From Halalkalicoccus tibetensis (GTDB taxonomy: Archaea > Halobacteriota > Halobacteria > Halobacteriales > Halalkalicoccaceae), in contig NZ_JBBMXV010000001.1 in the NCBI RefSeq assembly GCF_037996645.1, positions 729,917 to 793,916 on the forward strand: 64,000 bases of DNA. The letters are read 5' to 3'. Every line of letters begins with the position of its first letter. The stretch's first letter is position 1. Shown one piece after another: positions 1 through 64,000 of this stretch. The notes under the pieces are model-generated. The model saw nothing but the letters and a program-made list of their open reading frames with translations, was not told the origin of the DNA and ran no database searches. The position numbers and the translations under genes were made by a program.

Positions 1-230
1 GGGAGACCGCGCCGCTGATCATGGTCGGAGCGGTGCTCGAAGCGCGCCAGTCGCCCGGCCCGACGGATCTGTTCGGGTCGATGCCGACGATGATCTACTA
101 CTGGTCGTTCCGGCCGATCACCGAGTTCCACCACCTGGCCGCGCTCGGCATCCTGATCCTGCTGTTGATCCTCGTCGGGATGTACGGCCTCGCGTTCTTC
201 GTGCGCAACCGCTACGAAACGGGTGTTTGA
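1..230 (+). CDS. pstA: Phosphate ABC transporter permease PstA (C-terminal part)
   Basis: Only the last 75 residues are in the window, read from base 3; the 5' part lies upstream. The visible part starts at the permease segment [11 protein letters not shown], typical of the PstA/PstC cytoplasmic loop, and ends with one long hydrophobic helix (about [22 protein letters not shown]) and a short charged tail. With PstC it would form the membrane channel of the high-affinity phosphate importer. Its stop is one base before the pstB ATG, so the genes are co-transcribed. Identity rests on the terminal motif plus the pstB-phoU context. Confidence 0.88.
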
Positions 231-231
231 A

Positions 232-1056
232 ATGGCAACAAAGGAAAACGAACCACTCATATCGACCGAGGTATCGAGCAGCGAAACCGAACGATCCGCC
301 CGGCCCGACGAGACGGTCCTCGCGGCACGAGACCTCGACGTCTACTACGGCGACGAACCGGCCCTTCAGGACGTCTCGATCGAGGTTCCCGAACACAAGG
401 TGACGGCGATCATCGGCCCGTCGGGCTGTGGGAAGTCGACGTTCCTGCGCTCGATCAACCGGATGAACGACCTCATCGACGTCTGTCGTGTCGAAGGTGA
501 GTTGGTCTTTCGCGGCAAGGACGTCTACGACGAGGACGTCGACCCCGTCGCGCTGCGCCGGACGGTCGGGATGGTGTTCCAGAAGCCCAATCCGTTCCCG
601 AAGAGCATCAGGGACAACGTCAGCTACGGGCTCGAAGTGCAGGGCCAGTCGGCGACCGACGAGGACGTCGAGCAGGCGCTGCGCGGGGCGGCGCTGTGGG
701 ACGAGGTGGAGGGGAAGCTCGATTCGTCCGGGCTCGACCTCTCGGGGGGCCAACAACAGCGTCTCTGTATCGCCCGGGCGATCGCACCGGACCCCGAGGT
801 ACTGCTGATGGACGAGCCGACGAGCGCGCTCGACCCCGTCGCCGCCTCGAAGATCGAGGACCTGATCGACGAGCTGGCACGCGACTATACGGTCGTGATC
901 GTCACCCACAACATGCAACAGGCGGCGAGAATCAGCGACAAGACCGCCGTGTTCCTTACCGGCGGAAAGCTCGTCGAGTTCGACGATACCACGAAGATCT
1001 TCGAGAACCCGGAGCACCGGGAGGTCGAGGACTACATCACGGGGAAGTTCGGATAG
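232..1056 (+). CDS. pstB: Phosphate ABC transporter ATP-binding protein PstB
   Basis: ATPase that powers phosphate import through PstA/PstC on the cytoplasmic face of the membrane. The 274-residue protein has Walker [10 protein letters not shown] (about residues 62-70), the ABC signature LSGGQQQR, Walker [12 protein letters not shown] and the switch His in VTHNMQQA; the length is normal for PstB with a haloarchaeal acidic N-terminal extension of about 25 residues. The ATG at 232 was chosen; an in-frame GTG at 223 would overlap the pstA stop and is possible. phoU begins at the very next base after the stop, so pstA-pstB-phoU form one operon, expected to be induced by phosphate limitation. Confidence 0.96.
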
Positions 1057-1725
1057 ATGGCCCGAAACGAGTATCAGAACCGGCTCGAGGGGCTCCGGGA
1101 GGACGTCCTCCACATGGGCGAGACGGTGCGCGAGCGCCTCGGGATCGCGTTGCGCGCCCTCGAGGAGCGAAACGAGGCGCTCGGCCGGGAGGTCATCGAG
1201 CGCGACTACGAGATAAACGAGACGTACCTCGAGCTCGAACGCGAGTGTACGGACCTGATCGCGCTCCAGCAGCCCGTCGCCGGCGACCTGCGCTTCATCG
1301 CCGCCTCCTTCAAGATCATCACCGACCTCGAACGCGTCGCCGACCTCGCGACCAACCTCGGCGAGTACGCGGGGCGCGCCGAACGCGAGATCTACCCTGA
1401 CGTCGACGTCGGCCACATCGGCGAGCGGGTCGACGAGGCCCTGGGCGAGGCGATGGCTGCCTACGCCGAGGAGGACGTCGAGGCCTGCTACGCGATCGCC
1501 GAGCGCGACGAAGAGATCGACGACCTCTGTGAGCGCGCGAGCGAGCTGGTCATCCGGGACCTGATCGAGACCGACATGGACGGGGCCGAGACGGAACGAC
1601 TCTTCGGGGAGGTCTCGCGCCTGCTGCTCACCGTCCGGGACCTCGAGCGCGTCGGGGACCATGCCGTCAACATCGCCGCCCGCACCCTCTACATGGTCGA
1701 GAGCGACGACGAACTGATCTACTGA
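1057..1725 (+). CDS. phoU: Phosphate signalling/transport regulator PhoU
   Basis: Cytoplasmic helical-bundle protein that restrains phosphate uptake by the Pst system. The 222-residue protein is almost entirely alpha helical and contains two PhoU repeats, each with the metal-binding-type helix signature: LRFIAASFKIITDLERVADLA (given in part; near residues 85-105) and LLTVRDLERVGDHAVNIA near residues 188-205. Length is normal for a two-repeat PhoU. The start codon directly abuts the pstB stop, so translation is coupled. In this family the metal clusters and the DLERV(A/G)D motifs are diagnostic; I see nothing odd. Confidence 0.95.
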   Translation: MARNEYQNRLEGLREDVLHMGETVRERLGIALRALEERNEALGREVIERDYEINETYLELERECTDLIALQQPVAGDLRFIAASFKIITDLERVADLATNLGEYAGRAEREIYPDVDVGHIGERVDEALGEAMAAYAEEDVEACYAIAERDEEIDDLCERASELVIRDLIETDMDGAETERLFGEVSRLLLTVRDLERVGDHAVNIAARTLYMVESDDELIY

Positions 1726-1755
1726 GGGGGCTACACCCGATTCCGCGAGCAGCCG

Positions 1756-2040
1756 GTGGATCACGACACCGCGAACGCCACCGGCGGCTGGCAATAGGCC
1801 GCGAACACCGGCACCGACGCCCAGCCTACTTCGGGGTGGTAAACCCGACGACCCAGGGCGAGCGCCACGGTCCCGACGCCGAGTCCATCCACGAGTACGT
1901 CCCCTCGCTCCGCGGGGTCGACCCCGAGACGATCCACTCCTGGGACGAGTCGGAGCCGATCGCCGACCATGCCGAACGCCGCGAGGCGGCCATCGAGACG
2001 TTCGAGCGCACACGGCGAGGACTGAACCGACCGGAACCGG
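1756..2040 (+). pseudogene. Broken C-terminal remnant of a cryptochrome/photolyase
   Basis: Reading from 1759 gives DHDTANATGGWQ, then a TAG at 1795-1797 where photolyases have Trp, then AANTGTDAQP; after that one base is missing (near 1825-1830) and the frame shifts to give NPTTQGERHGPDAESIHEYV and onward to ERREAAIETFERTRRG. These are the conserved C-terminal FAD/DNA-binding segments of class I photolyases (GGWQW..., GTDAQPYFR.FNP..Q...HDPD). About a dozen residues are also missing between the IHSW and EPIADHAERRE segments. No N-terminal photolyase domain is present upstream. It is therefore a decayed fragment, with a nonsense mutation, a frameshift and an internal deletion. The open frame 1836-2087 is not a functional gene in my reading. 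Confidence 0.8.
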
Positions 2041-2122
2041 TCGAAAACGGTCGGCAACAACGTATTTTTCCGATGACTTGTCACTAGAAACATCTGTTTG
2101 CGTCCGCAATCGTTCCAGTGCA

Positions 2123-3061
2123 ATGGTACGATTCTCGATCGCGAACGGACGCGAACTCGAAACGATCCGGCGGTGGTTCGGCCACCTCCGTGAAACACGC
2201 CCCGGACGGCTCACGGCGAGCGCATATGCGATCTGCGTCCACTGCTCGCTGTTGCTGGCCGCGGTGGGCGCGAGCAAGGTCGCGGTCGTCTCGCTCCTGC
2301 TGTCGATCCCGGTGAACGTGGCCGCGGCGGTGGCGTTCCTGGTGACGCTCGCGGTCTACAACCACAACAAGCTGACCGACCTCGCGGAGGACGGGGTCAA
2401 CGACCCCGACCGCGCCGCCTTCTTCGGCTCACGAAAGCGGCTCTTCGGCCTGCTCTCGGCCGGCGCCTACCTCGCGGCGCTCTGTCTGTCCGCCCTCGGC
2501 GGCCCGGTGGCGTTCGCGCTGGCGCTGTTCCCGGGGGCCCTCGGCGTGCTCTACAGCAGCCGCTGGCTGCCCGGGTCGGGGGCCGACCGGCTGAAGGACG
2601 TGCTGGTCGTCGGGACGGGCGCGGTCGCCCTCGCGTGGGCCGTCCCCCTCGCGCTCCTGCCGCTCGCGTTCGAGGGGCGTTCGTTCGGCGCGGGCGCGGC
2701 CGTCGTCCTCGGCTTCTTCTTCCTGCGGACGGTCGTCGGCGTCGAACTGTTCAACGTCCGCGACGTCGCGGGCGACCGACGGGAGGGCGTCGGCACCCTG
2801 CCGGTCGCCCTCGGTGTTCGCCCGACGCAGGCCGCCCTCGGGGCGGTGAACGCCTGCTCGTTCGCGCTGCTCGGCGGTGCGGTCCTCCTCGACGTGCTCG
2901 CGACGGCGGCGCTCGCCGTCGCGCCGGCGATGCTGTTCTCCTCCGTGCTCGTGGCGCGTCTCGGCCGGGACCGGTCGATCGACCGGCTCTGCCTCGCGAG
3001 CTACCTCGAATCACCCCTCATGGCCGTCTGTCTCGCCGCCGCAGTGGCTTTCGGAGCTTGA
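2123..3061 (+). CDS. UbiA-family prenyltransferase
   Basis: Integral membrane protein of 312 residues with about eight hydrophobic helices. UbiA enzymes attach an isoprenoid chain to an aromatic or glycerol-phosphate acceptor in the membrane. The two Asp-rich Mg/prenyl-diphosphate sites are recognisable though divergent: NKLTDLAEDGVND (about residues 83-95) and NVRDVAGDRREGVGTLPVALG (in part; about 209-229), the latter followed by the usual fixed-ring GVGTLPV segment. The ATG at 2123 was chosen; the frame is open further upstream but there it overlaps the photolyase remnant. The acceptor cannot be told (menaquinone, heme O and archaeal ether lipid enzymes are all in this family); the gene next to a histidine kinase gives no pathway clue. 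Confidence 0.82.
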   Translation: MVRFSIANGRELETIRRWFGHLRETRPGRLTASAYAICVHCSLLLAAVGASKVAVVSLLLSIPVNVAAAVAFLVTLAVYNHNKLTDLAEDGVNDPDRAAFFGSRKRLFGLLSAGAYLAALCLSALGGPVAFALALFPGALGVLYSSRWLPGSGADRLKDVLVVGTGAVALAWAVPLALLPLAFEGRSFGAGAAVVLGFFFLRTVVGVELFNVRDVAGDRREGVGTLPVALGVRPTQAALGAVNACSFALLGGAVLLDVLATAALAVAPAMLFSSVLVARLGRDRSIDRLCLASYLESPLMAVCLAAAVAFGA

Positions 3062-3146
3062 TTTAACTTCCACTAGTAGAAAACATATAAGAGGAGCCGG
3101 GCTGTGGCGGGAGTATAGCGGGTCGGCCGTTTCGGACGATGGTCAG

Positions 3147-4841
3147 ATGGTTCAGCTAACGCCGACGTTCGTGCTGATCGTGGGTGCGGTGCTCGCCGCG
3201 GGGAGCGTCGCGGCCCTGGCGTGGCGCCAACGGCCCGAACCCGGTGCGGTCAGCCTCGCGGCCCTCATGCTCGCGGCGGCTTGGTGGTCCGCGACGCATC
3301 TCGGCACCCTCCTCTCGGGGACGCTGGCCGGGACGCTGTTCTGGGCGCGACTACAGTGGTTCGGAAGCGTGGCGCTGCCGGTGTTGTGGATCGTCTTCGC
3401 GCTCGAGTACACCGGCCGCGACCAGTACGTCAGGGCCCCGATCGTCGCGGGGCTGTCGGTCCTCCCGGCGCTCACGATCGCGCTGCTGTGGACGAACGGC
3501 TCGCATGGCCTCGTCCGCGAGACGGCGACGCTCGTCGAGCACAACGGCTATCTGGTCCTCGAGTCGGTCTGGGGGCCGTGGTTCTTCCTCGCCGTGGGCT
3601 ACGCGTATCTCCTCGCGGCCGTCGGGTCGCTGCTGTTCGCCCAGCTCGCGGTCGGCTCCTCGTTCCTGTATCGTAGCCAGGCCGCGGCCCTCCTCGTCGG
3701 CGCCGCGCTGCCGTGGCTCTCGCATCTCGTCTATCTCAGCGGGCTGACCCCCTGGGCCGGCCTCGACCTGATGGCGGCCTCCTTCTCCGGCTCGGGGGCC
3801 GTGTTGCTGTTCGCGCTCTCGCGGGGCAAGCTGCTCGAGGCCAACCCGTCCGCGAGCCGCCTCGCGAGCGAGTTCGTCGTCGGGGGGATCGACGACGGGG
3901 TCGTCGTCGTCGACTCCCGCGGGTTCGTGGTGGACCTGAACCCCGCGGCACGGGGGATGCTCGACGCAGGCACGACCGACGTCGTCGGGAGGCCGGCGAG
4001 CGACGTCGTGCCGGGCTACGACCCCGGGGACCCCCCGGCGGGAAGCGACTCCGAGGTGACGATCGAGGACGAAGAGACCACCCGGTACGTCGACGTCCGG
4101 GTCTCGATCTTGAAGGACTACCACGACCGGGTCGTTGGCCGGGCGGTCGTCCTCCGGGACGTGACCGAACGCCGTCGCCACCGCCAGCGCCTCTCGGTGC
4201 TTCACCGCATCCTCCGGCACAACCTCCGGAACGAGATGACGGTCGTTCGGGGCCACGCCGTGGGGATCGCGGACGACCATCGGGACCACGCGAGCGCGAT
4301 CGAGGAGAGCGCGACGCGGGTCATGGACCTCAGCGACAAGGCCGCCCAGATCGAACGGATGGCCGAAGGGAGCGACGAGGACCCGCCGGCGATCAGCCTC
4401 GATAGCACGATCGCGAACACGGTCGAGTCGCTCCGGTCCGAGTACCCCCGGACGACGTTCGTCGTCGGGGAGCTCCCGGCCGTCGCGTGTGGCTCGCCGG
4501 CGGGGACGGCGATACACAACCTCGTCGAGAACGCCGCCGAGCACAACACCGACGACGAACCGACGGTCACCGTCGAGGCGGCCGTGGAGGGCGAGGCGGT
4601 TCGGATCTCGGTCACGGACAACGGGCCGGGGATCCCGCCCGTCGAACGGGAGGTCCTCGAAGCGGGCGGCGAGACCCCCCTCCGACACGGCAGCGGGATC
4701 GGCCTCTGGCTGGTCAGCTGGACCGTCGAGCTGCTCGGCGGGACGATCGAGTTCGCGGAGAACGACCCCACCGGCAGCGTCGTCACGCTCCGCCTTCCGG
4801 TGCTCGGTCGCGACGGTGCCGACCCCGGGACGCGGGAGTGA
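3147..4841 (+). CDS. Membrane sensor histidine kinase with 7TM input, PAS and kinase core
   Basis: 564-residue protein. The first about 225 residues hold seven hydrophobic helices (the haloarchaeal histidine-kinase N-terminal 7TM type), followed by a PAS domain (about 235-335, GIDDGVVVVDSRGFVVDLNPA), a dimerisation/phosphoacceptor helix with RILRHNLRNEMTV (His near residue 358), and an HATPase_c domain with N-box NLVENAAEHN, G1 DNGPGIP and G2 GSGIGLWLV. It would sense a membrane or small-molecule signal and phosphorylate an unlinked response regulator. The ATG at 3147 begins the first helix; the open frame extends to 2877 but there it overlaps the prenyltransferase. No receiver protein is adjacent. 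Confidence 0.9.
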   Translation: MVQLTPTFVLIVGAVLAAGSVAALAWRQRPEPGAVSLAALMLAAAWWSATHLGTLLSGTLAGTLFWARLQWFGSVALPVLWIVFALEYTGRDQYVRAPIVAGLSVLPALTIALLWTNGSHGLVRETATLVEHNGYLVLESVWGPWFFLAVGYAYLLAAVGSLLFAQLAVGSSFLYRSQAAALLVGAALPWLSHLVYLSGLTPWAGLDLMAASFSGSGAVLLFALSRGKLLEANPSASRLASEFVVGGIDDGVVVVDSRGFVVDLNPAARGMLDAGTTDVVGRPASDVVPGYDPGDPPAGSDSEVTIEDEETTRYVDVRVSILKDYHDRVVGRAVVLRDVTERRRHRQRLSVLHRILRHNLRNEMTVVRGHAVGIADDHRDHASAIEESATRVMDLSDKAAQIERMAEGSDEDPPAISLDSTIANTVESLRSEYPRTTFVVGELPAVACGSPAGTAIHNLVENAAEHNTDDEPTVTVEAAVEGEAVRISVTDNGPGIPPVEREVLEAGGETPLRHGSGIGLWLVSWTVELLGGTIEFAENDPTGSVVTLRLPVLGRDGADPGTRE

Positions 4842-4867
4842 TGTACGATAACGTGGGGCTTCTAAAG

Positions 4868-4904
4868 CTTTAACAGCGCGGCCGGAGATGATAGGGACGG
4901 AGGA
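4868..4904 (+). promoter_or_regulatory. Promoter and Shine-Dalgarno of superoxide dismutase
   Basis: A TATA-like CTTTAA lies at about 4868-4873, and GGAGGA at 4899-4904 sits 7 bases before the ATG at 4912. The strong purine ribosome site decides the start in favour of 4912 over the in-frame ATG at 4888, which has no such site. Confidence 0.5.
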
Positions 4905-4911
4905 GATCACT

Positions 4912-5523
4912 ATGCCAGAGAAATCAAACGCCGAACTTCCGCCGCTTCCGTACGACTACGACGCGCTCGAACCGTCCCTCTCCGAGCAGGTCGTCACGTG
5001 GCATCACGACACGCACCACCAGGGCTACGTAAACGGCCTCAACAGCGCCGAGGAGACGCTCGCGGAGAACCGCGAGTCCGGTGATTACAGCGGTACCGGC
5101 ACCGCGCTGGGCAACGTCACCCACAACGGCAGTGGCCACTATCTCCACACGCTGTTCTGGGAGAACATGAGCCCCGAGGGCGGCGACGAGCCCTCCGGCG
5201 AGCTCGCCGACCGAATCGAGGAGGACTTCGGCTCCTACGAGGGCTGGAAGGGCGAGTTCGAGAAGGCCGCCACGACGGCCAGCGGCTGGGCGCTGCTGGT
5301 CTACGACCCGGTTGCGAAGCAGCTCCGCAACCTGGCGGTCGACAAGCACGACCAGGGCGCGCTCTGGGGCGCCCATCCCGTGCTGGCGCTCGACGTCTGG
5401 GAACACTCCTACTACTACGACTACGGCCCGGACCGGGGCAGCTTCATCGACGCGTTCTTCGACGTCGTCGACTGGGAGAACCCTGAGGAGGAGTACCAGA
5501 AGTGCCTCGAGCAGTTCGAGTAA
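4912..5523 (+). CDS. sod: Superoxide dismutase (Mn/Fe family)
   Basis: Cytoplasmic enzyme converting superoxide to oxygen and hydrogen peroxide. The 203-residue protein shows the family layout: N-terminal LPPLPYDYDALEP, first metal His in TWHHDTHHQGYVNGL, second metal His in GHYLHTLFWENM, and the C-terminal Asp and His ligands in LDVWEHSYYYDYG. Length is normal. The Gly in the FWENM region and a haloarchaeal origin favour Mn use, but metal choice cannot be settled by eye. A T-run follows the stop, and the gene appears monocistronic with its own promoter. Confidence 0.97.
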   Translation: MPEKSNAELPPLPYDYDALEPSLSEQVVTWHHDTHHQGYVNGLNSAEETLAENRESGDYSGTGTALGNVTHNGSGHYLHTLFWENMSPEGGDEPSGELADRIEEDFGSYEGWKGEFEKAATTASGWALLVYDPVAKQLRNLAVDKHDQGALWGAHPVLALDVWEHSYYYDYGPDRGSFIDAFFDVVDWENPEEEYQKCLEQFE

Positions 5524-5540
5524 GTCGGTAGATCCCGCCG

Positions 5541-5546
5541 TTTTTT
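5541..5546 (+). terminator. T-run downstream of sod
   Basis: Six consecutive T bases follow a GC-rich stretch 17 bases after the sod stop codon. Archaeal termination typically uses such T-tracts on the coding strand. The call rests on position and composition only. Confidence 0.45.
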
Positions 5547-5591
5547 CGCGCACACCGTGGGCTTTAGTGGCGTCTCCGTCCAACCCCGAGT

Positions 5592-5876
5592 ATGCCAAAG
5601 CCCAAAGAGGAGTTCGACGAGCTGTACCCTTGTGACTTCTACACCCCCGAGGAGCTGTTCGAGGAGGGCGAGATGTACACCGTCTACGAGATCGGCCGCC
5701 TGCTTCAGGGGATCGACCCCGAGGCGGAGCTCGAACCCGACACCGAAGCCGTCCTGCTCGACTGGGCGATCCCGTGGGTGGTGAACAACGGCGACGACCT
5801 CGTGGTCGGCAACCCCGTCTCCGAGGACCAACCGGGATACTACGGGCTGAAGCGCGAGGAGGACCTGGAGGACTAG
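5592..5876 (+). CDS. Small conserved haloarchaeal protein (possibly DUF5827)
   Basis: 94-residue acidic protein beginning MPKPKEEFDELYPCDFY, with a single Cys, no membrane helix and no catalytic motif that I recognise. The pattern EMYTVYEIGRLLQG followed by LLDWAIPWVV resembles a haloarchaeal family I recall as DUF5827, a name I cannot verify here. Base use and codon bias match its neighbours, and the start has a clean ATG after the sod terminator. It overlaps the convergent MBL hydrolase stop by four bases (5873-5876). Function unknown. Confidence 0.8.
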   Translation: MPKPKEEFDELYPCDFYTPEELFEEGEMYTVYEIGRLLQGIDPEAELEPDTEAVLLDWAIPWVVNNGDDLVVGNPVSEDQPGYYGLKREEDLED

Positions 5877-6448
5877 AACCGCGCGGCCTGCCCGGCCAGC
5901 TCGATATGCGAGTAGGCGTCGTCCTCGACGCTCGGACCGTGGCCGGTGTGGAGCTGTGCGAGGTCCGCGGCGACGACCTCCGCGACGCGGTCGATGCTGT
6001 CGATCAGCGCCCCCCGATCACCCTCTTCCAGATCCGTCCGCCCGAAGCTCCCGTTCCGAAAGATCAGGTCGCCCGCGAAGAGTATCCCCGGATCGGCGGC
6101 GTAGAAACAGAGGTGGTCGTCCTTGTGGCCCGGGGTGTGCAGCGCCCGGTACTCGTGATCGCCCAGCGTCAGGGACTCGCCGTCGTCGATCGCGTGGTCG
6201 ACCTCGGGGTGATCGGGGTCGAACCCTTGGACGTTGACGTCGAACGCCTCGCGGACCCCCGGAAGGTTCTCGACGTGATCCCGGTGGGTATGGGTCAGGA
6301 CGACGCCGTCGAGCGCCTCGACCCGCTCGCGGATCACGCTCGCGACGTCGAAGTTCGCGCCCGCGTCGACGAGGACGGTTCGTTCGCCCTCGACGAGGAA
6401 CGCGTTGCTGGTGAAGGCCTGGACGCCCGCCGCGAGGTTCGTGATCAT
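5873..6448 (-). CDS. MBL-fold metallo-hydrolase
   Basis: 191-residue metallo-beta-lactamase-fold hydrolase of the glyoxalase II-like type. Zinc ligands are seen in order: HTHRDH (about residues 52-57), the His of LHTPGHKDDH (about 108), the Asp of LFAGDLIF (about 128), and the terminal His of LHTGHG (about 168). The short length is typical of single-domain archaeal members that lack the glyoxalase II C-terminal domain. Substrate unknown: thioester, lactone or persulfide substrates are all possible. Directly upstream on the same strand is the histidine kinase ending at 6455, only six bases away, so the two are probably co-transcribed. Confidence 0.88.
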   Translation of the reverse strand: MITNLAAGVQAFTSNAFLVEGERTVLVDAGANFDVASVIRERVEALDGVVLTHTHRDHVENLPGVREAFDVNVQGFDPDHPEVDHAIDDGESLTLGDHEYRALHTPGHKDDHLCFYAADPGILFAGDLIFRNGSFGRTDLEEGDRGALIDSIDRVAEVVAADLAQLHTGHGPSVEDDAYSHIELAGQAARF

Positions 6449-6454
6449 GCCGGC

Positions 6455-8152
6455 TCATCGCCCGCCGTCGGGATGACCCTTTCCGTCCGTCGTGAACTCG
6501 AGGCGTAGTCCGCCGGTATCGCTCCCCTCGAGCGAGAGCTCCCAGCCGTGGCCCTCCGCGATGTTCGTGATGATGACCAGCCCGAAGCCGGTCCCCTCCT
6601 CGCTGCTGTAGCCGGGTTCGAGCGCAGTCGCACGCTCCTCGGGGTCGATTCCGGGGCCGTCGTCGCCGATCGCGAACCCCGTCGGCGTGGCCTCGACGGT
6701 GACGGTCAGATCGCCCGTCGAACCGTGTTCGACGCTGTCGCCGGGATCCGGTGGATCCCGGCTGCAAGTCGAGCATGGCTCGACACTGTCGTCGGCCTTC
6801 GGCCGACTGCTCGTTGGACCGTGTTCAACGCTGTCGTCGGGATCCACCGGATCCCGGCTGCGAGTCGAGCCATGCTCGACGCTGTTCCGAAAGGCGTTCT
6901 CGAACAGCTGCGCGAGGCGGCTCCTGTCGGCCTCGACGGTCCGGTCGTCGCCGACGACGAGGGTCGCGCCGTCCGTGTCGACGTTCGTCCACGCCTCCTC
7001 GGCGACGGTACCGAGCACCACCGGCTGTCTCCGGCCGACCATCTTCCCCTCCCGGGCGAGCACCAACAGCCCGTCGATGATCTCGCGCATCCGCCGGTGG
7101 CTCTCGCGTACCTGTTCGAGATGCTCGAGATCGCCGGTCTCCTGTGCGAGCGAGGCCGACCCCTCGGCGACCGTCAGCGGGTTGCGCAGGTCGTGGGAGA
7201 CGACGCCGATGAACTCCTCGAGGCGGGCGTTCTTCCCCGCGAGCGCGCTCTCGCGGGCGATGCGATCGAGCGCGGCCGTCGTGGTCTCGACGAGCAGCTC
7301 GGTGAAGTAGACGTCCGCGTCGTCGAACGCGTCCCGGCTATCGGAGGCGACGATGAGCACGCCGTGCTCGCCGAGCGGGTAGATCATCTCGCTGCGGAGA
7401 TGCGTCTCGGGGTTGTGTGCTTCTTCCTCCTCCTGAACCCCTTCGAAGACCCGCCCCTCCCCGGAATCGAGGACCTGCCAGGCGAGACAGTCGCCGCGCT
7501 CCAGGGTCGGGACCGTCCCCAGCGACTCCTCGACGACCTCGGTGTAGGCGACGGGTTCGAGCCGCTCGCCGGCGTCGTCGGCGAGGTGAACGCCGGTGTG
7601 GGCGAGCCCCAGAACGCGGTTCGCCGCCGAGACCGCGACGGTCGCGGCCTCCTCCCTCCCCTCGGCGGCCATCAGCTCGCGGGTCGCCCCGAGCAACCCC
7701 TCGAGCGTCCACCTCGTCCGGTCGTCCTCGGCGTCGCGCCCATCCCCCGGACCGTCGACGGCCGTCCCGCCGTCGACACCCCCGTCCTCGACGGGGCGTC
7801 GCGGCGCCCGTTCCCGGTCACTCGCCGGCGTCGGTTCCCCCTCCGCGGCGGCCTCGATCTGCGCGCGGAGCTCCTCGGGTCGGTCGATCGTCGCCGTCGG
7901 CAGGACCCGCGCGCCGGCCAGCCGCCCCTCCGAGGCCGCCGCCGCGTCGTCGGTCAGGACGAGCGTCGGGAGCCGACTCCCGTCGCCGAGCGCGTCGGGC
8001 CGCCATCCGAGAGAGACCACGCAGTCGAACGCCGTGCCCACCGTCTCCTCCGGGGCCAGGGTGGAGAGCGCCACCCCCTCGCCGAGCTCCCGATCGATCG
8101 CCTCACCCACGCCGGGATCGCCGATGAACGCCAGCCGTACGGGTGGGGCCAT
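6455..8152 (-). CDS. Soluble sensor histidine kinase (GAF-HisKA-HATPase) with in-frame repeat insertion
   Basis: 565-residue cytoplasmic kinase. Residues 1-100 resemble a response-regulator-like fold (VRLAFIGDPGV), about 100-145 are an acidic linker, about 145-300 a GAF domain, then HisKA with VSHDLRNPLT (phosphoacceptor His320) and HATPase_c with N-box LFENAFRNSVEHG, G1 DDGPGID and G2 GTGFGLVI. Oddly, the N-box is followed by a 49-residue insertion (residues 425-473) made of three Val-Glu-type repeats of 17, 15 and 17 residues, encoded by hairpin-forming DNA; see the repeat entry. The ATG at 8152 was preferred over an in-frame TTG at 8167. The MBL hydrolase gene follows after six bases. Confidence 0.88.
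   Translation of the reverse strand: MAPPVRLAFIGDPGVGEAIDRELGEGVALSTLAPEETVGTAFDCVVSLGWRPDALGDGSRLPTLVLTDDAAAASEGRLAGARVLPTATIDRPEELRAQIEAAAEGEPTPASDRERAPRRPVEDGGVDGGTAVDGPGDGRDAEDDRTRWTLEGLLGATRELMAAEGREEAATVAVSAANRVLGLAHTGVHLADDAGERLEPVAYTEVVEESLGTVPTLERGDCLAWQVLDSGEGRVFEGVQEEEEAHNPETHLRSEMIYPLGEHGVLIVASDSRDAFDDADVYFTELLVETTTAALDRIARESALAGKNARLEEFIGVVSHDLRNPLTVAEGSASLAQETGDLEHLEQVRESHRRMREIIDGLLVLAREGKMVGRRQPVVLGTVAEEAWTNVDTDGATLVVGDDRTVEADRSRLAQLFENAFRNSVEHGSTRSRDPVDPDDSVEHGPTSSRPKADDSVEPCSTCSRDPPDPGDSVEHGSTGDLTVTVEATPTGFAIGDDGPGIDPEERATALEPGYSSEEGTGFGLVIITNIAEGHGWELSLEGSDTGGLRLEFTTDGKGHPDGGR
6717..6880 (-). repeat. Alternating hairpin repeats inside the histidine kinase gene
   Basis: Four copies of a 7-bp stem/3-base loop hairpin A (6717-6733, 6768-6784, 6813-6829, 6864-6880; arms like GTCGAGC/GCTCGAC) alternate with three hairpins B (6741-6761, 6792-6806, 6838-6856; arms such as CCGGGATCC/GGATCCCGG). 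Hairpin A recurs every 51, 45 and 51 bp, always multiples of three. The spacers are conserved: A to B is (G/A)CTGTCG and B to A is CTGCNN (CTGCAA, CTGCTC, CTGCGA on the plus strand). The reading frame stays open and encodes VEHGST...DDS-type units. It lies in the ATP-binding N-box region of the kinase. Confidence 0.9.
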
Positions 8153-8245
8153 TGTAGTATTGATCAATCAGTAGTCACATATCCTTTACGACCGTCCGAC
8201 GGTCGATCGGTGGGTGTTATGTAGCCGGCGGCGCCCCCACCGTGT

Positions 8246-8989
8246 ATGGACGTCACGCTGCTCGAAGCCACGGAGGACCCCGAACGGGTCATCTGTACGG
8301 CCGCGCGGAACGACTACATGAGCGGGTTCGTCGGCGACCAGTCCTTCGAGGAGGTCATGGCGAGCATCGACGGCGAGGGGATCGAGGAGAAACAGGAGAC
8401 CCTGATCGGCCACCTCCTCTCGCACGGCCACTTCGGCCCGTTCGAACACCCCCAGCTGACGATCGCCGTCAAGGGGATCTCTCGGGCGTGTATGGCTCAG
8501 CTCACCAGGCATCGCCACGTCTCCTTCGACGTGCAGTCGATGCGCTACGTCGCCTTCGACGACGTCGATCCCGCCGAGGTACGAAACGGCGAGATGGTCG
8601 TCGTCCCGCCCTCCGCGAGCGACCCGAACTGGATCGGGCGCAACCAGAAGAGCGGCGCGGTCGACGAGGAGACGGTGAGGGAACGCGAGCGGGTGTTCAC
8701 CGAGTCCGTCTCCCGGTCCGTCGAGGAGTACCAGGAGCTTCTCGAGTTGGGGATGGCCCCCGAGGACGCCCGGTTCGTCCTGCCGATCGGCACCGAGGTC
8801 AACCTCGTGATGTCGATGAACGCCCGGATGTTGATGCACGTCGCCGACATGCGCGCCGCCGCCGACAGCCAGTGGGAGATCCGCGAGCTGACCGAGGAGG
8901 TCCTGGACATCGCCGCCGACTGGTGTCCGATCACCTTCGCGTACTACGACGAGCACATGAAGGGCCGGAAGAACCGCCTCGCGCCATGA
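8246..8989 (+). CDS. thyX: FAD-dependent thymidylate synthase ThyX
   Basis: Makes dTMP from dUMP using methylene-tetrahydrofolate and reduced flavin. The 247-residue protein carries the diagnostic RHRX7S motif at residues 88-98 (RHRHVSFDVQS), plus LSHGHFGPFEH near 58-68 and the C-terminal NARMLMHVADMRAAADSQWEIR region that binds dUMP/FAD. Length is normal. A classical ThyA is not seen in the window. The stop overlaps the ATG of the CoA-transferase gene (ATGA at 8986-8989), so the two are translationally coupled although their functions are not obviously linked. Confidence 0.96.
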   Translation: MDVTLLEATEDPERVICTAARNDYMSGFVGDQSFEEVMASIDGEGIEEKQETLIGHLLSHGHFGPFEHPQLTIAVKGISRACMAQLTRHRHVSFDVQSMRYVAFDDVDPAEVRNGEMVVVPPSASDPNWIGRNQKSGAVDEETVRERERVFTESVSRSVEEYQELLELGMAPEDARFVLPIGTEVNLVMSMNARMLMHVADMRAAADSQWEIRELTEEVLDIAADWCPITFAYYDEHMKGRKNRLAP

Positions 8990-10194
8990 CCGGCGAGGCG
9001 CGCGACGCGACGGGCGAGGGGCCGCTGTCGGGGCTCACGGTCGTGGACTGTTCGCAGGTGCTCGTGGGCCCGTTCTGTACGATGCAGCTCGGGGACCTCG
9101 GCGCGGAGGTCATCAAGGTCGAACGCCCCGGCGTGGGCGATCAGACCCGCGGTTGGCATCCGCCCCGATTCAGCGAGGAGGGCCCGAGCGCCTACTTCGC
9201 GAGCGTCAACCGGAACAAGCGCTCGGCCACGCTGGATCTGGGGAGCGAGGAGGGACAGGCGGTCCTGCGGACGCTCGCGGCCGACGCGGACGTCCTCGTC
9301 GAGAACTTCCGGGTCGGAACCATGGAGACGTGGGGCTTGGGGTACGAAGACCTCCAGGAAGTGAACCCCGAGCTGATCTACTGCTCGCTGTCGGGCTACG
9401 GCGAGTGGGGGCCGGATAGCGAGAAGCCGGCCTACGACCTGATGATCCAGGCCGAGGGCGGGATGATGAGCATCACCGGCGAGGACGGGGGCGATCCCGT
9501 TCGGGTGGGCGTCGCCATCGCCGACATCGGCGCGGGGATGTACGCCACCCAGTCGATCCTCGCGGCGCTGCTGGCCCGCGAGCTGCGCGACGCGGGCGGC
9601 CAGAAGATCGACGTGAGCCTGCTCGACGCCCAGGCGGCCTGGATGTCCTACATGGCGACGAACTACTTCGCAGGCGGCGAGGTCCCCGGGAAGATGGGCA
9701 GCGCCCACCCCACCATCGTCCCCTACCAGGCGTTCGGGACCCGCGACGGCCACGTCGTGGTCGCGGCGGCCTCCGAAAAGCTCTGGCGGGCGATCGGCCG
9801 CGAGGGGCTCGTCGAGGACGAGCGCTTCGTGACGAACGCCGACCGGGTCGAGAACCGCGAGGAGCTGGTCCCGATCCTCGAAGCCGAACTCGGGGAGTAC
9901 ACCACCGAGGAGGCGGTCTCCCTGCTGACCGACTACGACGTGCCCGCACGCGCGGTCAACGACATGGCCGACGTCTTCGGCCATCCGCAGATCGAGGCCC
10001 GCGGTATGCGTCGGGAAGTCGAAGCCCCGTCGGGGGCGATCGAGATGCCCGGCAGCCCGATGTTCCTCTCGGAAACGCCGACCTCGATCCGCCGCCATCC
10101 ACCCGAACTCGGCGAGCACACTGCAGAGGTGCTTCGGGAGGCCGGCTATACCGAGGGAGAGATCGACGCCTTCCGCGAGGCCGACGCGATCTGA
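8986..10194 (+). CDS. CaiB/BaiF family (class III) CoA-transferase
   Basis: 402-residue enzyme moving CoA between carboxylic acids through an aspartyl-CoA thioester. Family marks: LTVVDCSQVLVGPFCTMQLGDLGAEVIKVE (in part; residues 18-47), NRNKRSATLDL near 76-86, the probable catalytic Asp151 in KPAYDLMIQAEGGMM, and DVSLLDAQAAWM further on. The CoA pair used cannot be read from the sequence: formyl-, succinyl-, mesaconyl- and citramalyl-CoA transferases and the AMACR racemases share this fold. In haloarchaea a mesaconyl-CoA transferase works in the methylaspartate cycle, but no other gene of that cycle is nearby. Coupled to thyX by a 4-base overlap. Confidence 0.9.
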   Translation: MTGEARDATGEGPLSGLTVVDCSQVLVGPFCTMQLGDLGAEVIKVERPGVGDQTRGWHPPRFSEEGPSAYFASVNRNKRSATLDLGSEEGQAVLRTLAADADVLVENFRVGTMETWGLGYEDLQEVNPELIYCSLSGYGEWGPDSEKPAYDLMIQAEGGMMSITGEDGGDPVRVGVAIADIGAGMYATQSILAALLARELRDAGGQKIDVSLLDAQAAWMSYMATNYFAGGEVPGKMGSAHPTIVPYQAFGTRDGHVVVAAASEKLWRAIGREGLVEDERFVTNADRVENREELVPILEAELGEYTTEEAVSLLTDYDVPARAVNDMADVFGHPQIEARGMRREVEAPSGAIEMPGSPMFLSETPTSIRRHPPELGEHTAEVLREAGYTEGEIDAFREADAI

Positions 10195-10195
10195 T

Positions 10196-10933
10196 TCAGA
10201 AGCCGCTGAACTTGTCGCGCCGGTAGAGGTCGAGTTCCGTGACCGTCGAGTTCCGCTGGCCCGCGGCGAAGACGACCGCGTCGGCGATCTCCTCGGGCTC
10301 GGTGACCTCGCCCTCGCCGAAGCGCTCCTCGAAGGACTCGCCGGAGGCGCTTCCGAACTCCGTGCGGACCTCGCTGGGGTTGATCACCGAGACGGCGACG
10401 CTCTCGCCGACGCTCGCCTGGACGCTGTGGGCGAACCCGCGGGTCCACCACTTGGTCGCTGCATAGACGGGGTTCGACGGCCGGGGGAAATGCCCCGCGA
10501 AGCTACCGATGAAGAGCAGGTTCCCCTCCGACTCCTTCAGATGGGGCAGCGCCGCCCGCGTCGCGAAGAACATCCCGTCGACGTTGGTGTCCTGCATGAG
10601 CCGGTAGTCCTCCGTCGAGAGCGACTCGACGTCGCCGCCCCGTCCCAGCCCCGCGTTGTTCAACAGGACGTCGAGCCCGCCGAAGCGCTCGACCGTCTCC
10701 TCGACCATCGCGTCGACCGCCTCCTCGTCACGGACGTCCGTCGGAACGGTCAACGTCTCGACGCCGTGCTCCGATTCGAGATCGTCGGCGATCTCCTCGA
10801 GGCGCTCCTCGCGGCGCGCGGCGAGCGCGATGTCGACCCCCTCGCGTGCGAGCGCGTGCGCCGACGTGGTCCCGATGCCCGAGCTCGCGCCGGTGATCAG
10901 CGCGGTCCGTCCGTCAAACGATAGGGTCTCCAT
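10196..10933 (-). CDS. Short-chain dehydrogenase/reductase (SDR)
   Basis: 245-residue NAD(P)-dependent oxidoreductase. The Rossmann dinucleotide motif is TGASSGIG at residues 14-21, followed by AARREERL (an Arg-rich stretch favouring NADP), NNAGLGRGG, the catalytic Ser in IGSFAGHF and the YxxxK pair in PVYAATKWW. Length is that of a classical SDR. The ATG at 10933 starts METLSFDGRTA; longer open frame upstream runs into the promoter of the next gene. Substrate unknown. It ends two bases after the CoA-transferase stop, convergent with it. Confidence 0.92.
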   Translation of the reverse strand: METLSFDGRTALITGASSGIGTTSAHALAREGVDIALAARREERLEEIADDLESEHGVETLTVPTDVRDEEAVDAMVEETVERFGGLDVLLNNAGLGRGGDVESLSTEDYRLMQDTNVDGMFFATRAALPHLKESEGNLLFIGSFAGHFPRPSNPVYAATKWWTRGFAHSVQASVGESVAVSVINPSEVRTEFGSASGESFEERFGEGEVTEPEEIADAVVFAAGQRNSTVTELDLYRRDKFSGF

Positions 10934-11025
10934 ATCCCACGGTCGCCGCCACACCTGTTGACTGTTCGGTTGTGACGAATATCGGTCATAAACTATTTCG
11001 TATTGGAAATCTAATATATCATCGA

Positions 11026-11454
11026 ATGAACTGGATACTCGAACCCGTTGAGGGGGCCTCGCCGGCCGACGCGCTTCAGACGACGTCGGTCGGCGGCTGG
11101 ATCGTCGCGCTCGGCCTCGGCGTCCTCCTCGCCGGCAGCGGCGCGGTCGCGTGGCAGCGCCGGACCGAGGAAACGACCTCGCCACCGTCGCCGGACCACG
11201 ACGTACCCGACGAACCGATGGCCCTGACCGACGAGGAGCGCGTGCTCCGGCTGCTCGACTCGAACGGCGGGCGGATGCGCCAGACCGCCATCGTCGAGAC
11301 GACCGGGTGGTCGAAGTCCAAGACGAGCATGCTGCTCTCGGAGATGGAGTCGGAGGGATCGATCAGCAAACTGCGGGTCGGCCGGGAGAACCTCATCAGC
11401 CGGCCCGGTTCCGAGCCGGAGGCGATGCGCTCGCCCCTCGAGACCGGGACGTGA
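11026..11454 (+). CDS. Membrane-anchored winged-helix protein
   Basis: 142-residue protein with one transmembrane helix (about residues 25-45, VGGWIVALGLGVLLAGSGAVAW in part), a Pro/Thr-rich acidic linker and a MarR-type winged-helix domain (about 68-125: RVLRLLDSNGGRMRQTAIVETTGWSKSK in part). Such membrane-HTH fusions are common in haloarchaea and presumably carry a surface signal to DNA. The ATG at 11026 follows an AT-rich promoter segment (TATTGGAAATCTAATATATC in 11001-11021); the in-frame ATG at 10972 would add residues that read through that promoter, so it is less likely. Confidence 0.78.
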   Translation: MNWILEPVEGASPADALQTTSVGGWIVALGLGVLLAGSGAVAWQRRTEETTSPPSPDHDVPDEPMALTDEERVLRLLDSNGGRMRQTAIVETTGWSKSKTSMLLSEMESEGSISKLRVGRENLISRPGSEPEAMRSPLETGT

Positions 11455-11537
11455 TCGAACGATAGCGCCCACCACACCCGCGGGAAAACGCAACTGTTAA
11501 ACGATTCTCGCGGCTACCGGAGAATGCGAACGGACGC

Positions 11538-11612
11538 GCTCCGTTGGTGTAGTCCGGCCAATCATATTGCCCTCTCACGGCAATGACCAGGGTTCGAATC
11601 CCTGACGGAGCA
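11538..11612 (+). tRNA. tRNA-Glu (anticodon CUC)
   Basis: 75-nt cloverleaf: acceptor GCTCCGT pairs with ACGGAGC, followed by discriminator A; the anticodon stem TTGCC/GGCAA encloses loop CTCTCAC, giving anticodon CUC; the T arm contains GGTTCGAATCC. The CCA end is not encoded and there is no intron. The TTAAA at about 11496 upstream may be its promoter. Confidence 0.95.
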
Positions 11613-11719
11613 CTCCCTTCCTGCGGTCGTTTTCACGAGCGTTACGACGATTCGTCCGATGATGTCCCGTTCCGCGTCGAATTAAACCAACGTACGTGAT
11701 AATTATTCTTTAGCGCAAT

Positions 11720-11729
11720 CGTTTTACAT
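11720..11729 (+). promoter_or_regulatory. TATA-like box of the 2-hydroxycarboxylate transporter
   Basis: TTTTACAT near 11722 lies about 28 bases before the ATG at 11757, the spacing expected of a leaderless haloarchaeal transcript. The AT-rich segment 11696-11712 lies just upstream. Assigned by spacing and composition only. Confidence 0.4.
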
Positions 11730-11756
11730 CGATCGGGCGACTTCCGATCCAGGCCG

Positions 11757-13091
11757 ATGAACGAAACAAGCGGGGAGGCTGACGGGGACGGAGGGGGACT
11801 GGCGAGGGCCGAGATCGCCTACGGGATACCGCTGTATCTCTATCTGCCGCTTCTGGCGGTGGTGCTCGCGGCGGTCTACACGGGCGACCTGCCCGACGAC
11901 ATGGTCGGAGCGACCGCGTTCCTGCTGGTCGTCGCGGGGATCACGGTCTTCGTCGGCGACCGACTTCCGATCTGGCGGACCTGGTTCGGCGGCGGGCTGG
12001 TGCTCTGTCTCGTGTTGGGGTTGGTTATCAACTACTACGCGCTGATCCCGGCCGACGCCTACGCGTCGATCGACACGTTCCTCACCGAGGGCTCGAACAT
12101 GCTCGACTGGTTCATCGCGGCGCTGATCGCGGGCAGCATCCTCTCGATGCCCCGGTCGTATCTGGTGCGGGCGCTGCCGATCTACGCACCCTCCGTCCTC
12201 GGGGGGCTCGGCTTCGCCGCCGTCTTCGCGTACGCGGCGGGGACGCTGTTGGGCTACGGCGGGATCCAGTCGCTGTTGATCGTCCTGATCCCCGTCTTCG
12301 GCGGCGGGATGGGCGCGGGCGGGATCCCGCTGAGCGAGATCTACGCGAGCGGGACGGGCACCGGCTTCGACCAGATGTTCTCGATCATCGCCCCCGCGAT
12401 CATCCTGGGCAACATGGTCGGCATCCTCTTCGCCGCGATCGCCCACCGGATCGGGACGCTCCGGCCCTCGCTGAGCGGCGACGGGATCGTCATGCCCGAG
12501 GGCAAGTGGAAGCCCGCCGACGGCATCGAGACGCCCGACGTCGACCTCACGGAGGACACGATCGTGATGGGCTGGACGATCGCCGTGGGGCTGTTGGTGC
12601 TCGGCTACCTCCTCGAGAACCTGATCCCGATCCACCCCTTCGCGATCATGATCCTGCTCGCGATCGGCATCAAGGTCGCGGGCGTCTTCCCCGAGCGCCT
12701 CGAGGAGGGTGCGGGCCACTTCTACGACTTCATGATCGCGGGCTTCGTCGGCCCATTGTTGCTCGCGATCGGGATGTCGCTGATCGACATCGACGTACTC
12801 GTCGAGACGCTCGATCCGACGTACTTCGCGATCGTCATCCTCACCGTACTGGGCGGGGCCCTCGGTGCTGCGACCGTCGGCTACCTCTTCGGGATGTACC
12901 CCATCGAGGCCTCGCTCTGTGGCGGGCTCTGTATGGTGAACATGGGCGGCTCGGGCGACGTCGCGACCCTCGCCGCGGCCGAGCGCATGGAGCTGATGGC
13001 CTTCGCCCAGATGTCCTCGCGGATCGGCGGCGCGATGATGCTCCTGGTCGGCCAGACGGCGGTCTCGCTCTGGGGCGCGTTCCTGGTGTAA
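11757..13091 (+). CDS. 2-hydroxycarboxylate transporter family permease (CitS/MleP type)
   Basis: 444-residue membrane carrier with about 11 helices, likely a secondary sodium- or proton-coupled transporter of citrate, malate or a related hydroxyacid. The two family Gly-rich pore loops are visible: GGGMGAGGIPLSEIYA (about residues 182-197) and the C-terminal half CGGLCMVNMGGSGDVA (about 384-399). The N-terminus EIAYGIPLYLYLPLL and the loop SLSGDGIVMPEGKWK are shared with a wrecked second copy at 52788-53363. Length is normal for the family. It stands alone with its own promoter; no citrate lyase or malolactic gene is near, so the substrate stays open. Confidence 0.9.
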   Translation: MNETSGEADGDGGGLARAEIAYGIPLYLYLPLLAVVLAAVYTGDLPDDMVGATAFLLVVAGITVFVGDRLPIWRTWFGGGLVLCLVLGLVINYYALIPADAYASIDTFLTEGSNMLDWFIAALIAGSILSMPRSYLVRALPIYAPSVLGGLGFAAVFAYAAGTLLGYGGIQSLLIVLIPVFGGGMGAGGIPLSEIYASGTGTGFDQMFSIIAPAIILGNMVGILFAAIAHRIGTLRPSLSGDGIVMPEGKWKPADGIETPDVDLTEDTIVMGWTIAVGLLVLGYLLENLIPIHPFAIMILLAIGIKVAGVFPERLEEGAGHFYDFMIAGFVGPLLLAIGMSLIDIDVLVETLDPTYFAIVILTVLGGALGAATVGYLFGMYPIEASLCGGLCMVNMGGSGDVATLAAAERMELMAFAQMSSRIGGAMMLLVGQTAVSLWGAFLV

Positions 13092-13183
13092 TCGCCCCCG
13101 AAACGCGACCGTCCACCTTCTCCTCGCACCCGATCCGACGACGAACCGGCCGGTATTTGGTCCATTAGCCGCTGGTATGGCTC

Positions 13184-13834
13184 GTGAATCGATCCTATCG
13201 AACGTATCTCGTCACCCAGGAGGACCTCTCTGTCGACCGTTCGACCCGCGAGGTCGTCGAGCGGGCGATCGAGGGTGGCATCGACGCGGTACAGCTGCGC
13301 GAGAAACACGCGACGGCCCGCCGGCGCTACGAACTGGGCCGCGAGCTGCGCGAGCTCACCGAACGGGCAGGCGTCGACCTGATCGTCAACGACCGCGTCG
13401 ACGTCGCGCGGGCGGTCGACGCCGACGGCGTCCACCTCGGCGACGACGACCTCCCGATCGGGGTCGCGCGCGGGATCCTCGGCGAGGGAGCCGTGATCGG
13501 GCGCTCGGTCTCGACCGTCGACGCCGCCCGGGAGGCGGAAGCCAACGGCGCGGACTACCTCGGCGTCGGGGCGGTCTTCCACACGTCCTCGAAGGACGAC
13601 GTCGCCGACGACGAACTCGCCATCGGCGTCGAGCGCGTCCGGGAGATCCGCGGGGCGGTCGGGATCCCGCTGGTCGCGATCGGCGGAATCACCCCCGAGA
13701 ACGCCGCGTCGGCGGTCGCGGCCGGCGCCGAGGGCGTCGCGGTCATCTCCGCGATCACCGGCGCGGACGACCCCGCGGCGGCGACCCGCGAGCTGCGGGC
13801 GGCCGTCGAGGACGGCCTGGAGGGGGAGGAATGA
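13184..13834 (+). CDS. thiE: Thiamine-phosphate synthase ThiE
   Basis: Joins hydroxymethylpyrimidine diphosphate and thiazole phosphate to form thiamine monophosphate. The 216-residue TIM-barrel protein shows VQLREKHA (pyrimidine-diphosphate binding, about residues 36-43), VNDRVDVARAVDADGVHLGDDDLP (in part; about 69-89), GRSVST, DYLGVGAVFHTSSK and the phosphate-binding AIGGITPENA. It starts with GTG at 13184, the only suitable start in frame. The stop overlaps the thiM ATG (ATGA, 13831-13834), a classical thiE-thiM salvage operon. No thiamine riboswitch was recognised in the 90 bases upstream. Confidence 0.95.
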   Translation: MNRSYRTYLVTQEDLSVDRSTREVVERAIEGGIDAVQLREKHATARRRYELGRELRELTERAGVDLIVNDRVDVARAVDADGVHLGDDDLPIGVARGILGEGAVIGRSVSTVDAAREAEANGADYLGVGAVFHTSSKDDVADDELAIGVERVREIRGAVGIPLVAIGGITPENAASAVAAGAEGVAVISAITGADDPAAATRELRAAVEDGLEGEE

Positions 13835-14694
13835 CGGCCGACGAACCCGGTTCCGAACCCGACCCCGGCCCCGACGTCGACCTCCGGGCGATGCAGGCAT
13901 CGATCGAGGGAACCGAGCCGCTGGTCAACGCCGTGACCAACGCGGTCACGACCAACGACGTCGCGAACACGGTCCTGCACTGGGGCGGCCTGCCGGTCAT
14001 GTCGGACGACGTTCGGGAGGTCGCCGACATGGTCGCGACCGCCCAGGCCTGCCTGCTGAACATGGGTGACGTGAGCGAGGACGGCGAGGAGACCATGCTG
14101 ACGGCGGGTCGGGCGGCCAACGACGCGGGAATCCCGGTCGTACTCGATCCCGTCGGCGTCGGCGCGACCCCGACGCGCACCGACGTCGCAAAGCGGCTGG
14201 CCGCGGAGCTCGACGTCGCCGTCGTCAAGGGTAACTACGGCGAGATCAGCGCGCTGACCGGCGAGGGGGCCACCGTCCGGGGCGTCGAGTCCGTCGGCGA
14301 GTACGACGGGATCGGACGGACGGCGATCGCCTGTGCCCGCGAGACCGGCGCGGCCGTCGTCGCCTCGGGCGAGGTCGACGTGGTCGCCGACGCCGAGTCG
14401 GCCTACGAGGTCCGCGCCGGCGACCCGATGCTGGGGCGGATCGTCGGCACCGGCTGTATGCTGGGCGCGGCGCTCTCGGTCGTCGCCCCGAGCCTCGACG
14501 ACCCTCTTTCGGCCGCGCTCGCGGGGACCTGTGCGTTCGGGCTCGTGGCCGAACGGGCCGCCAACGGGGAGTACGGCGAGTACGCGGGCCCCGCGAGCTA
14601 CAAGACGGCCTTCCTCGATGCGATGGCCGGCTTCGACGAGACGGGCGGCGAGGACGCCGACTCCCGGATCCGCCGGGTCGCGCGAGCGGAGTAA
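13831..14694 (+). CDS. thiM: Hydroxyethylthiazole kinase ThiM
   Basis: Phosphorylates hydroxyethylthiazole so that ThiE can use it; thiazole salvage. 287 residues, ribokinase-like fold. Motifs: PLVNAVTNAVTTNDVANTVL (about 30-49; thiazole site), VLDPVGVGATPTRT, VVKGNYGEISAL, and the ATP/catalytic GTGCMLGAALS (Cys near residue 210). The first 20 residues are an acidic Pro-rich extension typical of haloarchaeal homologues. Overlaps thiE by four bases, so the two are co-translated. Confidence 0.95.
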   Translation: MTADEPGSEPDPGPDVDLRAMQASIEGTEPLVNAVTNAVTTNDVANTVLHWGGLPVMSDDVREVADMVATAQACLLNMGDVSEDGEETMLTAGRAANDAGIPVVLDPVGVGATPTRTDVAKRLAAELDVAVVKGNYGEISALTGEGATVRGVESVGEYDGIGRTAIACARETGAAVVASGEVDVVADAESAYEVRAGDPMLGRIVGTGCMLGAALSVVAPSLDDPLSAALAGTCAFGLVAERAANGEYGEYAGPASYKTAFLDAMAGFDETGGEDADSRIRRVARAE

Positions 14695-14706
14695 GGGGAC
14701 ACCCGG

Positions 14707-15330
14707 TCACGACCCGCCGTCGACGAGGTCGGTTCCGCCGATCTCGACCCCGTCGCCCGCCTCGGTGTCGTCCTCATCGGTTTCGTCGGCCTCGTCTTCT
14801 TCGCCCGCGTCCCCATCAGCCCCGCCTTCGTCGACCGCGCCGTCGTCGTTCGTATCGGGCTCGTCGCCCTCGGCGTCCTCGTCCTCGGTTTCCTCAGCGT
14901 CGTCGTCCGAACCCTCCTCGGCGTCCGCGTCGTCATCGTTCCCGCCGAACAGCGGTTCGTCGTCCTCCTCGACCTCGTCGTTCTCGTCGCCGTCCTCATC
15001 CTCACCGCTATCGGGTTCGCCGTCACCGTCGATCCCTCCGTCGTCGCTACCTGGACCCTCATCGTTCCCGTCGTCGTCGCCGTTCGCCTCGCCTTCGTCC
15101 TCGTCGACCGTGTCGGCGCCGGTGGCGTCGTCAGCGTCGCCGGCTCCCTCCCCTTCCGGTTCGGCGGGCTCGGAGAGGGACGGAAAGCCGTGGAGCACGC
15201 CGCCGGCGCCGATGATCACGCCCGACACGACGAGCATCATGGCCCCGAACGTGAGGAACGTCCACGCGTCCGGCGGCTCGGGACCCCTCTCGCTGCGCGG
15301 CTTGGGCGGTCCACGAAGGCTATCCGACAT
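14707..15330 (-). CDS. Membrane-anchored acidic low-complexity protein
   Basis: 207-residue protein with a short N-terminal Pro/Arg stretch, one transmembrane helix (about residues 23-46: WTFLTFGAMMLVVSGVIIGAGG in part) and a C-terminal tail of about 150 residues made almost only of Asp, Glu, Gly, Ala and Asn. No domain is recognisable. The tail probably extends outside or inside as a disordered acidic brush; the topology is not determined by the sequence. Codon usage within the tail is GAC/GAG/GAT-mixed, less biased than in neighbours. Convergent with thiM, twelve bases apart. Function unknown. Confidence 0.65.
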   Translation of the reverse strand: MSDSLRGPPKPRSERGPEPPDAWTFLTFGAMMLVVSGVIIGAGGVLHGFPSLSEPAEPEGEGAGDADDATGADTVDEDEGEANGDDDGNDEGPGSDDGGIDGDGEPDSGEDEDGDENDEVEEDDEPLFGGNDDDADAEEGSDDDAEETEDEDAEGDEPDTNDDGAVDEGGADGDAGEEDEADETDEDDTEAGDGVEIGGTDLVDGGS

Positions 15331-15384
15331 TCGTCCCGACTCTTCTCGGCTACGCTACTTGTACGTGACGAGAGTCGACGGCCG

Positions 15385-15525
15385 CTATCGGCGGGCCGGC
15401 TCGCCGTTGATGATCGCCGTCATGTCGGTACAGGACGGACAGCCGTACACTTCACCGTCGTTTCCGGCGAACACCCGTTGGAACCGCCCCGTCACGTGTT
15501 CGCCGCATGAAGCACAGGTTGGCAT
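15385..15525 (-). CDS. Small zinc-finger protein (46 aa)
   Basis: Short gene encoding MPTCASCGEHVTGRF at its N-terminus and CPSCTDM near residues 29-35: two CxxC pairs about 22 residues apart, the layout of a treble-clef or zinc-ribbon finger. Similar tiny CxxC...CxxC proteins (annotated for example as DUF7563 in haloarchaea, from memory) are common and unstudied. Start at 15525; an in-frame ATG at 15531 adds two residues. AT-rich DNA at 15560-15595 could be its promoter. It fills most of the otherwise empty 15331-15660 spacer. Confidence 0.65.
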   Translation of the reverse strand: MPTCASCGEHVTGRFQRVFAGNDGEVYGCPSCTDMTAIINGEPARR

Positions 15526-15660
15526 GTGCATTCCCCGCTTCCCCGTACTACCGATCCCGTTATCAACTTATCCTCTAAGACTATTGTCAAGTATGGCGCC
15601 GCGATCGCCTTCCGATACCCGGCCCCTTTTGATGTCCGGCCGTCTATCCCCAGCGGAACC

Positions 15661-16047
15661 ATGACTGACGACACCCCGTCGCTGCTCGGACGGCTGCTGT
15701 TCGGCGGCAGCCTCGCAGCGCTCGCGTACAACAACTTCCAGGAGATAGAAGGAATGATCGGCTACGCCGAATCGAAGGCCGTCCCCCGGGCCGACCAGCT
15801 GGTCCCCTTCGCGAGCGGCATGCTCGCGTTCGGCAGTCTCGCGGTCGTCTTCTGGCGGGTCCCACGACTCGCCGCGGGCGCGATCGCCGGCTTCCTCGTC
15901 GGCGTCACCCCGCTGATGCACGACTTCTGGAACATGGAGGGCGAACAGCGCGCCACCGAGCAGACCAACTTCCTGCAGAACCTCGCGCTGCTGGGCGCGG
16001 CGCTGGCCTTCCTTGGCCAGGCCGACGAGGATAGCGACGACGCCTAA
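15661..16047 (+). CDS. DoxX-like small membrane protein
   Basis: 128-residue membrane protein with four hydrophobic segments. The N-terminal GRLLFGGSLAALAYNNFQEIEGMIGYAESKAVP (in part) and the central VTPLMHDFWNMEGEQR are hallmarks of DoxX/DoxD-like proteins, which are thought to take part in quinone-linked redox steps or membrane stress responses. Length is normal. Preceded by a promoter-like region near 15620; convergent with the Gfo/Idh/MocA gene with which it overlaps by four bases (16044-16047). Confidence 0.85.
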   Translation: MTDDTPSLLGRLLFGGSLAALAYNNFQEIEGMIGYAESKAVPRADQLVPFASGMLAFGSLAVVFWRVPRLAAGAIAGFLVGVTPLMHDFWNMEGEQRATEQTNFLQNLALLGAALAFLGQADEDSDDA

Positions 16048-17108
16048 TCGAGCCGCACCGACGTCCCTTCTTCGGCAGACCGATAGATCCCGTCGATGAC
16101 CCGCTGGACCGTCAGCGCCTGCTCGACCGTGTTCAGTTCGGGCGTCTCGCCGCTCGCGACGCTCTCGAGGAACAGCTCGTCGCTCGCGGCCCAGCCCGTC
16201 TCGGGCAGGCTGCCCTCCAGCTCCGAGCGGACGTAGTGATCGGTGCCCTGGTGGCCCGTCTCGAGCAGCTCGAGCTCCTCCTCGCCGAGGCTGAGGCGCG
16301 CGCCCGCGTCGGTCCCCCGGACGAGGAACTCGTTGGTCGGCTCCTGGGAGGCCGCCCACGCGATCTCGAGCGAGATCGTCTGGCCGGTCTCACACCGGAT
16401 CAGCGCGGTCACCGAGTCCTCGACGTCGAACTCGCCCTCGCCGGTCCCCCAGTCGTCGGGGTCGGCGTAGTCCTCGCGGCCCGCGAAGTTCGACCGCGAG
16501 ATCCCCATGACCTCCTCGACGGCCGGGAAGTCGAGGATGTACAGCGCGAAGTCGATCGCGTGGACCCCGATGTCGACGAGCGCGCCGCCGCCGGCCAGTT
16601 CCTCGGAGGTGAACCACGTGCCGAGCCCCGGGACGCCCCGCCAGCGGACGTAGTTGCCCTGGATGTGCGTGACGTCGCCGAACTTGTCGTCCTCCTGATA
16701 CCCCTTCACCATCTCGACGGCCGCAGAGAGGCGGTTGTGGAAGTTCACCGCACAGAACCCCTTGGAGTCGCGGGCGGCCTCGGCGATCCGTTCCGCGCTC
16801 TCTAAGGTGTGGGCCAGCGGTTTCTCACAGAGCACGTCGAGGTCGCGTTCGAGCGCGGCGACCACGGCGGGCTCGTGGAACTTGTTGGGCACCGAGACGG
16901 CGACCGCGTCGAGCTCCTCCGCCGCGTACATCTCCTCGAACTCCCCGTAGGTCGCGGCCCCGAAGCGCGAGGCGAATTCCTCGCGCACCTCCTCGTCGAG
17001 GTCGGTCCCCGCGACGACCTCGTGGCCGAACTCCTCGGCGTTCTCCGCGTGGACCTGTCCCATGAAGCCGAGCCCGACGACCGCGAGGCGAACCGGTTGC
17101 TCCGTCAT
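16044..17108 (-). CDS. Gfo/Idh/MocA family oxidoreductase
   Basis: 354-residue NAD(P)-dependent sugar or cyclitol dehydrogenase. N-terminal Rossmann motif VVGLGFMGQVHAEN (about residues 10-23), the family motif CEKPLAHTLESAE (about 93-105; the Lys of EKP is catalytic) and the C-terminal substrate domain with GGGALVDIGVHAIDFALYIL (about 173-192; His catalytic). Haloarchaeal relatives include xylose dehydrogenases and inositol-type enzymes, but the substrate cannot be decided. Single gene, divergent from the glutaredoxin gene downstream with a 90-base spacer. Confidence 0.92.
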   Translation of the reverse strand: MTEQPVRLAVVGLGFMGQVHAENAEEFGHEVVAGTDLDEEVREEFASRFGAATYGEFEEMYAAEELDAVAVSVPNKFHEPAVVAALERDLDVLCEKPLAHTLESAERIAEAARDSKGFCAVNFHNRLSAAVEMVKGYQEDDKFGDVTHIQGNYVRWRGVPGLGTWFTSEELAGGGALVDIGVHAIDFALYILDFPAVEEVMGISRSNFAGREDYADPDDWGTGEGEFDVEDSVTALIRCETGQTISLEIAWAASQEPTNEFLVRGTDAGARLSLGEEELELLETGHQGTDHYVRSELEGSLPETGWAASDELFLESVASGETPELNTVEQALTVQRVIDGIYRSAEEGTSVRLD

Positions 17109-17200
17109 GATAGGGACTCACTCGGATTCGGATAAATAGCTGCCCATATCGAACCCGTCCATCGAAAGGGCTCATGGCGCTCGCGCCCGTACTCCCCGCC

Positions 17201-17443
17201 ATGACCGAGGTCACCGTCTACACCCGCGAGGACTGCCACCTCTGTGCGGAGGCGATCGGGACGATCGAGGAAGTAGCGGACGACGCCGGAACGGAGGTCG
17301 ACCTCACGCTCGTCGACGTCGACGAGGCCGGCCTCGCCGACGAGTACGGCGAGCGGGTACCCTACGTCCTGGTCGATGGCCGCCCCGCGTTCAAGTTCCG
17401 CGTCGATCCCGACGAGCTGCGCGCCTGTCTGGAGGGCTCGTAG
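17201..17443 (+). CDS. Glutaredoxin-like thioredoxin-fold protein
   Basis: 80-residue thioredoxin-fold protein beginning MTEVTVYTREDCHLCAEA: the redox motif is CHLC (residues 12-15), followed by ERVPYVLVDGRPAFKF with the cis-Pro. This pattern fits the glutaredoxin-like DUF836 group, which reduces disulfides or mixed thiols. The ATG at 17201 was preferred over the one at 17174, since the nine extra residues (MALAPVLPA) are not family-like. The stop is two bases from the end of the convergent HypE-like gene. Confidence 0.85.
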   Translation: MTEVTVYTREDCHLCAEAIGTIEEVADDAGTEVDLTLVDVDEAGLADEYGERVPYVLVDGRPAFKFRVDPDELRACLEGS

Positions 17444-17444
17444 C

Positions 17445-18395
17445 CTACTCCCAGAGCCCGTAGAGGTCGTCGCGGACCGGCTCGGCGATCCGCTCGCCGT
17501 CGAGATCGAGGGCGGGCTCGCCCGCCCCGACCTCCCCGATCGCGGCCGCCTCGATCCCCCGTTCGTCGAGCTCCGTGAGCGCACCGTCGACCTCTCCCTG
17601 AGGGATCGCCGCGAGCAGCGCGCCCGAGCCGAACATCTTCAGGGGGTCGACGCCCATCGCCGCGCAGAGCTCCCGGGTCGGCCCCCTGACCGGCACCCGG
17701 TCGCGCTCGATCCGGGCGACGACGCCGGAGGCGACCGCGAGCTCGAGGGCGCCGTCGACCAGCCCGCCCTCTGTGGGGTCGTGCATCGCGGTGGCGTACT
17801 CGCGCAGGACCCGCGCCTCGGGGAGGACGCTCAGCTCCGAGAACAGCGCCGCGCCCCGGTCGGTGATCTCCCGGGGGAGGCCCGACTCCTCGCGGAAGTC
17901 CGTCGCGAGGATCGCGGTGCCCTCGATCCCCGCGCCCTTCGTCAGCACGAGGACGTCGCCCGGGTCGGCCCCGCCCGTGGGGACGTACTCGTCGGCGAGG
18001 CCCAGACAGCTCAGACAGACCAGCGGGCGGTCCCGGTCCGGGGCGTACTCGGTGTGGCCGCCGACGATCGCCACGCCGGCCTCGCGGGCGGCCGTGTCGA
18101 GCTGCGAGACGACGGGTTCGAGCAGGTCGTCGTTCGGCAGGAAGACGGCCGCGGTGAGCCAGCGGGGCTCGCCGCCCGAGGCCGCGACGTCGTTGCAGGC
18201 GACGTGGATCCCGATCTCGCCGATCCGTTCGGCGGCCAGCGAGACGGGATCGGTGTTGGCGACCAGCAGCTGTTCGCCGACGCGGATCGCGGCGGCGTCC
18301 TCGCCGTAGGCCGGGCCCACGACGACGTCGTCGTCCGGAGCGCCGGTGTTCGAGAAGACCGTCTCGAGGCGTTCGGGGTCGACTTTCCCGATCAT
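17445..18395 (-). CDS. AIR synthase-related (HypE-like) protein
   Basis: 316-residue protein of the PurM/HypE/ThiL/SelD ATP-binding fold. Visible marks: GEDAAAIRVGEQLLVANTDPVS (in part; about residues 31-50), HVACNDVAASGGEPRW, IVGGHTEYAP, LVLTKGAGIEGTAIL and HDPTEGGLVDGALELA. HypE ends in a conserved Pro-Arg-Ile-Cys tail that accepts carbamoyl/cyanide; here the C-terminus is DDLYGLWE, so that tail is absent and hydrogenase maturation is unlikely. No hydrogenase genes are present. Archaeal genomes hold several such stand-alone proteins of unknown reaction. Divergent from nothing immediate; followed on the same strand side by a zinc-ribbon gene upstream. Confidence 0.82.
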   Translation of the reverse strand: MIGKVDPERLETVFSNTGAPDDDVVVGPAYGEDAAAIRVGEQLLVANTDPVSLAAERIGEIGIHVACNDVAASGGEPRWLTAAVFLPNDDLLEPVVSQLDTAAREAGVAIVGGHTEYAPDRDRPLVCLSCLGLADEYVPTGGADPGDVLVLTKGAGIEGTAILATDFREESGLPREITDRGAALFSELSVLPEARVLREYATAMHDPTEGGLVDGALELAVASGVVARIERDRVPVRGPTRELCAAMGVDPLKMFGSGALLAAIPQGEVDGALTELDERGIEAAAIGEVGAGEPALDLDGERIAEPVRDDLYGLWE

Positions 18396-18432
18396 GCCCC
18401 AGGGGAGGGTATCGACCGTTGTATACTGCCCG

Positions 18433-18603
18433 CTATCGCTCGCCGAGCTCGCGGCTCACGGTCGCGAACAGCACCGCCCCGCAGCCCGCACACCGGAAGG
18501 CGTCGGGCTCGATCTCTGTCGTCTCCCCGTCGCGGTGGACGGGAACGGTCGCTGGTTCGACCGTCAGCTCCAGCGGGCGATCGCAGTGTGGACATTCGAC
18601 CAT
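18433..18603 (-). CDS. Small zinc-ribbon protein (56 aa)
   Basis: Encodes MVECPHCDRPLELTV at the N-terminus and FRCAGCGAVLF near residues 37-47: two CxxC knuckles about 31 residues apart, a typical zinc ribbon. No other domain. It lies upstream of the HypE-like gene on the same strand with a 37-base gap, so the two may form one unit. Too short for the usual gene cut-off, but its codon bias, ATG start and paired cysteines support a real gene. Confidence 0.65.
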   Translation of the reverse strand: MVECPHCDRPLELTVEPATVPVHRDGETTEIEPDAFRCAGCGAVLFATVSRELGER

Positions 18604-18729
18604 GAACCGGGTCGGCGCCCGCCGGACATCCCTCTTGGTATTTCAGGACGATATCCTTTCGAATGAAACACGGATGTCTGACGGATAGCTGACTGACTTT
18701 CAAGAGGGTGGCCGCGAGAGGGTCACGGT

Positions 18730-19071
18730 ATGGAGTCACTATCCGACCATGGCTCCCGTCGATCCACGGGAGGGCGCGGGCCCGATCGTGGATCCGGCGG
18801 GGCGACCGCCGCGCTCAACAGGGTGCTCCTGTTGACCGGGGCGTTGCTGTTCATCAATGGCATCAGTGTCACACTCATTGCAGCACTCATACCGTTTGCC
18901 ATCAGCAGCGCTATCGTCATCACGTCCGTCACCGTCCTCACCATCGTGGCTGCCGTCGCCTACGCCGCGAAGCGAAACCCCGCCCGGACGCGGGCGCTCG
19001 TCGAGACGGCCCGCCCGCTGGTCGAGTCGGTGACCGACCGCGACCGTCCGCGCCGCCAGGGCGGCCTGTAG
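18730..19071 (+). CDS. Two-helix membrane protein, unknown
   Basis: 113-residue protein with a polar Gly/Arg/Ser-rich N-terminus of about 28 residues, two adjacent transmembrane helices (about 30-52 and 55-79, LLLTGALLFINGISVTLIAAL and IVITSVTVLTIVAAVAYAA in part) and a basic Arg-rich C-terminal tail (ends RDRPRRQGGL). No family recognised. Positive residues flank both ends, suggesting both termini inside. It precedes the crcB pair by 50 bases on the same strand but need not be in that operon. Confidence 0.6.
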   Translation: MESLSDHGSRRSTGGRGPDRGSGGATAALNRVLLLTGALLFINGISVTLIAALIPFAISSAIVITSVTVLTIVAAVAYAAKRNPARTRALVETARPLVESVTDRDRPRRQGGL

Positions 19072-19120
19072 CGCCCGCGAACCGTTCCGTTTTATCACCG
19101 ACGCCGGGAACCCGCTAGCG

Positions 19121-19486
19121 ATGGCTCCCTCCCGGCCCGCGGCGATCGCGCTCGTCGCGCTCGGCGGCTTCGTCGGCTCGATCGCGCGATACGGCGTGAC
19201 GCTACTTGCGCCCGGACTGGGCGGGACCTTCCTCGTGAACGTCACCGGGAGCTTCGCGCTGGGCTACGTCTTCTACACCTCCTCGACGACCGACCGGATC
19301 TCCCCCCGGACCCGGCTGCTCGTCGCCACCGGCTTCCTCTCCTCCTATACGACCTACAGCATGTTCGCCTTCGAGACGGTCGACGTTTCACTGATGTGGG
19401 GCCTGCTCAACGTCCTCGGGAGCTACGCCTTCGGGTTCGGGGCGGCGATCCTCGGCCGCCGGCTGGTCGTGGGTGGGTGGCGATGA
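19121..19486 (+). CDS. crcB: Fluoride exporter subunit CrcB/Fluc (first copy)
   Basis: 121-residue membrane protein with four helices, exporting fluoride to protect enzymes. Motifs: GGFVGSIARYGVT (about residues 13-25), LVNVTGSFALGY (about 39-50) and FLSSYTTYSMFAFE (about 71-84), the conserved Thr/Ser-Phe pore region. Many haloarchaea and bacteria carry two unequal copies that assemble as a dual-topology heterodimer; the overlapping second gene here fits that. Stop and the next ATG share four bases (19483-19486). Confidence 0.93.
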   Translation: MAPSRPAAIALVALGGFVGSIARYGVTLLAPGLGGTFLVNVTGSFALGYVFYTSSTTDRISPRTRLLVATGFLSSYTTYSMFAFETVDVSLMWGLLNVLGSYAFGFGAAILGRRLVVGGWR

Positions 19487-19839
19487 TCGAGGCGCTGTTG
19501 GTCGGCCTCGGGGGCGCGGTCGGCGCGGTCTCGCGGTATCTCGTCGGCCTCGGCGTCGGGCGGTTCGACGTCCGCTTCCCCTACGAGACGCTGTTCGTGA
19601 ACGTCGTCGGGAGTTTCGTGCTGGGCTGGGTGACGTTCGCCGGCGCCGGGGAGGGTGCGCTGCTGGTCGTCGGGATCGGCGCCTGCGGCGCGTTCACGAC
19701 GTTCTCGTCGTTCTCGGTCGACACGACCCGGCTGGTCGAGGACGGCGAGCCCGTTCTCGCCGTGGTCTACGCGCTCTCGAACGTCCTGTTGGCGACGGGC
19801 GCGGTCGTCCTCGCCCGGCTGCTCGTCCCGACAGTATAG
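19483..19839 (+). CDS. crcB: Fluoride exporter subunit CrcB/Fluc (second copy)
   Basis: 118-residue partner of the preceding CrcB. Motifs: GGAVGAVSRYLVG (about residues 9-21), FVNVVGSFVLGWV (about 39-51) and GACGAFTTFSSFSVDTTRL (about 66-84). The GAFTTFS(S/T)F core is closer to canonical CrcB than that of the first copy. The ATG at 19483 was chosen because the longer frame from 19396 lies within the first crcB. Four helices with opposite charge bias to the first copy would suit an antiparallel dimer; this is an inference. Confidence 0.93.
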   Translation: MIEALLVGLGGAVGAVSRYLVGLGVGRFDVRFPYETLFVNVVGSFVLGWVTFAGAGEGALLVVGIGACGAFTTFSSFSVDTTRLVEDGEPVLAVVYALSNVLLATGAVVLARLLVPTV

Positions 19840-19840
19840 G

Positions 19841-19872
19841 TTTTACATACCCCGTCCCCCGAAAGGGGGTAT
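19841..19872 (+). promoter_or_regulatory. TATA-like box and inverted repeat at the wHTH gene start
   Basis: TTTTACATA at 19841-19849 lies about 25 bases before the ATG at 19871. Arms ATACCCC (19847-19853) and GGGGTAT (19866-19872) form an inverted repeat that overlaps the start codon, and CCCCC-GAAA-GGGGG (19856-19869) is a nested hairpin with a GNRA-type loop. It could be an operator for the wHTH protein itself. Confidence 0.45.
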
Positions 19873-20158
19873 GGCAACCGAGGAGGTCCCGGAGGAGTTG
19901 GCCGCGCTCGCGGAGAAGATAGCGACGGAGTACCGCGACTCGGAGTACGAGATCGCGCTGGTGCTCGCGAACGCCGACGAACCCCTGTCGACTGAAGAGC
20001 TCGCCGAGGAGGCGGACTACACCGAACGAACCATCACGAAGCGCGTCGGCACGCTCGAGGAGCGGCTGGGCGGCGACCCGCTGCTACGGCGCGACGACGA
20101 GGATCGGCCGGTGCTCCACCCGGAGCTCGGCGCGGCGATCCGCGAACAGGCCGAGTAA
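19871..20158 (+). CDS. Small winged-helix DNA-binding protein
   Basis: 95-residue acidic protein. Residues about 28-70 form a helix-turn-helix (IALVLANADEPLSTEELAEEADYTERTITKRV in part) followed by a wing region GGDPLLRRDDEDRPVLH. No sensor domain, so it is either a simple repressor or acts as a dimer on a signal-free site. The inverted repeat at its own start (19847-19872) is a plausible autoregulatory operator. Located 31 bases after crcB on the same strand; a role in fluoride response is possible but not shown. Confidence 0.78.
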   Translation: MATEEVPEELAALAEKIATEYRDSEYEIALVLANADEPLSTEELAEEADYTERTITKRVGTLEERLGGDPLLRRDDEDRPVLHPELGAAIREQAE

Positions 20159-20502
20159 CGCGAGCGCTTCTCGATCGGGTCCCTTCGTCAGTAGTCGTCG
20201 GTACAAACAGAGTACGCGGCGCCGACCGGGCCGTTCCCGGTCGGCGCGGGGGCGATCCGCGGTGGGGGGGGGGGAGGGCGGATCGCCCCGGCGTACTGGT
20301 GGGATGGCGACGACGAATCGTCGACGCCATCGAGAGTGCGATGGGGAGGGGGGTGGCCTCTGACAGGCACAACGGCCGTCTCCTTGACGGCAAATATTCC
20401 AAGAACTGCCATGAATAAATACTTTGTGTATATTACAACATGTGTTGAAAATTATAATACCGGAATGGATTTTTAGCCCGCTGGGCACCGGGCGGCGCGC
20501 TC
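20159..20502. other. Non-coding spacer with hairpins and an AT-rich end
   Basis: 344 bases without a convincing gene. The first half holds three successive inverted repeats (see separate entry) and an 11-base G run at 20264-20274. The second half (20395-20475) is very AT-rich for this genome and could be a promoter reading leftward. A 74-codon frame on the minus strand (20188-20412, MAVLGIFAVKETAVV...) starts right after that AT-rich DNA, but it is Pro-rich, lacks similarity and spans all three hairpins, so I do not call it a gene with confidence. Confidence 0.5.
20219..20331. repeat. Three consecutive inverted repeats
   Basis: Hairpin 1: a perfect 12-bp stem GCGCCGACCGGG/CCCGGTCGGCGC with a 5-base loop (20219-20247). 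Hairpin 2: 12-bp arms GGGGCGATCCGC/GCGGATCGCCCC (20249-20289) enclosing a G-rich loop with 11 consecutive G. Hairpin 3: arms GATGGCGACGACGA/TCGTCGACGCCATC (20303-20331), one mismatch. The stems are distinct in sequence and tile the region with gaps of 1 and 13 bases. They could form a structured RNA, a terminator array, or a degraded mobile end. Confidence 0.75.
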
Positions 20503-20934
20503 TCAGGCGCCGCCGGTTCGCTCCTCGATCGCGTCGACGAGCGGGCGGCGGTGGCACCGCTTCGAATCGGCCTCGTAACAGACGAGAACGATGTCTTCCC
20601 CGCCTGCGACCCGCTCCGCAAGCCCCGAGAGGACCTCCCGCGCCTCGGGCGATCCGAGGTGCTCGTCGTATCGCTCGCCGAATCCCACCTCCTCCCAGGC
20701 GGCGTTATGCGCGCCCTCGTCGCACATCCCCCGCGTCTTCAGGCCCTCGCGGCGTTCCTGGAACTCCGAGAGCAGCTCCTCGGGCGGACCGAGCTCGGGG
20801 ACGTTCTCGTCGATCTCGCCGTGGAACCACGCCGTCGGCCGGCGGACCACCCCGATCCGGGTCGCCTCGCCCAGGTCGGCGAGGCCGTGAGCGAGCGCGG
20901 CGTGATACGTCTCCGAGACCGTTCCACGTCCCAT
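20503..20934 (-). CDS. DUF488 family protein
   Basis: 143-residue cytoplasmic protein of the DUF488 family. The signature near the C-terminus is VLVCYEADSKRCHRRPL (about residues 116-132), with the Cys-Glu...Cys-His-Arg pattern of the family; the N-terminal half contains TRIGVVRRPTAWFHG. DUF488 proteins have no settled function; some are suggested to act in nucleic acid or thiol chemistry. Length is slightly short but complete. Starts with ATG at 20934; its downstream side is the hairpin spacer. Confidence 0.82.
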   Translation of the reverse strand: MGRGTVSETYHAALAHGLADLGEATRIGVVRRPTAWFHGEIDENVPELGPPEELLSEFQERREGLKTRGMCDEGAHNAAWEEVGFGERYDEHLGSPEAREVLSGLAERVAGGEDIVLVCYEADSKRCHRRPLVDAIEERTGGA

Positions 20935-21053
20935 ACCGATAGCTGGGCGTCGAGCGCCTAAAACGCCCCGGCGGGCAACGGTTTTCGTCCCGGCCCGCCC
21001 ACGGTGAGTATGAGTCGTTCCCCATCGAACCGGCCTGCCAGCGGTGGTCGTCG

Positions 21054-21863
21054 GTGATCGGAGCCCCCCTGCGCCGCGGGCGCTGGGACGACCATCCCTA
21101 CGTCGCCGTTGGGGACGGCCCGCGAACGCTGATCGTGATCCCGGGGCTCAACGACCCGCTCTGTCGGGTCACCGACCGGTGGTGGTTCAGCCTGCTCGCC
21201 GCCGCCTACTGCAACCGCTACGCGGGCCGGCACACGGTCGCGATGGTGAGTCGGCCCCCTGGCCTCGACGAGGAGGCGTCCGTCCGTGAACTCGCGGGCG
21301 GCTACGCCGACGTCCTCGAAGAGATCGGCCCCGCCGACGTCATGGGTCTCTCGATGGGCGGGTTCCTCGTCGCGGAGCTCGCCGCCGATCGCCCCGACCT
21401 CGTCGAGCACGCGATCCTCGGGCTGGCCGCCGCCCGGCTGAGCGAGCGCGGCAGGGAGGTCGTCGGGCGCTGGCGCGAGTACGCGGGGGAGGATCGATGG
21501 CGACCGATCTGTACGGAGGCCGCGGGCGCGGTCGCGGGCGGCCTCCGGGGTACGGTCGCCCGCGACGCCGCCCGGCTCTACGGGCTCCTCGGCTCCCCAT
21601 CGCCGGTCGACCGCCACGATTTCCTCGTCTCCGCCGAGGCCTGCCTGGCCTACGACGGGACCGACCGCCTCGAGGAGATCGGGGTCCCGACGCTGGTGAT
21701 CGGCGGGACCGAGGACCCCTTCTTCGCCCCCGAGGCGTTCCGCGGGACCGCCGCCGGAATCACCGACGGCCGTCTGGTCGAACTCGACGGCGTCGGCCAC
21801 GAGGCCGTCCTCGACCACCGGCGGCCGTTCGACGGCGCGATCCGGGAGTTCCTCCATGACTGA
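21054..21863 (+). CDS. Alpha/beta-hydrolase fold protein
   Basis: 269-residue hydrolase. The oxyanion region LIVIPGLNDPL (about residues 26-36), nucleophile elbow GLSMGG (Ser near residue 100), acid in GGTEDPFF (Asp near 227) and His in GVGHEAVL (about 252) give a complete Ser-Asp-His triad. Start is GTG at 21054, the first possible start in frame; the ATG at 21010 is in another frame and stops at once. Substrate unknown: esterase, lipase or dienelactone-type activities are all possible. Convergent with the HerA-like gene. Confidence 0.85.
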   Translation: MIGAPLRRGRWDDHPYVAVGDGPRTLIVIPGLNDPLCRVTDRWWFSLLAAAYCNRYAGRHTVAMVSRPPGLDEEASVRELAGGYADVLEEIGPADVMGLSMGGFLVAELAADRPDLVEHAILGLAAARLSERGREVVGRWREYAGEDRWRPICTEAAGAVAGGLRGTVARDAARLYGLLGSPSPVDRHDFLVSAEACLAYDGTDRLEEIGVPTLVIGGTEDPFFAPEAFRGTAAGITDGRLVELDGVGHEAVLDHRRPFDGAIREFLHD

Positions 21864-21899
21864 TCGGGTCCGCCCGTTGGCGAGGCGTAACCACCCGCT

Positions 21900-23414
21900 C
21901 TACGCCGAGAGCGGATCGGCACTCTCGAGGACGAGTTCGCGCGCAGCAGGCGAGAGCGTGTAGATCCCGTCCGATCCCCGCTCGACGCAGGAACAGCCCC
22001 GAAGCTCCATGAGCAGCGTCCAGACGTGTTGGAACGGCGCCGAGACCTCCCCGCCGACCTCGCTGGCGGTCGCGCCCTCCCGATCGGCCAGTACCTCGAT
22101 GACGGCCCAAGTCTCGGTCTCGCCACAGAGCGACCGCCGGCTCGCGGCCTCGATCTCCGCGGCGATCCCCACGGCCTCGGCGTTCGGCCCGCCCGTCTCG
22201 TCCCTGCGTTCCCCGTCCGCACCGTCGCCGTCCGCCGAGGTTTCGGGCGCCCGTTCGTCCGTCCCCTGAGGCCCCTCCAGCCGCCCGCGCAGCTCCTCGA
22301 TCTCGGCCTCCAGCGCGGTGTTCTCCGAGCGCAGCCGTTCGAGCTCGTCGTCCATCGTCGCCTCGGGCAGCGTCGCCTGTGCGGGCTCGATCGTTCCCTC
22401 TCCCGACAGCGCGTCGGCCATCTGGCGGGCGGCCTCGCTCACGTCGCGGGCCGACTCCAGCTCGCGCTCCAGTTGGTCGATCCGCCGATCCCGCTGGGCG
22501 AGCTCGCGTTCGAGCTCCGCGACCCGCTCTCGTTCGCGTTGCTGGTCCTCGCTGATCGACTGGAGGTCGCCGACCAGTCCATCACTGACCGATTTGAGCT
22601 CGGGACGCTCGAAGTCCTCCAGCCCCGGCGTCGCCCCCGCGTCGAAGGTCCGCTTTCGCTTGAACTGCACCCGCCGGACCTCCCCATCGGTCCAGTCGGT
22701 CTGGAGAAAGGCCTCGCCCGCGTCGAGCTCCGCGACCCGCTCGCCGTACTCGCCGCCGACGATCCGTCCGACGACCTTCGTGTCGTTGTCCCACGTCAAC
22801 CGATGCCAAACCAGCCAGTTCGCCTGCGTGATGAAGTCCTTCTTGACGTCGGCGGGCCGCTGGCTGATGCCGACGATCCCCAGCCCGTGTTTCCGCCCGC
22901 GTTTCCCGATCTTGATCAACATCCGGCCAGTTTCGTCCATCCCGCCGCCCTCGGGGATGTACTCGTGGACCTCCTCGACGACCAGCAGGAACGGCTTCTT
23001 CAGCTTCTTCTCCTTGGCGAAGAGGTGGCGGGCGGTTTCTCGGAGGAGTTCGTCGGCGGCGTCCTCGTCGAGGTAGCCCGAGACGTCGAGGATGGTGGGG
23101 ACGTTCTGGTCGAGGGCGAGTTCGGCGACCTTTTCGGCGTGTTCGGGGCCGACCTGGATGTCACACTCCTCGTCGGCGCCGGCGTGCAGCAGCTCGTACT
23201 CCTCCTTGAGCCCGTAGTACTCGCCGTCGGTGTCGACGATCAGGACGGGGTAGCCCGCCTCGAGCAGCTCCTCGACGACGACGCTCGCGGTGTTGGACTT
23301 GCCCGACCCGGACTTGCCGGTGATGAAGCCCCGGCCGGTCAAAAGCTGGACGACCGGCATTCCGACCGGCGTCCCGTCGTCTGCGGTTCCGATCGTCACT
23401 CGCTCGTCGCTCAT
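21900..23414 (-). CDS. HerA/DUF87-type ATPase with coiled coil and C-terminal winged helix
   Basis: 504-residue ATPase. Walker A GKSGSGKS at residues 33-40, a Walker B LLVVEEVHEYIP (about 141-152), then GKRGRKHGLGIVGISQRPADVKK (in part), the arginine-finger/sensor region typical of HerA-FtsK type DNA-pumping ATPases. Residues about 285-385 are a strong coiled coil (repeated Glu-Leu-Glu/Arg heptads), about 385-430 an acidic disordered linker, and about 430-504 a winged-helix domain (AVIEVLADREGATASEVGGEV in part). No NurA nuclease is adjacent, so it is not the classical HerA-NurA pair. The wHTH suggests site-specific DNA binding. Divergent from nop5. Confidence 0.82.
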   Translation of the reverse strand: MSDERVTIGTADDGTPVGMPVVQLLTGRGFITGKSGSGKSNTASVVVEELLEAGYPVLIVDTDGEYYGLKEEYELLHAGADEECDIQVGPEHAEKVAELALDQNVPTILDVSGYLDEDAADELLRETARHLFAKEKKLKKPFLLVVEEVHEYIPEGGGMDETGRMLIKIGKRGRKHGLGIVGISQRPADVKKDFITQANWLVWHRLTWDNDTKVVGRIVGGEYGERVAELDAGEAFLQTDWTDGEVRRVQFKRKRTFDAGATPGLEDFERPELKSVSDGLVGDLQSISEDQQRERERVAELERELAQRDRRIDQLERELESARDVSEAARQMADALSGEGTIEPAQATLPEATMDDELERLRSENTALEAEIEELRGRLEGPQGTDERAPETSADGDGADGERRDETGGPNAEAVGIAAEIEAASRRSLCGETETWAVIEVLADREGATASEVGGEVSAPFQHVWTLLMELRGCSCVERGSDGIYTLSPAARELVLESADPLSA

Positions 23415-23449
23415 GGTTCGCCTCGCGCGTTCATTGGCAGGAAATATCG

Positions 23450-23465
23450 GGTATGTTACTTAAAC
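23450..23465 (+). promoter_or_regulatory. TATA-like region of nop5-flpA
   Basis: The 103-base divergent spacer between the HerA-like ATPase and nop5 contains TTACTTAAACTC at about 23456, the only AT-rich box in the right direction. It is about 60 bases before the nop5 ATG, so a short 5' leader is implied. Weak assignment. Confidence 0.35.
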
Positions 23466-23517
23466 TCTGTCGCCGGCGGAGCGAGGGGTTTACCGGACGG
23501 CGGGGTAAGTGGAGGGT

Positions 23518-24342
23518 ATGAGCGAGGGATGGTTCGCCGGGGTCACGCCCGACGACGGGGCGCGTGCGGTCCGCGAGGGCCGCGCCGACGCCCCCGAGGA
23601 CTGGCCGGCGCTGGCGGTCGAGTCGGGGTTCGCCGACACGCGAGAAGGGTACTACGAGCGGCTTCACGACGCGAGCGTCGCGGCCGCCAGCGAGGAGGTC
23701 CGCGAGCGCGAGCGGGCCGACGACGCCCAGCTCGTCCACGCGGTCCGCGCGATGGACGACGCCGAGCGCGTCGCCAACGAGCTCGCCGAACGGGTCGCCG
23801 AATGGGGCGGCAGCCTCGGGATCGACGAGGGTGCCGGCGTCGAGTACGCCCGCGAGCTGGCCGGGCACGAGCCCGAGGACCCGGTCGAGGAGCGGGCGGT
23901 CGCGCTCGCCTCCCGGACCGCCGCGGTGGCCGACGAGGCCGATTCCCTCAGGGGTTTCATCGAGCGGACCACGCCCGCGGTCGCGCCCAACCTCGCGGTG
24001 CTTGCGGGGCCGGTGCTCGCGGCACGACTGATCGCGCTGGCCGGCGGGCTCGGCGAGCTCGCGAAGAAGCCAAGCGGCACCCTTCAGGTGCTCGGCGCCG
24101 AGGACGCGCTGTTCGCCCACCTGCGGGGCCACGCCCCCTCGCCCAAACACGGCATCATCTTCACCCACGAGTACGTCCGGGGCACCCGCCCCGAGGATCG
24201 GGGCTCGGCCGCCCGCGCGCTCGCGGGCAAGCTCACCATCGTCGCCCGGGTCGACCACTACTCGGGCGACCGCCGGCCCGAGCTCGACGACGAACTCGAC
24301 GACCGCATCGCGACCATCCGGGCGCGGGAGGACGAGACATGA
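23518..24342 (+). CDS. nop5: Nop5 (NOP56/58-like) C/D box RNP protein
   Basis: Scaffold of the archaeal C/D box guide RNP that 2'-O-methylates rRNA and tRNA; binds L7Ae-RNA and fibrillarin. 274 residues: N-terminal acidic domain, helical coiled segment (about 55-125), then the NOP domain with VAPNLAVLAGPVLAARLIALAGGL (in part; about 158-178), KKPSGTLQVLGAEDALFAHL and the Gly-Ala-Glu-Lys/Asp-type loop (GAEDALF here). This is the diagnostic family segment. The C-terminal tail ends acidic rather than Lys-rich, as in halophiles. The stop overlaps the flpA ATG by four bases. Confidence 0.93.
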   Translation: MSEGWFAGVTPDDGARAVREGRADAPEDWPALAVESGFADTREGYYERLHDASVAAASEEVRERERADDAQLVHAVRAMDDAERVANELAERVAEWGGSLGIDEGAGVEYARELAGHEPEDPVEERAVALASRTAAVADEADSLRGFIERTTPAVAPNLAVLAGPVLAARLIALAGGLGELAKKPSGTLQVLGAEDALFAHLRGHAPSPKHGIIFTHEYVRGTRPEDRGSAARALAGKLTIVARVDHYSGDRRPELDDELDDRIATIRAREDET

Positions 24343-24995
24343 GCCTGCCCAAGGGGATCGAACGGCGCGATCTGGGCGGGTCCGATCGCCTCGCGACCCG
24401 CGGGGAGCCGGTCTACGGCGAGCCCACCTCCGAGGGGTGGCGCGCGTGGGACCCCAACCGCTCGAAGCTCGGCGCGATGCTCGAGACGGGGATGGAGACG
24501 GGGCTCGCGGGAAGCGATCCCGAGGCCGGTCCCTACACGGGCGATACGGTGCTCTACCTGGGGGCCGCGAGCGGCACCACCGTCGGCCACGTCGCGGACT
24601 TCGCGGGGCCGACCTACGCCGTCGAGTTCGCGCCCCGGCCCGTTCGGGACCTCGTCGGGGTCGCAGAGGACCGGCCGAACCTCTTTCCGCTGCTGAAGGA
24701 CGCCCGCACGCCCGAGAGCTACGCCCACGTCGTCGAGTCGGGCGTCGACGCGATCGTCCAGGACGTCGCGACCCGCGGGCAGGCCGACGTGGCGCTCCGG
24801 AACCGCGAGTTCCTCCGCGAGGACGGCCGGCTGCTCGCGGCGATCAAGGCCCGAAGCGAGGACGTGACCCGCGAGCCCGACGAGGTGTTCCCCGAGGTCC
24901 TCGAGCGCCTCGAGGAGGGCTACGAGGTCCTCGGGACCGAGCGCCTCGAACCGTACCACGACGACCACCTCGCGGTGGTCGCCCGGCCCCGGTAA
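24339..24995 (+). CDS. flpA: Fibrillarin-like rRNA/tRNA 2'-O-methyltransferase FlpA
   Basis: SAM-dependent catalytic subunit of the C/D box RNP. 218 residues with the archaeal fibrillarin pattern: YGEPTSEGWRAWDPNRSKLGAM (in part; about 26-45), SAM motif VLYLGAASGTTVGHVAD (about 71-87), TYAVEFAPRPVRDL, the catalytic-region DAIVQDVATRGQ (about 137-148) and KARSEDVTREP. Co-translated with nop5 by a 4-base overlap, the normal archaeal arrangement. Confidence 0.95.
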   Translation: MSLPKGIERRDLGGSDRLATRGEPVYGEPTSEGWRAWDPNRSKLGAMLETGMETGLAGSDPEAGPYTGDTVLYLGAASGTTVGHVADFAGPTYAVEFAPRPVRDLVGVAEDRPNLFPLLKDARTPESYAHVVESGVDAIVQDVATRGQADVALRNREFLREDGRLLAAIKARSEDVTREPDEVFPEVLERLEEGYEVLGTERLEPYHDDHLAVVARPR

Positions 24996-25046
24996 TCCCG
25001 GGGCATAACAGGGGCTATTTATCCGCGGGGGCCGAACCCGGTTCCG

Positions 25047-26138
25047 ATGGAGACGGGTTCGGCCGAGAACTTCACACGGATGGGCACGCTCGGGATCGAG
25101 GAGGAGTTCTTCGTCGTCGACGACTCGGGCCGGCCCGTGTCGGGGACCGACGAACTCGTCTACGCGAACGACCCCCCCGGCGTTCTCGAGGACCGCCTCG
25201 ATCACGAGCTGTTCAAGTTCGTGATCGAGACCCAGACGCCCGTGATCGACTCCCTCTCGGAGGCCGGCGACGTCCTGGGCGAAGTGAGAGAAACGCTCGT
25301 CTCGTACGCCGCCGAGCACGGCTACCGGATCGCCGCCGCGGGCCTGCATCCCGCCGCGAAGTGGCGCGAGCTCGAACACGCCGAGAAGCCCCGCTATCGC
25401 TCGCAGCTCGATCGCATCCAGTACCCCCAGCATCGAAACACGACGGCAGGGCTGCACGTCCACGTCGGGGTCGACGACGCCGACAAGGCGACCTGGATCG
25501 CCAACGAGATCCGCTGGTTCCTCCCGATCATGCTCGCCCTCTCGGCGAACTCGCCGTACTGGAACGGGTTCGATACCGGCCTCCAGTCAGCCCGCGCGAA
25601 GATATTCGAGGGGCTGCCCAACACCGGGATGCCGACGGGCTTCTCGAGCTTCTCGGCGTTCGCCGACTTCGAGCGCCTGATGGTCGAGCAGGGTTCGATC
25701 AACGACCGCGGGGAGCTGTGGTACGACGTCCGGCCCCACTCGGATCACGGCACCGTCGAGGTCCGCACGCCCGACGGCCAGGCCGATCCCGAGCGCGTGC
25801 TGGCGTTCGTCGAGTACACCCACGCGCTCGTTCTCGACCTCGCCGAGCGTTACGAGGACCACGCCGATCCGTGGGCCGCGGGCCACGATCACCGCCGCGA
25901 ACTCCTCGACGAGAACAAGTGGCGCGCGATGCGCCACGGCCACGAGGCCTCCTTCATCGCGCGGGATCGCTCGGGGGTCGTCTCGCTGGGCGAGGTCGTC
26001 GCCCGGGAGTGCGAACGCCTCGGGGTCGAGGGGATCGGCCGGATCCACGCCGAGGGAAGCGGCACCGCGCGTCAGCGCCAGCTCCACCACGAATCGGGCC
26101 CCGAGGCGCTCTACGAGTCGCTCGTCCTGTCGCCATAG
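25047..26138 (+). CDS. gshA: Glutamate-cysteine ligase (GCS2 family)
   Basis: 363-residue enzyme making gamma-glutamylcysteine, the main low-molecular-weight thiol of haloarchaea in place of glutathione. Motifs: [11 protein letters not shown] (about residues 14-24; ATP/metal Glu cluster), [14 protein letters not shown] (about 129-142), FGxS-like [13 protein letters not shown] and the C-terminal [19 protein letters not shown] (about 225-243). Length and order fit the GCS2 (YbdK-like) family, which also includes carboxylate-amine ligases of unknown substrate, so the thiol role is known for haloarchaeal homologues rather than proven here. Its ATG follows a TATA-like TATTTAT at about 25016. Confidence 0.9.
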
Positions 26139-26235
26139 CGTCCTCAGGACCGATCCACTTCCCTCGTTTTCGACGGGAGACACCCCCTAGGCAAGACTTT
26201 TCACCGCTGCAATCTTCCGTCCCTTCAGAACGGAC

Positions 26236-26805
26236 ATGTCCGACGATGACACAGACACCGGCGACGAGATACCGGTCGAGGTCGACTCCGAGGAGGACTC
26301 GGACGCCCGGACGCGTATCGAGGAGGGTGCCGACCGCGCGGTCGAGGAGTTCGACAGGGGGATCGTCGACCTGCTGGCGTGGGTGCTCGACACCGAGACC
26401 CGCGCGCGGATCTACGTCTACCTCCGGCAGTACCCCGGCTCGACCAGCGAGGAGATCGCCGAGGGGACGGGCCTCTATCCCAGTACCGTCCGCGAGGCGC
26501 TCGCGGAGCTCAACGAGGAGGGCAACGTCTCCCGGGAGAAGCGCGAAAGCGAGGGCGCGGGCAACAACCCCTACGAGTACACCGCCATCGCGCCCAGCGA
26601 GCTCGTCGGGGGGATCCTCCACCAGGTCCAGGACGAGCTCAACACGGTGTTCAACCTCGATCAGTACCTCGACGAGGACGGCGAGGAGACGAGCCGGCCC
26701 ATCAGCATCACCGTCGACGACACCGACGCCGGTTCGGAGGAGCCGCACGATCGGGACGAGGCGGACGACCCGACCGGTGAGGACGGCGAGGAGATCGGGG
26801 AGTAG
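26236..26805 (+). CDS. Winged-helix transcription regulator with acidic tails
   Basis: 189-residue protein. Acidic N-terminus (about 1-45), winged-helix domain (about 50-105: ARIYVYLRQYPGSTSEEIAEGTGLYPSTVREAL in part, recognition helix YPSTVREALAEL), a linker with SEGAGNNPYEYTAIAPSELV, and a strongly acidic tail. The layout is that of haloarchaeal ArsR/TrmB-like repressors without a ligand domain. The conserved stretch NPYEYTAI lies in the wing. Target genes unknown; it stands alone between gshA and coaD with a promoter-like T-rich stretch at 26197-26205. Confidence 0.83.
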   Translation: MSDDDTDTGDEIPVEVDSEEDSDARTRIEEGADRAVEEFDRGIVDLLAWVLDTETRARIYVYLRQYPGSTSEEIAEGTGLYPSTVREALAELNEEGNVSREKRESEGAGNNPYEYTAIAPSELVGGILHQVQDELNTVFNLDQYLDEDGEETSRPISITVDDTDAGSEEPHDRDEADDPTGEDGEEIGE

Positions 26806-26847
26806 CCCTTCCGAAGGCTCTAAACCACCGGCTCGCATCGCACCGGT

Positions 26848-27342
26848 ATGCAGGTTGCGCTGGGTGGGACGTTCGATCCGGTACACGACGGGCATCGCGC
26901 GCTGTTCGAGCGCGCCTTCGAACTCGGGGACGTCACCGTCGGCCTCACGAGCGACGAGCTCGCGCCCGAAACCCGCCGGGAGGACCGGTACGTTCGGCCC
27001 TTCGATGAGCGAAAGGCGGACCTCGAAAGCGAGCTCGCGGCGCTCGCCGAGGAGCACGACCGCGAGTACGAGGTCATGGAGCTCGAGGAGCCGACGGGCA
27101 TCGCCACCCAGCCCCGCTTCGATGCGTTGATCGTCTCGCCCGAGACCGAGGCCGGCGGCGAGCGGATCAACGAGCTCCGACGGGAGCGTGGCCACGACCC
27201 CCTCGAGCTGGTCGTCGTCGACCACCTCCGGGCGGAGGACGGCGACGTCGTCTCGAGCACCCGGATCGTCAACGGCGAGATCGACGAACACGGCAACCTC
27301 ACGCCCGACCGTGACGGACGCGACCGCGAGCGTTCGCGGTAG
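26848..27342 (+). CDS. coaD: Phosphopantetheine adenylyltransferase, archaeal type
   Basis: 164-residue nucleotidyltransferase of coenzyme A synthesis (4'-phosphopantetheine + ATP to dephospho-CoA). The nucleotidyltransferase signatures are GGTFDPVHDGHRALF (residues 6-20; HxGH) and SSTRIVNGEID (about 136-146; the ISSTRI ATP site). Length is right for the archaeal CoaD-like family, which is distinct from bacterial CoaD. The 25-residue C-terminus is charged. The TAAACC upstream may be part of its promoter. Confidence 0.93.
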   Translation: MQVALGGTFDPVHDGHRALFERAFELGDVTVGLTSDELAPETRREDRYVRPFDERKADLESELAALAEEHDREYEVMELEEPTGIATQPRFDALIVSPETEAGGERINELRRERGHDPLELVVVDHLRAEDGDVVSSTRIVNGEIDEHGNLTPDRDGRDRERSR

Positions 27343-27382
27343 CTCCCGGCGGTCGGTTCGATCGCGGAAAACGACGGCGTGG

Positions 27383-27517
27383 TTACGCGGCGACGCCTAA
27401 CCGCTCGAGATCCTCGTGGGAGTACTCGTCGCGGAGCTCCTCAGCGGAGTGTTCCTCGCGTAGTTCGGTGCGTTCGTCCTCGCTCATCCCCTCGACGGGA
27501 CCGAAGCAGTGACACAT
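27383..27517 (-). CDS. Small acidic protein with Cys-His-Cys N-terminus (44 aa)
   Basis: Short gene encoding MCHCFGPVEGMSEDERTELR at the start and ending DLERLGVAA. The CHC motif at residues 2-4 is unusual and could bind metal in an oligomer or with the N-terminal amine. The rest is a charged helix rich in Glu and Arg. Codon use matches neighbouring genes and an ATG follows purine-rich DNA. Function unknown; a C-terminal fragment of a larger gene is excluded because the frame has its own start and no open extension. Confidence 0.55.
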   Translation of the reverse strand: MCHCFGPVEGMSEDERTELREEHSAEELRDEYSHEDLERLGVAA

Positions 27518-27642
27518 TCCACTTCCCTCTTAGCCCCCTGGAATCAAAAACCCTGTTAGCACCGCCCTACCGGTTATGTAACACCAATACGAGAATGGCA
27601 AGGATTAGTATGGAGTGTTGGAGCGTTGTTAACCAGTCCGGT

Positions 27643-27951
27643 CTACCAGGTCGGCGGCTCGAGTCCGGCCTCCTCGAGCAGGGACTTCCAGCGGTTCTGG
27701 ACGGTCAGGCGGGTGACCCCGACGGCGTCGGCGACGTCCCCCTGGGAGCGGCGCTCGCCGGCGATCAGTCCGGCGGCGTAGAGGCTCGCGGCGATCGCGG
27801 CGGGCTTCGAGCGCTCGGCGTCGGGGGCCGTCGAGAGGAAGAGGTCCTCGGCGGTCGAACGGGTGTCGCTCCCGAGATCCAGCTCGTCGGCCGCCCGGTC
27901 GAGGTCGGCGAGCCACCGTTCGTTCTGCAGTCGGTCGCTTGCACGATACAC
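27643..27951 (-). CDS. Single-repeat TFB/TFIIB cyclin-like protein
   Basis: 102-residue protein equal to the second cyclin repeat of archaeal transcription factor B: residues about 30-95 contain STAEDLFLSTAP, AIAASLYAAGLIAGERRSQGDVADAV (in part) and GVTRLTVQNRWKSLLE, which is the HTH that in TFB contacts the BRE. The N-terminal zinc ribbon, B-finger linker and first cyclin repeat are absent, and no remnant of them is seen upstream, where the promoter-like TTTAAA (27974) lies. Start is GTG at 27949-27951. It may compete with full TFBs at promoters or bind DNA by itself. Confidence 0.75.
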   Translation of the reverse strand: MYRASDRLQNERWLADLDRAADELDLGSDTRSTAEDLFLSTAPDAERSKPAAIAASLYAAGLIAGERRSQGDVADAVGVTRLTVQNRWKSLLEEAGLEPPTW

Positions 27952-28082
27952 GGCCTGTGTTGGTCGCGATCGGATTTAAACCGTTTGACCGCCCCGTCGG
28001 TCATTATCCAGCCGGTCCCTCGTTTCTTCCCACCTCGCGGGGGCGACGCGGGTACTATGTGGACGGCACACCACACTTCGGC

Positions 28083-28766
28083 ATGTCGTTCGATCCCGAG
28101 CGCATCACGACGGTCACGTTCGACTCCTACAGCACGCTGGTCGACGTCGACGCGGCCGAGAGCGCCCTCGAGGAGCGCGTCGAGGACCCCGAACCGGTGT
28201 CGAAGCTCTGGCGATCGCGCTCGCTCGAGTACACGTTCGTCGCGAACGCGATCGACGCCTACCAGCCCTTCTACGAGATGAACCGCGACGCGCTCCAGTA
28301 CGCCCTCGACGCCCACGGGGTCGACCTCCCGACCGAGGAGCGCGACGAGATCCTCGCGGTCTACCACGAACTCGACGTCTTCGACGACGTGCGCGAGGGG
28401 ATCGAGCGCCTGCGCGACGGCGGCTACGACCCGTACGTCGTCTCGAACGGAAATCCAGGAATGCTCGACTCGATGGTCGAGCACGCGGGGATCGGCGACC
28501 TGCTCGAGGACACGATCAGCGCCGACGAGATCCGGACGTTCAAGCCGGCCGCGGAGCTCTACCGCCACGCCGCGGCACGAACGGGAACCCCGATCGGGGA
28601 GATCGCCCACGTCACCGCGGGCTGGTTCGACGTGCTGGGGGCGAAACATGCCGGGATGCAGTCGGTGTGGGTCGACCGGAAGGGCTCGCCGTGGGAGCCC
28701 TTCGGCGGCGATCCGGACCTGACGATCGAGCGCTTCGACGATCTGGTGGAGGCGCTGGGACTGTAG
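28083..28766 (+). CDS. HAD-family hydrolase (2-haloacid dehalogenase-like)
   Basis: 227-residue HAD protein. Motif I is TVTFDSYSTLVDV (Asp near residue 14; normally DxD/DxY), motif II PYVVSNGNPGML (Ser/Asn near 122), motif III Lys in RTFKPAAELYRHA (about 150) and motif IV in HVTAGWFDVLGAKHAGM (Asp about 185). This set matches the type II haloacid dehalogenase group, whose haloarchaeal members mostly act on unknown phosphate or haloacid substrates. Length is normal. An inverted repeat just after the stop precedes tRNA-Leu. Confidence 0.88.
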   Translation: MSFDPERITTVTFDSYSTLVDVDAAESALEERVEDPEPVSKLWRSRSLEYTFVANAIDAYQPFYEMNRDALQYALDAHGVDLPTEERDEILAVYHELDVFDDVREGIERLRDGGYDPYVVSNGNPGMLDSMVEHAGIGDLLEDTISADEIRTFKPAAELYRHAAARTGTPIGEIAHVTAGWFDVLGAKHAGMQSVWVDRKGSPWEPFGGDPDLTIERFDDLVEALGL

Positions 28767-28791
28767 CAGGCGGCGGGTGGGCGAACAGCGA

Positions 28792-28822
28792 CGGGTTTTT
28801 ACTCCGCTCGCGGGAAACCCGT
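28792..28822 (+). promoter_or_regulatory. Inverted repeat and TATA-like box before tRNA-Leu
   Basis: Arms ACGGGTTT (28792-28799) and AAACCCGT (28815-28822) flank TACTCCGCTCGCGGG. TTTTACT at 28797-28803 is about 25 bases upstream of the tRNA 5' end, matching an archaeal tRNA promoter; the inverted repeat may also end the HAD transcript. Confidence 0.45.
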
Positions 28823-28827
28823 ACTGC

Positions 28828-28912
28828 GCGCGGGTTGCCGAGCTAGGCCAAAGGCGCAGCGCTTAGGACGCTGTCCCGTAGGGGTCCGCCGGTTCGAATC
28901 CGGTCCCGCGCA
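28828..28912 (+). tRNA. tRNA-Leu (anticodon UAG)
   Basis: 85-nt tRNA with a long variable arm. Acceptor GCGCGGG pairs with CCCGCGC and discriminator A; the anticodon stem CAGCG/CGCTG encloses CTTAGGA, giving UAG; the variable arm is about 14 nt (TCCCGTAGGGGTCC) and the T arm contains CCGGTTCGAATCCGG. No CCA encoded, no intron. Its last 22 bases are repeated 109 bases downstream (see separate entry). Confidence 0.95.
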
Positions 28913-29021
28913 CTGAACGGAACGCTGTGAGCGAAGCGAACAGCGCGGAGTGAGGGAGCAGGACCGATTCGAAGCAGGGAGCAGCTCTGCTGCGACCGAG
29001 GTTCGAATCCGGTCCCGCGCA
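28891..29021 (+). repeat. Duplicated tRNA-Leu 3' end (att-like direct repeat)
   Basis: The 22-base 3' end of tRNA-Leu (28891-28912, GGTTCGAATCC...CGCGCA) recurs exactly at 29000-29021. The 87 bases between carry no gene and include small hairpins (GCAGC-TCT-GCTGC near 28981). Exact duplications of a tRNA 3' end mark integration of elements that use tRNA genes as attachment sites. Here nothing of the element remains between the copies, so it may be a scar of deletion or a minimal event. Confidence 0.7.
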
Positions 29022-29023
29022 TC

Positions 29024-29179
29024 CACCTTTTACTCGCCCGGCTCGCGGAGGATCGCGAGGAAGTAGAGGGAACCGACATCGAGGCGCTGGAGGCCGAGAT
29101 CGACGAGGCGGTGTACGACCTGTTCGATCTCACCGAGGAAGAGCGCGAGGTGATCGAGGAGTATCTGGAGGTCTTCTGA
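29024..29179 (+). pseudogene. C-terminal remnant of a large protein, probably a DNA methylase/restriction enzyme
   Basis: The frame ending at TGA 29177-29179 encodes LLARLAEDREEVEGTDIEAL and then EIDEAVYDLFDLTEEEREVIEEYLEVF (in part), with no start codon after the duplicated tRNA end at 29021. The ending resembles the C-termini of Eco57I-type restriction-methylation proteins of haloarchaea (IDELVYDLYxLTxEERxxVEExLE pattern), from memory. It reads as the cut 3' end of an element-borne gene beside the att-like repeat. The match is to a short helical segment, so identity is moderate. Confidence 0.5.
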
Positions 29180-29185
29180 ACCACC

Positions 29186-29578
29186 TCAAACGAACTCGAC
29201 GTCGAGTTCGTCGGTGATCACCTCGACGTCGAAGTCCGAGTCGGCGACCACGAGCCGCTCGTCGAGCCCCTTCGCGGCTCCGGCGATGAACGCGTCGCGG
29301 GCCGCGAGCGGCTCCCCGCGACGGTAAAGCGCGTCCTGGAGCTCGCCCGCCGAGCGCGCGAGGTCGGGGGTTCCCTCGACGACGGTGAGCCAGTCGAGCG
29401 CGCCATCGAGGGCATCGAACTCCGCCGGACCGGACCTGAACACCTCCCCTTGGTATAGCTCGAACATCACCAGCGGGATCGTGATCGCGCGCTCCTCATA
29501 GCGGGTTTCGATGTAATCTACCGTCTCGCTAACACCGTCGAGGTAATCGATGAGGACGCTACTGTCGTAGAGCGTCAT
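29186..29578 (-). CDS. vapC: PIN-domain ribonuclease toxin VapC
   Basis: 130-residue PIN-domain nuclease. The acidic active-site residues occur in order: Asp5 in LYDSSVLIDYL, Glu near 41 in FELYQGE, Asp near 97 in AARDAFIAGAA and Asp near 114-116 in VVADSDFDV. Toxins of this type cut tRNA or rRNA and are held inactive by the upstream-encoded antitoxin. The start overlaps the antitoxin stop by four bases (29575-29578), so the pair is one operon reading leftward. It lies beside the tRNA-Leu scar, which suggests element origin, but this is inference. Confidence 0.92.
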   Translation of the reverse strand: MTLYDSSVLIDYLDGVSETVDYIETRYEERAITIPLVMFELYQGEVFRSGPAEFDALDGALDWLTVVEGTPDLARSAGELQDALYRRGEPLAARDAFIAGAAKGLDERLVVADSDFDVEVITDELDVEFV

Positions 29579-29787
29579 CGAGAGCCGACGCTCCGTTTCA
29601 TCTCCTTTCGTGCCCGGCGGGCGCCTTCCGCTGCGTCAGTGCCTTCCCACAGCCCGGCACCCTCCCGGACGCTTTCGCGTCGCTCTCTGATGAGTCGCGA
29701 AAGGACGTCGTCGAACGTTTCGTCGTCACCCTTTAGCGCGGCCAGCGCTGCATGGGTCTCCTCGTCTACTCGAATGCTCTTGCTCAT
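29575..29787 (-). CDS. vapB: VapB-type antitoxin
   Basis: 70-residue protein with an N-terminal ribbon-helix-helix-like DNA-binding stretch (SIRVDEETHAALAALKGDDETFDD in part) followed by a charged C-terminal tail (VSRLIRER, EGTDAAEGARRARKEM) that should wrap the VapC active site. Its start is at 29787, next to a palindromic segment 29793-29821 that is a strong candidate operator for autorepression. Four-base overlap with vapC. Confidence 0.88.
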   Translation of the reverse strand: MSKSIRVDEETHAALAALKGDDETFDDVLSRLIRERRESVREGAGLWEGTDAAEGARRARKEMKRSVGSR

Positions 29788-29792
29788 ACGAT

Positions 29793-29821
29793 ACAGTATA
29801 CGAGTCTGTATACAATACTGT
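29793..29821 (-). promoter_or_regulatory. Candidate operator/promoter of vapBC
   Basis: Arms ACAGTAT (29793-29799) and ATACTGT (29815-29821) form an inverted repeat; two GTATAC boxes (29796-29801 and 29808-29813) are nested with a 6-base gap. It sits 6 bases upstream of the vapB start and within TATA distance. Antitoxins of this kind usually bind such palindromes. Confidence 0.6.
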
Positions 29822-29944
29822 TCTGCCGCCCGGAAACTGACTCGATGGCTCCTTCAATCAGTAGGCGTCCCTGCAGTTACGGACCACACGGACTGAAGGA
29901 GCAGTCTCAAGAGAAACGCCGTGCTCCTTTCGTCCCGAGCGTCG

Positions 29945-30112
29945 TCAGCTCCCGTCGTCCGAGTTCCCGTCGCTTCCCGACCCGCTCAACGCCTTCTTCA
30001 GGTAGTAGTACCCCCCGAGGGCGACGAGCGTCGTGGCGATCGCGCCGGGCACGCCGTATCTCTTGTAGCCGAACGACGCCGCCTTCTTGCCGATCGCGAG
30101 TACTCCGACCAT
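29945..30112 (-). CDS. Small membrane protein (55 aa)
   Basis: Encodes MVGVLAIGKKAASFGYKRYG, then a helix GAIATTLVALGGYYYLKKAL (about residues 23-42) and a Ser/Gly/Asp-rich tail. The one hydrophobic helix with basic flanks suggests a single-span membrane protein. The ATG at 30112 is within a longer frame reaching 30232, but that overlaps the dacZ promoter region and lacks a start with family-like sequence. Function unknown; it is divergent from dacZ. Confidence 0.55.
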   Translation of the reverse strand: MVGVLAIGKKAASFGYKRYGVPGAIATTLVALGGYYYLKKALSGSGSDGNSDDGS

Positions 30113-30231
30113 TGTGTTCTCCCGTTGAGCAGAGAGGGCCAAAAGCGTTCGCCCGGATCGTGTCTGCCGTGCGTCGGACGCGCTGAGGCGTGCCACAACG
30201 CTTTTTCGCGCGCACGGAGTGGTCTTCGACA

Positions 30232-31047
30232 ATGGACCCTGTCTCCGAGCTCCTCTCGGGCATCGTCGCGGACGCCGACGCGGTCGCGCTCTTCTCGCCC
30301 AGCGGATCCCTGTACGACCGGTTCGTCGAGGCCGACCTCGACGCCGACGTGATCGTCATCGGCACCGAGAACACCGTCGACGCCGATACCTTCGTCGAGA
30401 TCCCACTCGAGTTCGTCGACATCGAGGACCTCGTCGAGTTCGGAGTCGGGGCGGCCGTCGGCGACGGCTACGTCGAGGACGGCGACGTCGTCGTCTGTGC
30501 GACCGCGTCCTTCGACGACGAGATCGACACCGTCTCGCGGGTCCGGGCCGCGGAATCGGTCCACTCGGACCTCTACGACCTGTTCGTCAACTCCCGGGCC
30601 GAGCCCGACGTGATCCGCAGCGTGCTCGAGGTCGCGATCGATCTCGGCAAGAAGGGCCAGAAGGGCAAGCCCGTCGGCGCGTTGTTCGTCGTCGGCGACG
30701 CGGGCAACGTGATGAACAAGTCGCGCCCGCTCAGCTACAACCCCTTCGAGAAATCGCACGTCCACGTCGGCGACCCGATCGTCAACGTGATGCTCAAGGA
30801 GTTCTCGCGGCTCGACGGCGCGTTCGTCATCAGCGACTCGGGCAAGATCGTCTCCGCGTACCGCTACCTCGAACCCGCCGCCGAGGGGATCGACATCCCG
30901 AAGGGACTCGGCGCGCGCCACATGGCCGGCGGGGCGATCACGCGCGACACGAACGCCACGTCGATCGTTCTCTCCGAATCCGACGGCCTCGTGCGGGCGT
31001 TCAAGGGCGGGACGCTCGTCCTCGAGATCGACCCGGAGGAGTACTGA
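30232..31047 (+). CDS. dacZ: Diadenylate cyclase DacZ
   Basis: Makes cyclic di-AMP from two ATP. 271 residues; the C-terminal DAC (DisA_N) domain shows DGAFVIS with DGA at 195-197 and GARH at 227-230, plus GALFVVGD (149-156) and FEKSHVHVGDP. The N-terminal 130 residues are a PK-like alpha/beta domain with no catalytic residue I recognise. In haloarchaea DacZ is essential and tunes osmotic balance (established for Haloferax volcanii). The mscS-like gene starts one base after its stop, so they share a transcript; the pairing is a known arrangement in Euryarchaeota. Confidence 0.95.
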   Translation: MDPVSELLSGIVADADAVALFSPSGSLYDRFVEADLDADVIVIGTENTVDADTFVEIPLEFVDIEDLVEFGVGAAVGDGYVEDGDVVVCATASFDDEIDTVSRVRAAESVHSDLYDLFVNSRAEPDVIRSVLEVAIDLGKKGQKGKPVGALFVVGDAGNVMNKSRPLSYNPFEKSHVHVGDPIVNVMLKEFSRLDGAFVISDSGKIVSAYRYLEPAAEGIDIPKGLGARHMAGGAITRDTNATSIVLSESDGLVRAFKGGTLVLEIDPEEY

Positions 31048-31048
31048 G

Positions 31049-31810
31049 ATGCAGATCTCGATCCTGCGCGAACCGCTGGTGCTCGCGCTCGCGGTGTTCG
31101 TCGGGGTCGTCGTCCTCGGGTACGTCCTCGGCCAGCTCACCAAACAGGTGCTGACCGCGATCGGCATCGGCGACGTCGTCGAGGGGACCGCCTTCGACCG
31201 CACCGCCCAGGGGCTCGGTAGCTCGACGGTCTCGGTCGTCTCGCGGCTGAGTTCGTGGTTCATCTACGCCGTCGGCGTCCTGCTGGCGCTGTACGTCGCG
31301 GGCGTGCTCGAGCTCCACCTCCTGATCGGCGAGCTCGCCTGGCTGCTGCCCCGGGCGTTCATCGCGCTGTTCGTCGTCATCGCCGGCATCATCGCGGGCG
31401 ACAAGATCGACCTGCTGATCGACGAACGCCTCCGGAGCGTCAAGTTCCCGGAGGTCGGGCTCGTCGGTACGGTCGCCAAATACAGCGTCATCTACGTCGC
31501 GGTCCTGATCGCGCTCGGCCAGCTCGGGATCGCGACCAACGCCCTGCTGGTCCTGCTCGCGGTCTACGTCTTCGGGCTGGTCTTCCTCGTCGCGGTCGCG
31601 GGCCGGGACCTGCTCGCCTCCGGCGCCGCGGGGCTCTATCTCTTCCTCAACGAGCCCTACGGGATCGGCGATCAGGTGCGTATCGGCGACCGTTCCGGCG
31701 TCGTCCAGGAGGTCGAGCTGTTCGTCACCCGCATCGAGGACGACGGGACCGAGTACATCGTCCCCAATCGCACCGTCTTCGAGGAGGGCGCGAGCAAACG
31801 GCGGTCTTAG
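31049..31810 (+). CDS. MscS-family mechanosensitive channel-like protein
   Basis: 253-residue membrane protein. Four to five helices (about 8-30, 62-84, 98-120, 143-162, 165-188) and then the soluble MscS beta domain: NEPYGIGDQVRIGDRSGVVQEVELFVTRIEDDGTEYIVPNRTVFEEG (in part; about 207-250), with the conserved PN R motif of the channel. Shorter than typical MscS because the C-terminal alpha-beta cage is missing; only the beta barrel follows TM3. Co-transcribed with dacZ, so c-di-AMP-responsive osmolyte release is a reasonable inference. Convergent with the CBS gene (4-base overlap at 31807-31810). Confidence 0.88.
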   Translation: MQISILREPLVLALAVFVGVVVLGYVLGQLTKQVLTAIGIGDVVEGTAFDRTAQGLGSSTVSVVSRLSSWFIYAVGVLLALYVAGVLELHLLIGELAWLLPRAFIALFVVIAGIIAGDKIDLLIDERLRSVKFPEVGLVGTVAKYSVIYVAVLIALGQLGIATNALLVLLAVYVFGLVFLVAVAGRDLLASGAAGLYLFLNEPYGIGDQVRIGDRSGVVQEVELFVTRIEDDGTEYIVPNRTVFEEGASKRRS

Positions 31811-32943
31811 AGTCCGCCGAGCTTCCGCAGCAGCTGGCCGCGGTACTCCTCGTCGCTTCGCTTCCCCTTCCGTTCGAGCACGTTCCGTTCGAGGGTCTCG
31901 AGCGCCAGCGAGAACGCCTCGTCGCCGCCGTAACCCTCGCCGGTGCCGGCGATCTGGCCCTCGCTGGTCCGCATCCGGACCTGACATCGGTAGAGCGCCT
32001 GGCCCCGGAGGCTCTCGTCGTGCTCCTTGAACCGGACGTGGACGTGGTGGACGTCCATGGTCCGGTGTTTGTCGCTGATCTCGAGCAGGCGCTCGCCGAC
32101 CTCCTCGCGGGAGGTCGAGCGCAGCGCGTCGATGTTGGTGATCTGGACGTCCATCCCCTCCTCCTGGGTGTACGAGAGCGCGCGCATCACGTCGGTCTTG
32201 GTGACCACGCCCGCGACGCGCTCGTCGTAGTCGGGCGAGACGATCAGCCCGTCGTAGTCGTACTCGAACATCGTATTGACGGCCTCCGCGACGGTGTCCT
32301 CGAGGCCGATCGTCTGGGCGGGCCGGCTCATCTCGTCGTAGACGGGGAGGTCGATCAGGTCGAGGTCCTCGCCGCCGCGGGTGCCGTCGGTGGGCCGGTC
32401 TGGCGTCCGCAGGACGAAGTCGACGATGTCCTTGACCGTCACCATCCCCTCCGGACGCCCGTCCTCGCTGATGGGCAGCCGGGAGACGCCGTGCTCGCGC
32501 AGCCTGTTGATCGCCGTCCCCAGCGTGGTGTCCGTCGAGATCGTCACGACGTCGTCGGTCATGATCTGGCGGACCTCGAGCACGTCGAGGTTCTCGAGGG
32601 TCGCCTCGAGGATGGCGTCCTGCGTGATCGCTCCCCAGAGCTCGCCCTCGACGTAGACCGGGGCGATCCGGGTCTCGCTCTCGACGAGCTGGCGGGCGAC
32701 GTCCCTGACGTTCGCGGTCCGCTCGAACAGGGGGACGGCCTTCGCGAGCCGCTCGGCGGCGGTCTCGTCGTCGCGATACGAGCGGAGCCACTCGCGGGGC
32801 GTGATCACGCCCTCGCACTCGCCGTCCCGGGCGACGAACACGCCGTCGATGTGCTCGTCCTCGAAGTACGGCTTGAGTTCGGCGATCCGGGTGTCCGGTT
32901 CCACCGCGACGTACTCGTCGGTCGCGACGTCGCTGATATCCAT
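31807..32943 (-). CDS. Four-CBS protein with C-terminal ribosome-hibernation-like domain
   Basis: 378-residue protein. Four CBS motifs occur as two Bateman modules (about 1-60, 68-125, 128-185 and 215-270), each with the DGVFVARDGE/APVYVEG/SRLPISEDG/DGLIVSP type strands. The last about 105 residues (LRSTSREEVGERLLEISDKHRTM and HHVHVRFKEHDESLRGQALYRCQVRMR in part) look like the HPF/RaiA (S30AE) fold. Bateman modules bind adenine nucleotides. I infer a nucleotide-gated ribosome hibernation role, unproven. It is convergent with dacZ-mscS, and c-di-AMP or ATP would be natural ligands. Single gene with its own upstream region. Confidence 0.82.
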   Translation of the reverse strand: MDISDVATDEYVAVEPDTRIAELKPYFEDEHIDGVFVARDGECEGVITPREWLRSYRDDETAAERLAKAVPLFERTANVRDVARQLVESETRIAPVYVEGELWGAITQDAILEATLENLDVLEVRQIMTDDVVTISTDTTLGTAINRLREHGVSRLPISEDGRPEGMVTVKDIVDFVLRTPDRPTDGTRGGEDLDLIDLPVYDEMSRPAQTIGLEDTVAEAVNTMFEYDYDGLIVSPDYDERVAGVVTKTDVMRALSYTQEEGMDVQITNIDALRSTSREEVGERLLEISDKHRTMDVHHVHVRFKEHDESLRGQALYRCQVRMRTSEGQIAGTGEGYGGDEAFSLALETLERNVLERKGKRSDEEYRGQLLRKLGGL

Positions 32944-32998
32944 ACGGGAGGATGGTCGCGCGTCGTCAGTTAAAACACTGCCTGCGTTCGCCGGGCGA

Positions 32999-33382
32999 TC
33001 ACTGGGTGTCGGCCGCGCTGGCGAACAGCTCGTCGTACTCCGCGGGGAACTGTTCGCGCGCGTCGACGAACGCCTCGCCGACCGCCTCCTCGAGGGCGTG
33101 GGTCGTCGCGCGCGTCGCCCGGGTCGCGAACTCCTCGTCGACCCCGGCGCGCTTCTCGAGCCGCGCTATGAACTCCTCGGGGCCGAACTCCTCGCTCGCG
33201 TCCTCGGTGCCGACCGTCCCGGCCAGTTCGTTGGGGAGTTCGCCGGCGATCTCCTCGGCCTCACCCGGTGCGAGGCGCTCGGAGAGCGTCTCGAGGACGG
33301 CCTTCGCGGCCGTCTCTGCCTCGTCGTTCGATTCGAGGTCCGCCTGCTGTCTGACCATCGTGTAGAACTCGGAGGGTTCCAT
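32999..33382 (-). CDS. DUF2267 family protein
   Basis: 127-residue helical protein. MEPSEFYTMVRQQADLESNDEAETAAKAVLETLSERL (in part) and EIAGELPNEL are the DUF2267 marks: a helix pair with an LxxLP-type region. Bacterial members have no known catalysis; several occur beside stress genes. The ATG at 33382 was preferred over 33412 because the extra ten residues lack family similarity. It is flanked by the CBS gene (55 bases away) on the same strand, so the two may be co-transcribed. Confidence 0.85.
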   Translation of the reverse strand: MEPSEFYTMVRQQADLESNDEAETAAKAVLETLSERLAPGEAEEIAGELPNELAGTVGTEDASEEFGPEEFIARLEKRAGVDEEFATRATRATTHALEEAVGEAFVDAREQFPAEYDELFASAADTQ

Positions 33383-33422
33383 ACACGAAACTACCCCCGT
33401 CATGCCCTTCAAGACGAGGCCG

Positions 33423-33932
33423 TCACTCGCCGGGAGTCCGCACTTCAGCGGGGACGCCCGCGGCGGTCGCGCCCGGGGGCACGTCCTCGGTCACAAGGGA
33501 GTTCGCCGCGACGCTCGCGCCCGCGCCGATCTCGACGCCGGGCAGGACCACCGCGCCCGCGCCGATCATCGCCCGCTCGCCGACCCTGACGGGCCCGGTC
33601 CGGTACTCCTTCTGGAGGAACTCGTGACAGAGCAGGGTGGCGTCGTAACCGATGATCGCGCCGTCCTCGACGGTGATCAGCTCGGGCCAGAAGACGTCGG
33701 GCGTCGATTCGAGCCCCCAGGAGACGCCCTCGCCGACGGTGACGCCGACCCGCCGAAGCAGCCAGTTCTTGGCCCGGAGGCTCGGCGAGTGGCGCGCGAG
33801 AACGATCGCGAGGTAGTTGACGACGATGCGGAGGGGGTGGCGCGCGTCGGGCCAGTTCCACAGCGAGTTCGCGCGACCCGGCGTCGGGTGGCGGCTCACG
33901 CGCTCGTGACGGGGCGGGATCTCGTCGCTCAC
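33423..33932 (-). CDS. Left-handed beta-helix acetyltransferase (maltose/galactoside O-acetyltransferase-like)
   Basis: 169-residue protein. The left-handed beta-helix is seen as hexapeptide repeats from about residue 85 to 155: VEDGAIIGYDATLLCHEF, GPVRVGERAMIGAGAVVLPGVEIGAGASVAANSLV (in part). The catalytic-type His is in LLCHEF (about 103). N-terminal about 55 residues are not hexapeptide. Uses acetyl-CoA to acylate a sugar or other hydroxyl; acceptor unknown. Starts with GTG at 33930-33932. Confidence 0.85.
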   Translation of the reverse strand: MSDEIPPRHERVSRHPTPGRANSLWNWPDARHPLRIVVNYLAIVLARHSPSLRAKNWLLRRVGVTVGEGVSWGLESTPDVFWPELITVEDGAIIGYDATLLCHEFLQKEYRTGPVRVGERAMIGAGAVVLPGVEIGAGASVAANSLVTEDVPPGATAAGVPAEVRTPGE

Positions 33933-33979
33933 GTTCCGGCGTACGCCCGCCCAGCCCTTGAATCCGCCCGGTCACCCGA

Positions 33980-34171
33980 TCACTCGGGGTCGGTCTCGTC
34001 CTGGCCGAGCGACTCCTCGTCACCCTCGTCGTTTTCGTCCTCGCCGTCGGTTCGGTCGCTCTCGCCGCCCGCGCTCCGCTTGTCGTCCCCGCCGTCCTCG
34101 GTTCCGCCGTACTGTCCGTCGTCGTTCTCGACTTCGTTGCTCCCGTACGCTGGTTCGTCGTCGTCTCCCAT
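33980..34171 (-). CDS. Small acidic protein (63 aa)
   Basis: Encodes MGDDDEPAYGSNEVENDDGQ and a tail of Asp, Glu, Gly and Ser ending in ETDPE. No hydrophobic core, so likely disordered. The ATG at 34171 is preferred; the frame extends to 34225 but includes a run lacking any family mark. Genes like this are common between larger haloarchaeal genes and often unconserved, so I am only moderately sure it is expressed. Confidence 0.45.
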   Translation of the reverse strand: MGDDDEPAYGSNEVENDDGQYGGTEDGGDDKRSAGGESDRTDGEDENDEGDEESLGQDETDPE

Positions 34172-34221
34172 GGGCGAACCGAGACCGCCCACGCCCGAAA
34201 GGGCGGGGCCGGCAGGTGCCG

Positions 34222-35745
34222 TCACTTTTCACGCGCCTCGCGGCGCGGCAGGTCCTCGATGGCCGGCCCGTCGAGCACCCGCCCCTCGGGGGTGAACCGC
34301 GAGCCGTGACACGGGCAGTCCCAGCTCTCCTCGCCGTCGTTCCAGCGCAGCACGCACTTCATGTGCGGGCAGATCGCCGAGACGGCGTTGATCTCTCCTG
34401 ATTCGTCCCGGGAGACCCCGACCGGCCCGTCGTCGGTCTTCACCACGGTGCCCTCGCCCGCTTCGAGGGCCGCCTCCTCGCCGGCCAGCAGTGAGCGCGC
34501 CCAGTCGGCCGTGAAATGCGCGCCGACCTCGGCGTTGTGGGTCACGAACGTCTTGGCCGACTCGCCGTTGACCCGTGCGGGCGAGAACACCTCCTGATGG
34601 GGGTGCTCGCCGTCGCGGATCAGCCCCGAGATGATCTCGCCGGCCGCGACCCCGCCGGTCATCCCCCAGCCGCCGAAGCCGGTGGCGACGTAGGCGTTCT
34701 CGCCGACGGGGCCGAGCCGGCCGATGTAGGGGACTTGGTCGAACGTCGTGTAGTCCTGGGTCGACCAGCGGTACTCGACCTCGCTGACGTCGAAGTACGT
34801 CCGGGCGAACGTCTCCAAGCGCTCGTAGCGCTCGCGCGTCGAGCCACCCTGTGCCGTCTCGTGGTTCTCGCCGCCGACCAGCACGAGCGGCTCGCCGTCG
34901 AGTTCGTGGACCCGGATCGACCGGTAGGGGTCGCCCGCGTTGTAGTACATCCCCTCGGGGGGTTCGCCCGCGACCCGGACCCCGAGCACGTGCGAGCGCT
35001 TGGTCTTCATCCGCGCGAAGAACCCCCCGCGGTCGAAGACCGGGAAGTGGGTCGCACAGACGACGTGCTCGGCGCGGACGGTCCCCGACTCGGTCTCGAG
35101 CTCGTAGGGGCCGCTCCCGCTCAGGTCGGTCGCGCGCGTCTCCTCGAAGACCGCGCCGCCCTCCTCCTCCACTCTCTCGGCCAGCCCGAGGACGTACTTG
35201 CGGGGATGGAACTGGCCCTGATCGGCGAAGCGGACCGCGCCCGCCGTCTCGTAGGGGAGGTCGACCTCCTCGCTCCCGACGAACTCCGCGGGCAGGCCGA
35301 GGCGTTTCGCCGCCTGGGCCTCGTCGTACACCTGCCCGCGGCTCTCGGAGTCGTCCGCGTAGACGTAGGCGGGGGCGCGCTCGAACTCGGCGTCGAACCC
35401 CTCGCTTCGCTCGGCGACTTCCTCTAAAGCGTCCTCGTTGGCCTCGGCGTACTGGCGCGCGCGCTCCTCGCCGACCGTTTCGAGCAGGTGGCCGTACTTC
35501 AGCCCGTGCTGGGAGGTGACCTTCGCGGTGGTGTGGCCCGTCACCGCCGCCCCGACCCGGTCGCGTTCGATCACCGCCACGTCGCGGCCGTCCTCGGCGA
35601 GGCGAGCAGCAGCGGAGAGCCCCGCGATGCCGGCGCCGACGACGGCGACCTCGACGGTTCGATCGCCCTCGAGCGGCGGGTGTCGCGGTCCGTCGGTCGT
35701 CGCGATCCACGGCGACTCGTCATGCGTCCGCTCGTGATCGTCCAT
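34222..35745 (-). CDS. FAD-dependent oxidoreductase with C-terminal Rieske domain
   Basis: 507-residue protein. N-terminal FAD/NAD Rossmann motif VAVVGAGIAGLSAAARL (about residues 32-48), DAO-type core with ATHFPVFDRG and GENAYVATGFGGWGMTGG (about 345-362), and a C-terminal Rieske [2Fe-2S] domain (about 425-507) with ligands CPH (ISAICPHMKCVL) and CPCHGS. This fusion is a known family of haloarchaeal and bacterial oxidoreductases; substrate unknown. The Rieske cluster presumably moves electrons to or from FAD. The ATG at 35745 was chosen over the GTG/ATG at 35760. Confidence 0.9.
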   Translation of the reverse strand: MDDHERTHDESPWIATTDGPRHPPLEGDRTVEVAVVGAGIAGLSAAARLAEDGRDVAVIERDRVGAAVTGHTTAKVTSQHGLKYGHLLETVGEERARQYAEANEDALEEVAERSEGFDAEFERAPAYVYADDSESRGQVYDEAQAAKRLGLPAEFVGSEEVDLPYETAGAVRFADQGQFHPRKYVLGLAERVEEEGGAVFEETRATDLSGSGPYELETESGTVRAEHVVCATHFPVFDRGGFFARMKTKRSHVLGVRVAGEPPEGMYYNAGDPYRSIRVHELDGEPLVLVGGENHETAQGGSTRERYERLETFARTYFDVSEVEYRWSTQDYTTFDQVPYIGRLGPVGENAYVATGFGGWGMTGGVAAGEIISGLIRDGEHPHQEVFSPARVNGESAKTFVTHNAEVGAHFTADWARSLLAGEEAALEAGEGTVVKTDDGPVGVSRDESGEINAVSAICPHMKCVLRWNDGEESWDCPCHGSRFTPEGRVLDGPAIEDLPRREAREK

Positions 35746-35799
35746 GGGGCGGGCAACCACGGGAACCCCCCTCGTCGTTACCCCTGCGTGCGCCGGCCC

Positions 35800-37110
35800 C
35801 TACTCCCCGCGGAGCTCGTTCATGTGGCCGATGCGCGACTGGACGAGTTCGGCGGTCCCGATGTCGTGGCGGACCCGCACGCCCTCGTCGGCCCCCTCCA
35901 GAGCCCGCTCGGCGATCGCCTCGGCCTCGGCGATGCTCCCGGCGATCCCCACGACCGCAAAGGCACGAGATGTGGTGGTATAGATGCCGTCGTCCCTTCC
36001 GTCCACGCTCGCGTAGAACAGCTGTGTGTCGCCGTCTTCAGTCGCCGCTCGCGCCACGCTCTCCTCGTTGACCTCGACGAGCGTCCCGCCCTGCGGGTCG
36101 TCGGGGTAGCCTTCGGGAACGGCGTACTTACAGACGGTCGCGCGCGGGGCAAAGGAGAGCTGCGGGAGGTCCTCGCCCTCACGGGCCGCGATGAGCACGT
36201 CGAGGAAGTCGGTGTTCATGACGGGGAGCGTGTTCATCGCCTCGGGGTCGCCGAAGCGGGCGTTGTACTCGATGACCTTCACGCCGTCCGCGGTGAGCAT
36301 GAACTGGCCGTAGAGAACTCCCGTATAGTCGCCCAGTGCCGCGACCGTCGCGTCGAGGATCCGGACCGCCTCGCGGTATTCCTCCTCAGTCATGAACGGG
36401 AGTTCGAGCCCCGCGTCGCTGTACGATCCCATCCCCCCCGTGTTCGGCCCCTCGTCGCCCTCGTAGGCGCGTTTGTGGTCCTGGACCGCCGGCGTTACCC
36501 GGAGCGAGCCGTTCGCGACGAGCCCTTGAACGGTGAACTCCTCGCCGACGAACCGCTCCTCGAGGACGATCCTGTCGTACTCCTCCTCGCGGAGGTATTC
36601 CTTCGCACCCTCCTTGTCCACCTGGTCGCCGATCACCTTCACGCCCTTTCCGCCCGTCAGCCCAGCGGGCTTGACGGCGAGGTCCGTAGTGGAGGAGTCG
36701 ATATACTCGCAAGCTTCTTCCGTGCTCTCGAAGGTCTCGAACTCCGGACAGCCCGGGATGTCGTGCTCGCGCATGAACCGGCGCTGGTAGGCCTTGTCCG
36801 TCTCGATCCTGGCCCCCTCGGCGCTCGGGCCGAAGGGGTAGACGCCCGCCTCCGAGAGCGCGTCGGCGACCCCCGCCTGCAGGGGCGCCTCGGGGCCGAC
36901 GACCGCGAGGGTCGCGCCGACCTCCTCGGCGTAGCTCGTCATGGCGCTCGTGTTCGTGGCGCCGAGCATCCCGAAGTCCGCCGCGATCCGGGCGATCCCG
37001 GGGTTTCGGTTCCCGGCACACGCGTAGAGCTCGCAGTCGCTGTCCTCGAGCGCCCGCGCGATGGCGTGCTCGCGCCCGCCCCCGCCGACCAGCAGCACCG
37101 TCTCTGACAT
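35800..37110 (-). CDS. purD: Phosphoribosylamine-glycine ligase PurD
   Basis: Second step of purine synthesis: phosphoribosylamine + glycine + ATP to GAR. 436-residue ATP-grasp enzyme: N-terminal VLLVGGGGREHAIARAL (residues 5-21), ATP-grasp segments KPAGLTGGKGVKVI (about 147-160), FTVQGLVANGSLRV, HKRAYEGDEGPNTGGMGSYS (in part; 223-242) and EYNARFGDPEAM (about 303-314, metal-binding). Length is normal. It stands alone; no other purine gene is in the window. Confidence 0.97.
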   Translation of the reverse strand: MSETVLLVGGGGREHAIARALEDSDCELYACAGNRNPGIARIAADFGMLGATNTSAMTSYAEEVGATLAVVGPEAPLQAGVADALSEAGVYPFGPSAEGARIETDKAYQRRFMREHDIPGCPEFETFESTEEACEYIDSSTTDLAVKPAGLTGGKGVKVIGDQVDKEGAKEYLREEEYDRIVLEERFVGEEFTVQGLVANGSLRVTPAVQDHKRAYEGDEGPNTGGMGSYSDAGLELPFMTEEEYREAVRILDATVAALGDYTGVLYGQFMLTADGVKVIEYNARFGDPEAMNTLPVMNTDFLDVLIAAREGEDLPQLSFAPRATVCKYAVPEGYPDDPQGGTLVEVNEESVARAATEDGDTQLFYASVDGRDDGIYTTTSRAFAVVGIAGSIAEAEAIAERALEGADEGVRVRHDIGTAELVQSRIGHMNELRGE

Positions 37111-37156
37111 GGCTGAGTGAGGCGCGGGCCGAAGCCTAAAGGTTGCCCTTCGCCCG

Positions 37157-38158
37157 CTACAGGCGCGGGACGACCTCCTCGCCGAGGCGTTCGACGCACT
37201 CGATCAGGTCCTCCGTGTCGATGCCCGGCGCGTACGGCCGGAAGACGAAGTGGACGTCGTCGCCGAGCGCCTCGCGGTACTCCTCGACCCCCTCGACCAC
37301 GTCCTCGGGGGTGCCGACGAGCGCACGCTCCTCGAGCTCCTCCTTCTGCTCCTCGGGGAGCTCGTCGACCTCCTCCTCGCCGCCCCACTCCTGGTACTTG
37401 CGCTGCTGGTAGAAGTAGCCCTCGCGCAGCGTCTCCCAGGCCTCCTCGTAGCTGTCGCCGACGAAGGCGTACTGGATCGCGTAGGTGGTAAACTCTCCCT
37501 CGATCCCCTCCTCATCCCGAACGCGCTCGATGTCGTTCTTCCGATGCTCGATGTCCTCGATCGAGAGCATCTCGTTGGCACACCAGCCGTCGCCCATGCG
37601 CGCGGCCCGCCGGACCGCGGGTTTGGCGATCGCGCCCAGAACGACCTCCGGGGGCTCGTCGGGCGTCGGCGTCACCTCGGCGTCGGAGGAGACCGGGTGG
37701 AACTCCGAGTCGTACTCCAGCGGTCCGGGCTCCCAGGCGTTTCGCAGCAGGCGGATGGCGTCCTCGGTGCGGTCGGTGCGTTCGTCCTTCGGGACCCCGA
37801 AGTTCTCGAACTCGAAGTCGAGGTAGCCCACCGAGAGCCCCAGCGTGAGCCGCCCCTCCGAGAGCGCTTGGACGGTCGCGGCGTCCTCCGCGAGGCGGAC
37901 GGGGTCGTAGAAGGGCGTGAGCGCGACCCCCGAGGCCAGCGTGATCTCGTCGGTCGCGCCCGCCAGCGCCCCCAGCGTCGGGGTCGTCCCCGAGAGGTAC
38001 TCGTCGTCGGTGAAGTGGTGCTCGGAGGTCCAGACGCTGTCCAGACCCGCCCGCTCGGCCGCCTTTCCCACCTCGAGGAGGTCGCCGTAGATCTCGCTCG
38101 CCGGGCGATCGTCGTCCGGCCGTCGCTGTGCGGTCAGGAGTCCGATGCCGAAGTCCAT
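37157..38158 (-). CDS. LLM-class flavin-dependent oxidoreductase
   Basis: 333-residue TIM-barrel oxidoreductase of the luciferase-like monooxygenase class. Marks: DSVWTSEHHFTDDEYLSG (about residues 39-56), SGVALTPFYDPVRLAEDAATVQALSEGRLTLGLSVGY (in part; about 76-112) and RRAARMGDGWCANEM. It uses FMN or F420 (haloarchaea use F420); the substrate is not evident. Starts at the ATG in the 95-base spacer shared with the divergent dehydratase gene. Confidence 0.9.
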   Translation of the reverse strand: MDFGIGLLTAQRRPDDDRPASEIYGDLLEVGKAAERAGLDSVWTSEHHFTDDEYLSGTTPTLGALAGATDEITLASGVALTPFYDPVRLAEDAATVQALSEGRLTLGLSVGYLDFEFENFGVPKDERTDRTEDAIRLLRNAWEPGPLEYDSEFHPVSSDAEVTPTPDEPPEVVLGAIAKPAVRRAARMGDGWCANEMLSIEDIEHRKNDIERVRDEEGIEGEFTTYAIQYAFVGDSYEEAWETLREGYFYQQRKYQEWGGEEEVDELPEEQKEELEERALVGTPEDVVEGVEEYREALGDDVHFVFRPYAPGIDTEDLIECVERLGEEVVPRL

Positions 38159-38253
38159 ACCCCCGGGTTCGCCACGCCGGTCCATAAACGCCCGCCCGGA
38201 CCACGCCCCTGCCGGTAGTATTACTTCCCGGGGGCCGAGTGACACAATCGAGC

Positions 38254-39429
38254 ATGGAAGACGTAGCGATCACGGACGTCGAGACGTACATCGTCGCGAA
38301 CCCCTGGAAACCCTGGGTGTTCGTCGAACTCGAGACCGACGCCGGCGTCACCGGCCTCGCCGAAGCCACCACCCACGACAAGCCACGGACGGTCGCCGCC
38401 GCCATCGAGGAGATGTCGAAGTACTTCATCGGCAAGGACCCCTTCGACACCGAGGCGATCTGGCTCGAGATGTACCGCGACGAGTGGTTCTCGAAGAACG
38501 TCATCAACACCACCGTCTGTTCGGCCGTCGACATGGCCTGCTGGGACATCAAGGGCAAACTCCTCGACAAACCCGTCTACGACCTGCTGGGCGGCAAGGT
38601 CCACGGCGACCGCCTGCGCACCTACGCGAACGGCTGGTACACCGAGGCCGAGGGCGAACCCGAGGGATTCGCCGAGGCCGCGGAAGCGGTCGTCGCCGAC
38701 GGCTACGACGCCATGAAGTTCGACCCCTTCGGCACCGCCTGGCAGCGCATGCCCAAGAAGGACCTCAACCACTCCGTCGACATCGTCCGCGCCGTGCGCG
38801 AGGCGGTCGGCCCGGACGTCGACCTACTGATCGAGGGCCACGGGCGCTTCACCGCCGGACAGGCCGTCGACATCGCCCGGAAGCTCGACGAGTTCGAGCC
38901 GACGTGGTTCGAGGAGCCCTGCCCGCCGGACTCGATCAACAGCCTCGCGGAGGTCGCCGATAAGTCGCCGATTCCGATCGCGACTGGCGAGCGCCACATG
39001 ACCAAACACGACTTCTTCGAGCTGATCACCCGCACCGATGTCGACATCATCCAGCCCGACCTGATGAACACGGGCGGGCTGACGGAGGGCAAGAAGATCG
39101 CGGCGCTCGCCGAGGCCGACCACGTGAGCTTCGCGCCGCACAACCCCCAGGGGCCGGTCGCGTCGGCGATCTACGCCCATCTCTGTACGACGGTGCCGAA
39201 CTTCATGATCCAGGAGCTGTTCCAGACCTACGACGTCGAGTGGGTCGACGACCTGCTGACCGAGCCGCTGGTCGTCGAGGACGGGTTCATGGAGGTGCCC
39301 GACGGCCCCGGCTTCGGCATCGAACTGGATCACGACGTGATCGAGGAGCACGCCTACACGGGCGAAGGGGTCCACACGATCAACCTCTTCGAGAAGGACT
39401 GGGAGAAACGCGAACTCGATCTGCGATAG
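38254..39429 (+). CDS. Enolase-superfamily sugar-acid dehydratase (gluconate/galactonate dehydratase-like)
   Basis: 391-residue member of the mandelate racemase/muconate lactonizing group, which dehydrates sugar acids (D-galactonate, D-gluconate, xylonate and similar). Catalytic and Mg motifs in order: MKFDPF (about 153), LIEGHGRF (Glu/His/Gly), FEEPCPP (Glu), ATGERHMTKHDF (Glu), QPDLMNTGG (Asp) and FAPHNPQGPV (His). The EGHGRF + FAPHNP pattern fits the dehydratase branch. The adjacent convergent GntP permease supports a sugar-acid role, but the substrate is open. The ATG at 38254 was preferred over the GTG at 38239. Confidence 0.88.
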   Translation: MEDVAITDVETYIVANPWKPWVFVELETDAGVTGLAEATTHDKPRTVAAAIEEMSKYFIGKDPFDTEAIWLEMYRDEWFSKNVINTTVCSAVDMACWDIKGKLLDKPVYDLLGGKVHGDRLRTYANGWYTEAEGEPEGFAEAAEAVVADGYDAMKFDPFGTAWQRMPKKDLNHSVDIVRAVREAVGPDVDLLIEGHGRFTAGQAVDIARKLDEFEPTWFEEPCPPDSINSLAEVADKSPIPIATGERHMTKHDFFELITRTDVDIIQPDLMNTGGLTEGKKIAALAEADHVSFAPHNPQGPVASAIYAHLCTTVPNFMIQELFQTYDVEWVDDLLTEPLVVEDGFMEVPDGPGFGIELDHDVIEEHAYTGEGVHTINLFEKDWEKRELDLR

Positions 39430-39499
39430 GCGTCACGGATCGAGCGACACCGTTTTCGCCGCATCGGTTTCGATCGACATCGACCGCGCGCTCAGGAGC

Positions 39500-40891
39500 T
39501 CAGGCGAACGGGAACAGCGTCGAGAGCACCATGACGACGATGAACCCGGTGATGGAGACGATCGTCGTCAACACGGTCCAGATCTTGATCGTTTCCTCCT
39601 GGGTGAGCCCGCCGACCTCCTTGACGATCCAGAAGCCGCTGTCGTTGAACCACGAGAAGATCGAGCCGCCGGCGCCGATGATCATCACGAGGTAGACCGG
39701 GTGGACGGTGAGCTGGGGGAGCAGCGGGGCCATGATCCCGGCCGTGGTCAGCAGCGCGACGGTCGCCGAGCCCTGCGCGATGCGGACCGTCGCGGCGATG
39801 ACGAAGCCGGCGACCAGCAGCGGGATGCCGACACCCTGGAGCGCGCCCGCGATGTAGTCGCCGATCCCCGAGGCGGCGAGCATCGCGCCGAACGCCCCGC
39901 CGGCGGCGGTGATCGCCGCGATGTGTCCGCCGCTTTTGAGCGACTCGACCAGTTCGTCCGACCAGACGTCCCGGTCGAGCGAGCGCGCGCGGAGGTAGGT
40001 CAGCGCCGCCGCGAGCGCCGCCGCCGTCAGCGCGAAGTTCGCGTCGCCGACGAAGCCCGTCGCCGCGTTCGCCGCGCTGTCCTCGGCGAGCATTCCGGCG
40101 TCGACCATCGAGTCGGTGACCGTGTTCGAGGCGATCAGGAACACCGCGAGGAGGATCGGCAGCGAGGCCTCGAACAGGCCCGGCAGCGCCGAGGTCGGCC
40201 GCTCGGAGAGCTCGCGCATCTGTTCGGCGGTCGAACCCATCGTCTCGCGAAGCGGGATGTCGGGGAGCTGGCGGTTGATCCACTTGCCGTAGAGCACGCC
40301 CGCGACCAGCGCGGTCGGCAGCGCGACCACGATCCCCACGAGGATCGTGACGCCGAGGTCGACGCCCAGTTCGAGCGCGACCGCGAGCGGGCCCGGCGTC
40401 GGCGGCACGAACCCGTGGGTCGTCACGCCCGCGGCCCCGACGACGGCGATAAAGAGCGCGTAGTCCCGGCCCGTCCGGGCGCGCATCGATCGCGCCAGCG
40501 GCGCGAGCAGGTAGAAGACGTTGTCGAAGAAGACGGGGATCGCGAGCACCCCCGAGGACCCCCAGAGCGCCAGATATGACCGCTCTTCCCCCGTGAGGCG
40601 TTGGAAGGCCCTGACGATCCGCTCGGCGGCGCCGCTCTCCATCATCGTCTTGCCGATCACCGCCGCCATCAGGATCGGGATCCCGATCCCGACCATCGTG
40701 TCGCCGAAGCCCGCAGCGGTCTCGGCCGGCACCTCGGCGAACGGCACCTGATCGGTGGCCGCCCCCACGACCAGCGTCGCGATCACCAGTCCGATGAACG
40801 CGGGCAGCTTGAGCCAGACGAGCAGCGCCACGACGGTAACCAGCCCGATCAGGAAGACGGGAACCGGGTTAGCGAATACCATGATTCGCAT
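39500..40891 (-). CDS. Gluconate permease family transporter (GntP)
   Basis: 463-residue proton-linked permease for gluconate or related sugar acids, with about 12-14 helices. Family marks: GIGIPILMAAVIGKTMMESGAAERIVRAF (in part; about residues 68-92), IPVFFDNVFYLLAPL, GFVPPTPGPLA, RIAQGSATVALLTTAGI and the C-terminal GGSIFSWFNDSGFWIVKE (in part). It converges on the dehydratase gene with a 70-base spacer, so the two are neighbours but divergent in transcription. Divergent from the FAD oxidoreductase across a 100-base AT-rich spacer. Confidence 0.93.
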   Translation of the reverse strand: MRIMVFANPVPVFLIGLVTVVALLVWLKLPAFIGLVIATLVVGAATDQVPFAEVPAETAAGFGDTMVGIGIPILMAAVIGKTMMESGAAERIVRAFQRLTGEERSYLALWGSSGVLAIPVFFDNVFYLLAPLARSMRARTGRDYALFIAVVGAAGVTTHGFVPPTPGPLAVALELGVDLGVTILVGIVVALPTALVAGVLYGKWINRQLPDIPLRETMGSTAEQMRELSERPTSALPGLFEASLPILLAVFLIASNTVTDSMVDAGMLAEDSAANAATGFVGDANFALTAAALAAALTYLRARSLDRDVWSDELVESLKSGGHIAAITAAGGAFGAMLAASGIGDYIAGALQGVGIPLLVAGFVIAATVRIAQGSATVALLTTAGIMAPLLPQLTVHPVYLVMIIGAGGSIFSWFNDSGFWIVKEVGGLTQEETIKIWTVLTTIVSITGFIVVMVLSTLFPFA

Positions 40892-40899
40892 GCAGAGTC

Positions 40900-40920
40900 A
40901 TGCGATAAATAAATTGTGTA
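40900..40920 (-). promoter_or_regulatory. AT-rich promoter between gntP and the FAD oxidoreductase
   Basis: GCGATAAATAAATTGTG (about 40902-40918) is the only AT-rich segment of the 100-base divergent spacer, about 15-25 bases upstream of the gntP start. It can serve the permease; no clear box faces the rightward gene. Confidence 0.4.
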
Positions 40921-40991
40921 GGTCTGGCCGACGTCCGTCCGACAATTGACGGATCACTTAGGCTTATGTGACGGGACGCCCTCGATGGAGT

Positions 40992-41582
40992 ATGACGAAC
41001 GTTGCCATCGTCGGCGGCGGACCGGCCGGACTGAGCGCGGGACTCTTCGCCGCGAAGAACGGACTCGAGACGGTCGTGTTCGACACGGACGCGACGTGGA
41101 TGCACAAGGCCCACCTGTTCAACTACCTCGGGATCGGCTCCGTGGACGGAAGCGCCTTCATGGCGACCGCGCGAAAGCAGGTCGACGACTTCGGCGTCGA
41201 CCGCAAGCAGGGCGAGGAGGTCACCGCGGTCGAGGCCACGGACGGCGGGTTCACCGTCACGACCGACGAGGACGAGTACGGGGCCGACTACGTGATCCTC
41301 GCGACCGGCGCGAAACGGGACCTCGCCGAGGAGCTCGGCTGCGACCTCACCGAGAACGGCGTCGTCGACGTCGACGTCCGCATGGAGACGAGCGTCGAGA
41401 ACGCCTTCGCGACGGGCGCGATGGTCCGGGCCGAGGAGTGGCAGGCGGCCATCGCGGTCGGCGACGGCGCCGCCGCCGCGCTGTCGATCCTCTCCGAGGA
41501 GAAGGGCGAGCACTACCACGACTTCGACGTGCCCGCCGACGCCGAGGCGACGTTCGGCGCGATGGTTCCCGACGACGTCTGA
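40992..41582 (+). CDS. Thioredoxin-reductase-like FAD-dependent oxidoreductase, short
   Basis: 196-residue protein. FAD-binding VAIVGGGPAGLSAGLFAAKNGL (in part; residues 4-20), a second dinucleotide-like DYVILATGAKRD (about 100-111) and the C-terminal FAD motif VENAFATGAMVR (about 133-144) are present, but the central NAD domain with the CxxC redox motif is absent, as in single-domain TrxB-like proteins. The length is about 60% of a thioredoxin reductase, so NAD(P)H may bind elsewhere or another partner reduces it. The ATG at 40992 is preferred over 40968. Confidence 0.82.
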   Translation: MTNVAIVGGGPAGLSAGLFAAKNGLETVVFDTDATWMHKAHLFNYLGIGSVDGSAFMATARKQVDDFGVDRKQGEEVTAVEATDGGFTVTTDEDEYGADYVILATGAKRDLAEELGCDLTENGVVDVDVRMETSVENAFATGAMVRAEEWQAAIAVGDGAAAALSILSEEKGEHYHDFDVPADAEATFGAMVPDDV

Positions 41583-41591
41583 CCGGCCGAT

Positions 41592-41951
41592 CTACACGCC
41601 CGGCACGCCGATCGCGGAGGCCGAGACGAAGCCGGCCGTCGCGAGCGCGTAGAGGGCGCCCGCGGCGACGAGCCAGGCGACGAGCCCGATCAGGGCCGCG
41701 GCACCCCACCCGCCCGTATGCCGGACGTTGATGACGCCGATCCAGGCCGCCAGCGCCAGCAGCGGGCCGACCAGCGGGATTCCCCCGAGGAAGAAGCTCA
41801 CGACCCCCCAGGCGACCGCCCCGATGAGGGCGGTGATCGCCGCGCCGCCGAAGCCGATGGCCTCGTTGGTCGCGAGGCTGACCCCGACGTAGATTCCCAG
41901 TGTACCGACCAGCAGGCTGACGACGAACACGATGGCCGTATCGAGTACCAT
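41592..41951 (-). CDS. Small polytopic membrane protein
   Basis: 119 residues with four predicted transmembrane helices (about 3-22, 30-52, 58-75 and 85-112), few charged residues and no motif that I recognise. The start ATG is preferred at 41951 over the upstream TTG at 41957. Downstream of the convergent FAD oxidoreductase by ten bases. Function unknown. Confidence 0.65.
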   Translation of the reverse strand: MVLDTAIVFVVSLLVGTLGIYVGVSLATNEAIGFGGAAITALIGAVAWGVVSFFLGGIPLVGPLLALAAWIGVINVRHTGGWGAAALIGLVAWLVAAGALYALATAGFVSASAIGVPGV

Positions 41952-41992
41952 ACTCAATGGTCCGATAGGTATCGGGGTAAAAGCGCTGCCTG

Positions 41993-42751
41993 CTAGTTCA
42001 ACTCCGAGCTCGCCTCCCGGTCGACGGGCTCGTACTCGGTCTCACAGGGCGGGCCGTCCGCGAACCGGAACTCCGTCGATCTCTCGGAGTCGACGCGGAT
42101 CAGCGACGACGAACGGGTACCGTATTCCTCGGCGTGGACGCAGAAGCCGTAGTCGTGGTCCCGGAGCGTGGCCGCCGCCCGCTCGTGCCAGTCCCCCGAA
42201 TCCTCGCCCGGCTCGGGCTGCAGCGCCTCGCGCGCCCGACGGGCGCTTTCCGCCTGTCGCTCGCCGAACTCCGCCCGTCGAGCGGGGATCTCGAAGTCGC
42301 CGTCGGCACCGACGTTGACGACGATATGGACGCCGGGCTCGAAGTTCCGCACCCGCAGGCTCCCGTCCCACTCCAGCAGGAGCGCCGCGTTCCGGTCGAT
42401 CAGCGCGAGGTTGAACCCGTCGTACTCGAACTCCTCCACCGAGCGCTCGACAAACCGGGTGGCGTCCTCCGCGGACTCGCGTTCGAGGGCGTCGCCGACC
42501 AGCAGTCCCCGCGAGCGCTCGCCGGCGAGTTCGTGATCCAGCCAGCGGTTCGTGACGACGGCGACCACCCCGTGCTCGTTGTGGCCGATCCAGGTCCCGC
42601 CGGCCTCCTCGTCCCACGGCGCGACGATCCGGGGCTCCTCGCCGTAGATCCCCGGCGGATGGGAGGGACGGCCGAGCGCCTCGTCCCGGTTGGCCGCGAC
42701 GAGGACGGGGGCGTCGGCGAAGGCCTGCCAGGCGAAGATGAGCGTACACAC
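41993..42751 (-). CDS. NRDE (transport and Golgi organization 2-like) family protein
   Basis: 252-residue Ntn-hydrolase-like protein; the start MCTLIFAWQ and APVLVAANRDEALGRP carry the family NRDE motif (residues 21-24), and later segments GGTWIGHNEHGVVAVVTNRW (in part) and GRLxG-like GERSRGLLVGDAL follow. The Cys at position 2 fits an N-terminal nucleophile after Met removal. The family (TANGO2) has been linked to haem and lipid handling in eukaryotes; archaeal function is unknown. Starts with GTG at 42749-42751. Confidence 0.88.
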   Translation of the reverse strand: MCTLIFAWQAFADAPVLVAANRDEALGRPSHPPGIYGEEPRIVAPWDEEAGGTWIGHNEHGVVAVVTNRWLDHELAGERSRGLLVGDALERESAEDATRFVERSVEEFEYDGFNLALIDRNAALLLEWDGSLRVRNFEPGVHIVVNVGADGDFEIPARRAEFGERQAESARRAREALQPEPGEDSGDWHERAAATLRDHDYGFCVHAEEYGTRSSSLIRVDSERSTEFRFADGPPCETEYEPVDREASSELN

Positions 42752-42782
42752 GCCTCGGGGTAGGACCCCGACCGTGATAGCC

Positions 42783-42831
42783 CTGTGGCTACGGCCACAG
42801 CCATGGCCACGGTCACGGTCACGTTTACCCG
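42783..42831 (+). promoter_or_regulatory. Hairpin and TATA-like box before the YyaL-like gene
   Basis: CTGTGGC (42783-42789), loop TACG, GCCACAG (42794-42800) forms a 7-bp hairpin, followed by the short tandem CACGGTCACGGTCACG. GTTTACC near 42823-42829 lies about 28 bases before the ATG at 42854, the usual leaderless spacing. The hairpin sits just upstream of the TATA-like box, where a repressor could bind. Confidence 0.35.
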
Positions 42832-42853
42832 TCCTGACTTCCTACCCCGAGCC

Positions 42854-44980
42854 ATGAGCACCGATCGGAACCGGCTCGACGAGGAGGAGAGCCCCTATCT
42901 CCGACAGCACGCCGACAATCCGGTGAACTGGCAACCGTGGGACGACGCGGCGCTCGCGGAGGCCGAGGAGCGCGACGTCCCGATCTTCCTCTCGGTGGGC
43001 TACTCGGCGTGTCACTGGTGTCACGTCATGGAGGAGGAGAGCTTCGAGGACGAGGCGATCGCCCGGCAGCTCAACGAAGGGTTCGTCCCGGTCAAGGTCG
43101 ACCGCGAGGAACGGCCCGACCTCGACAGCATCTACCAGACGATCTGCCAGCTCGTCACCCGTAGGGGTGGCTGGCCGCTGTCGGTCTGGCTCACCCCCGA
43201 CGGCCGGCCCTTCTACGTCGGGACCTACTTCCCCCGGGAGTCGCGCCGCGGGACGCCGGGGTTCGGCGACCTCCTCGGGAACCTCGCCGAGAGCTGGGAA
43301 ACTGACAGGGACGAAATCGAGAACCGCGCGGATCAGTGGACCCGCGCGATCACCGACCAGCTCGAGGAGGTGCCCGAGGCGGGCGAGCGCCCGGAGGGCG
43401 TGCTGATCGAGGCCGCCGACGCCGCGCTGCGGGGCGCGGACCGAGAGCACGGCGGGTTCGGCGAGAACGGCCCGAAGTTCCCCCAGACCGCCCGGCTGGA
43501 GGTCCTGCTTCGGGCCTACGACCGCACCGAGCGGCGGCCCTACGGCGAGGTCGTGCGCGAGACGCTCGACGCGATGGGTAGTCGAGGGATGTACGACCAC
43601 CTCGGCGGGGGATTTCACCGATACGCCACCGACCGCGAGTGGGTGGTTCCCCACTTCGAGAAGATGCTCTACGACAACGCCGAACTCCCGAGGACCTACC
43701 TCGCGGGCTACCGGGCCACCGGCGAGGAACGCTACGCCGATATCGTCGCGGAGACCCTCGGGTTCGTCGACCGGGAGCTCGGCCATTCTGAGGGTGGCTT
43801 TTTCAGCACGCTCGACGCCCAGAGCGAGGACCCCGAGACGGGCGAGCACGAGGAGGGCGTCTTCTACGTCTGGACGCCCGAGGAGGTCGAGGAGGTCCTC
43901 GACGAGGAGAGCGCGGCGCTGTTCCGCGGGCGCTACGGCGTCGAGCAGGGTGGCAACTTCGAGGGGAGAACGACGGTGCTGACGCTCTCGCGGGGCGTCG
44001 GATCGCTGGCCGAGGAGTACGGGATGGACGAGAGCGAGGTCGAAGAGCGCCTCGGCGAGGCCAAACGGCGGCTGTTCGAGGCCCGCGAGGAACGCCCGCG
44101 CCCGCGCCGCGACGAGAAGGTGCTCGCGGGCTGGAACGGCCTGATGATCTCGGCGTTCGCGGAGGCCGGGCTGGCACTCGACGATTCGTACGCCGACCGC
44201 GCCGCGGAGGCGCTCTCGTTCGTCCGCGAGCAGCTCTGGGACGCGGAGGAAGGGTTGCTCTCGCGGCGATACAAGGATGGAGAGGTGAGGATCGACGGCT
44301 ACCTCGAGGACTACGCGTTCCTCGCGCGCGGGGCGTTCGACACCTACCAGGCGACCGGCGAGCTGGAGCACCTGGCGTTCGCCCTCGACCTGGCGCGGGC
44401 GATCGAGCGCGAGTTCTGGGACGAGGAGCGAGAGACGCTGTACTTCACCCCCGAAGCCGGCGAGGAGCTCGTGACCCGTCCCCAGGAGCTGAACGACCAG
44501 TCCACCCCGTCGAGCCTGGGGGTCGCCTGCGACGTCCTGCTCTCGCTTTCGCCCTTCGCCGACGCCGATTTCGAGGGGATCGTCGAGCGGGTCCTCTCCC
44601 GATACGGCGACCGAGTTCGGGGGAACCCGCTCGAACACGCGACGCTGGCGCTGGTCGCGGATCGGTTCGAGAACGGCTCGCTCGAGCTGACGATCGCCGC
44701 CGACGAGCTACCCGAGGAATGGCGCGAGACGCTGGGGAGCGCGCACCTCCCGAACCGGATCCTCGCGCGCCGGCCGCCGACCGAGGACGGACTGGAGGAA
44801 TGGCTCGACGAGTTGGGGCTTGACGAAGCGCCGCCGATCTGGGCGGGCCGCGAAGCCAGGGACGGGCCGACCGCCTACGTCTGTCGCTCCTTTACCTGCT
44901 CGCCGCCGGTGACCGAGATCGGCGAGGCCCTGGAATGGGTCGAGGATCTCGACCCCGCGAGTCCCGCGGACTCAGGCTGA
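42854..44980 (+). CDS. YyaL/spermatogenesis-associated protein 20 family (DUF255) thioredoxin-domain protein
   Basis: 708-residue protein: N-terminal thioredoxin-like domain (about 1-160) with SPYLRQHADNPVNWQPW and the motif SACHWCHVMEEESFED (redox pair CHWC), followed by an (alpha/alpha)6-type glycosidase-like domain (about 200-690) with GGFHRYATDREWVVPHFEKMLYDNA (in part). The family is widespread (YyaL, SSP411); its reaction is unknown, although cellobiose 2-epimerase-like barrels and protein-disulfide handling have been proposed. Length is normal. The stop overlaps the convergent thioredoxin gene by nine bases (44972-44980). Confidence 0.93.
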   Translation: MSTDRNRLDEEESPYLRQHADNPVNWQPWDDAALAEAEERDVPIFLSVGYSACHWCHVMEEESFEDEAIARQLNEGFVPVKVDREERPDLDSIYQTICQLVTRRGGWPLSVWLTPDGRPFYVGTYFPRESRRGTPGFGDLLGNLAESWETDRDEIENRADQWTRAITDQLEEVPEAGERPEGVLIEAADAALRGADREHGGFGENGPKFPQTARLEVLLRAYDRTERRPYGEVVRETLDAMGSRGMYDHLGGGFHRYATDREWVVPHFEKMLYDNAELPRTYLAGYRATGEERYADIVAETLGFVDRELGHSEGGFFSTLDAQSEDPETGEHEEGVFYVWTPEEVEEVLDEESAALFRGRYGVEQGGNFEGRTTVLTLSRGVGSLAEEYGMDESEVEERLGEAKRRLFEAREERPRPRRDEKVLAGWNGLMISAFAEAGLALDDSYADRAAEALSFVREQLWDAEEGLLSRRYKDGEVRIDGYLEDYAFLARGAFDTYQATGELEHLAFALDLARAIEREFWDEERETLYFTPEAGEELVTRPQELNDQSTPSSLGVACDVLLSLSPFADADFEGIVERVLSRYGDRVRGNPLEHATLALVADRFENGSLELTIAADELPEEWRETLGSAHLPNRILARRPPTEDGLEEWLDELGLDEAPPIWAGREARDGPTAYVCRSFTCSPPVTEIGEALEWVEDLDPASPADSG

Positions 44981-45412
44981 GGCCTCGATCTCGCGCAGCT
45001 GTTCCGCGAGATGCGCGAAAGCGGGGATCGGCTCGCTCTCGACGAACCGGGCGACCTCTTCGCCGTCGCGTTCGACAATCTCGCCAGAACTCTCCGAGTT
45101 CTGGCTGCCAGTTGAGCTTCGCTCAACGATGACGGTCGGGATGTACTCGATGCCGTACTCCTCGACCTTCGGGCCCTTCTTCGAGCCGTCGTCGAGCTTC
45201 TCGACGGGGTACTCGTGGATCCGATCGTCGGGAACCCCCGCGGCGTCGAGGGCCGCGCCCAGGTCGGGCAGGACGGCCCGGCAGTCGCCACACCAGTCGC
45301 CGCCCCAGACTCGAACGACCAAGTCGTCGGCGTGTCGCTCGAACGGTTCGAGCTCGCGTTCGTGTGCCTTCGCGTCCCACGTCGGGTTCGGTCGCATGGT
45401 CTCGAGGGTCAT
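44972..45412 (-). CDS. Thioredoxin-family protein with in-frame 17-residue insertion
   Basis: 146-residue thioredoxin-fold protein. Redox motif in VRVWGGDWCGDCRAVLPDL (CGDC near residues 41-44), cis-Pro in EYIPTVIVER. Between IVER (residues 95-98) and IVERDGEEVARF (112-123) lies a 17-residue insert (SSTGSQNSESSGEI then the repeated IVER), encoded by two hairpins; the normal loop would be TVIVERDGEEVARF. The insert falls in a surface turn after the cis-Pro strand, so it is likely tolerated. Start 45412 was kept; 45397 is possible. Convergent overlap with the YyaL-like gene. Confidence 0.85.
   Translation of the reverse strand: MTLETMRPNPTWDAKAHERELEPFERHADDLVVRVWGGDWCGDCRAVLPDLGAALDAAGVPDDRIHEYPVEKLDDGSKKGPKVEEYGIEYIPTVIVERSSTGSQNSESSGEIVERDGEEVARFVESEPIPAFAHLAEQLREIEASA
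45077..45127 (-). repeat. 51-bp double-hairpin insertion in the thioredoxin gene
   Basis: Hairpin B: CCAGAACT-CTCCG-AGTTCTGG (45084-45104, 8-bp stem). Spacer CTGCCA (45105-45110). Hairpin A: GTTGAGC-TTC-GCTCAAC (45111-45127, 7-bp stem, 3-base loop). On the coding strand the unit is exactly 51 bases (17 codons) and is flanked by near-identical codons for Ile-Val-Glu-Arg. The order, spacer (CTGCNA) and length match the repeats at 6717-6880. Confidence 0.85.
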
Positions 45413-45449
45413 GGCAGAGGGTTCGTCGCGAGGGATCTTAACGGGCGTG

Positions 45450-46685
45450 CTAGTCGTCGGGCACGAGCACCGTGAGGAGGATCCCGATCCCGGAGAGGGC
45501 CGCGAGCCCGAGGAACGCCCCGTCGAAGAAGCCGCGCTCTGCGACCGCGCCGACGAGGAGGGGGGCGGTCGCCCCGAGCGCGATGTAGCCCGTCCGCAGC
45601 AGGCCGAGTCCGCTCCCCTTCATGTCCGCCGGCAGCGCGTTGACGAGGAACGTCTGGGTCAGCGGCGTCGCGCCGACGAGCGAGCTCGCGACGACCGTCA
45701 CGACGACGATTCCGGCCAGCTCGTCGAGAAAGGGCAGGGCCGCGAGCGAGAGCGTCGAGACCCCGCAGACGACGTACAGCGTCGGGCGGGTGCCGAAGCG
45801 ATCGCCGCCGGCGCCCGCGATCGGCTGGACGGCGACCCCGCTCGCGAAGAAGAGGCCGAACAGGCCCGCCGCGAGGCCCGGCGAGAGCCCCTTCACCTCG
45901 ACGAGGTAGGTGGGGTAGAAGCCGGTGAAACCCTGATAGACGGCGAAGAGACAGACGTGGACGCCGGTGACGATCAGGATCGACCGTTGGGCGATCCCGC
46001 GGGCGACGTAGCCGAAGGTCGAAAGCGAGAGGCTCTCGACTGCGCTGCCCTCGGTCACCTTCCCGGGCACGACTCGATGGAGGACGACCGCCATCAGGAC
46101 GAACAGCGGGACCGTCGCGCCGAAGCCCAGCCGCCAGGAGGCGGCCGCCGCGAGCAGCCCGGCGACGACCGGCAGGATCGCGTTGCCCGCCTCGCCCGCC
46201 GACAGCGTCAGGCCGATGGCGGTGCCGTCGCGCTCCTCGTAGATCGACGAGAGGATCGTGAAGCGCGCGGGGCCGAACAGCGCCGTCGAGAAGCCGAACA
46301 GCGCCGTGGCGAGAAAGAGGACGAACGCCGTGTTCGAGAGGGCGACGACCGCGATCATCGTTCCCGAGACGAGGGTACTGACCACCAGCGCGTTGCCCTC
46401 GCCGACCCGATCGCCGATGACCCCACCGGGGAACTGCCCCAGCGCGTAGGCGACCCAGAGGACGGTTATGAGGAGGCCAGCGGCCGTCAGCCCGAGGTCG
46501 AACGCCTCGCGGATCGAGGGAAGCAGGGCGGGAAAGACGAGCCGGAGGCCGAGCGAGAGGAACCAGCCGCCGGCCACTCCCAGGAGGATCCAGCCCCGCC
46601 CGTCGCTCCAGAGGTCGCGTACCACCGCTCGAACGCCGCCGACCCCGACTGACTGCACAGCGCATCCCACGCCAAGCGTTCGCAT
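45450..46685 (-). CDS. MFS transporter
   Basis: 411-residue major facilitator with about 12 helices. Marks: GRLVFPALLP-type first helix (LGLRLVFPALLPSIREAFDL in part), the cytoplasmic loop GGVIGDRVGEGNALV resembling the MFS motif A (G...GDRxG), and a second-half PIAGAGGDRFGTRPTL (motif A copy at about 281-296). No drug or nutrient signature stands out; related haloarchaeal proteins are annotated as nitrate/nitrite-like or multidrug carriers. Solitary gene, divergent from cysteine synthase across a 117-base spacer. Confidence 0.88.
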   Translation of the reverse strand: MRTLGVGCAVQSVGVGGVRAVVRDLWSDGRGWILLGVAGGWFLSLGLRLVFPALLPSIREAFDLGLTAAGLLITVLWVAYALGQFPGGVIGDRVGEGNALVVSTLVSGTMIAVVALSNTAFVLFLATALFGFSTALFGPARFTILSSIYEERDGTAIGLTLSAGEAGNAILPVVAGLLAAAASWRLGFGATVPLFVLMAVVLHRVVPGKVTEGSAVESLSLSTFGYVARGIAQRSILIVTGVHVCLFAVYQGFTGFYPTYLVEVKGLSPGLAAGLFGLFFASGVAVQPIAGAGGDRFGTRPTLYVVCGVSTLSLAALPFLDELAGIVVVTVVASSLVGATPLTQTFLVNALPADMKGSGLGLLRTGYIALGATAPLLVGAVAERGFFDGAFLGLAALSGIGILLTVLVPDD

Positions 46686-46802
46686 TCGACTGTCGGTCCC
46701 GGCAGCATCGGCGGGGTATCGGGCGGAGTTGCTAATACCCGCGCGGCGATTTATTACCCGCGTCCATCAGGGGTTTATACCTGTGTTCCCTATTCGTCTC
46801 GC

Positions 46803-47774
46803 ATGTACGGGAGCATTCTGGACGCCATCGGGACGCCGCTGGTCCAGGTCGACTCCCCGGAGGGGTCGACGATCGCGGCGAAGCTGGAGTCGTTCAACCC
46901 GGGGGGCTCGGCGAAGGACCGGCCCGCGCTCGCGATGATCGAGGCCGCGGAACGCGAGGGGCTGCTCGCGCCGGGCGATTCGATCGTCGAGCCCACGAGC
47001 GGGAACACGGGCATCGGCATCGCGGTCGCCGCGGCCGCCCGGGACTACGAGCTGACGATCGTCCTGCCCGACACGATGTCGAAGGAGCGCCGCCGGCTCC
47101 TCAGGGCGTACGGCGCCGACATCGAGCTCGTCGCCGGTGACATGACCGACGCCCGGGCGCGCGCCGACGAGATCGTCGCCGAGACCGGCGCCGTCCAGCT
47201 GGGCCAGTTCGAGAACCCCGCGAACGCCGAGGCCCATTACCGGACGACCGCCCCCGAGATCATCGAGGCCGTCGAGGGCCGCGAGATCGACGCGCTGGTC
47301 GCCGGCGTCGGCACCGGCGGTACCATCACCGGCACGGGGCGGCGGCTCAAGGAGGAGTACCCCGGGATGGACGTGATCGCGGTCGAGCCCGAGGGCAACG
47401 CCGTCCTCTCGACCGGCGAGCCCGGGGCCGACGAGTTCCAAGGGATGGGCCCGGGGTTCGTCAGCGACCTGCTCGACGTCGAGCTGCTCGATGGGGTCGA
47501 GGTCGTCGCGCTCGCGGACGCCGAGCGGGAGTGTCGCCGCCTCGCGCGCGAGGAGGGGGTCCTCGTCGGCCAGTCGAGCGGCGCGGCCTCGCTCGCCGCG
47601 CGCCGGGTCGCCGAGAGTCTCGCGCGGCCCGAGCTGAACTGCCCTGAGGCACCCGATATGAGTTCGATGAGCGCCGACGGGGGCGCGGAGGCCGGCTACG
47701 ACGACTGCCCGCTGGTGGTGACGATCTTCCCCGACAGCGGCGAGCGCTACCTCTCCACCGGACTGTTCGACTGA
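46803..47774 (+). CDS. cysK: Cysteine synthase family PLP enzyme
   Basis: 323-residue fold-type II PLP enzyme converting O-acetylserine (or O-phosphoserine) and sulfide to cysteine. PLP lysine is Lys38 in FNPGGSAKDRPAL; substrate/PLP loop EPTSGNTGIGIAV (63-75); phosphate-binding GVGTGGTITGTGRRL (about 166-180) and VGQSSGAA near residue 255. Length is normal. C-terminal about 30 residues contain an acidic, Ser/Met-rich loop. A TATA-like TTTATAC at about 46772 lies about 28 bases before the start. Cystathionine beta-synthase-like activity cannot be excluded. Confidence 0.93.
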   Translation: MYGSILDAIGTPLVQVDSPEGSTIAAKLESFNPGGSAKDRPALAMIEAAEREGLLAPGDSIVEPTSGNTGIGIAVAAAARDYELTIVLPDTMSKERRRLLRAYGADIELVAGDMTDARARADEIVAETGAVQLGQFENPANAEAHYRTTAPEIIEAVEGREIDALVAGVGTGGTITGTGRRLKEEYPGMDVIAVEPEGNAVLSTGEPGADEFQGMGPGFVSDLLDVELLDGVEVVALADAERECRRLAREEGVLVGQSSGAASLAARRVAESLARPELNCPEAPDMSSMSADGGAEAGYDDCPLVVTIFPDSGERYLSTGLFD

Positions 47775-47823
47775 CCTTCGACCCGCACCACGTGACGGTC
47801 CGGTCCATTTCCCACCCCTCGAA

Positions 47824-48219
47824 TCAGACGTACGAGAGCACGTCCAGCCCGTCTATCCGGTCGAAATGCCTGTCGTTCGCGAGTACCGGCTGGTCGATCG
47901 CGAGCGCCGTCGCCGCGATCAGGGCGTCGGCGCCGTTGATCTCGTCGCCGCTCCGTTTGAGCGAGCAGGTGAGTCTGGCGGCCCTGACGGCGATCGAGGC
48001 GGAGAACTCCACCGGCTCGACCCACCAGAGGTCCTCCTCGACGTCGTCGATCGCCTCTGGACCGTGGACCCACGCGACCCCCTCGTAGAGCTCGTAGAGC
48101 GCTACCGGCGACGTGAAATACGGCCCGTCGCGCTCCGAGAGGTAGTTTAGTGCCGCCTCGTGATGGTCCGCCTCGGGATCGGTGTAGTCGATCAGGAAGC
48201 TCGCGTCGATTAGCGTCAT
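47824..48219 (-). CDS. vapC: PIN-domain ribonuclease toxin VapC (second)
   Basis: 131-residue PIN nuclease. Acidic residues: Asp5 in LIDASFLIDY, Glu near 43 in ALYELYEGV, Asp in GADALIAATA (about 98) and Asp in ANDRHFDRID (about 114-121). Clearly related to the VapC at 29186-29578 (shared MTL.D.S.LIDY, LYE/Q-type helix), about 18 kb away. Start overlaps the upstream antitoxin stop by four bases. Probably plasmid-addiction-like or stress-response role; target RNA unknown. Confidence 0.9.
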   Translation of the reverse strand: MTLIDASFLIDYTDPEADHHEAALNYLSERDGPYFTSPVALYELYEGVAWVHGPEAIDDVEEDLWWVEPVEFSASIAVRAARLTCSLKRSGDEINGADALIAATALAIDQPVLANDRHFDRIDGLDVLSYV

Positions 48220-48437
48220 TCCCCCTTCCGCCCCCGATCGCCGAGATCGCGGCCGAGCCGCCGTCTGCTCGCCTCGGCCGCCTCCGCGACCCCTGGCCAG
48301 TTGCCGGCGGTATCGAGCGGGTCCCGGTCACCCCGCGTCAACCGTCTGAGCGTATCGGAGAAACTCTCGTCGGGGCGCTTGTGCGCCTTGACCCGCTCGT
48401 AGACGTCCTCCGTGACGGTGATGTTCTTCGACCCCAT
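48216..48437 (-). CDS. vapB: VapB-type antitoxin (second)
   Basis: 73-residue protein: ITVTEDVYERVKAHKRPDESFSDTLRRLTRGD (in part; DNA-binding helix pair) and a basic, Ala/Arg-rich tail to cover VapC. The start codon choice MGSKNITV (48437) is preferred; MYM at 48443 and longer ATG starts up to 48518 exist. TGTACA boxes at 48437-48442 and 48449-48454, just at the start, could be the operator. Four-base overlap with vapC. Confidence 0.82.
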   Translation of the reverse strand: MGSKNITVTEDVYERVKAHKRPDESFSDTLRRLTRGDRDPLDTAGNWPGVAEAAEASRRRLGRDLGDRGRKGE

Positions 48438-48477
48438 GTACATGTAACTGTACACGCAAGCGAACATATAATTATCG
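48437..48477 (-). promoter_or_regulatory. Candidate operator and promoter of second vapBC
   Basis: TGTACA at 48437-48442 and TGTACA at 48449-48454 (each palindromic, 6-base gap) sit at the vapB start; ATATAATTAT at about 48465-48476 is a TATA-like element about 25-30 bases upstream of that start on the minus strand. Paired palindromes at the start suit autoregulation. Confidence 0.5.
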
Positions 48478-48612
48478 TCGGTGGGCCGGTAGTCTCCCGA
48501 ACTACGCTGCCGTGACATCGACAGCGGCGAGCGCTCCCTCTCGACAGGCCTGTTCGGCTGAGTTCCTACTGACGGCCAGTAGTGTTATGTCTCTCCGCGG
48601 ATAGAACGCAGT

Positions 48613-49173
48613 ATGCCGTCGATCACGCGCCGTCGGCTCGTGACCGGCGGGGCGGTCGCCGCGGGGTCGATCCTCGGCCTCGGTTACGCCTATCGAGAAC
48701 GAGTGGAGCTCGCCGTTCTGGGGACGATTCGGGGCTGTCCTGGCCCGGGAGACGCCGAGCTTCCCGGGACGGAACTCGGATACGAGGTCCGTGCCGTCGA
48801 GGGTGAGCCCCTGATCGGGGGCGAGTACGCACCCGACATCGCGCTCCTCACGTCCTCCGACGATGTCGAATCGCTCTCGCTCGACGGGCGCTCGGAACCC
48901 CGGGAGTTCGTCGAGGGAACCGACTTCGAAGGATCGACCCTGATCGCGGTACAGGTGATCGGCTCCGGCCAGTCCGAGGGCGTCCGCTTCGTCGGCGTCG
49001 AGCGGCTCAAGGACGGCACGCTCCGTTCCTACAGCTGCGTCACCCGCCCTTCGGGCCACGACGACGCGTACCCCTACGGCTGGCTTGTCCGGGCCGACAC
49101 CGCCTCCCACTCCGAGGTCGCACGCCACACCCATGGCGGCGGCAACACCGACGTCGACGTCGAGGCCGGGTGA
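48613..49173 (+). CDS. Tat-exported secreted protein, unknown
   Basis: 186 residues. N-terminus MPSITRRRLVTGGAVAAGSILGLGYA is a twin-arginine signal (RRRLVTGG) with a hydrophobic core and no lipobox Cys. The mature part is acidic with Cys at positions about 42 and 143 and the beta-rich segment FVEGTDFEGSTLIAVQVIGSG. It ends with HTHGGGNTDVDVEAG, whose two His could bind metal. No family recognised. Preceded by its own 94-base spacer. Confidence 0.75.
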   Translation: MPSITRRRLVTGGAVAAGSILGLGYAYRERVELAVLGTIRGCPGPGDAELPGTELGYEVRAVEGEPLIGGEYAPDIALLTSSDDVESLSLDGRSEPREFVEGTDFEGSTLIAVQVIGSGQSEGVRFVGVERLKDGTLRSYSCVTRPSGHDDAYPYGWLVRADTASHSEVARHTHGGGNTDVDVEAG

Positions 49174-49174
49174 G

Positions 49175-49627
49175 CTACCCGCCGAACTCGCCCTCGGCGA
49201 CCCGGACGACGACCGTCTCCTCGACGTCGCGCAGGTCGTACTCGGGAACCGCGCCGTCCCGGCGGGTGACGTACATCGGCTCGACCAGCGCACCCCCCTC
49301 GACGCCGTAGATCGCGAGGCGCTCATCGGTCTCCTCGGGCCGGAGGTCGTTATCCCGGACCTGACCGGCCAGCTTCCGCGAGAGCCACTCGGCCTCGCTG
49401 ATCGAGGGCTCCCTGACGAACGCGGCGTCGGCGAAGCGCACCAGATACCAGTTCAGGTCGTTCAGCAGCGAGACGGCGCCGCCGAGGCTCACGGTCTCGA
49501 CGGCGACGGTGTTCTCCCACGGCTCGGAGAGGTCGTGGGTCGCGAGCGCCCGCCGGGCGGTCTCGCGGCTCAGAAGCTCGAAGCGAACGTCCACCTCCGG
49601 TTTGCCGACGATGCAGACGGTCGTCAC
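49175..49627 (-). CDS. Conserved haloarchaeal protein (possibly DUF5804)
   Basis: 150-residue protein starting MTTVCIVGKPEVDVRFELLSRE. Conserved-looking stretches: VAVETVSLGGAVSLLNDLNWYLVRFADAAFVREPSI (in part) and EWLSRKLAGQVRDNDL. This agrees with a haloarchaeal family I recall as DUF5804; the name should be checked. No catalytic residue is apparent. Starts with GTG at 49625-49627; it is separated from thiI by 49 bases on the same strand. Confidence 0.78.
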   Translation of the reverse strand: MTTVCIVGKPEVDVRFELLSRETARRALATHDLSEPWENTVAVETVSLGGAVSLLNDLNWYLVRFADAAFVREPSISEAEWLSRKLAGQVRDNDLRPEETDERLAIYGVEGGALVEPMYVTRRDGAVPEYDLRDVEETVVVRVAEGEFGG

Positions 49628-49675
49628 GCGCGGAGAATGTCGGGGCCGGCGAAAGTCGGTTTCGCTTCCGGCGGC

Positions 49676-50848
49676 CTACGGCTCAACCCGCTCGATCCCC
49701 GCGACCGCCTCCGCGACCAGCGTCCCGAGGTCGGGCTCGTTCCCCTCGACCGCCTCCAGCGAGGCGTTCGTCTCGGGGTAGTCGGGCGCGATCCGGTTGC
49801 AGCCCGCCTCGATGGTCGCGTCCTCGTAGGTGTCGAGCTCGCGGGCGCGGGCGATGATCTCCTGCTTGTCCCACGCCAGCAGCGGGCGGTGGACCGGCAG
49901 GTCGGTGACGCAGTCGGTCACCGCGAGGTTCGCGCTCGTCTGGCTCGACTTCTGGCCGATCGCCTCGCCGGTGACGATCCCTGCTGCCCGCGTCTCCTCC
50001 GCGACCCGTTCGGCGACCCGGAGCATGAACCGCCGAAGGGAGAGCATCCTGGTCGGGCCGACATCGCTCACGAGCCGGTCCGCGGCCGCGCCCGCGGGCG
50101 CGATCCGCAGGTCGCGTGCGTGGTTCGGCGCGTATCCGGCGAGGGTGCGGGCCGATTCGATCGCTCGCGCGACGTGATCGACCCCGCCGTAGGCCTCGAA
50201 GTCGAAGTAGAGGGGGATCACGGGGCTGCCGCGCTTCATGACCTCCCACGCCGCGACGGGCGAGTCGATCCCGCCCGAGAGCAGCGCGACGAGCGGGCGC
50301 TGGCTTCCCAGTGGGAGGCCGCCCGGCCCCGCGCGCTTCTCGACGAAGACGAACGCCTCCTCGGGGCGACACTCGACGTGGAACGTTCGGGCGGGGTCCT
50401 CGAGGTCGACCTCGGGATCGTCGAGGGCGTCCCAGACCGCCCGCCCGCCCTCGCGCTCGATGTCCTTGCTGGTAAAGGGGTGGTCGTCGCGCTCGCCGGC
50501 CCGGCGCGCGTCCACCGCGAACGGCCCCTCGACCTCGCTCCCGGCGGCGGTTTCGGAGAGCGCCTCGCGGATGGACTCCATCGTCGGCTCGGTCGAGATC
50601 GCGGGGCTGGCCGAGACGATCCCGAAGGTGTCGCAGGCGGCGTCGGTGGCGGCCGTCGCGGCGTCGGCGTCGGTGCGGATCCGTGGCCGGGACCACCGCC
50701 AGTCGAGCTCGCAGGTCACGTTCCGGATATCGAGCATCGCCCGGAGGTTCGCTTCGAGGGTCCGCTCCATGTCCCGCTGGACCTTCGTGCTCTTGACGCC
50801 GATATCGCCGTAGCGAACGAGGACGGTGTCGGCTTCGGGCGGGGTCAT
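49676..50848 (-). CDS. thiI: tRNA 4-thiouridine synthetase ThiI
   Basis: 390-residue enzyme that adenylates U8 of tRNA for sulfur transfer; it also feeds thiazole synthesis in some organisms. N-terminal ferredoxin-like/THUMP domain (about 1-165; VLVRYGDIGVKSTKVQR), then the PP-loop LLSGGIDSPVAAWEVMKRG (about 188-206) and the C-terminal AIGQKSSQTSANL. The rhodanese domain with catalytic Cys of E. coli ThiI is absent, as in most archaea, so another sulfur carrier must act. Upstream gene is S-adenosylmethionine synthetase, 42 bases away on the same strand. Confidence 0.95.
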   Translation of the reverse strand: MTPPEADTVLVRYGDIGVKSTKVQRDMERTLEANLRAMLDIRNVTCELDWRWSRPRIRTDADAATAATDAACDTFGIVSASPAISTEPTMESIREALSETAAGSEVEGPFAVDARRAGERDDHPFTSKDIEREGGRAVWDALDDPEVDLEDPARTFHVECRPEEAFVFVEKRAGPGGLPLGSQRPLVALLSGGIDSPVAAWEVMKRGSPVIPLYFDFEAYGGVDHVARAIESARTLAGYAPNHARDLRIAPAGAAADRLVSDVGPTRMLSLRRFMLRVAERVAEETRAAGIVTGEAIGQKSSQTSANLAVTDCVTDLPVHRPLLAWDKQEIIARARELDTYEDATIEAGCNRIAPDYPETNASLEAVEGNEPDLGTLVAEAVAGIERVEP

Positions 50849-50890
50849 GAGCGGGGTAGAGCGAGGAGGGATAAACGGGCTTCGAACGGG

Positions 50891-52096
50891 CTAGAACGTC
50901 GAGAGCTCGCCGTCGATCGTCCGCTGGGTGATCCCCGAGACGTCCGCGAGCTCGCGGTCGACGATCGCGATGACTTCGTCCTCGATGTCGGCCAGTTCGA
51001 CGCCCTCCTCGGCGACGACGTGGGCGTCGGCGACGTGAGGTCGGTCGATCGGCCGGCCGATCTGGCTGAGCAGCCGGACCCGCAGGTCGCGGATCCCGTC
51101 GACCTCGTCGACGACCGAGTGGGCGATCTCGGTCGACAGCAGGTTGTAGATCTTCCCGATGTGGTTGACGGGGTTCTTCCCGCTGGTCGCCTCCATCGAC
51201 ATCGAGCGGTTGGGCGTGATCAGGCCGTTCGCGCGGTTGCCCCGACCCACGGAGCCGTCGTCGCCCTGCTCGGCGGAGGTGCCGGTGGTCGTCAGGTAGA
51301 TCGAGCCCTGCTCGTAGTCGTCGGCGGTGTTAACGTGGACGGAGACGTCCCGATCGGTGTACTCGCGTGCGAGGTCGGCGACGTGCTTGCGGACGCCCAC
51401 GACGGCCTCGTCGTACTCGTCGAGATCGGCGACGTACTCGTCGATCATCGCGGCCGCGACGGTGATGTCGATCCGGTCGCCCTCGCGTTTACCCATGATC
51501 TTCACGTCGGGGCCGACCTCGGGGTTGGTGTCGCTGTACTCGCCGTTGAGGCTTCGCTCGGCCTCGAGCACGATGCGCTCGGTCTCGGTCAGCGGGGCGT
51601 GGCCCACGCCGAAGGAGGTGTCGTTGGCCATCGGGACGGTCGTCCCCTCCTCGCCGAAGACCTCCTGGAGGTCGCCCGAGCCCTCGCCGAGCTTCACGTC
51701 GACGATGACGTCGGTGCCGAACTCGAGTTCGGGGACGTGCTCGGCGAGGTAGTCGCGGGCGGCCTCGAGGGCGATCTTCCCGGTCGGGATCTTCGTCCCC
51801 TGGTACTCCTTTGTCGCGCGCCCGACGATCAGCAGGTAGATCGGGTCGACCATCTCGCCGCCGCCGAAGGCGGGCGCGGCGTTGCCCGCCACTAGCTGGG
51901 TCTCGTCGGTGTTGTAGTGCAGCACCTTGCCGACCCGGTCGATGTACTCACGCGAGAGCGCTCTCGAGACGCTCTCGGCGACGCCGTCACAGATCGAATC
52001 GGGGTGGCCGAGCCCCTTTCGCTCGACGATCTCGACTTCCTGATCCTCGACTGCTCGGCGATCGATCGGCTCGACTCGGATGTTCCGCTCGGTCAT
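50891..52096 (-). CDS. mat: S-adenosylmethionine synthetase, archaeal type
   Basis: 401-residue archaeal MAT: methionine + ATP to SAM. Family segments: [23 protein letters not shown] (in part; about 24-44), [64 protein letters not shown] (in part; about 280-315) and a C-terminal [20 protein letters not shown]. Sequence type differs from bacterial MetK. Upstream of a universal stress gene with its own promoter. Confidence 0.97.
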
Positions 52097-52203
52097 TGAC
52101 GAGCCTACACGTCCGGGTATGCTATACCTTGCGATAACTACTCGGCTGCGAAATATGCACGCTGTGTATCACACGCCCGTTATCCCGATCGATAGCGACG
52201 GCC

Positions 52204-52632
52204 TCAGGCGGTGAGGACGGTGACGGGCCCGTCGAAGTCGAGGATGAGCGACTGTGCGACATCGCCGAAGATCGCTTTCCCGGCTGGCGATCGGCGCTTG
52301 CCGCTGACGAAGAGGTGCTCACTGCCGAGTTCGTCCGCGAGCTCGATTACCGCGGCCGGTAAGGAGCCGACTTCCTCGCGGATCGTATACGGGACCTCCT
52401 CGCCGAAAGCCGCCTTCGCGCTCGATTCCGCGTTCTCCCGCGCGACCCGCTGCAGCTCGTCGAGGGTCCGGTCGGGCCGCGCCCGGCGCTGGAGGTCGTT
52501 CTGTATCCGTTTCTTGTCGAACGCGAGACAGAGCACGACATCCGTGTCCGTCCCCCGAGCGTACGTCGCGGCGGCTTCGAGGAGCTGGTTGTCGATCGAG
52601 TCGCCGGTCTGAACGACTAGCGCGGTTGCCAT
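52204..52632 (-). CDS. Universal stress protein (UspA family)
   Basis: 142-residue UspA domain protein. Core: ATALVVQTGDSIDNQLLEAAATYARGTDTDVVLCL (in part) and a C-terminal ELADELGSEHLFVSGKRRSPAGKAIFGDVAQSLILDFDGPVTVLTA (in part), with the ATP-binding-like G(K/R)xxxGxxxxGxxxxxxxxxxxPVTV pattern. Likely ATP-binding, stress-induced. It has its own promoter in the AT-rich segment just upstream (52640-52700). Length normal. Confidence 0.88.
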   Translation of the reverse strand: MATALVVQTGDSIDNQLLEAAATYARGTDTDVVLCLAFDKKRIQNDLQRRARPDRTLDELQRVARENAESSAKAAFGEEVPYTIREEVGSLPAAVIELADELGSEHLFVSGKRRSPAGKAIFGDVAQSLILDFDGPVTVLTA

Positions 52633-52787
52633 GGCCGACCTTGTCCGTATACGAACAAAAAACCACCACGAAACGATGGTTGTTTGAAAGATAGTGAAAT
52701 TCTGTCGCTTCGGCGTTTACACGCTTCGAAACCAATCGTAATAGTATGCAACCGTAATCGACTAACGCTACGATTCAGCAGTACTGT
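52633..52787. other. AT-rich promoter spacer between Usp and the transporter remnant
   Basis: 155 bases, much more AT-rich than neighbouring coding DNA, containing runs such as ACAAAAAACC and CGTAATAGTATGC. It probably holds the leftward Usp promoter and the old rightward promoter of the broken transporter. No gene is seen. Confidence 0.5.
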
Positions 52788-53363
52788 ATGAGAATATCCA
52801 ACTCAGCTGCGTGGTCGAGTCGAGGGATCGACTCGGCATTTCTGAAGCACGAGATCGCCTACGGCGTGCCGCTGTACCTCTACCTCCCGCTGCTCCTGGT
52901 CGTGTTCGCGGCGGTGGACACGGGACCTGCCGGACGACGTGGTCGGGGCCGGCCTTTTCGCTCACCGGTTCGGGGATCACCGTCTTCGTCGGGGGAATGG
53001 GCGCCGGTGGGATCCCGTTGAGCGGTGAGCGAGGTCCATGCGAGTGCAACGGGGACCAGTTTCGACCAGATGTTCTCGATCATCGCTCCCGCGATCATCC
53101 TCGGGAACGTGCCGGGGAGCTTCTTCGCTGCGATCGCGAACCGAATCGGGCAGATGCGCCCCTCGCTGAGCGGCGACGGCGTCGTCATGCCCGAATCGAG
53201 CTGGCAGACCGACGATAGCGACGAGGAAACCGGCGTCGCGCTCACCGAAGAGACGATCATCACCGGCCGGATGATCTCGATGGTGATGCTGTTGTTTGGC
53301 CACCTACTCGCGCTTCTGATCGGCCAAGCTGCGATCTCCGTTCGGGGCTCGGTACTCGTCTGA
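52788..53363 (+). pseudogene. Wrecked 2-hydroxycarboxylate transporter paralogue
   Basis: The first part (from 52848) reads HEIAYGVPLYLYLPLLLVVFAAV in frame, as in the intact transporter at 11757. The frame then shifts; another frame gives GITVFVG joined to GGMGAGGIPLSG, so a block of about 110 codons is missing. A further shift continues with SATGTSFDQMFSIIAPAII and MRPSLSGDGVVMPESSWQTD (in part), and then jumps from TEETIITGRMISMVM to LLIGQAAISVRGSVLV, losing about 160 codons. So at least two frameshifts and two large deletions have removed most membrane helices. It is a dead copy of the family, not a short gene. Confidence 0.88.
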
Positions 53364-53398
53364 ACCGCCGGCGAACCGCCCACGCGACGAAACCGTTC

Positions 53399-53941
53399 TC
53401 ACCGCGTCCCTTCGAGCAGGAGTCCGAGATAGGAGGTTCGGATCTCCTCGCTCGGGTCGAGCCCGAGCGACTCGACCGTCCGGGCGACGCCCTCCCGCGC
53501 GGCGTCGACCTCGCCTTCGGGGACCTCCGTCTCGACCTCGACGAACTCGCCCAGCCCGACGACCCCGTCCAGGGTTACGGTGTGTTCCCCCAGCGAGAAC
53601 CGCTCGCGCTCCTTCTCGACGGTTTCGACCGGCACGAACCCCAGCGAATCGAGGATCGAGTCCATGGTGTCCCCGTCGCCTAGCTCCGTCTCGTGCTCCT
53701 CGCGGGTCTTTCCGGTCTCGCCGACCAGCGGCCCCTTGTAGGTGAGCTTCGCCCGACCCTCCCCCTCGCGCTCCTCGCGGCGGACCCGCAGCGCCTCGTC
53801 GGTCTCCGCGAAGTCGCGCGTCGGGGCGTCGTAGTACGTGTCGCGCTGCGTGACGGTCCCGATCCGGTCGGCTCCCCGTCTCGCGAGCGCCTCCCGCACC
53901 GCGCTGTGGTCGGCCCGGACCTTCATCTCGACCTCGTACAT
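53399..53941 (-). CDS. CYTH-domain protein (class IV adenylate cyclase/thiamine triphosphatase-like)
   Basis: 180-residue CYTH fold. It starts with the diagnostic ExExK strand YEVEMKVRA (residues 2-10) and continues with QRDTYYDAP, EALRVRREERE, KLTYKGPLV and EVETEVPEGEVD, the basic-residue tunnel typical of the family, which binds triphosphates and two divalent metals. Archaeal members are mostly uncharacterised and may be triphosphatases or adenylate cyclases. The ATG at 53941 was preferred over 54001, since the earlier segment is not CYTH-like. Confidence 0.88.
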   Translation of the reverse strand: MYEVEMKVRADHSAVREALARRGADRIGTVTQRDTYYDAPTRDFAETDEALRVRREEREGEGRAKLTYKGPLVGETGKTREEHETELGDGDTMDSILDSLGFVPVETVEKERERFSLGEHTVTLDGVVGLGEFVEVETEVPEGEVDAAREGVARTVESLGLDPSEEIRTSYLGLLLEGTR

Positions 53942-54200
53942 GCCCTCCCGTACCGAGCGATGGCTGAAAAACGCCCGCGTTCCGATCGCCCGGTTTCCCA
54001 CCCGCTAACGGCCGGGCTACAGCCCTCGGCTGCGGGGCCGTCGTCGGGCGTTAGCCGTCGGCTAGACCCCACTCCTACCGGCGGCGCTCCTCGCCGGGTG
54101 ACTGTCGTCGGCCCGATCGCTCCCGTCGGACCGTTAGCGACGTACTACCTCGCTGATAGTATCTAGATAAGTAAGTGTCGATGGGTGGTTGGTTCAGGTG
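53942..54200. other. Spacer with an inverted repeat, no gene
   Basis: 259 bases between the CYTH gene and the lipoprotein gene. GCTAACG (about 54004-54010) and CGTTAGC (about 54049-54055) form an inverted repeat that encloses GGGCTACAGCCC-type short stems. Such IR-rich spacers can be remnants of mobile elements, but no transposase or terminal match is visible. The AT-rich end at 54155-54175 (GATAGTATCTAGATAAGTAAG) is a probable promoter for the lipoprotein. Confidence 0.4.
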
Positions 54201-54902
54201 ATGCGCGAGATAAAACGACGACGCATGATCCAGCTGTCCGGCGGTATAGCCCTCACAAGCATGGCCGGCTGCCTCGGCGCCGACGAGGACCCGGACGAGG
54301 ACGAGGAGGAGAACGGCGACGACGCCAACGGCGAGAACGGTGACGACGACCACGACGACGGCACGAAGGACGACGACAAGCCCAAAAGCGGCGACGACGC
54401 CCCGAAGGTCGACGTCGAGACCCCGGACGGGAAGACGGTCACGATCGAGCCCAAGGACAAGCCGACCGTCGTGATGTTCGCCGACATCGAGAGCGAGGAG
54501 TGTAAGGCCTACTCCGAGACGCTGGTCGACCTCCACGGGAAGTACGAGGACCACGCGTACATGGTGACGGTCAACTCCAACCTCGACGTCTCGAAGGAGG
54601 ACGTCAAGGCGTTCCACGAGGAACACGGCGGCGACTGGGAGCACGCGATGGGCGATCTGGACGCCCTCGAGAAGTACGGCATCACGGCCTCGGTGACGAT
54701 CTGCGTCATCGACGAGGACGGCAAGATCGCCTTCCGGTTCGAGGGCGACGTCGACCGGGAGACGGTCGAGAAGGTCCTCGAGGCGTACGCCGAGGGCGAG
54801 ATCGACGAGGAGGCGGTTCGCGAAACCCTCGAAGAGTACGCCGAGGGCGAGGTCGACGAGAAGGCGATCGAGGACGCCATCGAGTCGTACTCGGACCACT
54901 GA
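54201..54902 (+). CDS. Redoxin-like lipoprotein with acidic linker and C-terminal repeats
   Basis: 233-residue exported protein. N-terminus MREIKRRRMIQLSGGIALTSMAGC carries Arg-rich and hydrophobic parts and a lipobox (SMAGC), then an Asp/Glu-rich linker (about 28-73), then a TlpA/redoxin fold (about 75-190: KPTVVMFADIESEECKAYSETLVDLHGKYED in part). Only one Cys lies in the usual redox position (ESEEC), so a CxxC thioredoxin is excluded; a 1-Cys peroxiredoxin or inactive fold is possible. The last 45 residues contain imperfect repeats AYAEGEIDEEAVRETL/EYAEGEVDEKAIEDAI. The ATG at 54201 is preferred. Confidence 0.75.
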   Translation: MREIKRRRMIQLSGGIALTSMAGCLGADEDPDEDEEENGDDANGENGDDDHDDGTKDDDKPKSGDDAPKVDVETPDGKTVTIEPKDKPTVVMFADIESEECKAYSETLVDLHGKYEDHAYMVTVNSNLDVSKEDVKAFHEEHGGDWEHAMGDLDALEKYGITASVTICVIDEDGKIAFRFEGDVDRETVEKVLEAYAEGEIDEEAVRETLEEYAEGEVDEKAIEDAIESYSDH

Positions 54903-54976
54903 AGGCCGTCCATCGACCGTGTCCGCGGCGGGCACGAAACGTTGTTCTTAAGGCGCGAACGCCTGTCGTCTGTGGT

Positions 54977-55972
54977 ATGAGTGACGAAGAAGAGGCAGCC
55001 GCAGCCGATGAACCTGAGACCGAAGCCGACGCCGACGCCGAGGCGGAGGCTCAGACCGACGAGGACGCCGAGGAGGCCGACGGGCTCTCCGATGGCGACT
55101 TCGTCCGCCTCGCGTACACCGCACGCACGGTCGAGGGCGACCAGCTCGTCGACACCACCGATCGAGAGATCGCCGAGGACGAGGGCGTCGACGTCGAGGA
55201 GCAGAACATCGAGCCGCGCGTGATCGCGCTCGGCGCGGGCCACCTCTTCGAGACGGTCGAGGAAGACATCGAGGGCAAGGAGGCCGGCGACACCGGCAGC
55301 GTCGTCGTCCCCGCCGAGGAGGCCTTCGGCGAGTACAACGAGGAGGAGGTCCGCACCATCAGCGCCGAGAAGATCCCCGAGGACGACCGCTATCCCGGCG
55401 CCCACGTCGACATCGAGAACCAGCACGGCCACGTCGAGACCGTCATCGGCGGCCGGGCCCGCGTCGACTTCAACCACCCGCTCGCGGGCGAGGACGTCGA
55501 GTACGAGTACGAGATCGAAGAGGAGGTCGAGGACCGCGTCGACCGCGCGAAGGGGATGCTCGCGATGTTCGTCGACGCCGACCTCGAGATGTGGGTCGAG
55601 ACCGACGAGGTCGAGGAGGAGACCGTCGTCGAGAGCGAGGACGACGAGGATGCGGAGCCCGAGACCGAGACCGAGACCGTCGAGAAGGAGACGCTCTACA
55701 TCGAGGCGACGCCACAGCTGACGATGAACCAGCAGTGGATGTTCCAGAAACAGCAGATCGCCCAGGACCTGATGGACCGCCTCGACCTCGATCGGGTCAT
55801 CATTCAGGAGACCATCGAGGGCGGCGGCGGCATGATGGGCGGTATGGGCGGTATGATGGGCGGCATGGGCGGCGGTGGCGGCGTCGAGGAGGCGCTCGAG
55901 GACGCCGACGTCGACGCCGACGAGATCGTCGAGGAGCTCGAGGGCGACCTGGACATCGACGCCGAGGAGTAG
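54977..55972 (+). CDS. FKBP-type peptidyl-prolyl isomerase (SlyD-like) with Met/Gly-rich segment
   Basis: 331-residue isomerase that speeds proline cis-trans isomerisation. Acidic N-terminal tail (1-35), FKBP domain with VRLAYTARTVEGDQLVDTT and ALGAGHLFETVEEDIEGKEAGDTG (in part), an IF-type insert, HPLAGEDVEYEYEIEEEV, and a C-terminal domain (about 215-331). In it a segment of repeated MMGGMGG (near residues 277-297) interrupts TIEGGGG...GVEEALEDADVDADEIVEELE. The Met-rich run is unusual and may bind metal or substrate. Strong promoter-like AT-rich region upstream (54945-54955). Confidence 0.88.
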   Translation: MSDEEEAAAADEPETEADADAEAEAQTDEDAEEADGLSDGDFVRLAYTARTVEGDQLVDTTDREIAEDEGVDVEEQNIEPRVIALGAGHLFETVEEDIEGKEAGDTGSVVVPAEEAFGEYNEEEVRTISAEKIPEDDRYPGAHVDIENQHGHVETVIGGRARVDFNHPLAGEDVEYEYEIEEEVEDRVDRAKGMLAMFVDADLEMWVETDEVEEETVVESEDDEDAEPETETETVEKETLYIEATPQLTMNQQWMFQKQQIAQDLMDRLDLDRVIIQETIEGGGGMMGGMGGMMGGMGGGGGVEEALEDADVDADEIVEELEGDLDIDAEE

Positions 55973-56599
55973 TCAGGCGATATCGCGGCTCGTGTCGATC
56001 CGCACCCGCTCGGTGAGCTCCAGTTTGATGGTCTCGGGGAGCGCGCGCCCGCCGCGGAACTTCGGGACTGCGAGCCTGTTCTCGACAGATTCGCCGCTCA
56101 CCCGGGTGTCGAGCTCGAAGACCACGTCGGCCATGTGTTCCGTGAGATCGCGCCCGTCCGGCGGGGCGTGCCCGGTGAGACAATGCAATACCGCGATGCT
56201 CCCCGTATCGACCAGCCGCGCCCGCAGGCCGTTGAGGAACCGCCGGTATCGGGCCGAGTTCTGGCACTCCAGGGGGTCGACCGGGTCGAGGATCAGCGTC
56301 GAGCCCTCGGCGAGCGTCTCCGACAATGCGGTGGCCCGATCGAGCGGCGTCTCGTCCATGAGCTCCTCTATTTCGGGCGTGCCGGTCGGAACGACGGTTC
56401 GGTCGAAGGCGTCCCGGACCGCTTCCGCCGAGCGTTCGGTCGTGAGATACAGCGTCCCGCGGGGGGCGGCGAACTCGTACAACAGCAACTCCGACTGACT
56501 CGCCGGCGCGGCCGTGAGCGCGACGACGCTTCCCGCGGGGAGCCCACCCTCGAGCTTCCGATCGAGCACGTCGATCCCCGTCGGTAGGCGCCGACCCAT
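55973..56599 (-). CDS. RecA-superfamily (RadA/KaiC-like) protein
   Basis: 208-residue RecA-fold protein: the start GIDVLDRKLEGGLPAGSVVALTAAPASQSELLLYEF (in part) is the Walker A region, but the usual GxxxxGKT is changed to TAAPASQSE, so the Lys is missing and ATP hydrolysis is doubtful. Later LILDPVDPL (Walker B-like) and STVTEH-type strands follow. Haloarchaea have many such KaiC-like proteins without catalysis, often near signalling genes. Ends at the stop of the convergent FKBP gene, one base apart. Confidence 0.78.
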   Translation of the reverse strand: MGRRLPTGIDVLDRKLEGGLPAGSVVALTAAPASQSELLLYEFAAPRGTLYLTTERSAEAVRDAFDRTVVPTGTPEIEELMDETPLDRATALSETLAEGSTLILDPVDPLECQNSARYRRFLNGLRARLVDTGSIAVLHCLTGHAPPDGRDLTEHMADVVFELDTRVSGESVENRLAVPKFRGGRALPETIKLELTERVRIDTSRDIA

Positions 56600-56643
56600 A
56601 TCACAATATATATGTTTTCAAACAGGAATAAACCTTCGGCCGG

Positions 56644-57597
56644 TCAGAACTCGCCCTCGAGGTTCTCCTCGTAGAACTCGAAGAAGCCCTCCTGGTCGTC
56701 GCCGATCTGGTGGAAGTAGACGTGATCGTAGCCCGCGTCGATACACGCCTGTACGCTGTCGATGAACGGCTGCGGGTCCGGTCCGAGCGGCGTGGCGCTC
56801 TCCGCGACGTCCTCGCGTGTGACCATCTCCGCCGCCTGCTCGAAATGGGCCGGGGTCGGCAGGACCTGGCTCAGCTCACCCGCGATCTCGCCGTTGGGCC
56901 ACTGCTCGTAGACGGTGTCGAGCGCCTCCTCCTCGCTCTCGGCGTAACAGACGTCGATCTGGGTGTACGTCGGACCGTCGCCGCCGGCCTCGGCGTAGTT
57001 CTCGATGGGCTCTTCCTGCGGACCGACACACCACAGCCCGTCGCCGATGTCCGCCGCCGCGCGGGCGGACTTCGGGCCGAAGGCGGAGGCGACGATCGGC
57101 GGGAGTTCCTCGGGAAGGGTGTAGATCTTCGCGTTCTCGACGTCGTAGTGCTCGCCGTGGTGGCTGTAGTTCTCGCCCTCCCAGAGGTCACGGATCACCG
57201 CAACCGCCTCCTCGAGCATCTCCATGCGCACCTCGAACTCGGGCCAGCGATCGCCCAGCACGTGCTCGTTCAGGTTCTCGCCGGTGCCGACGCCGAAGAA
57301 GAACCGGCCGTCGAGCATGTCGGCGGTCGTCGCCGTCGCCTGGGCGAGGATCGCCGGGTGGATCCTGACGGTGGGACAGGTGACGCCGACGCCGACGTCG
57401 ATCTCGTCAGTGGCCTGCGCGATCCCGCCCAGCACCGACCAGACGAACGGCGACTCGCCCTGCGCCTCGACCCACGGGTGGAAGTGATCGGAGATCGAGA
57501 CGAACTCGAACCCGAGCTCCTCGGCGCGGGCGGCGTTCTCGACGAGCGTGTTCGGGGGATGCTCCTCGCTTGATAGTGTGTAACCCAGTTCGACCAT
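56644..57597 (-). CDS. F420/LLM-class oxidoreductase (F420-dependent dehydrogenase-like)
   Basis: 317-residue TIM-barrel enzyme. The start MVELGYTLSSEEHPPNTLVENA and SISDHFHPWVEAQGESPFVWSVLGGIAQATDEIDVGVGVTCP (in part) match the TIGR03557-type F420-dependent oxidoreductases related to F420-dependent glucose-6-phosphate dehydrogenase. F420 is made by haloarchaea. The substrate is not evident. The ATG at 57597 is preferred, with an in-frame ATG at 57630 possible. It is divergent from pyrB with a 108-base spacer. Confidence 0.9.
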   Translation of the reverse strand: MVELGYTLSSEEHPPNTLVENAARAEELGFEFVSISDHFHPWVEAQGESPFVWSVLGGIAQATDEIDVGVGVTCPTVRIHPAILAQATATTADMLDGRFFFGVGTGENLNEHVLGDRWPEFEVRMEMLEEAVAVIRDLWEGENYSHHGEHYDVENAKIYTLPEELPPIVASAFGPKSARAAADIGDGLWCVGPQEEPIENYAEAGGDGPTYTQIDVCYAESEEEALDTVYEQWPNGEIAGELSQVLPTPAHFEQAAEMVTREDVAESATPLGPDPQPFIDSVQACIDAGYDHVYFHQIGDDQEGFFEFYEENLEGEF

Positions 57598-57705
57598 CGT
57601 CCCGACTTCGGCTGGGGTGCTGTTAAGCATGTACCCCGATCGTCGGCATATGTCGCGGGCCCCCAACCGCGGGATTGAAGGCCTCCTGCGCCCCCCGTTG
57701 GTGTA

Positions 57706-58602
57706 ATGCGGCATGACCACGTGCTCACCGCAAAACAGTTCTCGCGCGCGGATATCGAGGCGGTGCTCGACCGCGCGGCCGACTTCGATCGCCCGACGGG
57801 CGACACCCGCCACACCGACTCGCTGCTCGGGCTGCTGTTCTTCGAGCCCAGCACCCGCACCAAGATGAGCTTCGAGGCGGCGATCAAGCGCCTCGGCGGC
57901 GACGTCCTCGACATGGGGTCGGTCGACTCCTCCTCGGTGACGAAGGGCGAGAGCCTCGCCGACACGGTCCGGGTGATCGAGGGGTACGCCGACGCGTTGG
58001 TGCTTCGCCATCCCCAACAGGGTGCGGCGAAGATGGCCAGCGAGTTCGTCGACGTCCCCGTGATCAACGCGGGCGACGGCGCGGGCCACCACCCGACCCA
58101 GACGCTGCTCGACCTCTACTCCATCCGGGAGAACGCGGGCCTCGACGATCTCACCATCGGGATCATGGGCGATCTAAAGTACGGCCGGACGGTCCACTCG
58201 CTGGCCCAGGCACTGACGAACTTCGACGCCACACAGCACTTCGTCAGCCCCGAGAGCCTGGCGCTGCCCCCGGAGGTGCGCTACGACCTCGACGAAGCGG
58301 GCGCGGCGGTCGAGGAACACACCGAGCTCGCGGGCGTCCTGCCGGAGCTCGACGTGCTCTACGTCACCCGGATCCAACGGGAACGGTTCCCCGACGAGAA
58401 CGAGTACCGCGCGGTCGCGAGCGCGTACGGGATCGACCGCTCGATGCTCGAGGACGCGAAGGACGACCTCTCGGTCATGCACCCGCTCCCGCGGGTCGAC
58501 GAGATCGACCCCGCGATCGACGACACCGACCACGCGACGTACTTCGATCAGGCACACAACGGCGTCCCCGTGCGAATGGCGCTGCTCGACTCGCTACTAT
58601 GA
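57706..58602 (+). CDS. pyrB: Aspartate carbamoyltransferase catalytic subunit PyrB
   Basis: Carbamoyl phosphate + aspartate to carbamoylaspartate, the committed step of pyrimidine synthesis. 298 residues with the carbamoyl phosphate motif [14 protein letters not shown] (about residues 45-58), [15 protein letters not shown] (80s loop), [27 protein letters not shown] and [10 protein letters not shown] (240s loop). Length is normal. Stop overlaps pyrI start by four bases. Confidence 0.97.
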
Positions 58603-59063
58603 CCCAGGACCACGAACTCCGCGTCGGCAAAATCCGGAACGGAACCGTCATCGATCACGTGACCGGCGGCCAGGCACTGACCGTACTGGCGATCCTCGAC
58701 ATCGACGGCTCGGGCGGCGAGGAGATCTCCGTCGGGATGAACGTCCCTTCCGATCGACTGGGCCGCAAGGACATCGTCAAGGTCGAGGGCCGGGAGCTGA
58801 GCCAGGAGGAGGTCGACGTCCTCTCGCTGGTCGCGCCCGACGCGACGATCAACATCGTCCGGGAGTACGAGGTGATCGAGAAACACCGCGTCGAGCGCCC
58901 CGAGGAGGTCGTCGGCGTGCTCACCTGCCCCAACGCCAACTGCATCACGACCGCGCGCGAGCCCGTCGACTCGCGCTTTTCGGTCCTCGAGGACGGCGTC
59001 CGGTGTGACTACTGCGGGACGCTGATCCGCGAGGAGTTCGCCGACCACATCGGCGTCGAATAA
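58599..59063 (+). CDS. pyrI: Aspartate carbamoyltransferase regulatory subunit PyrI
   Basis: 154-residue allosteric subunit binding nucleotides and zinc. N-terminal [24 protein letters not shown] (in part; nucleotide-binding domain) and the C-terminal zinc site with Cys in CPNANC (about 108-113) and CDYC (about 137-140), the four-Cys set that contacts PyrB. Usual archaeal and enteric pairing pyrB-pyrI. Co-translated with pyrB. Confidence 0.97.
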
Positions 59064-59091
59064 CCCCGGGTCAGCGGACGATCCCGGCACC

Positions 59092-59315
59092 GGCGACCGA
59101 CGCGCGACCGCCTCCGCGACGTCAGCAGAAGGCGGTGCGTTCTGCTTGACTCGAAAACCCACTGGATTTCGAACGCTCCCCAGCAGTACCCGCGCCGCGC
59201 CCGTCCGGCCGTGGCTGCCGATCACGATCGCGTCGAAGCCGCCCTCCTCTGCCGTCTCGATGATCTCCCGGGCCGGCTGGCCGACCACGACCCGCGTCTC
59301 GACGACGCCGTCCAT
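59092..59315 (-). pseudogene. Truncated universal stress protein with a hairpin insertion
   Basis: The coding frame gives VVETRVVVGQPAREIIETAEEGGFDAIVIGSHGRTGAARVLLGSV (in part), the C-terminal ATP-binding part of a UspA protein, but the first about 75 residues are missing. After LLGSV comes an 18-residue insert (RNPVGFRVKQNAPPSADV) before AEAVARRSPVP, which continues the family's GSVAExVxRRxPVPV ending; the final VTV is lost. Thus truncation at both ends plus an in-frame insertion. The intact Usp at 52204 shows what is lost. Confidence 0.7.
59118..59171 (-). repeat. 54-bp double-hairpin insertion in the Usp remnant
   Basis: Hairpin B: AGCAGAA-GGCGGTGCG-TTCTGCT (59124-59146, 7-bp stem). After five bases, hairpin A: CGAAAACC-CACT-GGATTTCG (59152-59171, 8-bp stem with one mismatch). 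The insert is 54 bases, keeping frame, and is flanked by GTT/GTC Val codons. It resembles the inserts at 6717-6880 and 45077-45127 in paired hairpins, length and frame, though the spacer differs. Confidence 0.65.
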
Positions 59316-59330
59316 GGGAACGGCCGGCTC

Positions 59331-59558
59331 TCATTCGATCAGCGGCAGGACGACGCCGAAGACGATCGGCGAGCAGAGCGCGAGCCCGATCCCGCCGAAC
59401 TCCATCAGCGCGAAGAGCGTCAGTTCCCACTCGGGCAGCGGCCCGAACAGCGCCGGGCCGACCGCGTGGCCGAGGATCCCGAGCGCGAACAGCGCCACGC
59501 CCAACAGGAACCCCCTGCGTGCGTAGCGGGCGTACGCCAGCCGTTGGTGCTGAACCAT
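59331..59558 (-). CDS. Two-helix small membrane protein (75 aa)
   Basis: Encodes MVQHQRLAYARYARRGFLLG, a first helix (about 17-39), a loop ending LPEWELT and a second helix (about 47-72) ending LPLIE. Basic N-terminus inside, so both ends are cytoplasmic. The longer open frame upstream overlaps the gene on the other strand. Function unknown; similar two-helix proteins occur widely in haloarchaea. Confidence 0.55.
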   Translation of the reverse strand: MVQHQRLAYARYARRGFLLGVALFALGILGHAVGPALFGPLPEWELTLFALMEFGGIGLALCSPIVFGVVLPLIE

Positions 59559-59642
59559 ACCGGGTGCAGGAACATCGCGATCAAAACGCTGTCGGCCGCC
59601 CGACGTAGCAACGCACTTACGCCCCGCGCCGATACTGCACCC

Positions 59643-60473
59643 ATGTTCGGGGTCGTCACGCGCAATGAGGAGGAGTGTAGCTGGCCCGAGTTCGATCTCG
59701 CCTTCTACGAGTCGAAGGACGTCAGCGGGCGCTCCGCGGAGCCGATCCCCGAGGCGGTCAACATGATCTCCTGTTTCGGGGACAACGCCGCCGCCGAGAG
59801 CTCGCCCGAGCTCGTTCCCCGGAACCGCGAGGGCGAGCTCGCGACCCGCGAGCGACCCTACTTCGACTGGTCGTATATCTGCCCGACCCACGAGGGCTAC
59901 CGCGAGGGTCTGTTGGAGATGGTGAGCGACGCCGCAGACGCCAACGGCGACGTCCGCCTCGACGACGTCGGCTTTCCCCGTCAGGAGTACTGCTTCTGTG
60001 AGCGCTGTAACGCCCGCTTCGAGGAGAGCGAGTTCGAGGACCGCTTCGCGTGGCGCGCCTCCGTCATCACGGCGTTCCTCGCCGACGCCGCAGAGCGGAT
60101 CCCCGGCAAGACCTATCTCACCCTCTATCCCGACCCGTATCCGGGCCACCTCTACGAGCGCGCCGGCCTCGACGTCGAGGCCATCGAGCCCCACGTCGAC
60201 GAGTTCGTGGTTCCCCTCTACGACATGGCCTACTCGACGACCTACTGGCTCGAGACGATCGCGAGCGGCTTCGAGAGCCTGCTCTCGACGCCCTTCAGCG
60301 TCGAGCTCTACGCTGTCGACGTCGACGTCGACAGCCTCATCGCGGCCGCCGAGGTCGCCGATCACTACGGAGAGGACGTGTTCTTCGGCTACGACGCCGC
60401 CAACGCACAGGCCGCCCTCAGGCGGATGCGCGCGGACGCGCGCGAGGGCAAGAGCTACGGTCCCGACCAGTAG
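59643..60473 (+). CDS. TIM-barrel-like conserved protein with Cys-rich loop (GHL6-like?)
   Basis: 276-residue protein. Segments WSYICPTHEGYREGLLEMVSD, RLDDVGFPRQEYCFCERCNARF (in part) and YPDPYPGHLYERAGLDVEAIEP (in part) suggest a TIM-barrel glycosidase-like fold; the DDVGFP + CFCERC pattern recalls the hypothetical glycosyl hydrolase 6 group, where an Asp follows the strand and a Cys-rich loop flanks it. This fold assignment is tentative. No sugar-utilisation genes are adjacent; it lies between a membrane protein and a Nudix gene. An initial ATG follows a moderate promoter. Confidence 0.6.
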   Translation: MFGVVTRNEEECSWPEFDLAFYESKDVSGRSAEPIPEAVNMISCFGDNAAAESSPELVPRNREGELATRERPYFDWSYICPTHEGYREGLLEMVSDAADANGDVRLDDVGFPRQEYCFCERCNARFEESEFEDRFAWRASVITAFLADAAERIPGKTYLTLYPDPYPGHLYERAGLDVEAIEPHVDEFVVPLYDMAYSTTYWLETIASGFESLLSTPFSVELYAVDVDVDSLIAAAEVADHYGEDVFFGYDAANAQAALRRMRADAREGKSYGPDQ

Positions 60474-60476
60474 CTC

Positions 60477-61040
60477 TCAGAACCCGAGTTCGCGCTGGCG
60501 CCACGCGAGCAGGTCCTCGCGGTCCCGGGTGTCCTCGGGGAGCTCCGAGAACCACCGCGCGTCGGAGATCTCGCCGTCCGGGTCGGCGATGTAGGTTTCC
60601 GTCGAGAGCGCGCGGGCGGCGAAGATCGGGATCACGCCCCACGTCTCGTACTCCCCACAGCGGATCGTGACCTGCGTGAGGATGCCCAGCCCCTCGTAGT
60701 CGGCCTCGACGCCGGCCTCCTCGGCGAGCTCGCGGACCGCGGCCCGCTCGAACCCCTCGTCGGGATCGACCTCGCCGCCGGGCAGCACCCAGAGGTCGAC
60801 GCCCTCGTGGCGCACGAGCAGGAGCTCGCCGGAGGGCCGGTAGACGATCGTGTGGGCGCCGTAGGGCGCGCCCGACTGGCGGACGCGCTCGATCAGGGTC
60901 CGAAAGCGCGAGCGCGAGACCCGTCGGCTGTGGTCGATCCGGAGAAACGAGTCGTGGCGTTCCCGGAGGCGCTGGTAGGCCTGCTCGGCGCGCTGGCTCG
61001 CCTCGCTCGCGCGGAACCACAGCTCGTCGATCGTCGTCAT
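60477..61040 (-). CDS. Nudix hydrolase
   Basis: 187-residue protein. The Nudix box is complete: G89x5E95x7R103E104LxE107E108xG110V111 in GGEVDPDEGF...RELAEEAGV. N-terminal about 60 residues are a helical, charged extension (ASEASQRAEQAYQRLRERHDS in part). Hydrolyses nucleoside diphosphate derivatives; the haloarchaeal members are annotated mainly as NTP or ADP-ribose type, but the substrate cannot be read. Convergent with the TIM-barrel gene by three bases. Confidence 0.92.
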   Translation of the reverse strand: MTTIDELWFRASEASQRAEQAYQRLRERHDSFLRIDHSRRVSRSRFRTLIERVRQSGAPYGAHTIVYRPSGELLLVRHEGVDLWVLPGGEVDPDEGFERAAVRELAEEAGVEADYEGLGILTQVTIRCGEYETWGVIPIFAARALSTETYIADPDGEISDARWFSELPEDTRDREDLLAWRQRELGF

Positions 61041-61165
61041 CAGCCACCTCCCGGGTCCGTCGCGGGGTCGAGTTCGTGCATGGTTCCCGAAAGGGCTCGA
61101 ACCGGCAATAACGCTTTGCCGACCGAACCACGCTGCTTTTACCGAACCGGGAGCTACCGGTAGGT

Positions 61166-61360
61166 ATGAGCTTCGACGAGGACGACCGCGTCGTGCTGTC
61201 GGACGAGCACAGCGAGTTCGACGGCCAGGAGGGACGGGTGACCCAGGTGATGGAGAACATGTTCGGCGACGCCACCTACACGGTGAGCTTCGAGGACGGC
61301 CAGGAGACGGGCATCCCCGAGGACGACCTCTCGTCCGCCGACGCCGACGCGGACGAGTAA
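61166..61360 (+). CDS. Small SH3/KOW-like acidic protein
   Basis: 64-residue protein, MSFDEDDRVVLSDEHSEFDG..., with GRVTQVMENMFGDATYTVSFEDGQ (in part): a beta-rich pattern like DUF1918 or KOW/SH3 barrels that bind nucleic acid or cofactors. Length fits such single-barrel proteins. Seven bases separate its stop from the next gene, so they are co-transcribed. Function unknown. Confidence 0.65.
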   Translation: MSFDEDDRVVLSDEHSEFDGQEGRVTQVMENMFGDATYTVSFEDGQETGIPEDDLSSADADADE

Positions 61361-61366
61361 CGCGCG

Positions 61367-61783
61367 ATGGCCGCCGTCCCGCTGCACTACGTCGACCTCC
61401 GGGCGTTCTGTTATGCGACCGAGGACGAAAAGCGGGTCGAGGACGCCCTCAGGACCTACCTCCCCGAGGAGGCCGAGGTCGAGCGCATCGAGAACGAGGG
61501 TCACCACGGCGATCGCATCCTCGTGTTCTCGGCGCGCGTCGAGAACGCCGACGGGATCCGCCACGTCCTCGATCAGTTGCGGGGCTCGGCGGACCTCGAT
61601 CGGGTGCGCGACCAGCTCGACGACCGCGTGACCGAGAACTGCGAGCTGTTCCTCTATCTCGACAAGCAGGCCGCCTTCGGCGGCGAGGCCCGGCTCGGCG
61701 AGGGGATCACCCTCCGGGCGAAGGTCGAGGCCTACCCCGCGAAGAAGGAGTCGGCCGTCGAGAACGTTCGCGAGATACTGTAG
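61367..61783 (+). CDS. RNA-binding protein of the COG1325 type
   Basis: 138-residue protein. YVDLRAFCYATEDEKRVEDALRTYLPEE (in part), VERIENEGHHGDRILVFSARVENADGIRHVLDQL (in part) and FLYLDKQAAFGGEARLGE match the archaeal RNA-binding/exosome-associated family COG1325. Predicted to bind RNA and act near the exosome or in 3' processing. Starts six bases after the previous stop, so the two form one unit; no exosome gene is near. Confidence 0.85.
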   Translation: MAAVPLHYVDLRAFCYATEDEKRVEDALRTYLPEEAEVERIENEGHHGDRILVFSARVENADGIRHVLDQLRGSADLDRVRDQLDDRVTENCELFLYLDKQAAFGGEARLGEGITLRAKVEAYPAKKESAVENVREIL

Positions 61784-61844
61784 CTCCGACGCCGCGTTGC
61801 CGTCCCCCGAACGTATATGAACCACTCCCGAGTGGGGGGCGTGT

Positions 61845-63221
61845 ATGTCGGGGAAAGAAACGACCGAGCGCGGGCTGGTGAAGGCGCTTACCCAGCGCGA
61901 CCTGTTCGTACTCGCGTTCGGCGCGATGATCGGCTGGGGATGGATCATCCTCTCGGGACAGTGGATCGACGAGGGCGGGCCCGTCGGGGCGATCTCGGCG
62001 TTCGTCATCGGGGGGACGCTGGTGATCTTCGTCGCGGTGCTCTACGGCGAGCTCGCCTCGGCGATGCCCTTCGTCGGCGGCGAGCACGTCTACAGCCACC
62101 GGGCGCTCGGTCCGTTGGGATCGTTCGTCTGTACATGGGCGATCGCCTTCGGCTACGTCAGCGTCGTCGCCTTCGAGGCCGTCGCGCTGCCCTCGGCGCT
62201 CGCATACGTGATCCCCGGATTCAACGCGATCGAGCTCTGGTCGATCGCCGGCGAACCGGTCTATGGGACGTGGGTGCTGGCCGGCGTGATCGGTGCGGCC
62301 GCGATGACCGCCGTCAACTACGTCGGGATCCGTCCGGCCGCCCAGTTCCAGGCGATCGTCACGCTCGTCATCGCGCTCGCGGGGGTCGTCCTCGTCATCG
62401 GCGCGATCACCGGCGGTCAGCCGTCGCCCGATCCGCCCGTGATCGCCGGGGCCGCGGGGATCTTCGGGGTCGTGCTCGCGACGCCGTTCATGTTCGTCGG
62501 CTTCGACGTGATCCCGCAGGCCGCCGAGGAGGCCGACGTCCCGACACGGTCGCTCGGGACGATCACGGTCCTCGCCGTCGCGATGGCGACGCTGTTCTAC
62601 ATCGCCGTGATCTGGGGCTCCAGCCGGGCGCTGCCCGGCGCCCAGCTGGTCGAGAGCCCGCTGCCCGCCGCGGCGGCCATGGAGACGCTGTTCGACAGCG
62701 TGACCCTCGGACAGGTCATGGCCATCGCCGGGATCGCCGGCATTCTCACCAGCTGGAACGCCTTCATCATCGGCGGCAGCCGCGCGATCTTCGCGATGGC
62801 CCAGTCCGACATGCTTCCCGCGTTCCTCGCGAAGACCCACCCCGAGTACAACACGCCCCACAACGCGATCCTGCTGATCGGTGCCTCCTCGGTGCTCGCG
62901 CCGCTGTTCGGCGAGCAGATGCTCGGCTGGATCGTCAACGCCGGTGGCCTCGGGATCGTGATCGCCTGGCTGCTCGTCTGCGTCTCCTTCCTCGTTCTCC
63001 GGCGGCGCGAACCCGGGATGGAGCGCCCCTTCAGGGTGCCCGCCGGCTACGCGACGGGCACGATCGCGCTCCTCCTGTCGGCCTTCTTCGTCTACCTCTA
63101 CCTGCCCGGCGGGGCCTCGGCGCTCGTCTGGCCCTACGAGTGGCTGATGGTGATGCTGTGGGTGCTTCTGGGCGTCGGCCTGTTCGCGCTCTCGCCACGC
63201 GGGCGTGCGCTCGCCGGCTGA
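61845..63221 (+). CDS. APC-family amino acid permease
   Basis: 458-residue carrier with about 12 helices. Start TQRDLFVLAFGAMIGWGWIILSGQWIDEGGPVGAI (in part) has the conserved APC first-helix Gly motif; later VSFDxxxQxAEE-type GFDVIPQAAEEADVPTRSLGT and TSWNAFIIGGSRAIFAMAQS follow. Likely sodium- or proton-coupled amino acid uptake; the substrate is open. The spacer upstream (61784-61844) has a CCACTC-CC-GAGTGG inverted repeat and a TATATGA box near 61815, about 30 bases before the ATG. Confidence 0.92.
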   Translation: MSGKETTERGLVKALTQRDLFVLAFGAMIGWGWIILSGQWIDEGGPVGAISAFVIGGTLVIFVAVLYGELASAMPFVGGEHVYSHRALGPLGSFVCTWAIAFGYVSVVAFEAVALPSALAYVIPGFNAIELWSIAGEPVYGTWVLAGVIGAAAMTAVNYVGIRPAAQFQAIVTLVIALAGVVLVIGAITGGQPSPDPPVIAGAAGIFGVVLATPFMFVGFDVIPQAAEEADVPTRSLGTITVLAVAMATLFYIAVIWGSSRALPGAQLVESPLPAAAAMETLFDSVTLGQVMAIAGIAGILTSWNAFIIGGSRAIFAMAQSDMLPAFLAKTHPEYNTPHNAILLIGASSVLAPLFGEQMLGWIVNAGGLGIVIAWLLVCVSFLVLRRREPGMERPFRVPAGYATGTIALLLSAFFVYLYLPGGASALVWPYEWLMVMLWVLLGVGLFALSPRGRALAG

Positions 63222-63236
63222 GTCGCCCGCTTTCCG

Positions 63237-64000
63237 CTATTCGAGACGGACCTCCACCAGCGCCATTCCCTCGGAGGGGACCACCTCCTCGAGAACCTCC
63301 TCTAGCTCGTCCCACGACCCGGGCCGGTAGCCATCGATCCCGAAGCTCTCGGCGAGCGCGACGAAATCGGGGTTCGAGAGTTCGGTGCCGAAGTGCTCGC
63401 TGAGGTGTTCGTCCTGTTTCTCGCTGATCAGCCCGTAGTCGTCGTCGTTGAACAGCAGGATCGTGTAATCGAGCCCCAGCCGCGTGGCCGTCTCGATCTC
63501 GGCGCCGTTCATCAGGAAGCCGCCGTCGCCGGTCGCCGCGACGACGTTCGACCCGCAGGCCAAGTCGGCCGCGAGCCCGCCGGGGACGGAGATTCCCATG
63601 CTCGCCAGGCCGTTGGAGACGATGCAGGTGTTGGGCTCGTAGGTCGGGAACGCCTGGGCGATCGCCATCTTGTGGCTGCCGACGTCCGAGAGCAGCACGT
63701 CCTCGTCGGCCATCGCCTCGCGCAGGATCGGCAGCGTTCGGCGCACGCTGAAGGGCTCGTCGTCGGGCCGGCGCGTCGCGTTCTCGACGATCCGGTCGTG
63801 GACGTCGCTGCACCACGACTTCCCCGAGCGCGGGTCCACAGACTCGCCGATCGCGCGCAGGCTCGCGGGGATGTCCGCGACGATCTCGACCTCGGGGTTG
63901 TAGTGGCGATACACCTCGGCGGGCTCGTGGTCGAGGTGGATGATCGTCGTACCGATCTCGGGGTTCCAGCCCGCGGGGTCGTGCTCGGCGATGTCGTAGC
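63237..64000 (-). CDS. Acetolactate synthase-like TPP enzyme (C-terminal part, cut by window end)
   Basis: 254 residues are visible; the reading frame stays open to the window edge (YDIAEHDPAGWNPEIGTTIIHLDHEPAEV from base 64000 in part), so the start lies outside. TPP-binding GDGGFLMNGAEIETATRLGLD (in part; GDGxx...N motif) and the C-terminal domain with LLFNDDDYGLISEKQ match acetolactate synthase large subunits, benzoylformate decarboxylases and related TPP enzymes. The acetolactate synthase role (branched-chain amino acids) is likely but others are possible. Convergent with the APC permease (15-base gap). Confidence 0.85.
   Translation of the reverse strand, partial: YDIAEHDPAGWNPEIGTTIIHLDHEPAEVYRHYNPEVEIVADIPASLRAIGESVDPRSGKSWCSDVHDRIVENATRRPDDEPFSVRRTLPILREAMADEDVLLSDVGSHKMAIAQAFPTYEPNTCIVSNGLASMGISVPGGLAADLACGSNVVAATGDGGFLMNGAEIETATRLGLDYTILLFNDDDYGLISEKQDEHLSEHFGTELSNPDFVALAESFGIDGYRPGSWDELEEVLEEVVPSEGMALVEVRLE

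Follow-up and report, generated by a model that had tools for sequence, protein, structure and literature searches.

Short palindromic DNA sequences lying in frame within protein-coding genes are known from Rickettsia and Wolbachia, as RPEs and WPEs (Ogata 2000, 2002 and 2005), and from Methanocaldococcus jannaschii (Suyama 2005), all as cited in PMC2996958. The palindromic amphipathic repeat coding element (PARCEL) described in that paper is mobile and forms tandem coding repeats of 25 aa with dyad symmetry; its authors found none in archaea (PMC2996958). Haloquadratum walsbyi carries palindrome-associated transposable elements (PATEs), which, in the account given by PMC3119063, have no transposase of their own, bear near-terminal palindromes related to IS605, make no target duplications and include 52-bp forms, reduced to the termini, that are possibly mobile. 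The GTAG/CGTC REPs of PMC3733652, a text in which the string 'halo' is absent, are mainly intergenic; their intragenic copies are tagged hairpins within ORFs, often dimers encoding 20-30 aa.

Here we describe a family of in-frame hairpin elements in haloarchaea, beginning with an array in a sensor kinase gene of Halalkalicoccus tibetensis. An initial annotation of this DNA had likened the array to the coding palindromes of Rickettsia, an apt comparison, and had stated that no archaeal family was established, which is too strong in view of the M. jannaschii palindromes cited in PMC2996958 and the Haloquadratum PATEs of PMC3119063. Its interpretation overall is partly supported by our results. 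We found no description of the element in the open-access literature, and VEHGST-type strings returned nothing relevant there.

Hairpin array in a sensor kinase gene

The window, that is, the whole 64,000-nt stretch of DNA analyzed, contains the following features, all on the minus strand.

6455-8167, minus: host gene, a sensor histidine kinase of 570 aa with GAF, HisKA and HATPase_c domains (ORF, Pfam, AlphaFold2/PDB fold match)
6884-6901, minus: kinase N-box codons (ENAFRN) directly 5' of the insert, with the insertion point after the AAC codon (alignment)
6833-6883, minus: unit 1, 51 nt, AGC + A1 + TCGCA + B1 + GAC
6864-6880, minus: hairpin A1 of unit 1, encoding VEHGST
6836-6858, minus: hairpin B1 of unit 1, 10 bp with 1 mismatch
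6788-6832, minus: unit 2, 45 nt, AGC + A2 + GAGCA + B2 + GAC
6813-6829, minus: hairpin A2 of unit 2, encoding VEHGPT, 6 of 7 pairs
6791-6807, minus: hairpin B2 of unit 2, 7 bp
6737-6787, minus: unit 3, 51 nt, AGT + A3 + TTGCA + B3 + GAC
6768-6784, minus: hairpin A3 of unit 3, loop-inverted, encoding VEPCST
6740-6762, minus: hairpin B3 of unit 3, 10 bp
6717-6736, minus: terminal AGC + hairpin A4 (A4 at 6717-6733, VEHGST); compare the empty orthologue L152, NSVEHAGPDVTITVEA

The boundaries of units 1-3 were set from empty/filled orthologue pairs, and the terminal AGC with A4 is the displaced end of the N-box, preceding the host strand LTVTVEA. The A hairpins have 7 bp and a 3-nt loop and start at 6864, 6813, 6768 and 6717. 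The four A and three B hairpins reported to alternate over 6717-6880, with A recurring at 51, 45 and 51 bp, were confirmed in position. The annotated extent captured the hairpins, but the repeating unit opens 3 nt before A, with AGC, and closes with GAC. Likewise, the units do adjoin the N-box, as had been proposed, but lie 3' of its helix, not within it. A1 and A3 (17 nt) are mutual reverse complements, as are 21 nt of B1 and B3 (100% in each case); each pair is the same stem with its loop turned round.

The array is not a product of chance, because 53 of 55 stem positions are paired, whereas 5,000 synonymous recodings averaged 34.0 and peaked at 46. Of the 26 perfect 7-bp/3-nt hairpins in the 64-kb window, 6 fall within the array, their densest cluster, and Tandem Repeats Finder reported it as a degenerate 51-bp repeat. 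Rfam contained no family for the hairpin units and matched tRNAs alone, with tRNA genes (RF00005) at 11538-11612 and 28828-28912 of the window. Elsewhere in the window, a second histidine kinase gene lies upstream (2877-4841, plus strand), without the element, and a 51-bp tandem repeat (54740-54872; 2.6 copies, 79% match) occupies an acidic coding stretch; the consensus of that repeat is unrelated to the hairpin units.

We utilized AlphaFold2 to predict the structure around the insert. An insertion at this site had been expected normally to kill the fold. The model (46 sequences, mean pLDDT 81) instead places a low-confidence stretch (135-188) between an intact N-box helix (116-134) and the next strand (189-195), and its fold matches those of HK853 and CpxA in the PDB. 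Because helix and strand are intact around the low-confidence stretch, the prediction for the insert is a floppy disordered loop rather than a fold breaker. Empty homologues have a variable turn at the same site, which also speaks against a fold-killing insertion.

Distribution among haloarchaea

We searched for the unit by peptide, by covariance model and by DNA pattern. The peptide search gave matches in 21 of 59 related genomes. With weak matches counted, R1, a covariance model of A-B-A units, reached E≤0.01 per genome in 320 of 392 Halobacteriales genomes; its best match in the genome of the window was unit 2 (G000:C1:736684-736745). The 110 loci of the strongest R1 matches, L142 excepted, encode histidine kinases and carry the unit 3' of the N-box, on the same strand and in the same frame; a motif-based kinase test mislabelled some of these loci, which were assigned by eye. 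R2, a covariance model of the 48-nt type described below, had matches with E≤0.001 in 220 of 293 genomes, and the 20 R2 loci read were all kinases (L370 by eye). Searching 84,980 species genomes with an exact DNA pattern yielded 108 stretches. All 80 of those listed were from haloarchaea, and their inter-A gaps were 28, 31 or 34 nt only, although 28-36 nt were allowed. A 24-nt pattern comprising the B core with flanking GGCA and GAC was present in 106 of 293 genomes, and its reversed control gave 0 among the matches listed.

These searches bear out the earlier suggestion that VEHGS-type repeats recur in other haloarchaeal kinases. The unit is widespread in Halobacteriales, for the most part 3' of the histidine-kinase N-box and in a single orientation and frame, and the family spans dozens of haloarchaeal genera, including Haloferax. 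Among the other orders in the phylum sample, only G548 matched, weakly and over 42 nt, and those matches look unrelated to the element. Five plasmid records carry the element, all in kinases. Viral carriage was considered and discarded: viral_contigs gave no exact match and phages no tblastn match.

Anatomy of the element

The basic element is 45 nt long and reads AGC - hairpin A - nGGCA - hairpin B - GAC, each hairpin having 7 bp and a 3-nt loop. At coding sites the consensus insert is AGC-[A, 7 bp/3 nt]-[TG]GGCA-[B, 7 bp/3 nt]-GAC, in most cases directly 3' of a (G/A)AC codon, with the consensus peptide S-E-x-x-S-x-S-G-(S/N)-R-T-x-S-(G/D)-D. One basic element adds 15 residues at a surface turn, typically SEGRSPSGSRTQSGD, and variants of 48 and 51 nt stay in frame by means of a different or longer B stem. 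In the 48-nt type, which was not seen at any transposon end, hairpin B has 6 bp and a conserved 10-nt loop, TCGCAnnCTC. The terminal GAC of the element restores the target, so that copies can stack in tandem. Counted over both strands and with redundant loci included, A-to-A spacings were 45 bp (401), 48 bp (138), 51 bp (57), 54 bp (2), 43 bp (3) and 70 bp (1). We do not take the 43-bp spacing as a proven frameshift, as all three cases trace to a single locus whose assembly contains an N (L056/L080). The tandem coding repeats and dyad symmetry recall PARCEL, but the repeats are polar and 15-17 codons long, not the 25-aa amphipathic repeats of that element.

Copies outside kinases

Our former working view, a duplication confined to kinases, was abandoned when the weaker covariance-model matches proved to be non-kinase genes. 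In these weaker R1 matches, unrelated genes hold one copy apiece, with the same layout. One strand and frame are shared by 35 of 38 clear coding sites (27 non-kinase, 8 kinase). By Pfam/NCBIfam assignment, the in-frame hosts include ribosomal protein uL2, archaeal leucyl-tRNA synthetase, prephenate dehydratase, PolX, a beta-CASP nuclease, CBS proteins, molybdopterin oxidoreductase, a HerA-like ATPase, disulphide oxidoreductases, an MCP and an ABC ATPase. The insert had been read as a kinase feature; the element also lies in frame in these many unrelated proteins and at the right ends of TnpB transposons. In the genome of the window itself, the prephenate dehydratase gene (L349, G000:C3:36172-36237) has a single in-frame copy (GPRPAGSRTESDD), and the prephenate dehydratase of a genus mate (L396) likewise has the element.

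The cleanest empty/filled case is uL2. In genus g47, empty relatives of 95-98% identity read GAGTTCGA(G/C)GA(C/T) directly followed by GGCGA, and the uL2 gene of G261 has exactly 45 nt inserted at that point. The uL2 pair L460/L401 differs by exactly 45 nt, with neighbours 98% identical; the uL2 insert encodes SEGQSPSGSRTQSGD. The site is also filled in G171, G629 and G175 and degraded in G625, and G626 shows the same split, as seen at alignment level. The filled site reads GAC, then 45 nt ending in GAC, then GGC, an arrangement in which a 3-bp duplication and a GAC-ended element look alike. Other hosts also gained or lost copies. A 318-aa non-kinase reading frame (L026) contains two 48-nt units in frame (48/96 nt), where G153 has one decayed unit and 15 other genus members have no insert. 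In the beta-CASP proteins L390 and L398, the element occupies different sites, each empty in the other.

RPEs are single larger palindromes. In the haloarchaeal element, a fixed 5-nt spacer joins two small hairpins whose sequence is free but whose pairing is kept by covariation; the site is fixed (after (G/A)AC, with GAC closing the element), and the tandem arrays are tied to a single kinase motif. As a kind, it is nevertheless RPE-like, with unrelated in-frame hosts and precise empty sites. It shares with the RPEs, WPEs and M. jannaschii palindromes, as these are cited in PMC2996958, short palindromic DNA that lies in frame in unrelated genes, at tolerant sites, and encodes a short peptide.

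Gain and loss in kinases

Repeated in-frame insertion, one of the explanations first offered for the array, was borne out by empty and filled orthologues. Among kinases of the same genus (orthologous or close), L152, which reads NSVEH-AGPDVTITVEA, and L154 are empty, L151 has one 45-nt unit, L153 a decayed unit, and L150 a string of other hairpins at the insert site. In Halorubrum, the kinase L305 is exactly 45 nt longer than the empty L288 in an otherwise near-identical stretch. Mobility is read from such comparative gain and loss. In L150 and L159 (G005), the N-box inserts contain extra hairpin types (GDMRGSSASACKPESPGDSGD) that covary between the two paralogues, which indicates hairpin families beyond A and B.

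The element also spread between paralogues. In five cases, paralogous kinases of one genome share identical unit cores of 33-39 nt, with only 43-51% of residues in common in their upstream flanks. Identical V-E codons are under-represented in adjacent A hairpins (30 observed vs 55 expected; minimum 36 in 2,000 shuffles), as would follow from mutual deletion of identical neighbours, suggesting that identical neighbouring A hairpins are lost by recombination. Mean unit similarity was 0.81 within genomes vs 0.80 within genera, and we therefore do not claim that spread was mainly within genomes.

The kinase units follow the general rule, with AAC followed by AGC-A-nGCA-B-GAC and then AGC. Placed behind the N-box asparagine, an insert would disrupt the helix unless V-E-H-G were encoded by hairpin A itself, and palindromy would then dictate S-T after it. 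This may be why kinase copies carry the A variant GTSGARC-AYG-GYTCSAC, and the two constraints could together explain a fixed VEHGST beside a varied B. The unit and the native N-box (ACAGCGTSGARCACGG) have about 16 nt in common, which could provide homology for ectopic recombination among kinases. A correlation at the residue before VEHG fits this idea: in mixed genomes, the host's S or A matches that of the units (40 of 56 concordant, p=0.001).

The same correlation is what one would expect if slippage, template switching and gene conversion within kinases had built and homogenized the array with no mobile element involved. The strongest matches, nearly all at the kinase N-box, agree with that account, and the loop-inverted pairs A1/A3 and B1/B3 resemble strand-switch products. 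We consider it improbable as an origin, given the exact 45-nt empty sites in unrelated genes and the occurrence of the element at TnpB right ends; such local processes probably contribute to spread among kinases.

Constraint on the DNA

We analyzed covariation in the hairpin stems. The 45-nt type had 51 double-change cells vs a shuffled mean of 20, with 95% of cells pairing and at most 3 double-change cells in slid controls; the 48-nt type had 61 vs 23 shuffled, with 98% of cells pairing. The synonymous-recoding null was rejected for every unit type (z 11-38 in sets of at least 60 units). The rejected null and the compensatory stem changes show selection or mutation acting on a DNA element, in line with the initial annotation's suggestion of selection on the element. 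B stems vary at all codon positions, so the peptide alters along with the palindrome, and the amino-acid changes in B covary in a way that preserves DNA pairing. In the 28 non-kinase sites (24 distinct A), 180 of 196 A-stem positions are paired, against a recoding maximum of 131; the A hairpin was absent from the search pattern that found these sites.

A conserved kinase loop under protein selection, its palindromes a by-product of codon bias, would account for the constant frame and orientation and for VEHG as a conserved motif. The rejected recoding null, the covarying amino acids of B and the differing presence of the insert between close orthologues make this extremely unlikely. An ordinary domain insertion would occupy one site in all orthologues, with conserved protein and no hairpins in the DNA, and the opposite was found on each count tested.

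Selection on the mRNA strand is expected to favour G.T mismatches, which RNA tolerates, over A.C. Among 74 distinct A and 117 distinct B hairpins, we counted 25 G.T and 38 A.C mismatches. G.T is not in excess, which points to selection on DNA rather than mRNA. The strong predicted folds and covarying stems could also suit hairpins selected as kinase mRNA structures for translation pausing, stability or thermosensing. With the mismatch counts reversed from the RNA-strand expectation, units in functionally unrelated genes and no Rfam family, we judge this very unlikely.

A TnpB right end as putative parent

Several non-coding copies adjoin TnpB genes (OrfB_IS605 and TNB domains) on their downstream side. 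Here, an A - AGGCA - B - GAC block lies on the opposite strand within an outer stem, and about 25 nt (e.g. ACATCCTCC...) extend beyond the hairpins, ending near ...GAGGATGTCA. The right ends were found with a B-core search pattern, which leaves the A hairpin and its spacing as the sole independent evidence of homology. The order hairpin A - nGGCA - hairpin B - GAC is the same in the haloarchaeal IS200/IS605 right end/omega-RNA hairpins (cf. PMC12558985). The TnpB right ends differ from the element in being non-coding and in having A stems of 8 as well as 7 bp, the outer stem and the further 25 nt or so; stems in coding copies keep the frame.

Because the hairpin pair has this right-end (omega-RNA region) layout, we consider it probable (roughly 70%) that the array comprises three tandem copies of a miniature, PATE-like derivative of an IS200/IS605 TnpB right end. 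Shared descent of coding element and transposon end is suggested by the layout and the A hairpin. Coding copies end no more than 3 nt beyond the hairpins and lack the outer 25 nt or so of right ends, so they are not complete PATEs; this counts against a simple account. Like PATEs as described in PMC3119063, the element is haloarchaeal and without a transposase of its own, and its palindromes match IS605-type (TnpB) ends, A hairpin and spacing being the independent part of that match. The PATEs of Haloquadratum vary in length and carry a terminal oligonucleotide, and they are not described there as in-frame coding elements, whereas the element is 45, 48 or 51 nt, codon-phased and without the outer right end.

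The direction of descent could have been the reverse, a free-standing hairpin element having later been captured as a TnpB right end. Coding copies do have sharp boundaries of their own, and right ends bear extra outer-stem sequence. IS200/IS605 ends bear hairpins in general, which counts against this order of events. Descent from transposon end to miniature element is also more parsimonious, as for PATEs in the account of PMC3119063, and we regard the reverse as unlikely.

A REP/BIME-type element served by a RAYT-like tyrosine transposase, comparable to GTAG/CGTC REPs and Rickettsia RPE-4/6, would share the short hairpins, the tandem and intergenic arrays and, as in PMC3733652, the in-frame intragenic copies; the reverse strand of many B hairpins even begins with CGTC. 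The element's stems are 7 or 10 bp, its loops 3 nt and its tail TGCC, whereas CGTC families have 8-9 bp, 4-5 nt and CCA (PMC3733652). The TnpB right-end match is also more specific, and we find a REP/BIME origin improbable. Two sets of arrays deserve mention here. In the genome of the window, a multi-hairpin array of the same style (L348, G000:C2:465102-465169) lies between two tRNA genes; intergenic copies therefore exist too. Non-coding multi-hairpin strings of BIME-like look (L350-L353) occur in G013, a Halorubrum-type genome without Y1 transposase.

Returning to the right-end derivative, the element would move as a DNA hairpin through an IS200/IS605-type transposase acting in trans or, alternatively, by hairpin/microhomology recombination. 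Y1 transposase (PF01797) was present in 186 of 293 genomes and weakly associated with the element (OR 2.35, p=0.0015, uncorrected for phylogeny), explaining copy number weakly; it was absent from the genome of the window (G000) and from the copy-rich genomes G013, G050 and G071, which tells against such movement. Spread within kinases may be aided by ectopic recombination at the conserved N-box, and the element may survive since its peptide is polar and falls in loops.

Discussion

Coding palindromes, previously a curiosity of Rickettsia and Wolbachia and of a single methanogen, now include a haloarchaeal family. This family has a plausible transposon parent and, in a universal ribosomal protein, a site that is cleanly empty in some genomes and filled in others. 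We give even odds to the further proposal that a right-end hairpin pair became a self-contained, codon-phased module of 15 residues, tolerated or used in essential proteins and stacked as loop cassettes in kinase ATP-binding domains throughout the order. How mobile hairpin DNA turns into protein sequence, why one strand and frame survive, and whether loop cassettes tune kinases can now be tested. Among the genera with the element are genetically tractable ones such as Haloferax. The family also calls for caution over mobile-type inserts within alignments of haloarchaeal kinases and ribosomal proteins.
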